Shown here piece by piece: positions 1-64,000 of a stretch of 64,000 bases of DNA; position 1 is the first letter of the stretch; each line of letters begins with the position of its first letter. This DNA is from Owenia fusiformis. Taxonomy: Eukaryota; Annelida; Polychaeta; Sabellida; Oweniidae. Position numbers and translations under genes: made by a program. Below the pieces are notes generated by a model. It saw only the letters and a list, made by a program, of their open reading frames with translations. It was not told where the DNA came from and ran no database searches. The stretch covers positions 6,515,098 through 6,579,097 of the forward strand of contig CAIIXF020000001.1 in the NCBI GenBank assembly GCA_903813345.2, in the 5' to 3' direction.

Positions 1-1054
1 ATAGTCTACACATGTGTAACAAGGCATGAGAAATGGCCTCGCAGAAATACAGATATTTTATAAATCAAAACTGAAGATGAAATCTAACAATTGTGTTAGA
101 CAAAGCATGGTGTTATATTGCTCAATTTTTGTCTTGCCTATTAAAAGGACAAGGTGCAATTATTGGCAAATATCCCTATGGTCAAAATGAATCATTCGTA
201 GGTGTTACATGAAGAATAAAATGTCATATAATACTTTGGAAAATATTAAAGTGCTCGGACACACATAAGCTGAGATAGGGATCATTTCGTTCAGTAAGGT
301 TGTATTGACTTACATGGGGCTGTGCACCATTGACATAACATGAGAATATCAGCAGATCCCAATAGAGGCCATTGGTTTCAATTGATTATCACAGAAATAC
401 CAAAAATACACTATGACCTGAATCGATTGCAAACTTAATAATTTCACAATACGACACAAATGGTTTATCTCATCAAATGTGCAAATATGAAGTTTGCAAT
501 CGATTCAGGTCATACTTAAAATTAAAAGATTGTACATTTTTTCATCATTTTTTTCCCTACAAAATGGCTTTAGAAAAATGCTCCAAAAACAACTTTTACA
601 CTTATCAAATATCATACAAGTTTGTAAAACCAAAGATTATACTTAATTATATTTCATTATGTCGTAACATATTTGGATAAGATGCAGGGATGCGTAGGAT
701 GTAAATGGATTTTGACAGACACAAAAATACTTCCTGGTTTGGAATCTATGCCTCTACACTTCATGATTGAATTATGACCCTAATAAGTGGCCTATACATC
801 AATACAGTGCTGAATATAGGTCAACAAGATACTAGTGTGCATATAAATGTAATAATTGAAGCAGAATACTCATTTTGAAAAATCAGATGAATTATTTTTT
901 TCCCATGGGGAGATCCCAATGGCGGGTGTATAAGGTCCTTTGACCAGTCTATTTTTTGTATCTAGCTATATCCCTAATTTGTATTACAAATCAAATATAG
1001 AGTATTTTACTTTCACATAAGATTAGGTTTTGGTAAGTATCTGTTGAAACTTAC
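1..1054. other. ING5 intron, left edge of window
   Basis: This stretch lies 3' of the lysine-rich ING5 exon on the minus strand, so it is intronic sequence leading to PHD-finger exons that I could not find here. The only structure I see is the inverted repeat at 412-514. No coding exon is supported. Confidence 0.6.
412..514. repeat. 25-bp perfect inverted repeat (hairpin)
   Basis: Positions 412-436 and 490-514 are exact reverse complements (core TGAATCGATTGCAAACTT), separated by a 53-nt AT-rich loop. The pair could fold as a hairpin in the ING5 intronic RNA or be the ends of a very short MITE. No target-site duplication is obvious. Confidence 0.7.
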
Positions 1055-4000
1055 TGAATTTCTTGAGATTTCTTTTGCTTTTTCTTTTTCGGAATTTCAT
1101 CTGAAAAATCTTCTTTTTGTCCCTTCTTCTTTTTCTTCTCTACAGTTTTTTGACCTTCTGAAATGCAAAAATAAATATTCAAAAAAACAATGATATTTGA
1201 ACTTTGGTACATTGCATTACACAGGTGTTGGCAGATATCTTGGCAGAAAGAAACTCACTACTTGATTTATACGATGAAACAAATAACTCAAGTAACTCCG
1301 TCCCAAGGGAATTTTTTTGCTAGAATGAATAAGCTGAACTCCATCATTCTGATACACATAGCATCTAAAAACCTGTCCAGTGTGGGTCATATCCACTCGA
1401 CAGTAGCCCAAGGTGGATGTAAATATTTAGAGTCGAGTGTAAAATTGAAGTGACTTGCCACATTGTCGAACATGAAATTCACCATTGTCGAATATTATAG
1501 AACTAAGTCAATTTATAGTACTTTCATAAACATATTACTTTCTCTTTAAAGATTTTTATTCACAAGAAAACTGTTGTATATGTATCATCAGTGGCAACAC
1601 TGTGGCGAGTATAAATTTTCATTGGCGAGTGTGAAAACACAAGTCGATTGCCAATTGGCGAGTGACAGAAAAATCCAAAGACACACACTCCTGTCTGTGT
1701 TTAGTTGCTCTGATTTTCCGTACCGATCCTGCTGATTGAAGGAGCGAGGCTTCCTATACAATCTTAAAATTCCTGGGAAGTTTACTCATGTAAAAAATTG
1801 ACGTACTTTAAAAAAAATTAATTCATTTGTGCTTCCTACCGATTAAATACTCCATATTTTATAAGATGTTTATTTCTACTGTTATAAGAATTCATTACAT
1901 CTGTAGTATGAAAAATATATAATAATTCGTAGGAACTGTTAGAAATAAGTGAATACTTGGGACTTTGCAAGGAATTGACCGTTTGCTATCAGAAATTGTT
2001 TATTACACCGTTGCTATGCAGTTCGTTGAGAAATCATTTTTTAATAAGTGACATTTAAATCATGTGTTTGTTATTACGAATTTGATTAGTCCATCGATTC
2101 CACCAATTCTGAATCGAAAGTGCCCTATACTAAATTCCATGGCAATCTACGTATAATGCAAGAAGAGAGGGCCATGGTATTCCATGATGGAACTTCATAT
2201 ACTTCACACATTGGCTTTTTAAGTAAATATTGGAAATAATTCTAAAGTAAAGATCTTGGCTTATTTCTTACATAATCAGATATAGCAAGCAGTTTTTCAA
2301 AAATGTTATCACTATTTCAGATTTTATTCCTTTGCATAATAAAAAATCTCGCCTGGTGCCGAACAAAATTTGGAGGTTGTTTCCCTCTGATACCGTAGCA
2401 GTTACATGAAGTTATATCTGAATTTTTATTTTTATTGGAAAGTATGCTTGCAAAATCTCACAACCTGCGTATGCTACATATTTGTTGTACACAAGTATTG
2501 GATTTTGGTGCTGACTTACTTCTATGTACATCTGTATCTTTCTCTTTGGATAGTGTTTTTTCTTTTAATTCTGCTTCAAATCTGGCTAAATCTGAGTCCA
2601 ACCTTCGTATGTGCTTATCTACCTGAAATAAAGAAAACTGTATTTCAGCTTTTCACCACAAGAGCAAAATGATTCTTGCCAATTTTTACACATTTGGAAA
2701 TAGATACTGATCTAAATGCTACAATAACACAGAATACTGATATGACTGGGCATTTCGAGGGAGTGGAAAAACACAATAATAAGGATCCACAGTTTCTGTG
2801 CTCTAGCAGTGAATTGTTAACAAAATATGACCAAAATTGTCAATTTCTCAAAAGAAATGTGAGGACTTGGGAAATAGCAATGACAAGTGAACCTGGTGAA
2901 ATACGAGTAGATACTGTGGATAGACATAAAATAATTGGAGATATGACCAATCATAATACGAAAAGCAGTTTTAATATGTACCATCTCTCTTGACAGATGG
3001 ATCGAAACACGGTCAACTAGCTTTAGGTAGACAAACTTTTAAGGACGGACCAACAGACGGACAGACACCTGGTCGATTCCATAGGCCAAAAATTGCTCAC
3101 TTATAGTCAGTCCATTTGTACCAAGTTCATTTGTTATGGTAGACAAGAATCTACTAACTTACCATTTCATAAGTTTGATTTGCTAAATTAACTTTGTCAT
3201 CTCCATATTCTTTACTTTTGACATATAGTTTTTCTATGCTGTCGTGTGATGAAGTACGTTTATCAGGTGGAAGATTCCGGACATTTTCTAAGTATTCATC
3301 TGAGAGTGTTTTGATCTCTCTCAATACATCTGAAATAACATACAAAGTACAGTGATAAATATGTCCCTTGAGCAAAACACCCCACATGTCCTATTACAAA
3401 TCAGGAACATACAATAATTACATTCCTAGAAGTCATCATACAAGATGCTCTCGTAATAACATATTTAAATGAAAAAAAGTCCTGAGCATTAATTTAATAA
3501 ATGATGACATTGATCTTCCAGTGAAGTCTGTTGGCATCAGTTGGGGGTCATTAAATTAGATGTTTCAGCAACCATACAACAAAATTAACATTGTCCATTT
3601 AACAATTCAACAAGAATCATTTCAAAATGAAATTTCACTCTCGGGTAATTATCATTTATTTCTTATGAAAAAAGGCAAGTTGAGTGATTTGAACACGTAC
3701 CCTGATTTCGTTGGTCCAAGTCCCTCATTAATGTGAAGTTTCTCTGTAGATCAGCTGGCAGACTTTCAAGACCTGAAATATTGAAAATTAAAAACAAAGT
3801 CAGTTATCGAGAGGGTATGATTCATATTGTAGTCAGCACTGCTACATACAAGAAGAGGTCACCTGGGGATTGTCTACAATAACCTTGCAATTCCAACATT
3901 ATGAAGCCCTTGAAATATGACTGTCTTTTCTGAGTACTGCAGTCTAGTTTTTACACCCATGCAGACAGATTGCTTGACATTCACCAGGAAAGTAGAAACA

Positions 4001-7000
4001 TTTTGTCACCCATGAAGCAAATTAATTTCTTACTGTCACAAATGGCGGACATAACCGTCGCTTCAATAAGATTTTCATGACCTGTATATGTTTAATAGAG
4101 CACCTATACTAAATTCCTTTGGAACAACAATCAATCAAAGTGTCTTAATACTCATTGTACAGTTGATGATGTTCTACCATCGAAATAAAGTCTTTAACTT
4201 AACAGATCAAAATGAGATATGGGACAACGGACACTGTTATTACCATAGATTTTAGATTTAGATTTATGAACTTTATTACACATTCATACCCATAAAAAAG
4301 GTTATAGTTAGTGAGGTAGCACCGAAAAATGTACCCGCTTCTGAACAACTTGAAATTACTTGTTTCTTATGTATTTTTATGTGATACTTCAGAAAATTTT
4401 TGTCTGATGCGCCGTATCCGGGGCGAAAGTTGTCAAAATTGGGTTTTTGACCCTAAAAAGGAAAATTACAGGGGGTACATTATCATAATTGAATAATTCA
4501 TTCAGTTGGTCTTCAATCATCATAATAATTTTATCGATAGTTGATGAGATCATTTTAAGGTAGTATGCAAACTTTCAATGGTCTGTCACTCGTGGTTGCC
4601 ATGGAAACCACAATTTTTGCTGAGAAAATCCTTAATTTTGGTAAAACCTGTACCTGTACATAATATAGAATGTGGATTATTTTTTAAATCAACAGATATC
4701 AGAACATTTTAGCATTTTCAAAATTATCAGGGCAGTTCAAACATTTATTTAAATATAAAGGATATTGCAATTAACATAACTGGGGAGTGTCAAAGACCAT
4801 ACAATTACATAAGTGATCAAAAGTGGGCGTCGCCCTTATCATAGTAGATGATTGCCATTCTCTAAAAATACAGAGTCTTACTTGACTTTTGAGATACATT
4901 TATAATGATGTTCTTTGGTTATACTAAATATGAAGCATTTTTGGTAAATAATGTACATGTAAGTGTTATACTTATTGCATTGGGGAGGGGGTAGATGGGG
5001 GGGGGGTAACAGAATTGGAAGAGGGCAAAGCTAATCACCCTTAAGTATAAATCTCATCTACATAGTTCTGGATTTCATGGGGTACATCTTCTGGGTCTTC
5101 TTCACATTCATATAGGATATTATAATTCTGCATGATTGGTAAGTATAAAGACCATAGAATTACTCAAGTGATCAAAAGTGGGCGTCGCCCTTATCATAGA
5201 TTCATTCTCTATAAATTAGGGGTGGGACGGATAACCGAAATACCGAAAAACCGCGGTTCATAGCCTTCGGATCGGTTTTCGGATCACGGCCCTACTTTCG
5301 GATCAGCTTTTCGGATCGTTTTCGGATTAATATTTCATTGGTCAAGTATCAATAAAACAGTTAAAAACACTGTTTTACAGCAACATTTTTGATATTCCTA
5401 GTCCCTACCTTGCTAGCTCACTCGTTTACTAGATTCGTTTCGTATCCGCGTATTCGTATCCCTCGGTAATCAATCATGTGGTCCCTGGTACTATATTCTT
5501 TAGTCGTGTATTCTAAATAATATGTATTGTTCATGAAATACTATAACATAAAATTCCATCTATAAAATATTGTTATAACGTGGCATAATTGATACAAAGC
5601 AGCTAATCATGTCAATCAATACAAATCCTTAAAATGAATGAACCGAACCGAAAAAACCGAACCGACGGCTGATGATCCGAAAAACCGAACCGAACCGAAC
5701 CGAAACGAACCGTCCCATCCCTACTATAAATACAGAGTCTAAGTTGACTTTTGAGATACATTTACATTACAACTTCTTTGATTATACTTAATTTCAAGCA
5801 TTTCTGGTTAGTAATGCACATCTAATTGTAATAGTTCTTGCCTGGGGGAGGATGGGGGAGAGTAGTAACAGAATTGGGAGGGGGCAGAGGTAATCAGCCT
5901 TAAGTATGAATCTCATCTGCATAGTTCTGGATTTCATGGGGCACATCGTCTGGGTCTTCTTCATATTCATCTCAATATATGGGATATTACAAGTTACAGG
6001 ATTTGTCAAACACCATACAATTACATATTTATAAATGATCAAAAGGAGTGTCACCCTAACAATAGTAGATGATTGGTTCTTTGTATAAATACAAAATTGA
6101 ACTTGACTTTTGAGATACATTCATAGTTATACTGAACTGCTGTTATTATAATTTATGTCAAGCATTTCTGGTAAATACACCTTTGTAAGTATGTATTATA
6201 GTTTTTACATTTGGGCAGGGGTGAGTAGTAACAGAATTAGAATGTGTAGATCTAATCTGGCTTAAGTATCAATCTCATCTTTTTAATTCTGGATTTCATA
6301 GGGTACATCTTCTGGAGTTTTCTGATTCATCTCCTGGTGTTGCTATACCACCAATCTCTTGTATGAGAATATCAGTCAATACCCATTATAACGATGGAGT
6401 CATTTAGTTTCCATTCAAGTCCATCTGGTGGTTCACTACGAGGATTTGCAATATGGGCCATACAGACAATAAGTGCTTTATATGGATGAGATGGTTACAA
6501 CAATCTATTATCTAGAGATGAGATGAGTGTGACACCCATAATGACCTTGGAAAGGCACAAATAGCAAGTATAGAAAAAGACATAAAGATGACAAAAACCG
6601 CAATCAAAGACTTCCTTGATCCATTTACCATTGAGGATGAAGGTCATCTCTACGGTGTATCATAAGGAAAATCTGTGCCAAATGATGTCGCTGCAGATCT
6701 CATCTAATTTTAGTCAAAAGGGGAAATTGCATGAAGAGATACCATCTGAGATTAGTTGAAAAAAAGATTTCATGATCTAATAAAACATATGAAATTGAAA
6801 ACTATAGCAGCAAACTACAGCAGCAACAGTGACAGTGACAGTAAAAAAGTACTCAGAACAAGCTTATACAAATACATTCTGAATGAAACATCTTTGAACA
6901 GCTTTGATCTTGCTTAAGAACATAAAATTAGCCTAGAATGTCTCCTGCAGTTCCTATTGAGCCCTGTGCCTTGGGCTCTAGGAACACTGACTGGACTTCT

Positions 7001-10000
7001 TGCAAGAACAGAGAAACGCATTCCTATGCATGAACATGTACCCACAAGTGCCAAAGGGAAAGGACCAAAATTTGTAATAAAACCCAGCAAGAAAAAGAAA
7101 ACTTCTAAATGTATACAAGTCATAAGGAAAACAAACCCCAACTATCCCAAACCATAATTCAACATGAAAGGTAGTTTTGTTTCTGGATCTGGCGGAGACT
7201 GTTTCAAGATTCTACAATTGCAGATTGATTAGTTTTTGTATGTGATTATTACATCAAAAATTCTATAAAGGAACCTGAAAGAGGGGAGGGAACCTTGCCC
7301 TATTTAAGGTAGAAAACACGAGTCCCTAAAGATTGGAATTAGTTCTTGTATGATGATGAAAACAAAAAGCAAATACAGCAAAGTGTGCTGCTGGATACTT
7401 GAGTTGGAAACAAATGAAGACTGATGTCAGTGGTATTTCCTCCAATATAGACCCTGACATATATGCAGCCTTCCTAGCACTTCACACATTCACAGATGAA
7501 GTGCCATGCAGAAGGGGCAATAGCAATAGCACCTTTTTAAAAGGCAAAGGTGGAGCGCCATATAGATACACTCAACTGGATGACTCTCAAATCTGCAAGT
7601 GTAGTGGTATATTCTCCCACATGATATTGTTAATATATTAACATCGGGAGGTGAATGAAAATGATCAGACTATGATATTAATACTTAAGACGGACTGGCC
7701 ATTGGCTCTGCCCCCTCCCATTTCTACTACTACCCCCTTGCCCCCCCCCACAGGGAATAACTATTACAATACTAAATGTAATCAAAGAAGTTTTAATTTA
7801 AAAAATAAATCTTAAAGTCAAGTTAAACTCCATATTCATAGAGAATGAATTATCTACTATTGTGAGGGCTGCATCCAATTGAATGGTCTTTGAAACTTAC
7901 CAATCATGTAAATTGGAATATCCCATATATTGAGATGAATGTGAAGAAGACCCAGAAGATGTACCCCATGAAATCCAGAACTAAGTGTATTAGATTTATA
8001 TTTAAGGCTTATTAGCTCTGCCAATTTCCAATTCTGTTACTCTCCCCCCCCCTCCTCCACCCTTAGGCAATAACTATTACAATAAGATGTATATAACTTA
8101 CCAGAAATGCTTGACATTAAGTATAAATCAAAGATGTTTTTAAGTAAATATACTTCAAAAGTCAAGTTAAACTCTGTATTTATAGAGAATGAACCATATA
8201 CTATGATTAGGGCGACGCCCACTTTTGATCACATGTTTTATAATGTGGTCTTTGACACTTTGACACACCAACCATGTAAATTCTAATATCTTCTATATTG
8301 AGATGAATATAATAAGACCAAAAAGATGTACCCTATGAAATCTAGAACCATGTAGATGCGATTTACACTTAAGGCTGATAAGCTCTGCCCCCTCCCAATT
8401 CTGTGACTACCCCCCCCCCCCCACTTTTGATCACTTATGTAATTGTATGGTCTTTGACACTTACCAATCATGTAAATTGGAATATCCCATATATTGACAT
8501 GAATGTGACCCAGAGACCCAGAAGATGCACCCCTTGAAATCCAGAACTAAATAAATGAGATTTACATTTAAGACTTATTAGCTCTGCCCATTTCCAATTC
8601 TGTTACTCTCCCCCCCCCCCCCCTCCTCCACCCCCAGACAATAACTATTACATTCAATTAGATGTACATATATAACTTACCAGAAATGCTTGACATTAAG
8701 TATAAATCAAAGATGTTTTTAAGTAAATGTACTTCAAAAGTCAAGTTAAACTCTGTATTTATAGAGAATGAACCATATACTATGATTAGGGCGACGCCCA
8801 CTTTTGATCACATGTGTAATTCTATGGTCTTTGACACTTACCAACCATGTAAATTCTTATACCTTATATATTGAGATGAATATAATAAGACCCAGAAGCT
8901 GTACCCTATGAAATCTAGAACCATGTAGATGAGATTAACACTTAAGGCTGATAAGCTCTGCCCCTCCCAATTCTGTTACTACCCCCCCTCCCCCCTCCCC
9001 CTTGTATCCCCATGCAATAACTATAACACTTATATGTAAAAATGCTTGATATTAAGTATAACCAAAGAAATTCAATATAAATGTATCTCAAAAGTCAAGT
9101 AAAACTCTGTATTTATAGAGAATGGCAATCAACTACTATTATGGGGGCGACGCCCACTTTTGACCACTTATGTAATTGTATGGTCTTTGACACTTACCAG
9201 TCATATAAATTGCAATATTCTTTCTCTTTAAACAAATGTTTGGACAGCCCTGGTGATTTTTAGAGTGCTAAAATGTTCTGATATCTGTTGATTTGAAAAA
9301 TAATCCACATTCTATATTATGTACAGGTACAGGTTTTACCAAAATTAAGGATTTTCTCAGCAAAAATTGTGGTTTCCATGGCAACCACGAGTGACAGACC
9401 ATTGAAAGTTTGCGCACTACCTTAAAATGATCTCATCAACTCTCGATAAAATCATTATGATGATCGAAGACTAACTGAATGAATTATTCAATGATGTTAA
9501 TGTACCCCCTGTAATTTTCCTTTTTAGGGTCAAAAACCCAATTTTGACAACTTTCGCCCCGGATATGGCGCGTCAGACAAAAATTTTCTGAAGTATCACA
9601 TAAAAATACATAAGAAACAAGTAATTTCAATTTGTTCAGAAGCGGGTACATTTTTCGGTGCTACCTCACTACCTATTAAGTGTACACTAATTTTACAATA
9701 TATCAATACAACAGAAAACAGTATATATAACAACACACAAAATTAACACTTCATAATAAATAAATAAGTAAATAAATGAACAAATAAATATGCATCATGG
9801 ATAAGCACATGAATGGTGATTGTGATACGCGTCCATTGTTTATGTCATATATCACACCCTTCTATGTTATATTACATTTATGAATAAATTCTGCTACAAT
9901 TTCAATTTCTTTATTTTCACAAGACATACAATATTGGAAAAAAAGTGAATCGTCCTCCATGTTGAAAAGGTGTTTAATTGGGTTGCCGTGTGATACAAGT

Positions 10001-11726
10001 TTATCGAGCATATGAAGTTGTCTTTCTAAATTTCTCAAATTCAGATTGCGTTGTCATTGACGATATCGAAGACACTATATTGTGGCGATTCAAGATCCAA
10101 TTTGATCGAAATTGGGATTTTCATATGAAACATTATCACAAGAGCTCAATACATGCGCAGAATTAGCAATGATAAAATCCCATGAAATGAGGACCAAGTG
10201 ATTAAACAGTTGAAGCGAAGGTTATGTCAGCCATTTGTGACAACGGTCTCTGACTTCATTGTCAGGCTATTCCGGTGTGATAAGTGTGAGAATAGCATGA
10301 CCAGGGGTTTCAATAAATATTTTTTGAACAGGCCTTTGGCAATTTCATTTATGACATATGTGACAGAATGTCTTTTTCATAGACATGTAGAGCTCTATTC
10401 TACATGTAGGTGCATTCATGCGCCTCTGGGCCTTTATATATATATCTGAGATTTGTCATGGCCCCAGAGGCGCATCACCAAGCATTAAAAACCCTAGGCA
10501 AGTTGAGATTCTGAAAAACAACGGATCGGTTGTTTTTGCTTTTTCTCGGAGCTCCTTACCTTAATCTTTAAATTTTTTTGACCACTATGTAGCGACGTTG
10601 TTTGTCTTCAAATTGACCCTAGTTGTAATCATGTTTCTCGTGGAAATTATATCAAGAAGTGTCTTTGTATTTTTCAGGTTAGAGAAATTCGAACGAATTC
10701 CCAAAATTGAGTTGACCTACATAATTTATGCGCATGCGTGATGTCACAAGTCACGTGACTAAATGAATCTGCATATGGTCTAAAAACAATTAGAGTCACT
10801 ATCTCTGTTTGGTATTCCTTATTAAAACTAGAAACTATAATAAAAGTCACTGTCTATAATGAGAATTCCTTAATTAAACTTCAACATGTGTGATTCACTC
10901 CCGGGGATTCACTGTTGAATATTGCATACTATGCAGTCTGATTGATATGAACTTTATGTAGTAAAATAGATGGCATCGTATACATTAGGGAATAACCTAT
11001 CTCTTCTCGCGAAGTCTCGTGCCGCCATAGAAAATTTTGAAATAATTTAAAAAGTGATGATTTTCCTATAGTATCAGCGCAATTACATCGTGCATAACAA
11101 CTTATGTATGGTAAGTTTAACAATTTATCATATAACATTACATTGGGACAAATATATTAAAAAAAACAAATGGGAATCAAAAGAAATCAACTCCAAAGTA
11201 GCGCTGGGTTCAAAAAAATTTATTTTTCTGAAGTTTGAGGATTTTAATACAGGTGCATCCACGGCTCTAGTGACCCTATCAAAACTCCGATAGTCAAATA
11301 AGTCACTAGAGCCGTGGATCCACGTCTATTCTACATGAAGACATGAAGTTCTACTCTTAGATCATTTTCTTATTTTTTTGTAAATCAAACTTCTAAATAT
11401 TGACTTTATATGTGTTGTAAATAATGAAGAGCGTGGAATACGTCAAAAAGACCCTGTGATTTCTTTTAAAATGTTTTCATTTAGGAAAAATTATTCAAAT
11501 TTTCCAGAAAAAGGCGGACTTCTGAAAAGTAGGTCAAGGAATTCCTTGCTTTCACGAAGCATTTTTTCCAAAAAAGAAAGCAATACATCAAACCTGATAA
11601 GCTCATCTGCTGATATGTATTGTCATGATTGATTCTATCAATCTTTAGAAATGTCAATTCAAAGGAATTAGACAAAATATGCTACTTACTGTCCAAATAG
11701 TGTTCCAAATACATCGCAGTCGCCAT
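1055..11726 (-). CDS. ING5: Inhibitor of growth family protein, ING5-like (5' part; PHD finger off window)
   Basis: Five coding exons on the minus strand join in phase: 11726-11690 (start, MATAMYLEHYLD), 3772-3701, 3329-3163, 2622-2520 and 1157-1055, giving about 160 residues. All junctions are GT-AG. Residues 1-115 form the N-terminal ING dimerisation/coiled-coil domain, with the family signatures LPADLQRNFTLMRDLDQRNQ, KEYGDDKVNLANQTYEMV and DKHIRRLDSDLARFEAEL. The last visible exon is a basic nuclear-localisation stretch (runs of K, PKKKKQKK). The first residues and this Lys-rich exon resemble ING5 more than ING4. ING4/5 proteins are known as H3K4me3-reading subunits of HBO1 and MOZ/MORF acetyltransferase complexes; the histone-reading PHD finger must lie beyond position 1. 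Intron 1 (3773-11689) is very large and holds a foldback element. The final exon ends in phase 2, so the reading frame continues leftwards. Paralogue assignment is an inference; family assignment is firm. Confidence 0.93.
2676..3162. other. ING5 intron
   Basis: Sequence between two ING5 coding exons. An open frame on the plus strand at 2676-2993 has no recognisable domain and runs antisense to the gene, so I treat it as chance. Around 3035-3070 there is a short ACGGAC/CAGACGG-rich patch of low complexity. Confidence 0.4.
5217..5723. mobile_element. hAT-like MITE nested in the foldback left arm
   Basis: A 507-bp insertion interrupts one repeat unit of the foldback element. Its ends are TAGGGGTGGGACGG and CCGTCCCATCCCTA (imperfect complements). 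It is flanked by an exact 8-bp duplication CTATAAAT (5209-5216 and 5724-5731), and the uninterrupted sister units confirm the empty site. The subterminal parts are rich in CCGAA/TTCGG motifs. An 8-bp target duplication with TAGGG-type ends is typical of the hAT superfamily. There is no coding capacity, so it is non-autonomous. Confidence 0.85.
6380..7641 (+). pseudogene. Decayed coding remnant in the foldback core
   Basis: The unique core between the arms contains broken reading frames on the plus strand. One fragment (6942-7010) reads SPVPWALGTLTGLLARTEK, resembling a hypothetical protein block I associate with invertebrate repeat-borne ORFs. Another (7399-7641) reads through FLKGKGGAPYRYTQLDD. 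Stops and frameshifts are frequent, so it cannot encode an intact product. It may be the relic of a protein once carried by the element or captured host sequence. I do not assign a function. Confidence 0.35.
9677..11689. other. ING5 intron 1, remainder
   Basis: Between the foldback element and coding exon 1 there is an AAAT/AAATG-rich low-complexity patch (about 9745-9790) and two short inverted repeats. In the first, TGCGCCTCTGGG-type arms lie at 10419-10432 and 10460-10474. In the second, 18-bp perfect arms lie at 11257-11274 and 11302-11319 (ATCCACGGCTCTAGTGAC). Scattered open frames show no recognisable protein. Confidence 0.5.
11257..11319. repeat. 18-bp perfect inverted repeat
   Basis: Arms 11257-11274 and 11302-11319 are exact complements separated by 27 nt. 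This makes a strong hairpin candidate 370 bp from ING5 coding exon 1, within intron 1. It is probably a tiny MITE or hairpin relic. Confidence 0.6.
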
Positions 11727-12713
11727 TTTGGATGTATGATATGCGCGCGCAGGGTAAGTGATTTACATTTTTGCGCAAATATATAATTCTTCCATTTGGG
11801 TTTAATATATCCATCTTATGTTTTACTGAAATGGCGGCTGATTAATTTCGGACTCAATGGACGCAACAAAAAGAAACTCATATGAGTCATATTTCTAATC
11901 TTGTTGAGAATTTTAAAAATTCGAATTTCCCCGGGGAAATCAAAATTTCACAACAAAAGTGGAGAGACTTGGTTTCAACAACTTCTATAATCGAGGTTTG
12001 AATGAATCTCCTGAGTTTCCTACCAAAATTGGAATTTCCCCGTTTCAGCCTATGGAACCTAGATCAAGTGTGACATATTTAAAATTGGATGGAGGGGGGG
12101 ATTGGATGGAGGGTAGGATCACGTGTATGTAAGACATGATAAGACATGCTACTTGAATTTATTCTTATGACTCCAAATTTTCCCATTTTTCATTCTCCAG
12201 AGACATAATAATAAATATCCAGTTTCTTACTGGGGTACTGAGTTAGTTTTTTCAAATATACGAGTTCTTGTGAATTTGTTCCATCGTAAGACATATAAAT
12301 CCCCCCCTCCATCCAATATTAATTTATTTTGATTATTTTTTGTATAACGCATGGAAACTAACTAAAAAGTGAGCAATGTCATTAGTATTGTGATAATTAT
12401 GTCCCGTATACCTATTTATTACAGGTCGTGTAGACCATTGTTGCCCGATTTATAGCAAAAACATTGACTTTTGCACGTTGGTGATGATGCGACTTTTTTA
12501 ATAGATCTCATATCTTTGAAGGGTATCAGTTCCAAAAAATACTAGATGACCCAACATATATTTCCATGCACTGCACCTATTCATTTGGCAATTCAGTTGT
12601 AAATTTTCTCTTGAAAAAATAAATCTTCCAAATTTGTTGAGTTTTCTTGCTTTGTACAATCACCGGGCGTGTATTTATGGCACGAGAAAAGTGTCTGGCT
12701 GGTGGCCTACATG

Positions 12714-12870
12714 TACCAGTGGCGGATGGGGGTCATGCCCCCCCCCCCCCCCCCCCCCTAAGTTGGGCCCAGAAAAAAAATTGGGCCCAAAAAATGTTGG
12801 GCCAAAAAAGGCCTTAGAGCCCCAAAAAGAACACTTTGGTAGCCCAGAACAGTTGGGCTTCCACATTCGT
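12714..12870. repeat. CAGTGGCGGAT-type MITE fragment with poly-C
   Basis: The sequence starts with CAGTGGCGGATGGGGG, then an interrupted poly-C tract and repeated TTGGGCCCA/AAAAGGCC motifs. The same vocabulary appears at 63640-63910 and at the right edge (63950-64000), so these belong to one repeat family. The open frames crossing it are low-complexity artefacts. Confidence 0.6.
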
Positions 12871-12931
12871 ACACTGTGCTGCTACCAATTATTTTTGTAT
12901 TCCATTTAACTGGTCACATGACTTGTTCAAA

Positions 12932-13090
12932 ATGGCGACTAAAACATTTAAAAGGTTCGTATTTATTGCGATTATCATTGTTGTTGTCACCTTCTCTTTG
13001 CTTAGTATGGATTTGTTTTCCACAAATATAGGAGTAATAAGTAATACTTACCAGTTTGCTTGCACAATGAGCAGATTTTTCATTATTTGA
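12932..13090 (+). CDS. Small ORF with one predicted transmembrane segment (uncertain)
   Basis: An ATG in a good initiation context (CAAAATGGCGAC) opens a 52-codon frame. Its residues 8-24 are strongly hydrophobic (RFVFIAIIIVVVTFSLL), as in a type II signal anchor. It could be the first exon of an unrecognised membrane protein. It cannot extend HINT3, because the HINT3 frame has an in-frame stop at 13749 before its start. It could equally be chance, since no family is recognised and no following exon was found. Confidence 0.2.
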   Translation: MATKTFKRFVFIAIIIVVVTFSLLSMDLFSTNIGVISNTYQFACTMSRFFII

Positions 13091-13743
13091 CTGAAGAACC
13101 TGTGTATTGAAATCCCCGGGTTGAAATCTTGGAGTTTTAAAACGTTGTCAGCTGTTGACACTAAGTAACCACTAATCTTTAACTAATCTAGGTTATTTTC
13201 AAACCCAAGATTGTGGGGTGATTTGAAAAAATCAACCCCACATTTATGGGGGTAGCATGGGGGGTAACATGCCATGCCCAGCAGTCTTTGAAAGAAGTAA
13301 GGCAGACTTAATTGTGTCACAATAGTCAATAGCACCATGGGCTTTCAACTATCTAGTTGAAAGCCCATGATAGCACACAAAAAGGTCATGAACTGGGAGG
13401 TTTTGGATACAGGGTTTATCCTTGTCTGAATATTAGTTCAGGGATTTAATAGCATTATCTCCTGAGGGATCGAGGGAGATGCACATATTTCCGAGGGATG
13501 AACTCTGCTTCCAAAACAGACTGTACATAACAGATGTATTCCATACTAATTGAGGTTCTAGGTATATTATACCATAAAGTTCCCCCGGGAAAGTTCCTTA
13601 ATTCAAAAACACATTTTCTTAGTCATAAAGAGTAGTTTTTAAGTTTGTTCAAAACAGATATATGCTTGGAATGATATTTGAATTGATTTGGTTGGACCTT
13701 ATAACAAGCTGACAATGACTTTTTTTTATTTTAACCATAGGTG

Positions 13744-13858
13744 ATGGGTGATACAGCAACAGTCAGCACAATAGCAAAAACAGCACAAACATGGACAAAT
13801 GTATTTTCTGTAAGATTGCACAAGGAAAAGAGGAGAAAACAACTCTTTTATATCAGGT
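13744..13858 (+). promoter_or_regulatory. Upstream ATG/uORF overlapping the HINT3 start
   Basis: An ATG at 13744, 47 nt before the HINT3 ATG and in a different frame, stays open to the end of the exon. After splicing it would stop a few codons into exon 14145-14262. If this ATG is in the mRNA, the uORF overlaps the main start and would be expected to reduce HINT3 translation. The transcript start is unknown. Confidence 0.35.
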
Positions 13859-16800
13859 AATGGAAATATCCATTACAATCTGGTGAAGATGCCAAATATT
13901 ACCAAGTTTTTTACATGACTAAAACCAATACCTCTGTGTTTGATGAATTGAGAGAAGGCTCAAAAATAAGAGGTGCAAGGTTATTGATATACATGCGATC
14001 TATAATATTATATGCTTAGAGCTTTAATGCATAATCTAAAAAATATTTCACATACATGTGCATGTGTAAATTGTAAAAAATTAGGCGCCAAAAATTACAC
14101 ATTTGAACACAGAATAAAAGTTATAATGTTATCCATTGTTATAGGATGATGAATTAGTTGTATTTAAAGATCACAGGCCAGCTGCCTCACATCATTACCT
14201 CATCACATCAGTGGAACACATCAAAGATGTAAGAGAACTAACTGGCAAACATGTAGAACTAGGTATGTCTGATATTAAATTCATCAATAATGCTGTGGAG
14301 ATCTTCATATCATCCTCCATCGCGCTTTTTGCCCAGTTTTTTCCTTTTTAAAATAATTAAACCTTTGAAAAAATGGACCATCAGTTTTCAAAGGAGTCTG
14401 ATTCATTTGAGCTTCAGTAAAAATGATTTTTCTGATTCTTGTTTGGAAGACTGAATTGATTTCCATTTCTGATTCTCATTTACCCCAATGATTTACAAAG
14501 GGCTTTGATCACTTCCTTTATTATCCCAACGAACGGAGTTCGGTAGGGATATAGTGAAGCCCTCAGTCTGTGTGTCAGTCCATCCGTCCATCTGTCCGTC
14601 CGGAAGATAACTCGAATACTAGTAGACGGATTTTCTTCAAATTTGGAAGAAAGATGTATATTGGTGAATACATGTAGTTGTGTGCAACAAAAAAATTCCA
14701 AGATGGCCACTGCTTAAAAAATGGCGGGAATTTTTAGAGCCAAGCATTTCACAATAATTTTCTGATCTCTTCAAAGTATGGCTATATTATTCTCAAATTG
14801 AAGGTTTAGGGCAGATCACTATTTTGGTATTGTTTTCCTGACTTGAACATCAGAAAATTCAAATTGTCTTTATTATTTGTGATTTTAAAAGGTCACACAT
14901 GCTTTTAAAATTGGTAGAAATTCTGATATATCTCTAATGTTTCCAATGTTTACATTTTTGTGACAAATACAGATTCATCTATGTTATAGTGTTTGTTGGG
15001 ATTTGCTACTTCTTTGAGTTGCCGTTTTCTAGTTTTGAAATGGTCAGCCAGCAAAGCAACATGCAGTTGTTGTTTAAATTGTTGCATGATCTATTATTGA
15101 TAATTTTTTCTGATTTTCAGTCGAACGATTAATAGCAGTTGGTAAACAAGTTTTGGAAGAACAAGGAGGCAACACAGCTGATGCCAGGTGCGTTTAAAGG
15201 TGCACATTTTATACATTCAAAGTTACTTTACCAAATTGTACTGCTAGTGCCATAGGAAATATTTTAAAACCTGACATTGGTATTTAATATGGCCTTGATC
15301 TTAGTTAGTTCTGACCTTAGTTAGTCTGACCTGATCTGAGGTGGAAAACTGTCAGCCTCTGACCTGAGGTATGTAGTATGATCTCTGTTAACCTCTTGAC
15401 TAGATGTATAACACTGTGACCTTGTTGACCTCTCACTAAAACTCAATATGCAAAAAAGACCTGATGTTTAACACTGTTAACCTCTGATATGAGGTAAATC
15501 ACTGTTGACTTCTTTTATCCTCTGACTAGAGGTATAACACAGTGACTCAGTTCTGACCTGACCTTAATTCTGACCTGAGATTTAAGTTCAATTAACACTG
15601 TTGACATTTTATACCTCTCACCTAAGGAATATCACCAGGAATGTGAAAACATCTCTATACAACAATAAAAAAATTTATGAATTTGTTGCTTTGGTCCATT
15701 TCAGAATTGGATTCCATTGGCCCCCAGTGACCACTATACAGCACTTGCATCTACATGTCATAGCACCAGAGGCTGAGATGAACTGGTTCTGGCGCCTTGT
15801 TTTCAAACTAAACAGTTATTGGTTCGTATCAGTAAGTATATTCATTCCATAATAACATGTTTTCCCTAGGAAATTAACAGGGAATTGATATTCAAAAAAC
15901 CTGTATCAGATCTTGTATCAGCCAAAATACATCGCAATGTATATCGCCAAAACTGATTCTGGTGATGCATCGATGTACATGGCGATGTGTATCGATGTTT
16001 AACTGAAAATTGCAGATGCAACAATGCACTATTATGGCACATTGCGACAACACTAAATTATCAGATCCTGTATTGGATCCCGTATCAGCCAAAATCCTGT
16101 ATCAGAAGTATTTCCGGGGATTTAGAAGTGTTTATTAATAATTTCTATTGTAAAACTTTTTTATAAAGGTTGAAAATGTTATATGATAAATTGAATTATA
16201 TCATTTTATATTTTAAATGAGTTTCTTAAAAAAATATTATGGAACAATAAGTTATTGATGGTTGTCATGGAATATAATTTTTTTCCTCGAGAAAATATGA
16301 TATTAGCCTCCTTGGTTAATATCATATTTTTCCCCTGAATAAAAATCATTTTCCATCCCTCCCATTAAATAACCTCTATTCATTGTCCTGCAAACTCCTG
16401 AAAAGTTAATCTGAGTGTTCACCTGAAAGTTAATATTATAGATTTTTATAGACCTGGGAGGCCTGGGTCATGCTCCCACCATTACAATCCTGATGTAATG
16501 CAACAACTGACCAATTTTCAAATACAAAAAGGGAGACTCCCTCCAAATGGTATATGCATTCAACTCTATTGAAATGTTCAGGGTTGTGTTCTTGAGGATG
16601 AGAAAAGGTGGCACCCAAATGTGCGGGGTGTGATGAGAGTAGGTCCTCAGCTCAATCTTTTCAAGAGCACCAAACAGTCAACTCAGAGGCCATTGAAAAG
16701 CTGAAGAACAATTCACATGCATGTCAAGGATGGATTAAGAGGCAAAAAATTAAAAACGTTATTCAAGAAAAAGTGACCCAATTCTGTCGGGGCTACTATG

Positions 16801-16949
16801 ATGTATTTATGCATATTACTCCCCCGGGATTACTCCCAGGATTTGGCTAAACCATGCTATAAAATCCTGTTAATCTACAGGTTTTTTTATTCCAGGGAGA
16901 ATATATGATCAAGAGATTAACAGCAATGAGAGAGAATGGAGAACTTTGA
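13791..16949 (+). CDS. HINT3: Histidine triad nucleotide-binding protein 3-like
   Basis: Five coding exons, 13791-13856, 14145-14262, 15121-15187, 15705-15831 and 16896-16949, join in phase into a 143-residue protein. It starts MDKCIFCKIAQG, carrying the CxxC of the HIT fold. Next comes a substrate-binding block (VFKDHRPAASHHYLI), and near residue 100 the catalytic histidine triad HLHLHV. The C-terminal LVFKLNSYWF and the final helix exon (GEYMIKRLTAMREN) are typical of HINT3 rather than HINT1/2. HINT3-type enzymes hydrolyse AMP-linked phosphoramidates and acyl-adenylates through the central histidine. The start at 13791 is chosen because an in-frame stop lies at 13749. The exon opens with an acceptor, so the transcript has an upstream noncoding exon. 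An AATAAA at 17151 is a plausible polyadenylation signal. No damage is seen. Confidence 0.95.
14505..14720. repeat. Dispersed-repeat-like segment in HINT3 intron 2
   Basis: This intron stretch contains TCCATCCGTCCATCTGTCCG and the sequence CCAACGAACGGAGTTCGG, which forms a small self-complementary motif (CGAAC/GTTCG). The style is that of interspersed repeats in invertebrate genomes. No boundaries or duplication can be defined, and it has no coding content. Confidence 0.35.
15293..15620. repeat. Degenerate minisatellite in HINT3 intron 3
   Basis: Irregular repeats built on TCTGACCTGAGGTATAACACTGT-like words (variants of CTCTGACTAGAGGTATAACA, TTGACCTCT, GACCTGA) recur every 50-70 bp through the stretch. 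It is probably an old expanded minisatellite between two HINT3 exons. Confidence 0.55.
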
Positions 16950-19113
16950 TGAATATGAGAAAATCAACAGCAATGCCAAAAGAGGATGAACTGTCCAACA
17001 GTTTTTGCCAATGGCATACGTGTTACATTACATTTTTTGGTACTGTATGTGATTTACAACAACTGTGAACACAGGCATACAACACAAGAATGGACAAAAT
17101 AAAATGGACATTATCTTTTCATAATTTACAATGTATGTTAGCATTTTTACAATAAAACAGTTAATATAATATTTACTTTTTCCAATATTTAATTGAGAGA
17201 TTGATAGTACTGTATATAAGGAAAATATACCTGTGAAAGATGGCAGTCGCGAATCCATCATCTTCATTAAAACTCTGCATTGTATTTCACTGCCCTCTAT
17301 AAATGATACTAGACGTTTTTAAATAGTTGTCAGCTACTGATAACCAGATGAAGCCAAGCTGAGTGAGATGCTCTGCTAGATTTAGAATACTAGGGTTAGG
17401 TGTAGATTATTTGACAGCAATCAGCTCACAGATCGTTCTAAGGTATCATATTTCACGACACTGGTGGCTGTTTTGTTAGTTGGAGTCATACTAAACAAGC
17501 CTGCAACCCAAGCTTGGTGATCAGCAGAGGCACATCTTGAGTTGGATTTAGTATGGGATTATAAAGTGTGGACACGCTTGATACTTGGAGTGTAGGAACT
17601 GGATCTGTATTTTAAGTAAAAATCAGAAACTTCAAATCGGTGAGTAGATCAATGAATTTTTTCAAATGATTTCAATAATATTTGTTTCAATGTAGGAATA
17701 GATGGTTGATCTGTAAATGTTCATGACTATGTATTCAAGTGTCTTAACAGGGTGTCTGATGCCATCCATCCGGGCATATAGTGTTCAATATATTCACCAG
17801 AGAAATGGATGTGATATTTTGGTGTGGTGGGGCTCGGGTTGTTCAGAAAAGTACTCAACCTTTCTCTAGTTTAGCAACATGTTAAATTCTAAAAAAGGAA
17901 TATTGATAGAAGGTGGTGACTTTTTGGGAAGTGAAATGGTAGAGAAGTGACTGACATAGGAGCCCCAGACTGACTTATGAGCCCCAGAATACATGTAGGC
18001 CTAAGGACTTCCAATAGTTTGATTTTAAATCTCTCTGGGAGTTTGCCTTTCACATTGAGCCCACGAAAATGTTGGAACAATCAACTCTATGTTTGAGAGA
18101 GAAACGTGCTATTTTTGTAATCGAATATATTTTGGTTTGGGGTGTTCTTTCAAGTTTCAAGGATCGGTGTGAATGCACTGCTAATAGCAAGCAGAAATGT
18201 TAAGCACTTACAAAAAGGATAAGATCTGAATGCGAAACGTTATTTTACCAGGGAGAATATAATCGAATGAAGGATTGGGTTGTGGTCAGTTGAGCAATGA
18301 CAGGATAACCATCGATCAGGCAAATGGTCTCATTTCAGCACCAACACTGATTTTCTTCATCCTAGCATCAGCTCAATGCGATTTTTTTATTCACGTTTTT
18401 CGTTACGTTCATTTAACAAGATGGATTTTCTAAACCGTACAAAGGCTGCAATACAATTTGTACTACAATGAGAATATGTTTAACAAATGTTCTACATATG
18501 CTGTTACTCATGTATAGAGCTTCATGTAGTAATACCATTTTCTCACCGAACAGAGTAAATTGGAAATTGTAGGAGGAAGCAGATGGTTAAATCACCTTAT
18601 CCTTTGAAAGCTTCAGTTTATGCTTCACACTTACTCTCGATTCGAAGTGCAAGTACATCCTCCTTTGGTCTTACCACTGGGGTTTTACAATGGGTTACAT
18701 TGGTCTTGCATTCATGCTTGTTGTTGAAGTTGATGAGGAGGGTCAAGGGTCTTGAAGCAAGACTATATAATATTATATCATGGACTCGGAGAAATCAAAG
18801 TCCAATAGTCCATGAAGTCTAGTTACCGGCGCATCACATCCCTGGGGGTGCCACCCTGAGGTATAGCGCCTGGCTATTTTGAAAGGTATGAGGGTCTTAC
18901 TTTATTGATATCAAAAAGGTTGAAACCCATCACAGTACCCCAAAGCACAGAGGCTAGAAACAGTTGAAGATTTAGATCTTTTTAAAGACGCTAAATCAAA
19001 CTATTGTAAATAGGGGACATACGCTAATACATACATGTATCATGGTATACCATGGTGATGATTTGTTCTTCCCAGAGATTGCCGAACCTGGGCGAGAGAC
19101 CCTTGTACAATAT

Positions 19114-19203
19114 ACAATTATTGACCTCTCCAGCCGTAGGTCGAGGTTTACAGTCGAGGGATATAATTTTGACAGTAAACCGAATTGAGAGGTCTATAAT
19201 TGT
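19114..19203. repeat. Short imperfect inverted repeat, MITE-like
   Basis: ACAATTATTGACCTCTC at 19114-19130 pairs with GAGAGGTCTATAATTGT at 19187-19203 (16 of 17 positions). The interior holds further GTTTAC/GTAAAC complementary words. It lies close to the coding relic at 19269-19477 and may be part of the same mobile unit. Confidence 0.45.
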
Positions 19204-19268
19204 TTTGTTCAGTAGTCCGAAGAATATCTTAGATTTTTCTGACCCTTGAAGTTGACTTGAAGTTGGAT

Positions 19269-19477
19269 TCAGACCCTCGAGACGTTCATGTTGTATTTCA
19301 GTATATCGGCAGTAAGTTCACTCAATGGAGTCAAATTACTCTCCTGGGCGAAGTCCACTAAAGCTTTGTACAAAGTTTTAGATTTTTCTTCGTATTTTGA
19401 CTGTCTTTACTCTCTAAGAGACTAATAATATCCTCATCTTCAACATTTTTAAAACGGCTAGTGCTAGCGGCGGCCAT
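19269..19477 (-). pseudogene. Frameshifted N-terminal fragment, ZMYM/KCTD1 (Crypton-derived) type repeat protein
   Basis: An ATG at 19477 on the minus strand opens 39 codons (MAAASTSRFKNV, then IISLLESKDSQNTKKN), stopping at 19358. A +1 shift restores a second block, KALVDFAQESNLTPLSELTA, which runs to 19269. The layout (initiator, acidic stretch, LLxxKDSxNTKK, helical block) resembles the N-terminus of invertebrate proteins related to ZMYM/KCTD1 DUF3504 proteins, thought to derive from Crypton tyrosine recombinases. The frameshift and the lack of any downstream domain make it a relic. The family call is from memory of the motif pattern and is tentative. Confidence 0.35.
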
Positions 19478-22400
19478 TTTATCGTCTGCTGATAATGACG
19501 TCATTTTAGTGGAATGCTGGGAATATTATTCACCGGCAATGCATTGCGCGGTGTACAGTTAAAATTATTCACCGCTCGTTGACCAATCAAAATCGAGTAT
19601 TTCAACTGAGGTACTAACAATATACATTGTATATCAAATTCTCTTTTAAAGAAGCTAAATGAAACTATTTGAAAAGGTTTGAAACTGCCAGGCGTACACA
19701 CGTTGTGTAATCTCCTCCTGGGAATATACTCTCGATATATTCGTTACAAACATCATGAACATGGCCAAGAGAGATGTACCTTGCGCGCAGAGTATAGTTG
19801 TAAACTATCAAAACTGAATGCAAAGGGTAAGAGAGATGAGGGCCTGGGTAACATTTAGATTTACCTAGGATTTACGTAATAATTTCATGGTGTTAATGAG
19901 CTATCATGTGGATGGATGCTTTTAATTAAACAACCTATCTGATATCCTGCTTCATTTCAACATACATTTCGGGGTTACGTAGCTGTTCGTTGGCGTTGCC
20001 AGGGGTGCGATGTGTGCATAAAAATTGGGTGTAAAATTAAAAATTAAACTATAACTATATAAAGTTTTTTAAATATCATGGAAAATGATTTAAATAGTAA
20101 TAACTGCGTGAATCAAAGCTATCTTAGAAGACCCATCTATGCTCAGGAGATGCAAGATTCCACAATCAGTATTTTTTTCTAAAATTAGATTTAGGATAAC
20201 GTAATGCTCAGGTTCATGGGGAATATACCAAAACAAACAAACAAATTCGAGACAGATGTTTTTACTATCCGTTAACTTAGAATTAACCTAGACTAGTATT
20301 CTCAAAATGTAACGAGAATCTTGGAAATGAGAAATATGTATTGAAATAAGTGGATGGCATTCTGATTTATCAGAGTCCCTCTTTACCTAACGCTTTTGAG
20401 AGAACTATTCCAAAAGGATAGTAAAGGCTGTGGATCCCACAATGAGTGGATGGATATTTCCCAAATTTATCATCACAAGGCATTGTTTGTCGCAACATTC
20501 TCTAAATTCGAACAATATTGCAATCAAGTGATTGTAATGAAAAGGCAGTCATAAGAAGTCGACTAGTTGAGCATAAAAGGTCAATCATACAAACAATTCT
20601 ATTTTCTCATTTTCATGATTTTAGAAGGTACAACTTTGAAAATATTAAGTATAAAGACATGAAAGACACCTGCTCATCACTAAAGTACAACCTCTACTAT
20701 TACGTTTATGCCAATTACTAACGCTCGTACAAGTCCCTACCAGATGGCTAGGTTGACGACACACATTGCCATTACAAAATCATATTCACAGTGAAATTAT
20801 ATATAACGAAATTCTGACTCTTTGATAAAGAAAACCCATTAATAGTATAGAAATTATAATTAGGATTTATTGAACAAACACAATGGCTGGAATGGGATTC
20901 AATGGAATCAATGGGATTTGAATATATCCAGTCCAGCTGAAAGTCAAGATACTCGAATACGAAATTTTACTGTGACACTGACGTGATTGAAGTCACATTT
21001 GATGAAGTCACAAAACTAAAAGATTTGAGAACATTTTGAAGAGAGTTGATGGATATGCATAGCTAGAGATCAAAGGTAGGTTAAGACATGGACCATGGTT
21101 CAGATTATGAGGTTATATGCAAGAGGGATGGAGTTTTTATGCTGATTTTCGGTTCTTGGTTCTTGTTTTCGAGAAGGTGTTCCGACCTAATAATGATATC
21201 AAATTGAACAACGGATTAGGTTCTCCCGAAGGAGAACCTTTGGTTTTGACTATTTTATATATATTTATACATTGTGTTGCCCAATAAAGAGCTTTAAAAG
21301 ATATGGTAGATAAGAATACACGAATGACACATATAATTGTAATGAGAATTTGAAATAAAGCGATCGAATCGTTTCCTCATGATAGGCAAGTATAGTTTGG
21401 ATTGCCAAAATCATGTAGACCACAGCATAAGACACGGGCAAGAAATTGGATATAAGCAATGAGCCCCGATAAATTACTTTTCATTAACTACTATATTTAA
21501 TGATTGATAAACAAAAGAAGCAAAAAAGTGATGGTCCCTGACATTGAAATAAGCACTCGGCAAATGTTTCTTCAACAAGTACGATGAAGTGTGAAGAAGA
21601 GTTTGATTCATGGGAAACACCTCGTGTGCTTCTTGAGATATAGCATTTAGATGTGATAAATTGAAATATATTTCTGGAAATGTTCTCATGCATGGTATTT
21701 ATCATTTCTACAGATATTCCCGGTGAAGGAGACGGATTGGTTTTAGATTGTAGTCATATTTCATCTCAGTTTGCTTGTAAATATGCGCAAAATGCAGGCA
21801 CAAATGAACAAGTGATGAATGTTCGGAACCGTCGATGTATTTAGAATAAAAAGGCTGATATCGTGATATCAATTGACTGAGTATGTTTAGTTTTGAATTT
21901 TATATTGAATGCCACTTTTGATACGCCGTTTTGATAATTGAATTAAAAACGAACGTTCTACTTAAAGTAATAATTACCTTTCGAAAGGAGGTTAATATTT
22001 ATCCTCATTTTATGGTTATTTTAACAGGGTAATAAATACCGATAAGTATTTAGGGCACAAAGAACTTCTCTTGCATTGCTAAATAAATAGTTTTGGGCTT
22101 TTTAGCACAGTGTCGGTCTTGTTTCTATTTTGAAAGTATAGTTCATACATCTTCGGTATTTCAAAGAAAGGATATGATGACAGTCCGGAAATAATTTGAA
22201 TGTGTGTTACCTCAATATCAATGCAAGGTTCTGCATGTGAAACTGAAATGAACAATCCGACTGATAACCAGTTTTGCCAAAAAAGAACATAAATAACAAT
22301 CCGAATCTAAACTACCCAGTATTAAACCTCATCTAAAATAAATAACGCGCTGGTTCAAGTGCCCAAAATAAAATATGTGAACAATATTTGTGTAGAGGTT

Positions 22401-23546
22401 TTTACATCTGGATAATATCTCAGGACTACACACAGTTGAAACATGAAATATCAGATACAAAAATAGAATAATGTAGACTTGGATGATCTGAATTCAAAAC
22501 TTTTAACAGCTTTATCGTCTGGAAAACATCTTTAAAATATTTTGAAGGAGGTACGTAGAAATTGATACAAATAAAAAAAGTTGTTAACCGCTATGGTTTA
22601 GCAAATACATTTGCATTTTTACATTAGAAACTTATTAACATGTCATGATAAATGGTACTTTCATATCCTTCGGATGTTTCTCTCATTTTAATTCAACTTT
22701 AACTGTTATCAGAGGGATATGCTAACTCATCACTAGCATGAATACTGAATAGTTGTTAAAACTTTAATTAACTTTTTTATTATCCTATTCATATAATTAG
22801 ATTAAAAGGAACATTGTACGAGGCCTTTTTGATTCTATGACAAGGTTTCAGTTGCTCAAACTTTTTGTTATAATAACACCTTGGAAGTCGAAGATGGTAC
22901 CATTAGTCGATACATGCACATTAGTTAATATAAATTCATATGAAATCTACTTTGATGTGGGAAAAGATACATATATATTAACTTTCAATTTAATTTGATC
23001 ATTTCGATCCTTATATTTTGAATCATAGACAATGTTATCTTTTAACTTTATGGCTCCGGCATCCTAATTGTTCATTCTTTTTATATCTTGTCCCAGATAT
23101 GAGACAATGATCTTCACAATTACTTAAAGATACTCTTGGGTCTCGTACATAACTTCCTACTGATAAAGATAACTTTTAAGCTTACTTCATCATGAATCAT
23201 CCTATCTCTTTCATATGTAAATCATAAATAAAGATAAAAAACCATAATAAACCAAAGGGTATTGACGTACATTTATTGGTCACCCTGACCTCCACCGATA
23301 AATAATGAGTACCATTCACCATAAGTCAAATAAAAACAATTTTTGTCTAACCACTCCTGATGAATGGACCAGCATATGGACGTTCAAGTTATATTATTCT
23401 TTCTTCTATATATCCGAATGTAACGTATGTTTCTTTAGTTCATTTAAGACTCATCAAATTCATAGATAAGTCGAATCTAAATCCATGTGTGTTTGTAATT
23501 AAACCTGGATTTAGATAATCCAAAAACGTTACTCCAGACGCCTATG

Positions 23547-24614
23547 TACGAGGGTTGTCCCATAAGTCTTGAAATTTTTATTCTAATTCATAGAATATTT
23601 GAGATACAGTGATAAAAATTTCACATTTTGTAACTTAGATATATTTCTACTATCTCTGTAAGTTTCATAGCATAATAAGATCATTTGTTAATGTTACAGA
23701 TGATTTAAAATGGAATGTTGGGGGTACCCGGGGCAGAAAACAGCATAATAATATAAATATGAAGTAAAAATTAAGGATTTTGGGAACCCCTGGCTCAGCT
23801 CAACACGTTTCCTTTTCTGCTCCTCTGTCAGAATATGTGGAACGAATCTAGGGGCTACCTTTGACATCCCAAGGTCTTTCTTCATTACTGAGCAGTGGGC
23901 CTACTCTTACTAATATCAAAGTCTAGGGTGATCTTCCTACACTGGCTAGTTCTCCTTTCAGCCCTTATACACTCCGCAATATGTGACATGAGATCGTCAC
24001 TGAATTTTGGCCTTCCACTTCTAGGAGCATCCTCCAGGCTGGTATCTCCAGTTTTTAACTTCTTCTGTCACCTCCATATTGTAGGTGCACTCGGAGTTTA
24101 CTGTCTATATACTTTTTCCATGGCTGTTCTTGTTTGTGTAGGTGTATGCCCTAAGGAGGCGTGGTATTGCACAACTGCACGCAAACATTTAACATCTGGT
24201 GACAAAATCCCTGCCATTTTGATTATTAAAATGCTGTGGCTCTGTACCAAAATTGAGCAATTGTGCTAGTTTGTGACATCACTGAGGTATTTCTTAAGAT
24301 TTTACCAAGAATACAGTGTTTTTGTCAATCTTGAAGGGTGATTTACAATTTAAGATGCATACCATCCTTTAAAATCCTTAATACTCCCACGACTCCATTT
24401 TACATTTTTACTATATTTCATTACTGCCCCACCCCCCGACTCCCCCGGTCACCATAGCAATCATTATAGTAACTCAAGTTCATAATTTTGTTATGAAACT
24501 ATCACATGTTGAAGATAATTGATTGATCTTGTTATATACCAATTTTCAGCCAAATTCATTAAAATATTTTTGAATTAGAATAAAAATTTCAAGACTTATG
24601 GGACAACCCTCGTA
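23547..24614 (-). mobile_element. Truncated mariner transposon with 44-bp perfect terminal repeats
   Basis: The ends read TACGAGGGTTGTCCCATAAG and the exact complement. They match perfectly over 44 bp and include flanking TA at 23547-23548 and 24613-24614, the mariner target site. The minus strand carries decayed transposase pieces in the expected order. First are helix-turn-helix remnants (24060-24230), then LEDAPRSGRPKFSDDLM (about 23990-24040), then LGMSKVAPRFVPHILTEEQK (23825-23885). The DDD catalytic half is absent, deleted after the VELSQ block. Frameshifts and stops separate the pieces. The perfect terminal repeats suggest it moved fairly recently, with transposase supplied elsewhere. 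Confidence 0.88.
23694..24230 (-). pseudogene. Mariner transposase, N-terminal remnant
   Basis: Three frames on the minus strand together cover the DNA-binding part of a mariner transposase. They are a helix-turn-helix-like block with QYHASLGHTPTQTRTAMEK, a linker SLEDAPRSGRPKFSDDL, and the conserved VPHILTEEQKRKRVELSQ preceding where the catalytic domain should begin. Each joint has a stop or shift, and none of the catalytic aspartates is present, so it is inactive. Confidence 0.8.
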
Positions 24615-25457
24615 CATTGATATACGGCGCGGCGTATTTACAGTTAGTCACCGAACACCACGCAGACATGGGCGACCAGTATGATATGTTTACTGCCTAG
24701 CCTATATGTATTTCATTCAAGAGAACTTCCCAAAAGGAAGTGCCTGTAATTCAAAAACCTTGATAAGATTTTATGAATGAAAGTGCAAACTATGAATACT
24801 TCAATTCAAAAAGGATATTTGAGTTGTTAACAGGCAGTCACAGGTACAGTTTTTAATATTATTATAACATTTAGAAGATCAATATTCTGTCTGAAGTGTG
24901 GTTTCTAAAGAGAAATGTGGTGGATTGGATCTGGATCCGGGATCAGATTATTATAGAATTTAGAATTACTAATATATAGAATCTACTCATTGTTGGCAGC
25001 AGTCTTTCTTGACAGGTTGTACTTGTGTAGAAAGGGTGTTTATATTTGTAGTGTACAATATACAGTTCATAATTTATACAGTAAGTTTAGGCAGGTAAGT
25101 TAGCTTATATTTTATTTTAGGAATCATTTATTGTATAAGGCACATGCAGTACTGATATGGAGATTACATATAAGACCCTGCAGTAATACTTCTTATAGGA
25201 GAATATTGGAGCATTGTTGATGCTTCAAGGCATGGCATTATTAGGCGCAGCTGTTGATAAATTCATCAATTATAAAATTTTGATAGGATATACATAATTC
25301 TGGACTTCAAACACATTTTCCCAACTCATCTTTCCAACGGATCAACTCATCTTTCCAAAGGATCAACTCGTCTTTTCAAAAGATCAAAAAAAAATGTTTA
25401 TATAATATCTGCTGCACATTGGCCATGTAAAATATACAATATGGTTAAGCTGGACTA

Positions 25458-25926
25458 CGCTCCGAAACGCAATCTTGGGTTGTTTCGGGGGTGAACTTTA
25501 TCATTTTGAGCTTAATGAAAGATTATAGAATGATGAACAAATGGGGCAAATCTTGTGTAGAAATACTTACGATAAATGTGTCATTTCAAAGATTTTTCAT
25601 TGAATTTGCTTCGATCGGAGCCGGCGATATGATTTTGGAAAGGTTTCTAAATGAAGAACGTGACGTCACTTCCATATCATAGCATTCAAAATAAGTAGCG
25701 TTTAATTACTCCCACCATCCATAATAATACGGTGGTGTAGCAGTAGAATCCTCGCTGAGCACTCGGGAGGCCCGGGTTCGAATCCTGCATGCGCCTTTTT
25801 ATTTTTTTAACTAAATGATTGTTGTTTGATATTACGCAGAAAAAAACAATTTTTATTTACATAAACTTTATATTAGAGCTTGAAAATGTAAAAACAATAT
25901 ATGTCAACATATTGCGTTTTGGAGCG
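25458..25926. mobile_element. 469-bp palindromic-ended element containing a tRNA-like unit
   Basis: CGCTCCGAAACGCAAT at 25458-25473 pairs with ATTGCGTTTTGGAGCG at 25911-25926 (15 of 16). The interior carries a tRNA-like promoter unit at 25731-25795. I see no clear target duplication and no transposase. It could be a MITE that captured a tRNA-like sequence, or a SINE flanked by chance repeats. Confidence 0.45.
25731..25795 (+). ncRNA. tRNA-Gly-like Pol III unit (SINE head or pseudo-tRNA)
   Basis: The segment begins GGTGGTGTAGCAGTAGAATC, which resembles the D arm and A box of tRNA-Gly. It continues with GGGAGGCCCGGGTTCGAATC, containing a perfect B box (GGTTCGAATCC). A T5 run, the Pol III terminator, follows directly at 25796. 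The acceptor and T stems do not pair well, so it is unlikely to be a functional tRNA. It fits a tRNA-derived SINE head or tRNA pseudogene that may still be transcribable. Confidence 0.5.
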
Positions 25927-26036
25927 ATGTGCAGGTTTAATATATTATATTTTGTAATATGTATTGCCAATATGAAATAATTGCAAATATAAAGGGATTG
26001 TATAAACAGTACAAAATATGCTTTATACATGGGATA

Positions 26037-26242
26037 CAGGCCCGTAGCCAGGATTTGCCAAGGGGGGGTTCAGTTTTCAAAAATTTCCAGGGGGGGTTCA
26101 CATTTGACAATTTTGACCCAAATATGGCTAAAATCACTTGAGAAGTGCTCAAAATGGTGAAAAACTGCATGAATTTGAAAGAATTTTTGGCTAGGGGGGG
26201 TTCGCCCGAATCCTGCGAACCCCCCCCCTGGCTACGGGCCTG
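26037..26242. mobile_element. MITE, CAGGCCCGTAGCCAGG family (copy 1)
   Basis: Terminal repeats CAGGCCCGTAGCCAGG and CCTGGCTACGGGCCTG are exact complements, flanked by a 5-bp duplication GGATA (26032-26036 and 26243-26247). The interior has G-rich GGGGGGGTTC and C-rich blocks. CAG-type ends with 5-bp duplications fit the hAT5-like group. It lies just upstream of the signal-peptide exon of the CUB-Ly6 gene. Confidence 0.8.
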
Positions 26243-26663
26243 GGATACTAACAGATTAATCCTGTTTCACATGTTAACACCATGAAAAAACACGACATGG
26301 CCAGTTTGAAACCATTGGAAAAAAGAGGAAAACATAGCATATAAAAGGCTATGCTTATTTCCATGAGCATCCTGCCAATGGCATCATTGAAAAACCAGGT
26401 GTAATATGACTGAATCTGTCGAATTTGTCACAATGGCATTTCAGTCAATCCAGACTTATCAAAGGACTATAGTGTAACACAATTTTTGATTTGATTTGTT
26501 ATATGAAATAAATCCTAATATTGATAACTAATGGAACATTGACTTCAAAAAACTCCACACCTGTATATGTCAGCTGATATATGTGTATCTTTTATTTTTA
26601 TTTTCAGATTTTCAAAGTTACAAAAAGGAAATTTACACCAGATGTAACAGCAAGAGCTTTAAC

Positions 26664-29600
26664 ATGGAGTACCCCTCAATTTGTTCCATAATAGGAACCC
26701 TCATCCTAGTCTACATCATTTCTCCTATACAGTGCAGTAAGTAAAATATTTGATACTCTTGCTTTAGACCCCTCCACATCCAACCAATCCCCCCTAACCC
26801 CTCCACATCCACCCCCCCCCCACTATCCACATCCCTTTTTCAAAAATGTCCCTCCTTAGTCATTTAACCATTTATTCAAAAGACAGGAATTGATTTGGTG
26901 AAAAAGTGGTCAAAGTACCATTAGTACCAATAGACAATTTGGACTGAAAGAGTGAAGTTGAGGAAGCGAATTTAGGGGGGAGGGGGTAATGGGGAGATAC
27001 AGGACTACAGTCAGTGGGTTGATATTTGAACTAGTAAATCTTGTCATTACTTTATACTTTTCAACCAGTCAGCTCTCGTTTTCCTGGCGCATAAATGTAA
27101 TTTCATGTGGAGTGTGTTAATGTGCTTTTTATTATTTGCTGAACTGCATATGTATTTATAAATGTTGATTTAAAGTTTAACTATGACATCATATGAGTTT
27201 ATACTTTGGATAAGTGCAGATGTCCTGTCAGTGATTTTACCACATTTCATTTTTATTTTACTTTCTTTTTGAAATGTTGTAGAATAAGCTTTAATCAGGC
27301 CCGTAACCAGGATTTGCCAAGGGGGTTCACTTTTTGAAAAATTCCAGGGGGAGGTTCACTTGTTACAATTTTGTATTGAACCTCCCCCTGGCTACGGGCC
27401 TGTTTAATATAGATGTTTACAAGTGTGAATAGAGTGATATTTAATGTGAGGGATATGGAGCATTTTCAGCATGGTGACACTTTAATAATCATTGAAATGT
27501 GGTAAAAAGGTAGTAGGTGTTATGTCAGTACTTATCTGCTATCTCTGTTGTTTGACCTTATCTATAACAGCAGTAATCATTATTTATAACATTATAGCCT
27601 AAAGTGCCTAACTGTGCATAAAGTTGTATTGATAAGAAAGATGTAGAATTATTACTTCATAAATTATGATAATTTAGGTAATGAATGTGCCAAAATAACA
27701 TGCTTGGTTCAAGGATATTTCACATCTTGCCATGTTGAATTGAAAAAGCAATAAAGCGTTTTAATGAAGGATGCTATAATAACTGATAAAGGCACAAGCG
27801 ATGACTGGTTTGCTAATTCTTTACTTATAAATCTTTTCTTGCATTCCTTGGCAGTACAGGTCTTACTTGTGTTTTCAAATCAAATGAAATGTTGCCGCAA
27901 ATGTTATTTCTACTGTTGTTTGACAAAACAAAATGAAAATAAAAAAATGAATGTGATATCTGTACAAATTGAGTGGCCTGTAAATATATGAAATCAATGT
28001 AATGTGAGATACTCACCAGATGTTAATTGAATAAGAGTGTATAATAGTCAGAAATAATTCAAGATTATGTGAAGTACTCTGTAGGACACCCACATTTTGG
28101 CACCTACTTCATTTAATTTCAAAACAGAGAGGTTTTATGATTTCTATAAACATCTCAATCACCATTCAGTAGAGCAGTTCTTTCCAGTTTAGTTCTGACC
28201 ATGACATAAACTACCATTACAATATCTAATATTTGTTCAATTGCCCCAAGACTGAAAAGTAAATGACATGACATCATTTATCATGATGTCATTTCATGTG
28301 TGATATCTTGTAAAAGTGCATTTAATGCAACTCGTATCAGGCAAAATCAAACACTTACTTTCTAGAGCAACAGAAATTGCTTTTTTACCATAACATTGAG
28401 GAACATGGAATTTTAATATTGTAATCACTAGTTTAATAATGGAATTATATAATAACATAATATGCCAATAAAAGTTATACACAATACATTGATAAATTGA
28501 TATTATATATCTCATATGAGGAGTGTGAGAAATTGGCCATCACTGGCAGATTTAGATTACAGGATTATCTGGCAGCTGGTCTTGTAGAATTAATTAACAT
28601 TAATTGATACATATATCTATTCTTCTTAGGCTTTTACATCCATTAATATTTCATACTGGTGGACTGTTGATTAATTTGCAATATGGGAATCAGTGGCTTT
28701 AAGTCTTGTATAAAGTCTCTTAACCGCTCCCTCCAACAAGGGCTGAATTCAAGACTCACTCAAAGAAACAAGAACTCAAACGTATAGAAAGTAAGAAAAA
28801 TTGAGAAAAATCAATCAAAGACGAGCTGTTAGTATTTGAAGCAGCTTTGTCAAACATCATGTTGACATTGCAAATATATTTTCCATTAAATTTGCGTTAT
28901 GTTGAGGTGACCATGCAAATACATGTTCATGAGAATGGCAACACGAGCAACATATTGAGAGAATCCATTTAAAAATGTTAATTTCTTTGAGATGGTTGAT
29001 GAACCCTAAACTGCTAAACCAGGCAATGACTGTTCATAGTATTTCAGTACAAATTCCACAACTTCAAATAAATCAACATTGTTCAAATTTTCCCTCATAT
29101 CCTATAGCAGCTGTCTTTATCTTCAGTCAGTCTGATAAGATGAAGAATGATGTTTCAAAAGTGAATCTTTGGGGGCAACTCACATTCTTTCCTCCTTTGA
29201 CCAAATTTCTTTTTCTAAACAGCTGTGAAAACCCAACCATGTTGGTTCACTTGTTACCAGACATGCCAGCCAGGCATCATATCAGGCATTTTGTTGTATA
29301 TTCAGGTCAGTAAGATGTTATCTTGAAAAAGGCAATGGACTCCCCAACGTCTAATGATTTGCCCCTTGTACAGGTGAACATATGTTGACAACAGTTGCTG
29401 GGGGCCTCCTAGGGTCAATATATGAACTAACTTTCCAAATAAAAACATTTATTTTGCACATTGCACAGAACTTTGCCACAATAGTTAACCTATTCTCATT
29501 TTCACAAATTCCACAAATCATTTTCATTTTTACAAATTCTGGAATTGGGCATATCTTTGAAAATGATTTTATAATTATGTTGTAATTCCTTTTGATTCTA

Positions 29601-32600
29601 AGACCTGTCCATTTAGGGGGCATAAATGTAAATGTCCTTAGGTTTAGAACTAGTTTAACAGTGTCACATTTAGAGAAATCGAAAATGCAATATATTCATT
29701 CTGTATGTTCAGAGAATGTGTTCCCTAATAGTAAGTTTTTCTGTATGTTAGATCTCTGCATATATTTGTGAGATGGAAGCAACACTCTCCACTCTACTCA
29801 CCACTAGGATATGTTTATGTTACAAAGTCCAGCCTGTTGGAAATCTGACACTCTACTCTCCACGTTATGTTGCTGGCTTAGGAATGTTTGATGGGAAACA
29901 ATAGTATTTTGTATCAGAACATTGAAAAGTTCCTTATACCCCCTTATAAATCATCAGAATGGTTCTATGAAACAATGAAACAAAAAACAAATGATGAATC
30001 TTTTCATGGGCTTTCAATGCAGGAAACATGATAAAAATCATAGAACAAATTACTCACTCAGTATTTCAATAATCAATGTAAAATACATCATTCATCAGAA
30101 AGCAAAAGAAGCAACATTTAAAGAACACAAATGCATTCAAGTCAATGTAACCATAACGATTTATACATACACATGTTATGTTCAGGCTTTATGTCACCTG
30201 CAAGAAGTGGTGACATGACATTGATATCATTCATTTTTTGTGACTAGCATTCAATGTTGGTGTCTGTATCATTTAATGCACCTTCTAAGGTAAATACCTT
30301 GTTTTATATTGTTGACCTTATATATATATGGATTAAGAAGGGATTTGGCACTTTGGAGGGTTTGTACATCAGTAAAGGAGCATGCTCCTCACATTCCCAA
30401 GGTACAACAGCTATCATGTATCATGACATGAACAAGATCCTCTTAAATCTGACAGTGTTAACTCTCTGTGATTAACAGATGGCCTGTTGGTTCACACTGT
30501 GTACAGATGAGTCAGGGTTGGGTTAAGGCCAGATGCACATTCATGACCCTACACTGCTAGGTGTAAAGGTCTCACACTGTTATCTAAACAGAACCAATAT
30601 CAGAACCCTTTACTAGAAAATGGTTCTTTGGTACTCTTGTATCAAGCCCTTGTGAAGCCAACACTTCTTTCCATATACCCCCTCCTCTCCCTCCTCCCCC
30701 ATTTGCATTCATCTGACTTCAAGAGAGCTTTGTCTACAGTTAGTGAGAAACTTGACCCTGCATCCAGGGTACAAACAACACATAGTGCCAAATGCATTAT
30801 AGGACAGGGCCATACTTGGAAATGTGAGATGTTATCACTTATCAGTTATAGGGCACGCCCTCTCTAGTATGTTGCCTTGGCAAAGGGTACCATTTATTTA
30901 AATGACTAGTAGACATTACACAAACTAGAAATTTATGTTTTCAAGACATTCTTGTGGTTGACTCTGTGAATTTTCAGGATTGTTGTGTGTGAATATTAAA
31001 TTTGGAATCCAACCGTTGCATTTGAATTGCAGATTCAAAACTCTCTCCATATGGTTCCATCCACTAGTCATCTGTATCTTATTAGGTACTTATACAAACT
31101 GATAAATAGTAAATTAGTCAAAGATTTTATGCAGTATAGTTCATCAGATGTGAGCCCTGATTTCCATTGCCAGTCAGTCCTTCCACTGACTATAACAGAT
31201 GATCTTACTGATCCTGATCTTAATGATCTCAATATGTAGCAACTTAGTTAGAGTAAGAAAGGTGTTTTCACTACTTTCATGGTCAGAAAATACAGTATAA
31301 TATTTCTTGATTGGATATAGGGTAGAATAAAGGATTATCTCAGAGTTTAAGTGTGTAGACGAACTCTTGAAAAGGGTAAGTCAGATCCACAGAAATCACT
31401 CTGACATCTGGTTAGCAGTTCAGTTTATGCTTCACAAGAGGGATGGGTTATCTGGCCCTTTCACCAAAGTTACATCCTCAGGGTTCTATCTCCCCTTCAA
31501 TAGAATGTGAATGATTTTCACACTTTTCACACTTGGGATCTGCTGTGATCTGAGAGGATTATGCAAGGATTAAAATAAGCAGTGGTAAAGTTAAGACTTT
31601 TAACCTCATCAAGATACCAAAATAGCTACAACTTCATTCCGATTATCTCAAGAAAATTGTGAAATGTAATGCCTAGTGTTTATCTTTCAAAGGGATATTG
31701 CTAGTGTATATCAGAAGTGAATCTACTTGGAATCATCAAACAGCAAAGACTTCAGGAATTCCACATGTGTTATTAATTCTGCACGTCTGATTTTATCACT
31801 TGCTAAAGATTATGTAACATTATCAGAACATGGAAATGTAACATACTCACTTTTCTAACATTCACAACGTATCCCTAAATTTGAGACTAGTCATGGTTCA
31901 ATCAATGGACCATGGGGTATTTTAATGAAATATGGCTGCTGAAAAATCCTCACAACCTGGTTGCAAATTCGAAGCTTTCACTGGCATTTAAGTTTTCTAA
32001 ATTGAATCAGTATTTTTATTCCAAATTTTAAAAACACATTGCACAACAAGATCTATAATCTCTATTGACATTAAAAAAACTAAAGGTATTGTGAATTAGA
32101 AAATATTTTTAAGTCTATCCATCCCAAGTTTTGGTAATATTAAGAATATAGGCATCTTCTTATTAAATGGGAGTCCAGAATACCCAAGTTATTACTGCAG
32201 GAGCTTATTAAAATTTGACATGAAAGTTCCTCTTGTTAGAGACAATGACATGGTTGAAATGGCTTGAAATGGCTTGTCATGTAAATATCTGACATTTCCT
32301 TGATTGAGATTAAGGATAAGTTACAATATAAATGTTTAAATTAATTACAAACATATTTGCTCAGGGATTCTATTCCTAATACAGGACATTGATTTTATGA
32401 TTTTCCTCATCTATAGATAGGCCTTCCCATTCTTATTGAATACTCCTAATAGACTATAAGGACTGTATGGCATTCTGATTTATCAGTCTCTTTATATCTA
32501 AAGCTTGTCTTCCAAGGGATAGATCAAACTGTGAGTTCTACAGTTCTACAATACTTGTAAGGGCATTATCCCATTATCAAAAATGATAAATGGGAATACT

Positions 32601-35600
32601 CCTATTTATGGCACATTTGGGAAATCTTAAAGACCCAATTTTGACCTTTCACTTTTGAAGTGCAATCATGTGTGGAAATTGAAATCTATCATTATACATT
32701 TCAGTCTTCTAATCATGTGTTAGTGCACTTCTTGTTGCTAGGGTCATAGCTGATTAAGTTGGTTGCTAGGTTACTTTGAGACAATCAGATTCAGTTGATT
32801 CTATTCTATTAATTTGAGGCTTGAGGCTGTCCAATCTACAAGACAGTACAAGACCAGTACAGTAAATATATTTTGTCAATACTATATTATATAGAGTTTT
32901 ACCAAGTCTTGGTTCAAATTTGCGTTTAATTGGAAGAGAACAGGATATTCAATGATGATGTCACACGACTGAAACAAATTATGAAACAAACAACTCTTCT
33001 GGGGAAGACATCCACTGTTCCTGTAAAAGAAGGAAAAGAGAATCAGAGATCAGAATAGAATTACATGTGAAACCTGTTAACTCTCATGTTAACTTACACT
33101 TAACCAAATTTGTATATCACTCTTCCAAAAATTTAGAAAATGATTAATATTATGTTAAAACCATGTATTATGGATACACCATACTAATATTTTGTTATAC
33201 ATGTATATATAACAGAAATGATACAGGATACATGGGTGAAACTAGTTAAAGAGCATCCTGCTGTCTGCCTTAAAACATTGAAAATTATATCCCATAGAAG
33301 CAGTAAAATTAATGTCCTCTTCAGCTTAATTATGCCTCTTGTGTTCTTGGATTCTGGGTACCTTCCTGATATATAGATATATAGAATGCTCTCGATCTCC
33401 ATACTGGCTAAAATTCTTTGTAAACAAGTAGTTCCTTACTGAGAGAGTTTAGCTCCCTTTCTTTTTGAAACTGTTCCATATAGAGAGGTGTTCACTTCAA
33501 AGAGGTGTTTCATTACAACCATTTTTAATCATTTTACTGTCCATTCTGTCCAAAACAATTTACAAATTAAAATAATTTTGTAAATCTTTTCCATTGAGAA
33601 AAGAATTAAACAATGAGAATTGAATGAATAAAGTGCTAATCTAATGAATATTTCGTGAATCAAATTAACTTTTCTAATTACATATGAGATAATTCATTAT
33701 GCACATGGGGATGCCCTTTGACAAATTTTATGATTTATTTAGGAAATGAAAATGAAATTCATTGTTTGGGACTGAAATAAATCAGACATACTGTGATTTT
33801 ATCCAAATGTCTTATTGAGATGTATTTCCCTTGGGTTAATTGGAACCATGTTTAAACCATTTTTTCTGAACATTGAAGATGTCATTTATAAGCACAATCA
33901 ACTAAGATGTTGTTTCAAAGAATACAGACATTCATTCATAAAATTTTGTCAAAGTGTGCCATGATTTTCCTTGGGCTTTCCAAAATCAACTATAGTCTAT
34001 TCAGTAACATTTAACAATTGAGAGACCAAAACCAATTTTTCCCCCAAATTAAACAATCATTATATGAGAACTACCAGATAAAGGAATTTTTGAAAGCCAA
34101 GGCTGTAAAACATATTTTTTGATTCCATATACAAGCTCCTGATTTTTTGGAATAGAAATGATTAGTTTTCCCAAGTATGAATGTTTCATCCAATATATCA
34201 CAAATGGGATGCATTTAGTAATATTAACTCTATATACTAATTTCTAATTATCTGTATTGGTGCTTTCCCTATAGATCCAAAGACTACCCTCAATTAATAG
34301 TCTTGGAACACTTTTATCATAATATATAGGGACTATCCCAAAGAATGCACTTCAAAATTGCCTAACAACTTTCAACTAACTAGCTATTGTATATTTGGAA
34401 TATCCAATCTCACCCATGATTGTATTCTCTCAGGAGCATATGAGCTTTAGTTACATTTCTTGTTCATCTGCAATTCAGGAATGTGCCTGTTGTGATCAGC
34501 ATTACCAAAACAGCAAATCTGACCAGGTCAGTTGCTTAAATGGGAGCAGGAGAAAGACATGGCAAAATGAGTCTGTAACTGACAAGCTTTAGGCGCTATA
34601 ATGACTTGATTCCGGACAATTTGTTTTTTTCCCAGTGAGGAGTTATATCAGTTTCCGCCATTCCTACCCCAATTTCTATTTATGTGACCATCACAAGTGG
34701 TGGATGGCATTTGGTGATTGGTGTTAAGCATTTGACAGTTGGTATTCGGCAGTTTGGCATCTGTAACAAATGGTAGGTGGTGACATTTTTATAATGGCTT
34801 GTTTTATAATCCTCTCTTTTCCCAAACAGTGTATTGCGTGATAATCAGGATTGGATTCAGAGGAAGGAAACTCAAATGTAATACAAAAATGCCTAAAACT
34901 GTTTTCATATGCATTAGATTTCATGTTTTTCTGTTGTGGGAGTTTCTGTTTCAAAACTTACTGCTTTAAAGTACAACCTAACTCATCGTCACAACATATA
35001 TGTCAAAATGACTTATTACTAATTCTATATTGTTATCAGAGCTGTAACTTGACAGTAGAACTTACTATGTCAACCTGACTGACTGATTGTGGCTGCAGGT
35101 GTTGCTTTTCATGAAGCACTACACGCACACCCCCCCCCCCCCCCCACAAAAAAATTTCATTGAAAACCATGCACTTTTTTACGATTTCGGGCCAAAAAGA
35201 GATTTGAGGTCAGAATTGAAAATTTGAACCCTTCTCCCTGAAATGTAGTTCTTGTATAAAAATTCCCTACTGTTTGCTAATTTACCTCTTTAACAATTAT
35301 CAATTTCACCAAAAGACATCACATTTATTAGTTTTTTTCTAGAGAAGCTTAACCAGTAATATATTATTGTTGAATTAGTTTTCCTCACATTTTCATTTAT
35401 GGCTGTTAGGAGATTTATTGCTGGAGATTATTCATATTGATCATTCACATTAGCTCTCTCCAAATGAATCAAAACTCTGGACAACACAATGTATCACCTA
35501 GGTCAATTCCTCACTCAAAAATCATTAATTTCGCTTGGAGATTGTCAGCACATTAAATTGAAGAGGGTGTTATTGGAAACTGCTCAAGGAAGAAGTGACT

Positions 35601-38600
35601 ATCAATATCACTTGGCAGCTAACTACCCAGAAATCATAGTATGATGCTATGGAAACGAATGTGTTGTTACATAGTCTTACATGTTATACATAGTTCAGTT
35701 CAATTGTAATTGTGCATTACAGGTGAATTTTGTTGAAAGAAATAAGAAATGATGATGTAACTGTAGCAGATGTTGTTCTCCAATATTTTAGTTCCGATCT
35801 TCAAAGGTATGAAAAACAAGAGTGTGAAATACTGATATTCACAACAGATATTTAGTATGAGAGTCATGGCTGGGGTTGGATATGGTAGATATTGGTATGA
35901 TACATGGTTTATTTATTATAATAAGGAATATTTATAATTTTTATCAAACCTTTTACATTGGTGATTCATAAATGAAACGAGTTTTGTCAGATTATCATAA
36001 CTTAATCAATCATAACCTACAAAAACACTAATCATCAATATTTTCTCATAGGCTCTGAGCAGAATTCAACAAAGGAATCAATTAGTCCAAATCTCATTAT
36101 TGTAACTATAATCATCCTATTAATCGCATGCAGAAAATCTCTAAAATAGGTATAGCGCAAATCATGTACAATATGAATAATAACATAAAATATGAATGGT
36201 ATTGACATATTGTTTAATAATACATGTGTAAATTGGGGTCTTATTGTTGGAGAAGTGCTGTACCAATATAAGCATTGATTTTTATGTAATTCAACTCCTT
36301 TTGCTCATTTTAGCGATCAATTGAAGGCAATCAGTAAATCAATTCTACTCTCATAAAAGCCAAAGGAATATGTCTATTACATGTGACCTTTAACATTGCA
36401 AAGACTGGGGTTGTGTCTGTAATTAATACAGTAAACAGCAATGTTATATCAAACACTTTAAAAGATAAAGTAAAGAGCACCTGTAGCTTTAAGCACTATA
36501 TTAACATAAGTATGAGATAATTATAGTTTCGTTATGATAATTATCTCCAATGAACAGTTGATAAAAAGGGAACCATTAATATGTCATTTAGACATATAGT
36601 TTTATGGTGGGACATATGCACATATTGTAATATTATGGATCTTGGATCTATTAACCAAGGAGAAATTAATAAAATGTTTTGCATACCCTCCCACATTTAT
36701 GTGAAACTACAGAACAATATGTTATTAATAATTGATTAAGGCCCATCAGGACTTGTAAAAAAGAAGTTTTTGTTTTGCCTTCTTCATCATGAACCAATTT
36801 ATAGGATATTAGAAAAATAAAAGATTCTAAGTTCATCCTTTTAACAAAACAAAATAATGCTAAACGTATCATTTTAACTACACTGGCCCTAGCTTCTGGG
36901 TACAAAATGTCAACTTATAATATGAAATTTAATTTTATTATTACAATGTACTTGATGTTTTGGCAACAATTTTCATTTCATTTTTAATCAATCAGTCTTG
37001 CAAAATGTACTTAATCCTGGTATTAAATGTCAAAGCTCTCAATTGACTTTTGCAATTTTAAATGTAGAAATGTGAAATGTTCTTTTTATATCAAAATAGA
37101 CAATTACAAACAAATGAATTTACTTCATAAAGCTGCACATAAAGATCAAGGGAATTATGTCAATAGATAAAGTCTATAATTTCACTCTAGGGTGAAGCAA
37201 AAATGATGTCATTAGATAAACACACGTTCAATTCACAAAATGCTCATAATGTTGGCAAAATTGTCAGTTTTACTAGAGATCAGCAAGGATCTTTATTCAG
37301 ATATGCCCCAATATATAAGCAGTGTAGCGTGAAATAAGGAAACCAAGTAAAGTGATGGAAAACTAGATTGTTGTAGCAAAAATCTATAAAAGTAATCTCC
37401 ATACCTAAATGCCAATGACATGTAACTATTAGCTGAATGGGAGTTTTGTACAAGCAATTCAATGAATTTGTGCAAAGAATACTAAAAGAGCAAATGTCTC
37501 CATGTAACGCAGTTGTAAATACATCCATAGATATACTCTGAGCCACAGAAACTTGTGGTCTTACTAATCTCCGCATATGACAGAAATGGAAAAATAAAAA
37601 ATAACCTGCTTGAGTTGAGTTGAATTTTTATTATTATTGACTATTCTGATTAGGTAAGGCTAGTTCAAATGGAGCTTTTCAAAGAGTGTAGATGAAATTA
37701 TGCGAAGGGTAGTTTAAGACTTGATGTTTAATGAACATGTAAATATTTGAGAGTTTTTGGCTTGAACTTCATACTTTCAACCCACACATCCTTCCTCTAA
37801 CATATTTATGCTAATGATATATAGTTTGTTTAACAATGTTGTGGTTTAGAGGAAATGAAGTCGTTATTAACAAAAACCTTCCCATGTTGGTGGAACAAAT
37901 GATTTGATTGTTCATGTAGATAGTATCATCACCACATCCATCATCTTTTCTTGAAATCTTTTCACTTATCCAGGAAAATAACCTTAAGTTACTTTAAAGA
38001 ATTAAATTATGAATCAAAACAATCATTAGTAATTTGTGTAGGATCATACCATGGGTTGACATGTGTAGATATTACACAGGACTGTGATAAGTCCAAATGT
38101 CGGCCATTCTCCCCCCCCCCCTCCAATATGTGAAGCCTGCTCACCTCTTCCCCAGATCTGAAGGATCCATTTGGATGATGATGTGAATCAGGGATTCATT
38201 GTATCTTATGATTTACTACCAATCAACATTCATTTAAAAGTTTGTGTAGGAATTGTTCAAATTGCGATCATATCAAAAATGGATCCCAGTATCCGTGACG
38301 ATATAGCTCAAGAAATGTTGCCTTAATTATTTTAAAATATTCTATGCAGGGGCGTAGGAAGGTGTAAATTCAACACTACGCCAAAGAATCCCACCAAAAA
38401 TATGAAACAATTGTGTCAAATCTTCTTTATCAAAACGCCTATTTTATTGTCATTTTATGGCAACAGAGATTTTAAGGTTGCAATGTTTTCACAACCTAAA
38501 TGTGAACGGAAATAGTTAAGCGATGTATTTGTATGGGCGATTGGTCATACGTATAGGTTGGCGTTTCGATTTTATGTGCAAGCTTAATATCCCTGATACC

Positions 38601-41600
38601 CTTTTTAATGTGCTTAAAATGTTCGAATGATTTTCATCATTTAAAATCACCATGGAAAGCCGATCTTTTAAATCTCGACACAAATCATTCTCACTTTTCC
38701 TTTTGTCTCGAACGATAAAGACGATCGATTTCCAAATAACAATGAGAGATTTTTAATCATTTTCGAATAATTGAATTGAGATATATATTATTGTCGGAAT
38801 CCATCGTGTATAGTACCGTGCAATACGACACGTACAGATTAAAGAATCTAGCTTGATCAATTGATTTAAAGAAACGCATTCGTGATCAATGATACAATTA
38901 ATCCTAATGTATGCAACCTTTTTTATAACACCAGTTCGCAAGACCAAATAAACCTCCTACCTAAAGGTCAAATCGAGGTCAGCGTGACTTAGGGGGTGCC
39001 AAAAATGTTATATTTCATAAAAACAATAATCTATTATCTTTCAAATGAAATAAAAATCTAGGTAATAGCTTTTCTAGAACTGAAATCAATGGAACGCGTA
39101 ATTGAATAATCAACATTTTCAAGTTATTTTTGTCTTTAACATTCATATTTCAAGAAGTACTACCAATAACAATCGGTGATTTAGTAAGAAAATAGATAAT
39201 TGCTGACTTAACTATGATTTCTGTCTATGATTTTGCCTAGCAAAGGAATATAAATCGATATAGTGAAATTGAAAAATTGGGGGTAGGGGAGAATAAAAAT
39301 ATACATCTAATTTAAATAAAAGAGGTTCATCATTATAATTAAACGATACCACAGTTTGCATAAGCATTACGGAACATGCGCAAAAATTGCAAAGGTATTC
39401 ATCAAGTAGTTTTTGATAAAAAAAACTGTTTTTCTCTCGTGAAGAGAACGAGAATCACGAATATTTGGCGAAATTTTATTTTAGTTTTAAAATCCATAAG
39501 ATAGTCAGTCAATAGTGACTCGATTTTCATGAAATAAAGCATGTTGGTAAGAGAATTCAATCTGTTAATTGATTATTTGCCAAACAGAGCAATAATGATT
39601 ACTTTGCATTTTCTACAGTATTAGAATTGTAGAAACAAGGTATTAACTTTCAATATTTCATTTTTCAAAAAGTGTCATTTATCTGTGGCCAATCATATGG
39701 TATCCACAAACATTTCTTTAGGCTAGTGTGCTCGAGATTACTTTTGCACAATACAATAAGAAAATATGAATAAAGAACATAGGTAAATTAATAAGCCTTT
39801 TTATTCTCACTTTTCAACACTACGCACTGGCGTTTTGGCGTACATTGTTCCTACGCCACTGCTATGACAACATATCCTTGTTCTATTTTCAGATCAAAAG
39901 ATCTACCTGACTCGATGTACAGATGGTGCAGTTCGTTACGAGGGCTACAGATCAGGGACAATCGTTTCCCAACAACGTGGGTTAAACTATACAACAGGAA
40001 TAGACTGTAAAGTTATAATTGGTGTACCTGAAGGGTATTATATAAGACTGAGATTCTCGAAGTTTGAAGTACAAGAACCACAAGATGGCAATTGTCTCGA
40101 CTTTGTCAGAGTTTTTGAAGGTTTGTAAAACAGATGAATTTTTTTTTCTTTTTATATTCTTTTTATTACTTGAAAATAATGATAGGTTAGGAATCCATGT
40201 AATAATCTTTCTATTATTGAAAAAAAAGATTTTAGTTCTCATTATATATTTTTTTCTTTATTTGGATTCCCTTATTAAAGGGGATTACAGTACAAGACTT
40301 AAACTAGCCTCTGAAGTCAGTCCATATTGCAAGTCTTGTGTCTTGGTTTTGTGTATACATGTACTATAGGAAGACATTGCACTCTGTTTATGTTAGCTCA
40401 AATATGATATTATAAAAATGTTACTATATTAAGACCACTTCTGAAGTGGGGATTCTCATATTTAACAGTAAATATGTGTATTACATACCTAGCGAAGCAT
40501 TTGTATGGAAGTCAATGGGAAAGTTAGCGAGCTATATCCACCGATATTGCCCGATTACCCCGATATAGCCCGCTTACCTCGTTTTGATATTAGATTTCTT
40601 TAATAACCATGATAATATCATGACGTCACGTCATTGATACAAAGTAACCATGGGAACAAAGGCATGTAATACATCAGTTATGTCACTATGACGTGAAATA
40701 TGCCTGAGTTCTCCCAATATAGGCCGACCTTGGGAGGCTCTATATTTGGGCAAGAACTCAGGCATATTTCACGTCATAGTGACATAACCTCTAAGTATAT
40801 GAACTCCTCTCTTACAAGTGAAATATGAACACCTTTTTGTACCATTGACTCCTGACCCCATATTACCATGCATTTGCTTCCATGTGAACACCTCAAACAA
40901 ACAGACAGTCCCATGCAATCTTTTTCTTTCTGTACTTTTATTTCATTTAAATGATATCTCTTCAGGTCAGACAACCCAGTGGAAGCCATTATCTTCTAAA
41001 CTATGTGGCAATATAATGCCCCCTGCTATTATGAGCAGCAGCAACTATGTGACAATCTGGTGGAAGACAGACAACACTCAGGGGAACTCATTGCCAGGGT
41101 GGCAGGTTGAGTTTAAAAGAAGGAGAGGATACACAGGTGAGTTAATTCGAGTTTTAATATGGTGTTGTTATCTTAAGTGGTGATTACTCTCAGACCCACC
41201 TATACTGAGCCAGGTCCATCTTAAGGTTTAATTATTAGAAGGGGCCTTTAGGAGAAAAGTTCAAATAAAAACCATAAGACATTGTGTTTTATTTCAGAAG
41301 TGTTGGGGAAAATTCACTTTTGAAGATGTATTAATTTTTGATACAAAAAATACAGAACTATGAATAACTTGTAATGTTGTTTTTCAGTTGAAAGAAGACA
41401 CTGTCTCCACTGCAATAGCTCTGATGAGACATCAAGCTGTTTCGCAAATACCACAACTGTAAAATCCATGAAATGTCCTGCTGGAAAGCCCCACTGTTAC
41501 AGCTTAGCCAGATACATCAACAATACGGGAGAATTTCTGGGGGTAGAGCGGGGGTGTTTTAGTAATGATGGGGATATTATTTGTCCCCAAGATTCGCACT

Positions 41601-41770
41601 GTTCACATTATCGTTGCAATGCAGATGATTGTAATACATCAGACTTTGAATTCCTTACACCACCAAAACTAAGATATATCCCCCTGTACAGGGGTTTCTT
41701 AAGGATATTCTATGCATTGGATATAGTGTGTAAAAGTTTAATAACACTCTTGTTTGGAGTACAATTTTAG
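26664..41770 (+). CDS. Secreted/GPI-anchored CUB plus Ly6/uPAR (three-finger) domain protein
   Basis: Four coding exons, 26664-26736, 39893-40120, 40966-41136 and 41388-41770, all join in phase 1 into a 284-residue protein. Exon 1 is a signal peptide (IIGTLILVYIISPIQC). Exons 2 and 3 form one CUB domain of about 130 residues, with TTGIDCKVIIGVPEGYYIRL, CLDFVRVFEG and NYVTIWWKTD near the end. Exon 4 encodes a three-finger domain with ten cysteines, beginning RHCLHCNSS and ending RCNADDCN, the Ly6/uPAR pattern with CN at the end. The tail (IFYALDIVCKSLITLLFGVQF) is hydrophobic and could be a GPI-attachment signal or membrane helix. The first coding exon starts with an acceptor at 26606-26607, so a noncoding exon lies upstream. 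I know no gene name for this architecture. An extracellular binding role is inferred from the domains only. AATAAA at 42268 and 42825 are candidate poly(A) signals. Confidence 0.9.
27296..27402. mobile_element. MITE, CAGGCCCGTAGCCAGG family (copy 2, short)
   Basis: A 107-bp copy begins CAGGCCCGTAACCAGG, ends CCTGGCTACGGGCCTG and is flanked by TTTAAT on both sides (27290-27295 and 27403-27408). It shares interior words with copy 1 but lacks its middle, so it is an internally deleted derivative. It sits in the first intron of the CUB-Ly6 gene. Confidence 0.8.
27409..38346. other. Long intron of the CUB-Ly6 gene
   Basis: Most of a 13.2-kb intron (26737-39892). I see AT-rich sequence and poly-C and T-run patches (for example about 35130-35150). 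A short tandem word related to TTTGGCAGTTGGTGTT lies near 34720-34765. None of the open frames shows a recognisable domain, start context or splice pattern. No gene is supported here. Confidence 0.5.
38347..39861. mobile_element. hAT5-like non-autonomous DNA transposon beside a splice acceptor
   Basis: The ends CAGGGGCGTAGGAA and TTCCTACGCCACTG are near-perfect complements, flanked by an exact 5-bp duplication CTATG (38342-38346 and 39862-39866). A further subterminal match (TTCAACACTACGC) occurs near both ends, in the same orientation. The 1.5-kb interior has no intact transposase. The right end lies 31 bp before the first CUB exon, so the remaining host sequence must hold the polypyrimidine tract, and the branch point may lie in or next to the element. 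Confidence 0.8.
40677..40788. repeat. 36-bp perfect inverted repeat, MITE-like
   Basis: Positions 40677-40712 and 40753-40788 are exact complements (start GTTATGTCACTATGACGTGA). The 40-nt centre is itself partly self-complementary (CCCAATATAG against TATATTTGGG). The structure lies in the intron between the two CUB exons and could fold as a long hairpin in the pre-mRNA. It looks like a short palindromic MITE. Confidence 0.75.
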
Positions 41771-44700
41771 TGTGAAGTCCTGTCAAATGGATACTATCAA
41801 TGGATACTATCGTTAAAAGTAGACATCAGGCTGGTTTTTTTACTAGAGACAATCATAATATGTGTTTAAGTGTATAAAACACTAAAAGTATACAAATATA
41901 CACCAAAGTCAAATGGCAAAGTGCAAAAGTATGCCCCTCACAAATTGAGTTCCACCATCAGGAAGTGGGACAAGTTGACAAACCCAATCCCTATACAGAG
42001 GAGGAAGGGACCATTGAACAGTATGGAGACCAAGGTGAACTGATGCCAAAGTAATAGTGGATACATGTTCATAGAGGAGCAAAGGAGGAGTGATATACAT
42101 CTCATATATAGTATAGTTATTTTGTGTAGACATAGTTAAATATAGATAAACTAAAGGATGTGATTAGGGAGAAATGCATCAAACAATGGTGCTTGAAAGA
42201 TGAGGAAGATCTGTGGACGACTGAAGTGTTAAACAATATCAAGTATATTTTTATTTTCAAGAAACCAAATAAAAACATTTTGAAGGAAACAAGCATCTCT
42301 CTTTTGAAAAGATTTTTAGTTTTGACCTCGGAACTTTCTTAAATTATGGGCTCCTTCAGTTGGTTGAATATACCACACTACTATCTGACCCAAATAGTTC
42401 AACCTTCATTCTGGGAGTGGGACTGTAGCAATTAAAGTTACTAAACTACGTTCACCCTATATTGAAGGAGAAAAAAGTGAGAGTCCAGAGGAGAAACTAC
42501 TTCATAATATTTCATCACATCTTATTGTATTTTCCATTGCAATATGCCTCCGCATGTAGATGTAAAAGTTGGGAAAAAGTGTTGAAACCTGCAAGTGATG
42601 CAACATTCCTGGCCTTCCACACAAATGTATCAGTTATTTATCATAACATACTGTTAATGTCACTCATACTAAGTACCTAAAGGCCAAATTCCATATGCAG
42701 GGGCCAGAGATCAAAACATTTGTTTAGCATTCATCATAAACTACACAAACTGTTTGTTTTGAAGTTATTGTTACATTTTTGTGTTAGTTGTTCATGAATA
42801 TTTATAACAAAGTTTGTTTAGTACAATAAACCTTGTACAGGAGTAGCTCATTAAAGGGCAGCCTTTAGGGAGTTGACTGGCTGTGGACTTTGTTTATTAC
42901 AAATAAATTCATAGTTATAGAAATTAGAGTAAGTAAACACAAAGTATGCCAGTCAAAGAAGTTAACTATTGGTTGGGCCACTTTTTATAATCCATCCACT
43001 CATATAAAGTAAAAGTACTAAATATAAAGTAAATACAGAGTGTACATAAACTTTTAATTATATCAGGGGTGTAGCCAGGATTTAAAATGAGGTGAGGCAA
43101 ATATGAATAGGTGAGGCAAATTTATACTAAAAGAGGTACATGTATATTACTTGCCATTTGACTTGAATTCCACAGAGATAGTTGAAGAAATCAGAAAAAC
43201 ATATTTCTGTAAAATGTTGGTGAGGGAGTGCCCCCTTTTGCCTCATGCCTGGCTATATCCATGTATGTGTAAATAGTAATCTTCCTTAGTAGCCTTTTTG
43301 TTTTATTTAAACTTTACAGTTATAGCTAAAGTTCTAGTTTAAATATTACAAATCTGTTATTTTAGTTTACATTGAAGCCTATTGAATATAATGCTGCAGA
43401 GAATACAGTGGTTTAATATGTTTTAAAGTAGTAAGCAATGTTTTAATGAAACTTATGCATTACTTAATGAGAAATTTAATGAGTTATAATTTAATACTCT
43501 TATGAAAGAGTAGTTTTTAATTTTTTTAATTTTCTAACAATTTATTGTTTTCCAAAGTGCCAATTTTAGTTTAGTAGTTATGATTTTAGGGAACTAGAAT
43601 ACAATTTAGGAATTTAATACAATGCAGAAGAATTGTATTATATCACCATGCATGAATGTGTGTAAGATAGTTATACCAGTTGTATCTTTTTAAAGTGCAA
43701 TGTTGGCCAAATCTTAGTGGATAATATGAGAAATATTGTTTACAAGACAAACTCAAAAGGAATGGGTGGCATTTAAGTTAAGTCGTTTTATCTGAAATCA
43801 TGGTAATAAAATAAGAAATGCATAGTATGTACATAGTGCAGCCTTTACAAGTAGTTTAAGCTTTGCATAACTACCGTGTCATAAGTTGAAATACCATTGT
43901 TTTATGTTGAATTTATTTGTGGTGGTTTACCACTCATTTCAAGCTTTAAATACATTTTGATATTACTTTAATACTGTCATTTTATAACATTGATGCTCAT
44001 TACATGAAGTTGCAAAATAATATGTTTCCTAAACACTAGTCTCTTATTATATTATTTACTATAGTATGTATAATATACTTGCTGTAAATGTGTATACATG
44101 TACTATAACTATACAGGAGTTTCACTCTGGAAAATTTTTAACTCATGGGTCGAACTGTGAATTGTGAATATCAAAGGAAGATCTCTAGAACTCAAGGGAA
44201 GAGCCCAGCCCTTCTTAGAAGACTTGTGCTTGTATTTTAAAGGGGAAAAATAGTTTAGGTTTGAGTTCAATAAAAAATATCTTTGACTTCATTCTCGGAG
44301 TCGGGGTATCTTCAATTTGAACACAAGTCATAATGTCCAAAAAGAAGACAATGGTTTTCTAGGAATCATAAGTTACCAAAAATGGATCATTGTATCTGCA
44401 AGTTCTAAGTACTGAAACATGGTTGGTTTATTGACAAAGTTTAGGGTTTAAAATGAGGGAATTCTAGGTACAGTTGGGAAAAGCTATTCTGGTTTATGAT
44501 AAAAAATGTTTGCAAGGTCTAATGGTCATCTTCTTAGCTTAAAAAAGTACATTAAGTTATGAATGTTCCAGAATGGACTCCAAGTCATCATTTATTTTTT
44601 GTGCTACATTGTACATAAACATTTCAGTATTATATCATAATAAATCCATGACTATTCAATGACAGTTAATGTTCTGTTTTATGAATGATTTCAAAAGCTT

Positions 44701-44933
44701 TAAGAGAACACTGAAGTGACCTCTCTCCAGTGAACACCTTTACTGAATACATTTCACTGCCTAGTGAACACTTCGTCATTAGTAAACACCCCCCCCCCCA
44801 CCTCCCTTTAGTGAATACCTTTACTTAACACCTCTCTCCTCTTGTGAAGGTATTTATTTAAGTGAATACCTCTCTCTATTGAGCACCTTTTTATAGTGAA
44901 CACCCCATCTCTCCCTCTATTGAACACCTTTAC
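41771..44933. other. 3' region of the CUB-Ly6 gene and convergent intergenic DNA
   Basis: It contains candidate poly(A) signals (42268, 42825). A degenerate MITE at about 43074-43262 begins CAGGGGTGTAGCCAGGA and ends with a GCCTGGCTATATCC complement. From about 44717 to 44937 there is an irregular tandem stretch based on TAGTGAACACCTTT-like words with a poly-C tract. No further exons are seen. Confidence 0.45.
43074..43262. mobile_element. Degenerate MITE related to the GTAGCCAGG family
   Basis: Left end CAGGGGTGTAGCCAGG and right end TGCCTGGCTATATCC are imperfect complements, and both carry the GTAGCCAGG core seen in the copies at 26037, 27296 and 48257. The interior lacks the shared G-rich blocks, so this is a diverged relative. 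Confidence 0.5.
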
Positions 44934-44937
44934 TACA
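44717..44937. repeat. Degenerate short tandem repeat (TGAACACCTTT words)
   Basis: Eight or more variants of AGTGAACACCTCT/TTGAACACCTTTACT occur every 20-35 bp, with an internal poly-C run. The array abuts the left end of the mariner-type MITE at 44934. No coding potential. Confidence 0.55.
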
Positions 44938-45513
44938 GGATGTCCTGAAAGAATGGGACCTTCCCCAAGTCAGAAATATACCAATGTCTCCATGTATGTG
45001 TCATATATCATTTTAAAGCTACATTGATTTGCCAAGTTTCATGGTTCAACTCACAAATCTGAAAAAGTATTCAGTTCTGACCTGAATTTACCTGAAAATA
45101 TGGGTGTTATCCTCAAAGGTAAGCAGTAAGATGGATATTGATTTGGAAAAGAGGATGGTGAGGGCAAAAACTCCAAGGAAACTCTTCTAACATTCTTTGA
45201 AAAGATTTTATAAGGAATCACAAAATGCCACACCCCTTTATTTGAGGTGATTTTAAGGGTATATCCAAATAAATTGCTGCTGTGAACATGGCCAAGGGGG
45301 TACACACGAACTATTAATTTGTTGTAGAACTGAACTTGGACAAACACTTAATTTTGAAATGCCTGTAACTTTTTCACATGTGTTGTTAGTTGACCTATGA
45401 TACTTGGCAAAACAATGTAACTTTGGATAAGCTTTAAAATGATATATAACATAATATAGAGACATTAGTATATGTCTGCCTAGGGGAATCCCATACTTTC
45501 TGGACACCCTGTA
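44934..45513. mobile_element. 580-bp mariner-type MITE with long terminal repeats
   Basis: The element runs from TACAGGATGTCCTGAAAG to the complement of TACAGGGTGTCCAGAAAG, with TA at both ends. Imperfect complementarity continues inward for about 150 bp (shared words such as ATATATCATTTTAAAGC and TTGCCAAGT). Only a short centre separates the arms and no transposase is visible. TACAGGGTGTCC ends are of Tc1/mariner type and match the element at 55890 at the tip only. Confidence 0.8.
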
Positions 45514-46587
45514 CAGTGCACACCTCTCTCAATCAGTAAAACCAGCCATTAAAAAAACAAGAATATTGCATTTTATTTTCCCGAATAGTACTCCCGATAA
45601 TGAAAACGTCAACCTTTTGCTGCATGTAACCTGACACAGAGATTAGCTACATCAGATAATTCAATAGAGCCCTGGATATACAGTTTAGATTCATTCCTAG
45701 ATTGTCTCCTAGATGGTTTATAGGCTTATGAATAATTACTTGTCCCAGGCTCCACAGTTGATAACTTCATATGCACACTGTTATTCAATCAATGTAGAAA
45801 CGATAAACTCATCATTACCTAACTTTGTCACATGTATATGCTTCACAAACTACAATGCTATGAGTAACTAGTATTGTAGTAACTAGTAAAGCTGCCAGTG
45901 GGTTAGATGTAACAAGATTTTTTATATTGTAATGTAGTATCATGGGCTATTTAGCGGCACAGGAAACACCTGGGCACTTTATCTTAAAATTATGTAACAA
46001 TACATATATCATCTTGACCCACCAGGGTACTACACATACATGTAACATCTATAACCGAGGAGTATGAGTAGCCTATTTTAAAGGTATGACATGAATGGCA
46101 TGATTCAAGGAATACATGCAGCAGTGCTCAACTGATAAATCCTGTGTTTTGCCAAAACATAAAGTGCAAAAGTTCTTCAAACATTGGAGGTGGTTTCAGT
46201 TACATACGTTGGTTTGAGGCTGTATGCAGACAACTTTCAGTCCAAGAAATCTCGGGAGGTTTTCTAAAGGGACCACATGAAATCATTGATGCAAGCTAAA
46301 TCATAAAGTGAATGTGAATCACCCAAATACTACTTTCCTTGGTGACTTAATCTAAAGTGTTGGTGCACATAAGACTAGTAAAATAGTATTTCACCCCTTT
46401 CCCCAGTTCCCCATCTTGGATTTTCAAGATATGATGTTTTCAAATCAAACTGGGAAACTGGGGGTATGCTGGTTCCCACCCAGAGACAAATTCAACTTCA
46501 TGGTTGGCAATACATCGATGTTATTAAGAATAATGCACAATAAGAACACAGGATAAGAATAACGTAGAACATGTGAATTTCCATGAC

Positions 46588-46593
46588 TTTATT
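46588..46593 (-). other. Candidate ATIC polyadenylation signal
   Basis: AATAAA on the minus strand, about 700 bp beyond the ATIC stop codon. I saw no nearer canonical hexamer. Weak evidence only. Confidence 0.25.
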
Positions 46594-47289
46594 CAACATA
46601 GTTCATGTACATTCATTTTTTGTATCAAACTTATACTATAAAAGAGATTCTGTAGAATACATCAGAGACATAATGGCACATTTTGGAATGTTAAAAACAT
46701 TGATCTGTAGTGGAACATGGTAACATTTCGTAATTTCAGTCAAATATTGACTTTCCATCATGATATTGACATTTCTATCTTGTTGAATCAGCATGCTGAA
46801 GACTAAATAACAGCTAGATTCCTGAAGCATACAAAATTGTATTGGCGACGCTATCTATTGAGAGATAAGAAGTTAAATCTCTACATTTACCTAAAACATG
46901 TTTTGTTCAAAAGATAGTATCATGTTGGGATTTAGGCTACAGGCACCCACATAATGCAACACATACAGCAATAAGTATCACTGCTAAATAGAGATTCATT
47001 TCACATTCCTAATCAATGCATATAATTTGTGAGTTTCTTATAATTGACCTTTGGTACTATTCGTGTCTAACCTTACTCAATATAATGTAACAGTGTTTCT
47101 CCATTCTTAAAGAAACATCTTGAACAGAACATGGTTACATTTTATATATTGTAACAATATTTCCCATCTTTTAGTGATATTTAATATCCATTGGAGTGTC
47201 ATCTATAGATGTTGTTTTACAACAAGTGGCAAAAGTGTTAGCTAGTGTCAATATCAAAAATCATATCTCATATTATCCATGAATTAAGG

Positions 47290-50200
47290 CTAATGGTGGA
47301 AAAGACGAATAGTGGTGTGGGCCATTGCAATCTTGTGATCATCACATGCATCAATAACTGCCTGATCATTGGTCGATCCAGCTGGCGAAGCGATAAACTC
47401 AACGCCACTCTGAAACAGAGGCACATACAAAATTGTTCACATACATCCTAAATGAAGAGCTGTTATTTGGGAAAGGAGTTTAAAAGTGATGACAATTCAT
47501 ATTCAATTTCAGACAAACTTCATTTATCTATCCACTGATTGATGGCCATAAACAATATTTGGGGTTTGAAAATAGAAGGGAAATTAATGCACTAAGTGAC
47601 TCCACATACAAGATTATATTTTTTAGAAGTACATGTAGTATAGGCCCAATGAGCAAGGGGAAACACAGTGACCTGAGACAAGACTACATCTTATATAAAG
47701 ACAAATTATTTCTGTACCTGTTGGGCCCTATCAATGTTGTCACGGAATGGGAAGAAGGCATCGGAGCTCAGCGCAACGCCTTTCAGTTGGGACAACCATT
47801 CAGATCTCTCAGTCTGGAATACATATTCGAACATTGAAAACAGTTTGGTGCTACATATGCAACATATATCACACCATTATCAGCTTTTTCAATTTATAAA
47901 TCAACAAAAGATGTGAATGTAGGTACACACTCTCTCCCTCTCTGACAGCCTTTTACATGTTTGGGGAATTTTGTATATTCTGATAAAGGTTACTCACCTC
48001 TGTAAGTTTGGAAGGAGGGTTTTCAAGCATGCTTTCCCAGGTGGCAGTATCCATATCCTATAAAGCAATCATAAAAATGAAAGAGTCAATCAATGAAAAA
48101 ACAATCGACTTATCAATCAAGCAATCAATTCAATTATAAAAATATTAAATATAAGGAAACATCTTTCTGATTGTACACACTTTTATAACTTTCTACTGTA
48201 TTTAATCTATCTGTTTTATTATCAGATGTTATATTAAGTGTATCTTTGCAACGGTACAGCCCGTAGCCAGGGGGGTTCGCAGGGTTCGGCCGAACCCACC
48301 CCCCTGACCAAAAATTCTTTCAAAATCATGCAGTTTTCACCATTTTGAGCACTTCTCAAGTGATTTTAGCCATATTTTGGCCAAAAATTGTCAAATGTGA
48401 ACCCCCCTGGAAATTTTTGAAAACTGGACCCCCCTTGGCAAATCCTGGCTACAGGCCTGATGTATATTAAACTATATTGATCTACCTGACCCACTGTTCC
48501 ATTGACATACACATCAATAACATTGGACATCTCAGCACGCTTAACTCCCTTCTTGAACTCCATAGCTTTAACCTTAGGGTGCTGCCTCAACCACCTAGAC
48601 AGGGAGAATGACAGATTGTAGACATATTTCTTTTGACATGTCAGTTTATTGCTCATGAACACATGTAATATACATACATGTATACTGAATATGGTTAGGT
48701 ATTTATCTATATGGAAGGCACAGTGAAAAGATTGGCACAATTTACAATTTTGCATTTATTAATTTGATTCCATATCCAGGGATTTAGTAATATTATAAAG
48801 GTGCAATTATGGAAGATCCAAGATATAGTACATGAGACCAACCATTTTTTAGCTTTATGGAATTTAGTAATAAAAACGTAATGGTTGGATATAATAACAA
48901 GTAGGAACCAACCAGTTGTTAGCTTTATCTCCTGCTAAGCGTACACAGTGAATCCTTGACTGCTGACCTGCCCCGATGCCAATCACCTGACCATCTCTAG
49001 CATAACACACAGAGTTGGACTGGGTGTACTTCAGAGCAATGGTGGCCACAACAAGGTCCCTCAGAGCAGATTCTGGTAGCTGAAACATACAGAACACTTA
49101 TAAAGAACACTTATACAGAACACTTGTTTTTCAGTTACAATCTACTTTTATTGAACATAATAATATCAATGACAGTTAATTCTAGGGTGAAGCAAATTTT
49201 ACTGAAACCATTTTACTCAAACCAATCGCTCACTAAATGCCTGTTCTAAAAATTCTTACTTTATTAATAATTAATTATTTGTAAGGTTGCCTGGCAATAA
49301 TTTTGAATATCGGACATTCAACCTTTTTAATTCTAATGAATCTAGATATTTCTCCATTAAATTCATATTTGATGCATCTTTTACAGATCTACATGTACAG
49401 TATTCTTCTTTGCTGCCTTTAAATTGAAGCTATTATTTCAATTTACAATGAACTTTAATCAATAATTAGGTCATAACTAAATCAGCTTTGATGAGTTTTT
49501 TTCATACCTCATTTCGCTTTGTTACAACATTGGTGAATATTTCTGGATTGATCACTGCATCATTGTGTTTCTGTTGCATGTTTAGACCAAATAATGTCCT
49601 TGTCTCCATCTCAGGGGGCTCATAGCTGGTGTCCATCTAAGGGGTAATATAATTCATTATGTATATCATTGAAATTATGCTCAATGACTGAAAGCTGCAA
49701 CAATGTGATTTAGTTCATGGACCACTTATTTGTTTAAGTGACAGCAACAACATAACAAAATAGTATAATAAAAAATTGTGCCAACATGGATTGAAAACAA
49801 TGGCTGAGACAATTTTGAAGATTCTCAAAATATCCTAAGGCCTGAATTCAGCTTAAGGTGAACATACCTGTAGAACACAGTATTTTCCTCCCTTCTTCTT
49901 CTTAAGAATTGCCAATGCTTCTTCACCATAACTTGGGGCTATGATTCCATCTGACACCTGCATACAAAAATGTAACTGTCTGTCAAATGCTATACCTGTT
50001 GCTGTATCAGTTTAAAGGATTATAATATATGGTGTTGGTGAAATTTGAAATAAAATGAAATTAACTGAAGTGAACAGAAAATTCACTGATTTACTAATAT
50101 TCAAGACAAGAGGCTAATGTCATCATTTTACACATTTTTCGTCTTCTGCCATGGTATGATCATAAAATATTCTCAACGGATCTGAAAGAAAATTTGGTAT

Positions 50201-53200
50201 GTGTTGTTTATAGCAGTAGCAGATATTGTATGCTGGGGTTGTAAATAGTATGTACATGTACAACATTGACACTAATTTCCTTACCTCACGGGATATAATC
50301 CTCGCTGTTGGCACATCACATTCATCAGATAAAGCGACAAAATCTCCAAAAGACGACATCCTATCTGCTCCCCTTGCCCTTGCATATGCTATAGCTTGTG
50401 GGGTGAGGATCTCTAGCAGGTCATCCACCATACACAGCTTGGCCTGTTCTGTACTGAGGGGGAAGCCTACAGCAGCACCTGGCAGCACATAGAACACAAT
50501 GTTAAATATTCTTCCCTGGCCTTTCTCCTTTTCTATCAAGTTCTTTGGATCTTAAAGATGAATGTTTAGTGAGCGCAACAAATACAATACGAGTGTTGCT
50601 GTAACACTGTGAGTGATTCTAAAACACTACTGGTCAAGCATTGTTTGATAATAAGTGACCTACCTGCAGGGCTAACATGCTTGAATGATGTAGCAGCTGG
50701 TAATCCAAGAGCTTGCTTCAGTTCTCTAACAAGCTGCCAGCCATTCAGGGCATCACATAGATTGATGAACCCAGGTGACCCATTCAACACTGAAATGTTC
50801 ACAAACACATATAGAATCAATATAAATCCACACATGTATCTACAGAACGTCTTTCCCAGCTGTTTTAAAATCTCACTCCTGGTCCTTATCTCTCAAAGGA
50901 GCTTATTTACTGTCAGCAAGTTACTTTTATAACGCAGGAGCACACTTTCCTTGATGCTGTAGAAATACCTCATTTAGTAGTTCAAATATCAACTTTATAT
51001 GCTAAATGAACTATTTCAAGTTATACAGAATACATTACCTGTAACAGGGAGCTTGGGTTGGGTAGTGTAGAGCTGGGCAGGCTTCTGGTGTGGGTTCATG
51101 CCATACCTCAGAGGGAGCTGGGACACACCCTCACTGTATTCCCTTCTGAAGTAATCTGATATTGCTCCGTCATACTCAGCTGTGTGGTTGAATGCCTAGC
51201 AAAGAATCCATTGATGTACATGTAATTTGTAAGGCAAAACATTTACAGTATAATATTTCTTTGAGATAACTTGCATCTTTTTTCGGAGGAATCTAAATCC
51301 AAATAGCACTCTCTCAACAGACTTCACGCTAGACTCACAATAAAATGTTTTCTTTTAAAAACAGTTTCTCCTCAAATTGCATATTTTCTCTTGTTTGTTG
51401 TCCAAGATATGAAAAACAAAAATCAACACAACCATAATACAGGACAAGATTTCCATATGGATATTTCAAACAAATTTTCTTTAGATACCAGAGACGTTCT
51501 CTCTGGAATGCTGTGGATGACTTGATAAAACAATCTAATAACATATTGAATTTCAATAAATCATACAACATCAATTTCTCATAAAATATGAATGTTTGAA
51601 TTATTTACTGTAGCTCAAATACTTAGTATGAATCTCTCTTTCTTAGACCTATCACCACTTAAAATAATATATCATACAATTCTGTTGATCATTGAATCTT
51701 CACTTTTACTTGAACTGAATGAGTATGTCTACAGTACCTTAACTGCTAGTGTTTTCCTGGTGTCCACTGATGTATCTTTAGCATCAGAACTCTCCATCTC
51801 ATCACAAATGTTGTCGTAATCATTAGGGTCACAAACCACTGTAACTCTTGCATGATTCTTAGCAGCTGCTCTCAGTAATGTCACACCACCTTAAATTGAA
51901 TAAGTGTAGTGAGAACAGGTTTATTTAATGTTGCATTTAAAGGAGGGCATATTACCACATTACCTCTTCCATCCACCACTTTCGTTTTGTGCGAATTTTC
52001 ATTCATCAATTATCTAAATGCTACATATACATGTATGTACTATCAAAGTGCTGTTTTAGTTTCAATAAACACATTCTTTACATCCCTTTTATCTTGATGA
52101 ATAAAAAGTCATAATGTCTTTTAAAGTTTATTCTTTCATAAATAAAAGTATCAAATTTGGTTCACCCTGTTAAAAGTCCCTCCAGACACTTGCACTTTCT
52201 TACCAGTCCACAGTGAACAATTTTGACAAAGACATTTAAATAATGAAAAATGTATTTTATCAAAGAGCAATAATATAAAGGTAACAAGCCAATAACTTCT
52301 TAAAATTTCATATATGAAATTTGAATCTGTCCACTAGTATTTGAGTTATCAAAGTTTATATATCTACAGAAAATAGTAGCCAATTTGAATTGAGTGGCCA
52401 TATTGAAAATTTCTTCTCAAACAAAAGTCCTTTTTAATTGCTTATATGGCGTACTTTGCGAACTATTTTTCACCATGTTTTATAAATATTGAATAAAGTA
52501 GAATAAAAGTGAACATTTCTTACTGGAGTAAACTACTATTGGCGGTTAACCATTAACCATCGAGAGCCCAAATAAATCACCATTATCAAACTATAAAACC
52601 TGTTTTGTAACTTGAAGTTCTCAGAAGTTCTAAGGAGCGAGACAACAGCGAACGGATTGAATCATATTTTCCAGTTACCATGGATTCATTTCATAAATTG
52701 AGTCTTGAGGAAAAGGCTGATGCTCAGAAGCCAAAGAAGCCAATCAATGTTTTCAGTATTGATCTACAGAGTGTAGCTACTGGGAAAAAATGTAATGATA
52801 GATCACCAGCATACATCTGTGTAATTGGAGAAGATAACAGTACGATCTATGAAACATTCATCAAACCAGATCGCAGAGTTGTGTCATACACTGAACCCTA
52901 TACAGGAATAAAGTCTTCAGACCTAGATGATGCCCCAACAATGTCAGAAGTCACAGCAAAGCTCAAGGCATACTTTGGAAATCATCCAACCATAGTCGGG
53001 CAAGATAACAACTTTGGTCATACAATAGAGCTGATGACATCATTGGGATTTGAAAAGGAGAAAGATTACAAGTATATCGCCATATCTGAATGGTTCAAGT
53101 TGTACCAGGGAAGCAGAGGTGGTAAATATCCATATCTCTACTTCACTCTAGATGTACAACTGAGGGCCTTACTTAGTGAGTTTAATGTTCATCTCTTGTA

Positions 53201-56200
53201 CTTTAACCCTCAAAGGAAAGCTGGTCAATATATAAAAAATGAAAATGAAGACTCGGGACTGGAAATTCCATACTGGTAGTGAATCGCGAAAGTGAAAGAA
53301 TTACATTTTATCAAAGTAAAGATGGTCTGCCAGTGTTCTCCACAAAATTTTAAAGAGGGTGCAAAATTCTCATTTTGAAAATTCAGAAAAAATTGGGTTT
53401 AATATGCCAATTTGATTTTTCATTAGTGGGTGCAATTGGATTTTCAAGTTTGTGCAAGCCTGTGTTCAAAATCTCACATGGGTTATGATTAGGTGATACT
53501 GTTAGTGGCAAATCTATTAATTTAGCTTGTGAAAATAACATTATTGTATGGTTTAATGGTAAATGATTTTTTGAAAAAAATGAAATCTCTTCCATAGACT
53601 TCACGCAAATGGATATTAAGTAAAAACAAACAAGTCAAGCGACAGTAGCCACGAAACAAAGAAGTCCTTTCAGGGTCCCACTTTAATCCAAGATTCACAG
53701 TGTATCTCAATATTTAACTAATGATTTGATATAATATACAAAACATTTTTAAAATGAAACTGAAACTGAAAAATAATACTCCAATAATATTGTCACACTT
53801 TTCCATCAGAAAATGCCATTGGAGAATCTGCTCAAATATTATTGTACATTCAATTTTCAGACAAACCATTGAGCAGGGGTCTTGGTTCCAAAGGAAGGGC
53901 TTACATGAATCTTTACAATGCCTACAAAGATAAAGATGTCACCGATTTTGAAAGTGCCAAGCAGAAATGTTATTCTATGCGTGGATATCTGAGAAAAGGA
54001 CATAAGGAGGTTCCATTCTCTGAATTACATCCAACATACGAGGGTGTTTGTCAGGGGCGTATTCCACCAGGTCAGAGGACTGCCACATGTCCATGTGGGA
54101 CTCGAAAGTGGTAACAAATACAACAGCTGCTCAAGAGACATTTGAATAAGACATTAGATCAAACATAGTCAAACTTTGACAAACTTTATTGCAAAGTCCA
54201 ATTTAGAATTAGAAGCATTGAAAAAGGTGGACAACTTCTCCAGTCAACCAGACTGAAGTGATAATGCAATTGGTTTTACATTTACACCAGTCACTGAACG
54301 AAAATGCAACACCGATGAATACATCTCATTGAATACGCCTGGCATCACACAACAAGTAGAAATCAGCTTCAAGAATGTTATTTTGTAGAAAATTCAACGA
54401 AGAGGTGACACTCAGAAGATGGTAAACTTGTGATGAGTTTTATTTCATATATTGCACATAATGTATTTCCAAAAATAACTTGATATTGATCTATCTTAAT
54501 GCAATAAATGGCTTGCCAAAAATACCACTGTGTGTGATTTTTTACAAAATTAATTATGTGGGGTGAGAAAAACCCAGGACATGGGTTGGATGACAATGCG
54601 CAATGTTTCAAGAAATAAAGACATCAATATTTTGAACCAGTCAATAGAATTCCATTTTAAAGGTGTTCCATTTACAAAGGTTTACGTTACATTTAATAAA
54701 AAACAAGATCAGAATGTTGTCATTAATGAAGAAAATGGGACCAGTTTCTACATCCAAGTACTTACCAATATCTATCTGTTCCACTGCATCGTCCACCTTT
54801 ACATCTTTAGCTGAGATGGTCTTAACAAATGGGTACAAGTTGCAGGCCACTACTCTGATATACTGGTGCCCTTGCTTCTCCATGTCAGCCTTGTCTGAGT
54901 CAATCATCCTGGCTAGAATCCCTAAATGAACAATTTTGATCAATGAGATGACAGTTGATAGTAGATTTTAGATACTAATCTTGAACTAGCTTGATGATAC
55001 TCATTATTTTTATTTATATTCAGTAAGTAAAGCAACAGTATATTAAGTGATCTTCCAAGCATTCTACCATGTTACATATTCAATGAGGTCACTGAGAAAG
55101 CATTGCGCACGCAACAGACGTTTGAAATATCAGTGTGTTGCAGACACGCGAATAGAACAGACGTATCGCCTTTGGTGCGATATATACGGTTAGTGAATTA
55201 AAAGTTTTTCATTAAACCTTCACTTATTATTGATCAGTATTCTGTTGGGAAGCAAAAGAGTATAATTACAATTTTGTTATCTATGATGCTGATTATTTTC
55301 ATCATTTTGACACGGTCAATTTGATTTTTCATTTTCTTTGTTCTTCCTTTGTTTAAAAAGGCGGGAGAAACAGTCAATAAATATTGACTCACCCTTTAAT
55401 GCCTTCATGCATACGTTTTTCTACCACACTGCGTGGAATTAAAACGTCCTTTGACCATTCAACTGTTCAAAAACAGTTATTTATACGTGCTGTCGCATGA
55501 TTGTACAATTCTGAGTACAAAAACATACCACGTGCAATATCATTGACACGTTCAACTGCTCAATAGCAATCAGTTCATGCGTTCAGAGTTAGTGCATGTA
55601 TAAATCGTATGCAATCGAACATGTCACAAGCATTAAGGTCTAAACCTTCCTTTCAAGAAGATTTGGACAGTGGAACAAAGACAAAATCTTCAAAGAAGTC
55701 CAGCTCTGTAAAAGCTAAAAGTTCCGACAAGTCGGTCATTATGAAGTCGCCAAGCTTGACATCAGAAGCCACTGCCTCTTCAATGGGAAGTGAGCCTTGT
55801 AAATCCACGAACAATGAATCTGGTATCCCCGTGAGCTTTGTACAGGATATTACAAATGCTATTAGCACGGGATTGGGATGTATCAAAGATACAGGGTGTC
55901 CAAAAAAAAGCAGGACCGTAAGAAAGTTGAATAACTCAGTCAATTTTGCATATTTTGTCTTGAAATTTCAGAATTATTTAGTTCATTCGATGTGAATTTT
56001 GTTGTGAAAGTTTGACAATAATCTGCCAATTGAGTCAAAAATTATAGCTCCTTACAAAACATGCCCTAAATGTGCACCTCTCCTCTCTATGCACAATTTA
56101 ATCCTGCGATCAAAGTTGTTGATGATCCTCCTACACACATGTCTTTCTGAATGGACAAGTTTGTTTCAAGAACAATTGCTACTTAGGCTTACTTTCCTCC

Positions 56201-59200
56201 TGATGAAGTGTTACAGCATCCATTGCATTCTGAGCAATGCACTGCCTAGGTGGCAATGAGGAAACATGGAATCATCAGTCCTTTTTTGTTCGAGGGTGAC
56301 TGGGGACATGCTATCACCATGAACAAGGACCAGTTAGTTCTCACTTAGTTTTTTGGAGGTCACTAAGCACCAGAAGGGACATCTTAGGAGATAAGCAGTG
56401 GTTTCAACAAGCCAATACCACCCCAAAACTGCAAATGATATGCTGAAATGGTCTAGGCAATGATTTGGTGGTCAGCTCATCAGTTGCAGAACGCAAACCA
56501 TATGGGCAGCTCATTCCCCAGATCTAAATCCCCCAAATTTTTATCTTTGGGGATTTCTCAAGCCCAATGTGTATACAGACAGGCCCCTAACAATCTTAAG
56601 AGGGCAATAACTACCCCAATATTTACCATCCACATTGATATGTATAGGTCAGGGTCATTAACAACTTTCTTAGCAGGAATCGTTTGTGCATAGAGAGGAG
56701 AAGTGCCCACTTTGACCATGTTTTGTAAAGAACTGTAGTTTTTGACACAATGGACAGATTATCATGAAACTTTCAGAACAAAATTCACATTGAATGAACT
56801 AAATAATTTTAAAATTTCAAGGCAAAATATATAAAATTGACCGAATTATTCAACTTTCTTATGGTCCTGTTTTTTTTTGGACACCCTGTACTATGGTCGA
56901 AGCTTTAGGTGATATAAAGCAATCTTTGAAAACCGACTACCAAGCTGGTCAATATGATGATTATGGTGATATTCCTGATCAAGAGGATGAGGATCCTGAC
57001 ATCCTTGAACCACCTGCTAAAAAGCAGAAAACTTCCTCGTCCGAATCGACTGAAGTTTTTTCTTCCCTTATGAATAAACTTCGATCTAAGACCAAGTTAC
57101 AAGACGATAATGGACCTCCTTTATCTGAAGCTATGGCTGAAATCGTCACAGAACTAATCCAGGCGAAGCCAGAGGATGACGATATCGTATCTAAATTAGA
57201 TGGTCACAAGACGCCTGAAAACGTTCCATTATTGTGCACTACAAAGGTCAATGAACCTATTTGGACTCGGGTCTCAGCCGAAGTTCGCTCTAATGATATT
57301 AAATATCAAAAAGTGCAAACTCCCCTTGTGAAGGGTATAATTGCTTCTTCACGTGCATTGGAAGCACTGGATAATCTCAAAGAGACTCTTAGCAAAGAAT
57401 CCGATGCTTATGATGATGTGCTTACGACCATCGCGGAATTAGTGTACGAAAATATGCTATTCAGCAGTTATGCAAACTTGAAACTTAACATGCGTAGACG
57501 TGAACTTTTCAAAAATGAAATTAATCAAAGTTTCAAGCATTTGTGCGCCAAATCTGTGCCAATTACCCAGTTTCTCTTTGGAGACGACATCTCTAAACAG
57601 GTGAAAGAGATAGCAGAAATGAATAAAACGCAACTGCGAGGCGTTTTTCCGTCTTCCACTCGGGGTAATCGAGGAAGGGGACGTGGTTACGGTGGACGTG
57701 GTCGTGGAAACAATTCCAACAACCATTTTTTAGGCCAGGGCTACGGCAGAAACAACCACCAGCGGAACTCTACCCGATATCCCAACAAGAGAGGGAGAGG
57801 GGCCAAGAGCAAATCCAGCAATGCCAGCGAGAAAACCACCAATCAATAGGTCATGTTGACACTATTACAATAGACACTGCACCTGAAAAGGTAAGACAAA
57901 CACTTAAAAGCTCTGTCAATTATTTTCAAGGTGGTCGACTTAAAATGTTCTTGCATGAATGGGAACGTATAACATCAGATCAGTCTATATTAGATGCTAT
58001 CAGTGGTTACACGATTGAATTTTGTGATGATGATATTCAACGAATGCAATGGCCATGTAACACAAATTACTCAAGGTCAGATCATGAAAGCATGGATCTA
58101 GAAATTGCCAAATTTGCAAAAAAGGGTATCATTGTACCAATTGATGATTCTAAAAAAGGTCACGTGTCACCTATTTTCCTGCTACCCAAAAAAGACGGGT
58201 CAAAAAGAATGATTTTAAACTTATCTGATATAAATCAGAGTGTAGAATATCATCATTTCAAGATGGAAAATCTTCAACATGCCCTCAACATCGTGTCACC
58301 TAATATGTACATGAGTTGTGTCGACATTAAAGACGCTTACTATAGTGTGCCAATTCCTACTGATTCTCAAAGATTTCTGCAATTTGAATGGAAGGGCCAA
58401 CTATATCAATACACTTGTCTAGCTCAAGGGTTATCTTCGGCCCCCAGACTATATACTAAAATTATGAAACCTGTTTTTGCTAAATTGCGAAATGAAGGCC
58501 ATCTATCGGTAGCATATATTGACGATTGCTGTCTTTTTGCAGAAACCTCTGAGCAGTGTAAGCAGAACACCTATGACACAATCAATTTGCTCAGAACACT
58601 TGGCTTCATAGTTCATCCAGAAAAGGTTATCTTGACACCAACACAGGTAATAACTTTTCTTGGTTTCGAACTTAACAGTATCAATATGACTGTAAAACTT
58701 CCCTGTGATAAAGCACAAGTTGTGAAATCTATGTGTAAATCATTATTGTCTCGTAGCAACTGCACAATCAGGGATGTAGCACAAATCATTGGTAAATTAG
58801 TATCATCTCTACCAGGTGTTCAATATGGCCAGCTTCATTATAGAAATCTTGAAAGAAATAAAACAAAGGCTTTATCTATCAATGAAGGCAACTTTGATGC
58901 ATGCATGCAATTATCAAATGATGCAAAATCCGACCTACAATGGTGGATTAATAATGTAACGAAATCCTTTAAACCAATTTCTGTTACAGATCCAGGTATG
59001 TTGTTACGAACAGATAGCAGCACAAAAGGTTGGGGTGCAATATGTGTCACCAATTCTGTTAGAACAGGTGGACGTTGGTCAGCTGAAGAAGCTTCCAATC
59101 ATATCAATTATCTTGAATTGATGGCCATATATCTTGCATTGAAATGTTTTTGTAGAGAAAAATCACACATCCACGTACGTGTTGAAACGGATAACACTAC

Positions 59201-62200
59201 GGCTTTGGCTTACGTTAACAAAATGGGAGGTATCACATCGATTGCCTGTGATAACCTAGCAAAAGATATTTGGAAATTCTGCATTTTCAGAAATATCTGG
59301 CTTTCAGCAGCATTTATTCCAGGTTCTAAGAACACTGACGCTGATGAGGAATCTCGAGTATTCCATGATGAAACAGAGTGGATGCTCGACAAAGTAGTGT
59401 TCAATCAACTGATTAATCTGTCTGATTGGCCATCTCCCGTAATTGATATGTTCGCTTCAAGATTGAATCATCAGCTCCCACGTTATGTGTCCTGGAAACC
59501 TGATCCAGATGCTGAAAATATCGATGCATTGAATATAAAGTGGAATGATGAACCTTTGTATGTGTTTTGTCCTTTCAGTTTGATCACGAGAGTTCTAAAG
59601 AAAATCGAACACGATGCCATAACCAATGCTATCGTTATAGCACCAGTGTGGACAACACAGCCATGGTGGCCGAAACTTCTGAGACTCTTGATCGATATCC
59701 CAGTGATATTACCCAAAAGGAGAACGTTATTGTACCTACCGTACGACAAACAGAAACGCCATCCTCTTTGGAGAAAGATGACTTTGACTGCATGTCTTTT
59801 ATCCGGCGATCCATCGAAATCCAGGGAATTTCGAAAGACACTACCGAAGTCATCTTATTGTCTTGGCGATCTGCATCCAAAAAGCAATATGCTGTCTACT
59901 TACGTAAGTGGGTACACTTCTGTCATAGACGGGAAATTGATCCATTTCAATCATCTGTGAACATAGGACTCGATTTTCTCACGTCTCTTTATAAGGACGA
60001 TTTAAGCTACAGTGCTATTAATACGGCCAGGTCAGCGTTGTCATTCATTATATTACAAGACTCTGTTACTTTTGGAAATCACCCTTTGGTTTCTAGGTTT
60101 ATGAAGGGTGTGTTCAACGACAGACCTCCGTTACCAAAATATGAATCAACATGGGATGTATCAGTAGTGTTAAACTTTCTCGAGACATTTTATCCCAATG
60201 AACGTTTATCATTAAAGGAGCTGGCGTTAATTACAGGTCAACGTCGTCAAACGTTGCATACATTGACAGTCGAGAATTGCATCGAAGAACACTCAGGTTA
60301 TAAACTTATTATTTCACAGTGTTTAAAAACATCAAAATGTGGAAAACCATTACCAATTCTCACTTTACCAAGATATAGCAATGTGAAATTATGTGTATGT
60401 GCGGCTTTGAAAGACTATATTAATCGCACGGACACTCTAAGAGGTAACCAAAGTCAGCTACTCATTAGTTTTCAGAAACCATACGCAGCTGTATCTCTTG
60501 ACACCATCAGTAGGTGGATCAAGCTCACTATCAAAAATGCTGGAATTAATGTCGATATTTTTAAGTCTCATTCCACACGCTCTGCGTCTACTTCAGCAGC
60601 ACTAAATGCAGGTGTTGGGCTAGATGTTATTCTTAAGGCAGCAGGTTGGTCTTCCAGTAGTACATTCGCAAAGTTTTACAATAAACCTGTGCAGAAAGAT
60701 TCTGACATTTTTGGATTAAGTGTTCTTAAAACAACTGAATCAAAGTAGTTCATTTGGTTATTTTGAGAGAATAAAGCCAGAGAAGATTGGTATGATGTAT
60801 TATTATGATTTATTTGATATGTTATAAAATGTATTTAACTTTGTACTAGTTACTTCTTGTTTAAGTAATAAACAAAGATTATTTGTAATTACTTATTTGA
60901 CTAATCAATTTGATTACATCAAAAAAGGACGAGATCCACGTCCTTGCATCTTTTCATGACGGACCTAAATATTCATTCAAGTCCGTGTTTTGATCACACA
61001 ATGTGTCCATCTGTTGGCTTTAAACATCTCACGTGACCTCATTGAATATGTAACATGGTAGAATTTTAAGTTAAACGATCATTTTGTAAAAATGTGAAGT
61101 TTGACTGTAATTCTACCTGTTACATTGATTCAATGAGGTCAAGTGCCCTTCCCATGTGATTTCATGGCCCACCCTTTCCAGTGTGTTTGCTTGCAAAATG
61201 CATATTTATCATCATCTGGAGTAGAATATAAATATAATTTTGTATTCATCTGGACACATTAGTGGTTAAAGACTGATATTTCAAACGTCTGTTGCGTGCG
61301 CAATGCTTTCTCACTTGACCTCATTGAATCAATGTAACAGGTAGAATTACAGTCAAACTTCACATTTTTACAAAATGATCGTTTAACTTAAAATTAAATG
61401 TAACAATCTTTTGATTAGAAAAATAACCCTGTAAAAAAATTGAAATATTTTTTCCGATATAAGTAAAATTATGATATAGCACCTTGTTAAATATATTTAT
61501 ATATGTATAAGCAAAAATGTAATATGATGATTAAGTTACTATGTGGTATACATAATTTAGATATTAACAACCATACTTTACCTAGAGAAAATAGGGAGTG
61601 TAAGAAATGTAAAAACAATTCATTAGAAGATCTTAATCATTTTATTATGGGTTGTGATAATTATGTTGATATCAGAAAGATTATGATTGAAAATTTGATT
61701 AAGGAAAATCCTACATTTGAGAAACTTTCAAGTGAGGTTTTATATAACATTATTTTAGGCATGGAGTTTCCAATGAACAATTGGGATAATGTTTTGATTA
61801 TTTCATGTAAGAATGTCTCAATTATGTACCAAAGAAGATTTTTTGGCTGATTTACCAAATGTACCCATTGTTATTTTGGGTTTAAATTTTGCTCATGTAT
61901 ACGACTCATGTATAATTCATGATATTGTAATTGTTTAATTAGCATAAGGTATAGTGTAAGATTGTTCTAATTGTCAAACTATTCTTCAGTATTGGAGGCT
62001 AAATAAATAAATAGAATATAGAAATATTTTAAGCAATACAACATGTTTTCCAACATGCAGAAAGCCATAATAATGTGCTGGTGTTACAATTGTGTAACAC
62101 AAAAACACTGAACAAAGATTTCCACCTATTCTGGGTTTACATTATTATTACCTACCACCATGTACAGCTGGGTGAAGGGTCTTCACTCTTCCCCCAAGCA

Positions 62201-62732
62201 TCTCTGGAGCTCCTGTTATATCAGCTACATCGCTATAGAACAAAACAGTAAATTGTATGTGGTGCAGCTCCTATTTATAGTAACTGAAGATTTTTGTTGT
62301 TTCTCAGTATTACATAATGATTCTTAAAGTGGACCAAGGTTGTTTGAGGTTTGACCTGATAGGATTACATGTTATATATGAGAAAAGAATTTGCACAAGT
62401 TCAAAAAATAATAATACATGTAAAGCAATTTCATTTAACTCAGCTATTTTTATTTCTTGTTTTCTTGTTCTTAAATTTCAACAGCACACAAGTACACACA
62501 AATATAATATGCATTTTTACAGATGGACCGAATCCCGCCTTTAACTGACAAAAGCTTTCTTTATTTTAATCTTAAATAATTTAAAAGATGTGTGTACTGT
62601 CTTACCTAACTGGGATATTAGCTTCTCTGATGGCTTTAGCAGTTCCCCCTGAGGCAATCAGCTTCAGGCCCAGGTCATGCAGGCGTTTGGCAAATGGTAC
62701 CAGGCCATTCTTGTTAGAGACACTCAATAATG
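47290..62732 (-). CDS. ATIC: Bifunctional AICAR transformylase/IMP cyclohydrolase (PURH), lacking first exon
   Basis: Fourteen minus-strand coding exons join in phase: 62732-62606, 62232-62156, 54921-54766, 51889-51738, 51195-51039, 50789-50664, 50478-50285, 49957-49868, 49636-49508, 49079-48913, 48594-48486, 48057-47998, 47813-47718 and 47409-47290. Together they give about 586 codons, close to the usual 590. The N-terminal MGS-like IMP cyclohydrolase domain shows [30 protein letters not shown] and [10 protein letters not shown]. The AICAR transformylase domain shows the catalytic [60 protein letters not shown] and the C-terminal LRLFHH. The enzyme formylates AICAR with 10-formyl-THF and closes the ring to IMP, in the cytosol. 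A first exon of only about 5-9 codons, ending in phase 1, must lie upstream; I did not find it before 64000. Two introns hold other genetic units: the nested exonuclease-like gene and the DIRS element. No lesion is seen in the coding sequence. Confidence 0.96.
48257..48459. mobile_element. MITE, CAGGCCCGTAGCCAGG family (copy 3) in an ATIC intron
   Basis: A 203-bp copy in the opposite orientation to copy 1, starting CAGCCCGTAGCCAGG and ending CCTGGCTACAGGCCTG. Long interior stretches match copy 1 in reverse. It fills about half of the 428-bp intron 48058-48485 and ends 26 bp before the exon at 48486. No clean target duplication remains. Confidence 0.78.
52680..54114 (+). CDS. Nested gene: REXO4/ISG20-like DEDD exonuclease fold, active site degenerate
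   Basis: On the plus strand inside the ATIC intron 51890-54765. Exon 1 starts at 52680 (context ACCATGG) and is open to 53279. Residues 23-130 follow the REXO4/ISG20 3'-5' exonuclease pattern: FSIDLQSV for the usual DCE motif, then [32 protein letters not shown] and [16 protein letters not shown] for the usual GHxxxND block. The second acidic residue of motif I is Gln30, and the motif II aspartate appears replaced, so catalysis is doubtful. The stop overlaps a possible donor at 53276. Joining 53275 to an acceptor before 53877 keeps the frame and adds 79 codons ending in TCPCGTRKW, a Cys-containing tail. A stronger-looking acceptor at 53859-53860 has a different phase and would need an earlier donor. 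The exon structure is therefore uncertain. The function is unknown; RNA or nucleic-acid binding is possible. Confidence 0.6.
54115..54765. other. ATIC intron, 3' flank of the nested gene
   Basis: Probable 3' untranslated or flanking sequence of the nested exonuclease-like gene, with an AATAAA word at 54502-54507. Open frames here have no recognisable domain. Confidence 0.35.
55061..55133. repeat. DIRS left inverted terminal repeat
   Basis: The sequence starts ATTCTACCATGTTACATATT and ends at AAATATCAG. It is the complement of the right repeat over most of its length, with a few differences in the outer 30 bp. Its first 32 bp are copied exactly, in complement, at 61033-61064 in the internal complementary region. 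Confidence 0.9.
55609..57849 (+). pseudogene. DIRS ORF1 (Gag-like), interrupted by a mariner insertion
   Basis: The 5' part opens at 55609 and reads an S/K-rich start ([16 protein letters not shown]) up to the insertion at 55890. The 3' part, 56893-57849, is open for 318 codons from its own ATG just beyond the insertion. It contains an acidic stretch, the helical [20 protein letters not shown] block and a C-terminal RGG/RG-rich tail ([12 protein letters not shown]), expected of a nucleic-acid-binding Gag. The two parts lie in the same frame if one TA and the insertion are discounted, so the insertion is the only visible lesion. As it stands, translation from the first ATG enters the insertion and stops at 55995. 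Confidence 0.85.
55890..56890 (+). mobile_element. Tc1/mariner element inserted in DIRS ORF1
   Basis: Ends TACAGGGTGTCC and its complement lie at TA dinucleotides (55890-55891 and 56889-56890). Complementarity continues about 200 bp inward on each side, but with many mismatches and small indels. The plus strand holds a decayed transposase with blocks resembling the catalytic half of mariner-like enzymes: [20 protein letters not shown] near 56268, a decayed stretch at about 56400, and [20 protein letters not shown] near 56520. Stops and shifts abound. The N-terminal half is missing, so the copy is dead. Confidence 0.88.
57945..59960 (+). CDS. DIRS ORF2: reverse transcriptase, RNase H and methyltransferase-like domain
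   Basis: An intact 671-codon frame. The RT domain is at about residues 70-250, with [45 protein letters not shown] and the catalytic YIDD near residue 190. RNase H is at about 350-470: [32 protein letters not shown]. The C-terminal [32 protein letters not shown] and [14 protein letters not shown] match the methyltransferase-like region of DIRS elements. The frame is open upstream of the first ATG back into the end of ORF1, and the conserved-looking [11 protein letters not shown] starts before that ATG. Translation may therefore use a frameshift or another start. Its 3' end overlaps the recombinase ORF by 394 bp. Confidence 0.92.
   Translation: MFLHEWERITSDQSILDAISGYTIEFCDDDIQRMQWPCNTNYSRSDHESMDLEIAKFAKKGIIVPIDDSKKGHVSPIFLLPKKDGSKRMILNLSDINQSVEYHHFKMENLQHALNIVSPNMYMSCVDIKDAYYSVPIPTDSQRFLQFEWKGQLYQYTCLAQGLSSAPRLYTKIMKPVFAKLRNEGHLSVAYIDDCCLFAETSEQCKQNTYDTINLLRTLGFIVHPEKVILTPTQVITFLGFELNSINMTVKLPCDKAQVVKSMCKSLLSRSNCTIRDVAQIIGKLVSSLPGVQYGQLHYRNLERNKTKALSINEGNFDACMQLSNDAKSDLQWWINNVTKSFKPISVTDPGMLLRTDSSTKGWGAICVTNSVRTGGRWSAEEASNHINYLELMAIYLALKCFCREKSHIHVRVETDNTTALAYVNKMGGITSIACDNLAKDIWKFCIFRNIWLSAAFIPGSKNTDADEESRVFHDETEWMLDKVVFNQLINLSDWPSPVIDMFASRLNHQLPRYVSWKPDPDAENIDALNIKWNDEPLYVFCPFSLITRVLKKIEHDAITNAIVIAPVWTTQPWWPKLLRLLIDIPVILPKRRTLLYLPYDKQKRHPLWRKMTLTACLLSGDPSKSREFRKTLPKSSYCLGDLHPKSNMLSTYVSGYTSVIDGKLIHFNHL
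59567..60748 (+). CDS. DIRS ORF3: tyrosine recombinase
   Basis: An intact frame of 393 codons in a different frame from ORF2, overlapping its last 394 bp. The first part is unlike any domain, and the real start may be further in, near 59760. Catalytic residues of the tyrosine recombinase family are in order. The first Arg is in [11 protein letters not shown] (about residue 226). HSTRSAS gives H-x-x-R (about 335-338), and [13 protein letters not shown] gives GW and the nucleophile Tyr (about 371). This enzyme integrates the circular DNA copy. No lesion is visible. Confidence 0.93.
   Translation: MSFQFDHESSKENRTRCHNQCYRYSTSVDNTAMVAETSETLDRYPSDITQKENVIVPTVRQTETPSSLEKDDFDCMSFIRRSIEIQGISKDTTEVILLSWRSASKKQYAVYLRKWVHFCHRREIDPFQSSVNIGLDFLTSLYKDDLSYSAINTARSALSFIILQDSVTFGNHPLVSRFMKGVFNDRPPLPKYESTWDVSVVLNFLETFYPNERLSLKELALITGQRRQTLHTLTVENCIEEHSGYKLIISQCLKTSKCGKPLPILTLPRYSNVKLCVCAALKDYINRTDTLRGNQSQLLISFQKPYAAVSLDTISRWIKLTIKNAGINVDIFKSHSTRSASTSAALNAGVGLDVILKAAGWSSSSTFAKFYNKPVQKDSDIFGLSVLKTTESK
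61033..61145. repeat. DIRS internal complementary region (circle junction template)
   Basis: Positions 61033-61064 are the exact complement of the element's first 32 bp. From 61062 to 61145 the sequence is the exact complement of the right terminus, ending 61395. The two parts overlap at AAT/ATT. This is the arrangement needed to template the joined ends in the DIRS replication model. Confidence 0.92.
61273..61395. repeat. DIRS right inverted terminal repeat and terminus
   Basis: It starts CTGATATTTCAAACGTCTGT, the complement of the left repeat's inner end, and runs to AAAATT at 61395. The outer 80 bp are identical in complement to part of the internal complementary region. Confidence 0.9.
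61503..61998 (+). pseudogene. 5'-truncated LINE, C-terminal zinc-knuckle part of RT ORF
   Basis: An open frame at 61503-61850 reads [12 protein letters not shown], then [25 protein letters not shown] and [10 protein letters not shown]. This C-x2-C...H...C arrangement is the zinc-binding tail found after the reverse transcriptase in non-LTR retrotransposons. After the stop come about 130 bp of 3' untranslated sequence and a short TAAATAAATAAATA tail (about 61979-61994). Everything upstream of the C-terminus is missing, as usual for 5' truncation. It lies immediately next to the DIRS right end. Confidence 0.7.
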
Positions 62733-63015
62733 CTGTAATAATTAATAAATAACATTTATAATTTTACAAATACATATACATGTTCAAGTACCATTAAGTC
62801 AAACCACCAGATCTAATCCATTTATTGGCATTACTATGGAGAGCAGACATTCGGTTCTCTAGTGAATCCAACAAGAAGTACCTAATAATGTGCAGACATT
62901 TGTCAGTGCTGTAGACAGTGGAAGAAATAAAATAGACACAATTTCAACCTTTAGATGGTGCTACAGGTTCCTCAGTATGATCAGAGAGTCACACATTGAT
63001 GAGGATGCATCATTG

Positions 63016-63190
63016 GTCTGAATCCCAATGGGCCAAATCCTTATAGTCTGAATACCAAGCATTCAAATCCTATTGGTCTGAATCCCAATCATTCAAATCC
63101 TATTGGTCCCAACTCCGAATCCCAATCATCCAAATCCAAATGGCCCAAATCCAATTTGTATGAATCCCATTCGTCCTAAACCAAATCATC
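63016..63190. repeat. Degenerate about 30-bp tandem repeat
   Basis: Variants of CAAATCCTATTGGTCTGAAT followed by CCCAATCATT recur about six times with substitutions and small gaps. Intronic, no coding content. Confidence 0.65.
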
Positions 63191-63639
63191 CGAAAATTAA
63201 CAATTGTAGATATGATATTTTCCGAGAGACCGGGACCACAAGGGAAATATCATAATACAAAGGCTTTGCATTACGTTTTGGCTCAACATATGTAAAACCT
63301 GCATTCAATTACATTGACCAAATCTATGAGAATGATGTTTCTATCTTTATGTGCAGATACATGCAAAATGTCACCACATGCCATGTTATAGATACCGAAC
63401 ACCAACTGCCAAACACCAACTGCCGAACACCATTCACAAAAAGTTGGAGACTATGACAATATCTCATAATAATTAAAATGCATTAAAACCTTATCTAAGA
63501 TGGTTCAATCACCATCTATTGTATTCAAAATGGTGGGTTTTATCCAACGTTTTTGCTTCAATTGGCGTTTATTCATCCAAACTATATGAATAAATAAGGT
63601 CAGTGGGTGTTTGTTTCATTTTCAAACTAGATCATTATA

Positions 63640-63910
63640 GGGGCACCGGCGGATCCAGAAGCTAACAATGGAGGCCAAATTTTGATTCTAGAAAAAATTA
63701 TCTGCGCTTGGGGGCCGGGAAAAATTGTTTTGAAAATACAAGGCCCATTTATGATAATTTGGCCCAAAAAAGGCCTTAAAAGGCAAAACTATGCTCAAAA
63801 AGGCCCATTTTTGAGGCACTAGATAATTTTTGGGGCAAAATTTGTTTTTGTTTTGGGGCCACAAAAGGGGGAGCTCATGGGGCAGGGCCCCCTGGATCCG
63901 CCAGTGGGGG
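63640..63910. mobile_element. MITE, CACTGGCGGATCCAG family
   Basis: CACCGGCGGATCCAG near the left end is the imperfect complement of CTGGATCCGCCAGTG near the right end. The flanks TCATTATA and TCATTATG match at 7 of 8 positions, consistent with a hAT-type 8-bp duplication, though the outermost G runs blur the boundary. The interior contains repeated AAAAAGGCC words. A second copy seems to begin at about 63950 and runs off the window. Confidence 0.6.
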
Positions 63911-63949
63911 TCATTATGATATTTCATACTTGTTTATATTCCAAGAGCA

Positions 63950-64000
63950 CTGGCGGATATGGGGCCCGGGCCCCCCCCCCCCTCGGGTGGGCCCAGAAAA
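63950..64000. mobile_element. Start of a second CACTGGCGGAT MITE copy, cut by the window edge
   Basis: CACTGGCGGATATGGGGCCC followed by a poly-C run and GTGGGCCCAGAAAA, the same words as in the repeat at 12714. Incomplete at the right edge. Confidence 0.5.

Follow-up and report, generated by a model that had tools for sequence, protein, structure and literature searches.

DIRS1-like retroelements described from molluscs (AcaDIRS1, AcaDIRS2, LgDIRS1 and LgDIRS3; PMC3266345, Table 3) have ATT at both ends and an AAT circular junction, as does the element we followed up in the annelid Owenia fusiformis, which lies at 55061-61395 (+ strand) of a 64,000-nucleotide stretch of contig CAIIXF020000001.1 (the window). 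YIDD and HSTR motifs are likewise found in both, and the dimensions are similar: the right extension is about 48 bp here and 48-49 bp in the mollusc elements, the conserved part of the inverted terminal repeat (ITR) 42 bp here and 31-36 bp there, and the right part of the internal complementary region (ICR) 84 here and 86-88 there (PMC3266345). The left part of the ICR is 39-45 in molluscs, 38-39 in other Owenia copies, and 32 in the window copy; large inserts apart, the other Owenia copies are about 5.4 kb long, within the 4.7-5.8 kb given for molluscs (PMC3266345). Here ORF2 and ORF3, taken as open frames, share up to about 400 bp, which may or may not be long in the sense of the table in PMC3266345, where no long ORF overlap is recorded for molluscs. 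A mariner-type element inside ORF1 and the absence of 24 nt from ORF3 further set the window copy apart from the mollusc elements. For this inner element the comparison is to the rosa/DD41D transposons: PMC5490172 gives an aphid rosa element with a similar tip (AAGGGTGTCTCAAAAAG), reports rosa-type MITEs, and ascribes MITE lineages to internal deletion. The window mariner differs from the rosa MITEs in that it lacks the N-terminal half of the transposase and has two arms of ~270 bp that both carry C-terminal codons.

The window element is a real DIRS1-like retroelement. Its left terminus (55061-55134, + strand) consists of a divergent part (55061-55092) and a conserved ITR part (55093-55134), and on the right the ITR and extension occupy 61272-61395 (+ strand; conserved ITR part 61272-61313, extension 61348-61395). 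The ICR (61033-61145, - strand) is complementary to the left end over 61033-61064 and to the right end over 61062-61145, the two stretches meeting in a 3-bp core (61062-61064), which is the arrangement described in PMC3266345. These features lie where the initial annotation had placed them, and the inverted matches are exact (32/32, 42/42 and 84/84 nt), far beyond chance. The 84-nt right end also has a 100% match in the ICR of all six further full-length copies that we found. Compared with the left termini of L001, L002, L003 and L007, the window ICR is an exact match over 38-39 nt, and it gives longer, imperfect alignments to those of L004 and L005. ATT stands at both ends with no target-site duplication in the window copy and in five other copies read at both ends (the left end of L005 reads ATTTTACC); the two ends of the copy on C8 were read separately.

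The coding frames (all + strand) agree with this assignment. ORF2 (57669-59960) encodes a reverse transcriptase with YIDD (PF00078, 4.5e-21) and ORF3 (59552-60748) a tyrosine recombinase with HSTR (PF00589, 1.8e-10). RVT_1 was the only match in ORF2 at E<0.01; methyltransferase and RNase H had no match in this general Pfam search. ORF1, a putative Gag by position, is split into a 5' part (55609-55891, from the first in-frame ATG, a start chosen by eye, to the break) and a 3' part (56891-57849), neither of which has a Pfam match, and Rfam gave nothing in 54500-62000 at gathering scores.

ORF2 and ORF3 had been taken to be undamaged, and both frames are indeed open, but ORF3 lacks 24 nt at 60220/60221 that are complete in five of the six other copies (two of these five stretches differ by one base) and partial in L001. 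The window copy also lacks one base of its left terminus at 55092/55093, and 3 nt and 16 nt of its 5' leader, all present in 6/6 other copies; the missing terminal base is the reason that the match between terminus and ICR extends over only 32 nt in the window. The earlier view that the perfect ICR-terminus matches point to recent replication is reasonable, but judged by these lesions the decay of the copy has already begun. Including the window copy, we found seven full-length copies, a lower bound from one assembly in which 40 of 59 candidates were scored, and the nearest relative, on C8, differs at 17/5328 sites (our own sum). On these comparisons the family is small and young, and the window copy fairly young though not undamaged.

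The mariner-type element itself is a 997-bp non-autonomous Tc1/mariner derivative (55892-56888, + strand) with ends CAGGGTGTCC...GGACACCCTG, flanked by a TA target-site duplication (55890-55891 and 56889-56890). The TA target and the inverted CAGGGTG-type tips are those of rosa, DD41D-like elements, among which it may belong. Its left arm (55892-56163, - strand) looks like an inverted transposon 3' end: its minus strand encodes the C-terminal residues of a transposase, which close with ...HVL-stop at a distance of 160 bp from the terminus. The right arm (56617-56888, + strand) has transposase C-terminal codons, with the stop ending at 56728, followed by 160 bp of 3' end. Between them lies an eroded transposase remnant (56199-56592, + strand) that aligns to the intact transposase of a relative, L059, over its residues 188-235 and 264-320 (54% identity in the best block, E 4e-24); the N-terminal half of the L059 protein has no match in the remnant. 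Searches with pieces of the remnant gave no match in Pfam and a single weak match in PDB (Sleeping Beauty, E 0.43). The diverged terminal repeats and broken transposase described at first are real, the arms being 81-84% complementary. L059 resembles rosa/DD41D, as these are presented in PMC5490172, in its TA-flanked CAGGGTG tips and in the spacing of 41 residues that separates the second D from the third; the remnant is broken at the place where this spacing would be read.

A search for the empty site allowing up to 3 mismatches found it six times, all exact, one in each further full-length DIRS copy, with a single TA and no mariner footprint seen. The mariner is thus present at this ORF1 position in 0/6 of them. 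The filled right junction had one exact match, and none of 48 further matches with 1-2 mismatches fell inside the six other DIRS copies. The filled left junction had at least eight exact matches among those listed (the window and seven places outside the six DIRS copies), a pattern of little use as it matched 1739 times at up to 2 mismatches, 100 of which were listed.

Elsewhere in the assembly the mariner has many relatives, and 36 other full-length copies were compared (a lower bound, with 40 of 686 candidates scored in the one assembly). One of them, at C12:29812197 (L008), differs from the window mariner at 2/997 sites, and its ~300-bp flanks have no match to the window DIRS; the copy at C6:22488088 (L009) differs by 1.3%. 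TA was read on both sides of 32 of the 36 (one end extrapolated for L040 and L045), the exceptions being L013, L014, L042 and L043. Of 20 stop codons in the three frames of the remnant, 15 are common to at least 34 of the 36 other copies and the remaining five are found in only 2-3. The two arms of a copy are 83-92% identical to each other in all 37 copies, and this gap between arms is wider than the median distance from a copy to the rest (2.7-7.2%). Many copies with common lesions at separate TA sites are what a non-autonomous family mobilised in trans leaves behind, and since most of the stops are family-wide the old look of the window mariner is inherited. Coding ability was lost before the family spread, and neither the decay nor the divergence of the arms accrued inside the DIRS element. 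That the mariner is older than the DIRS copy was rejected for the window insertion and holds only for the decay of the family. TGA at 56461 was likewise rejected as a family-wide lesion (3/37 aligned copies). The TGA noted in most other copies is, in those that were read, another codon.

The TA duplication, the empty sites, the near-identical copies and the common stops together argue that an already broken mariner landed late, and we are very confident that it was moved in trans into a resident DIRS copy, the second of two explanations offered at the outset. In the sequence of events that we favour, a DIRS1-like element would have entered the host gene ATIC (PURH), within an intron, by its own tyrosine recombinase, and the 997-bp derivative would later have inserted at a TA in ORF1 of the window copy alone, with transposase supplied in trans; we infer both this supply and the order of the two insertions. 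The C8 copy, at 17/5328 sites, makes the two movements similarly recent, and the divergences are too small for dating alone to order them. The other explanation first offered, an ancient mariner insertion into an ancestral DIRS element that went on replicating as a composite with Gag in trans, fits the open ORF2 and ORF3 frames and the perfect ICR-terminus blocks of the window copy, but it retains almost no credibility against six footprint-free sites, a mariner only 0.2% away in unrelated flanks, and decay that is mostly common to the whole mariner family; within the searched assembly we regard it as refuted, by the criterion that the initial annotation itself had set (no mariner in the other DIRS copies, and near-identical, equally decayed mariners elsewhere). 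A composite formed in one step, by insertion into another DIRS copy whose single retrotransposition product lies here and whose parent is lost or unassembled, would also suit the two divergences (2/997 for the mariner, 17/5328 for the DIRS). It is nevertheless very unlikely, as it calls for an extra unseen copy and requires that an element whose ORF1 was disrupted still replicated, in a family with only seven copies found, where a single direct insertion is enough. With late insertion of the broken mariner as the preferred reading, the odd mixture of young and old features is an ordinary nested insertion, and the locus a clean case of a nested element that seems older than its host because its lesions are the family's and not the copy's.

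The transposase that mobilised the mariner was not found among 27 loci read (12 from a DDE_3 search, 8 from a search with the L053 protein and 7 from one with the L059 protein), which limits the claim about the partner and not that about mobility. Intact relatives have CAGGGTG tips too, with at most 54% identity over one protein block, and L059 is the nearest of them among the 27; in L061 one tip is closer to that of the window mariner (CAGGGTGTCCC), the second tip not being seen in the piece fetched.

As both arms carry C-terminal codons and the 3' end, the left end of the mariner looks like an inverted right end, and the likely origin of the derivative is replacement of the transposon's 5' half by its 3' end, copied in inverted orientation; the anatomy supports this, the mechanism being inferred. 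After removal of the outer 32 bp, comparison with the 3' ends of L070 and L071 gave both arms higher scores than any of 100 shuffles, which comparison with the 5' ends of these two elements did not. L053 is of no help here: its 3' end gave neither arm a score above the shuffles, and its 5' end put the right arm just above them (21.0, where the best shuffle reached 20.5). The L059 5' end, however, also gave both arms scores above all 100 shuffles (30.5 for the left arm and 24.0 for the right, with best shuffles of 17.5 and 17.0). For the left arm this is slightly more than the L059 3' end gave (27.0), and the likeness counts against a pure 3'-end origin. It would suit another origin, in which the arms are simply the long TIRs normal for an LTIR-type DD40/41D transposon, such as those of aphids, or combine 5' and 3' ends, and LTIR elements with ~460-bp TIRs are described in PMC5490172; that origin is unlikely, given the transposase C-terminus encoded in both arms and the L070 and L071 comparisons.

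A second family (L066-L069) has the same double-arm plan with clearly different arms. We can suggest, tentatively and with considerable doubt, that DD41D-type transposons here repeatedly gave rise to double-3'-end derivatives, in which an inverted right end stands where the left end and the transposase N-terminal half once were, and that these (at least two families) became widespread since the transposase prefers two right ends. Some mariner transposases are more efficient on two identical ends (PMC4505599), and by analogy such a preference may be the reason for the success of the window family. An engineered Mos1 with two right ends, of which such derivatives would be a counterpart in nature, and which like the window element holds its cargo between two copies of one end, is 26 times more active in vitro than the natural left-right pair (PMC4505599). 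The window element differs in being natural, in its far longer arms and in belonging to another transposase family. Mboumar-9 prefers its left end (PMC4505599), which shows that preference does not always fall on the right end. With two seemingly double-right-end non-autonomous families, the in vitro finding that a mariner's own pair of ends is not the most efficient one would become testable in a natural genome.

Using the 3' end of the DIRS element (55061-61395) as a DNA query against the 498-Mb genome (in which the window is C1:6515098-6579097), with the best 40 of 59 candidates scored and the loci then read, we found at least six other full-length copies: C1:44.29M, C10, C4, C3:22.0M, C3:9.78M and C8. 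A C12 locus (L011) matched at the left end only, and more distant relatives among the 3'-end matches listed had ends of about 72-94%. A search for the empty ORF1 site, allowing up to three mismatches, returned six matches, all exact, one per other full-length copy; each site holds one TA and shows no footprint. The filled right junction was exact in the window only, and none of the other 48 of its 49 matches with at most two mismatches lay within a DIRS copy; the filled left junction had at least eight exact matches among those listed, the seven besides the window all lying outside the six DIRS copies. Near-identical mariners elsewhere, on C12 (L008) and C6 (L009), differed from the 997-bp window mariner (55892-56888) at 2/997 positions and by 1.3%, respectively, and their ~300-bp flanks had no match to the window DIRS. 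The initial annotation had offered, as one explanation, a mariner that entered a DIRS ancestor long ago and kept replicating with it; since all six other full-length copies found are mariner-free and near-identical mariners occur elsewhere, a composite lineage is not supported. The DIRS copy is young, and the mariner nested in it is an ordinary insertion. The insertion has a TA duplication, the empty sites are clean, and lesions are shared with mariner copies elsewhere. The annotation's alternative, that an already decayed mariner was moved in by foreign transposase, agrees with the shared stops and near-identical copies; a DD41D-like transposase acting in trans would have excised the mariner from another locus and inserted it at a TA in ORF1.

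The old appearance of the mariner proved to be largely a property of its family. The best 40 of 686 candidates scored comprised the window copy, 36 other full-length copies and three partial ones, which were dropped, leaving an alignment of n=37. Median distance to the rest was 2.7-4.3% in 30 of the 37 and 5.8-7.1% in four (L036, L043, L044 and L045), and the window mariner, L008 and L009 formed a close trio about 6-9% from other copies. Fifteen of 20 stop codons (three frames, 56200-56620, leaving out codons split by alignment gaps) were common to at least 34 of the 36 other copies, and the other five were in only 2-3 of the 36; arm identity was 83-92% in 37/37. Because these stops are widely shared and the arms are diverged in all copies, most of the decay predates the spread of the family. 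Such a pattern would be expected for non-autonomous elements that are mobilised in trans. A 61-residue query was used to search more widely; among the best 150 of 1351 candidates, which were scored, 140 contained one or more stops by eye, though not always at the same codon.

The part we consider worth keeping is the mariner's architecture. An intact 366-aa transposase (L059; three near-identical copies, CAGGGTG tips, element 1394 bp) matched the plus strand of the remnant (56199-56592) through residues 188-235 and 264-320; its C-terminus (325-366) matched the left arm on the minus strand (55892-56163; 40%, E 8e-5), and the right arm (56617-56888) carries the transposase C-terminus on the plus strand. 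The distance from stop codon end to terminus is 160 bp in both arms. When the outer 32 bp were trimmed, each arm scored above 100/100 shuffles against the 3' ends of two relatives with plain internal deletions and TIRs of 29-30 bp (L070 and L071), and not above all 100 against their 5' ends; both could be aligned colinearly to the 3' end of L071 over some 250 bp. From these alignments we read the mariner as a putative double-3'-end derivative (two inverted right ends) without the transposase N-terminal half. Both arms also scored above all shuffles against each end of L059, whose own ends had no clear likeness (13/200 shuffles equally good), and the L071 ends were slightly alike (0/200); because of the resemblance to the L059 5' end and the likeness within L071, the left arm may be of mixed or older origin. 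The ends of another relative, L053, gave nothing useful against the arms.

A second non-autonomous DD41D-like family (L066-L069) appears to share this plan, having inverted 3' ends on both sides. Its inverted arms measure 179-197 bp, are 85-91% alike and enclose residues 163-331, 163-344 or 163-366, the N-terminal half being absent. Both L069 arms contain the transposase C-terminal motif HLEHIL with a stop a few residues on; they scored above 200/200 shuffles against the L059 3' end, and 31/200 and 96/200 shuffles were equally good against its 5' end. No blastn match at E 1e-5 linked the arms of the two families; in local alignments only 0-2 of 200 shuffles were equally good, a likeness as would be expected of homologous 3' ends, and the families likely arose independently. 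Many places similar to L066-L069 were listed in the L059 protein search. In PMC4505599, Mos1 with two right repeats had 26 times the activity of the natural pair in vitro, and Mboumar-9 preferred its left end; by analogy, the Mos1 preference might be a reason for elements with two identical ends to spread. DD41D context came from PMC5490172, and general background from PMC3072357 and PMC2872659.

The window DIRS has the perfect matches between its termini and internal complementary region (ICR) initially described (32/32 and 84/84 nt), as well as a 42/42 match of its inverted terminal repeats, and the ICR halves share a 3-bp core where they overlap. Its ends are ATT...ATT without target-site duplication, as read at both ends in six copies, the window copy among them, and separately at the two ends of the C8 copy. 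Pfam identified RT and recombinase domains, and its models gave no RNase H or methyltransferase match. The termini and ICR figures agree with those of molluscan DIRS1-like elements in PMC3266345, e.g., AcaDIRS1 (ATT/ATT, AAT, right extension 48).

Summed over five aligned pieces, differences from the window copy were 17/5328 (C8), 32/5333 (C10), 35/5331 (C3:22.0M), 50/5304 (C1:44M), 111/5330 (C4) and 123/5326 (C3:9.78M). The window copy had private substitutions at 7/4154 comparable sites, the ORF1 piece being excluded because the two C8 loci (L006 and L007) have only 5 columns in common there. All seven full-length copies have at least one ORF lesion or insertion as read from the alignment. 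Besides the mariner, the window copy has a left ITR short by one base and a leader short by 3 + 16 nt, and its ORF3, previously called undamaged, lacks 24 nt near the start of the stretch matching the recombinase domain. At this site (60217-60221) the C1:44.29M copy (L001) falls 13 nt short of the remaining five, so that one spot has two different deletions. Nested insertions occur in three of the seven copies and are of three different sizes, the others being an unrelated insert of 481 bp, apparently with a duplication of 5 bp (C4, L003), and an unrelated 5.3-kb element in ORF1 (C8), which we take to be LINE-like by its frames. The latter has a 1251-codon frame and, close to one of its ends, direct repeats that match imperfectly (88%). 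A ~284-bp mini-element (L010 416-700; C4:3092715-3092999) consists of DIRS terminal parts only, with the ICR core at its start and the left terminus (reverse complement) at its end, both ends near the recombination core; it may have arisen as a side product when circles formed or the template was switched.

The DIRS element appears to sit antisense within an ATIC/PURH intron, and the minus strand of 61.4-64 kb encodes peptides that are presumably the PURH N-terminus. An exon at about 54.77-54.92 kb (minus) matched solved PURH chains (e.g., 1g8m and 1p4r, E about 1e-12), and a more C-terminal PURH piece lies at 50.1-50.6 kb (PF01808, E 7.9e-8). On the opposite strand within the locus, a 222-aa open frame (52611-53279, +) had a weak RNase_T exonuclease match (E 0.0015, below cut-off). 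A further CACCCTGTA terminus at 45505 possibly belongs to another CAGGGTG-group element.
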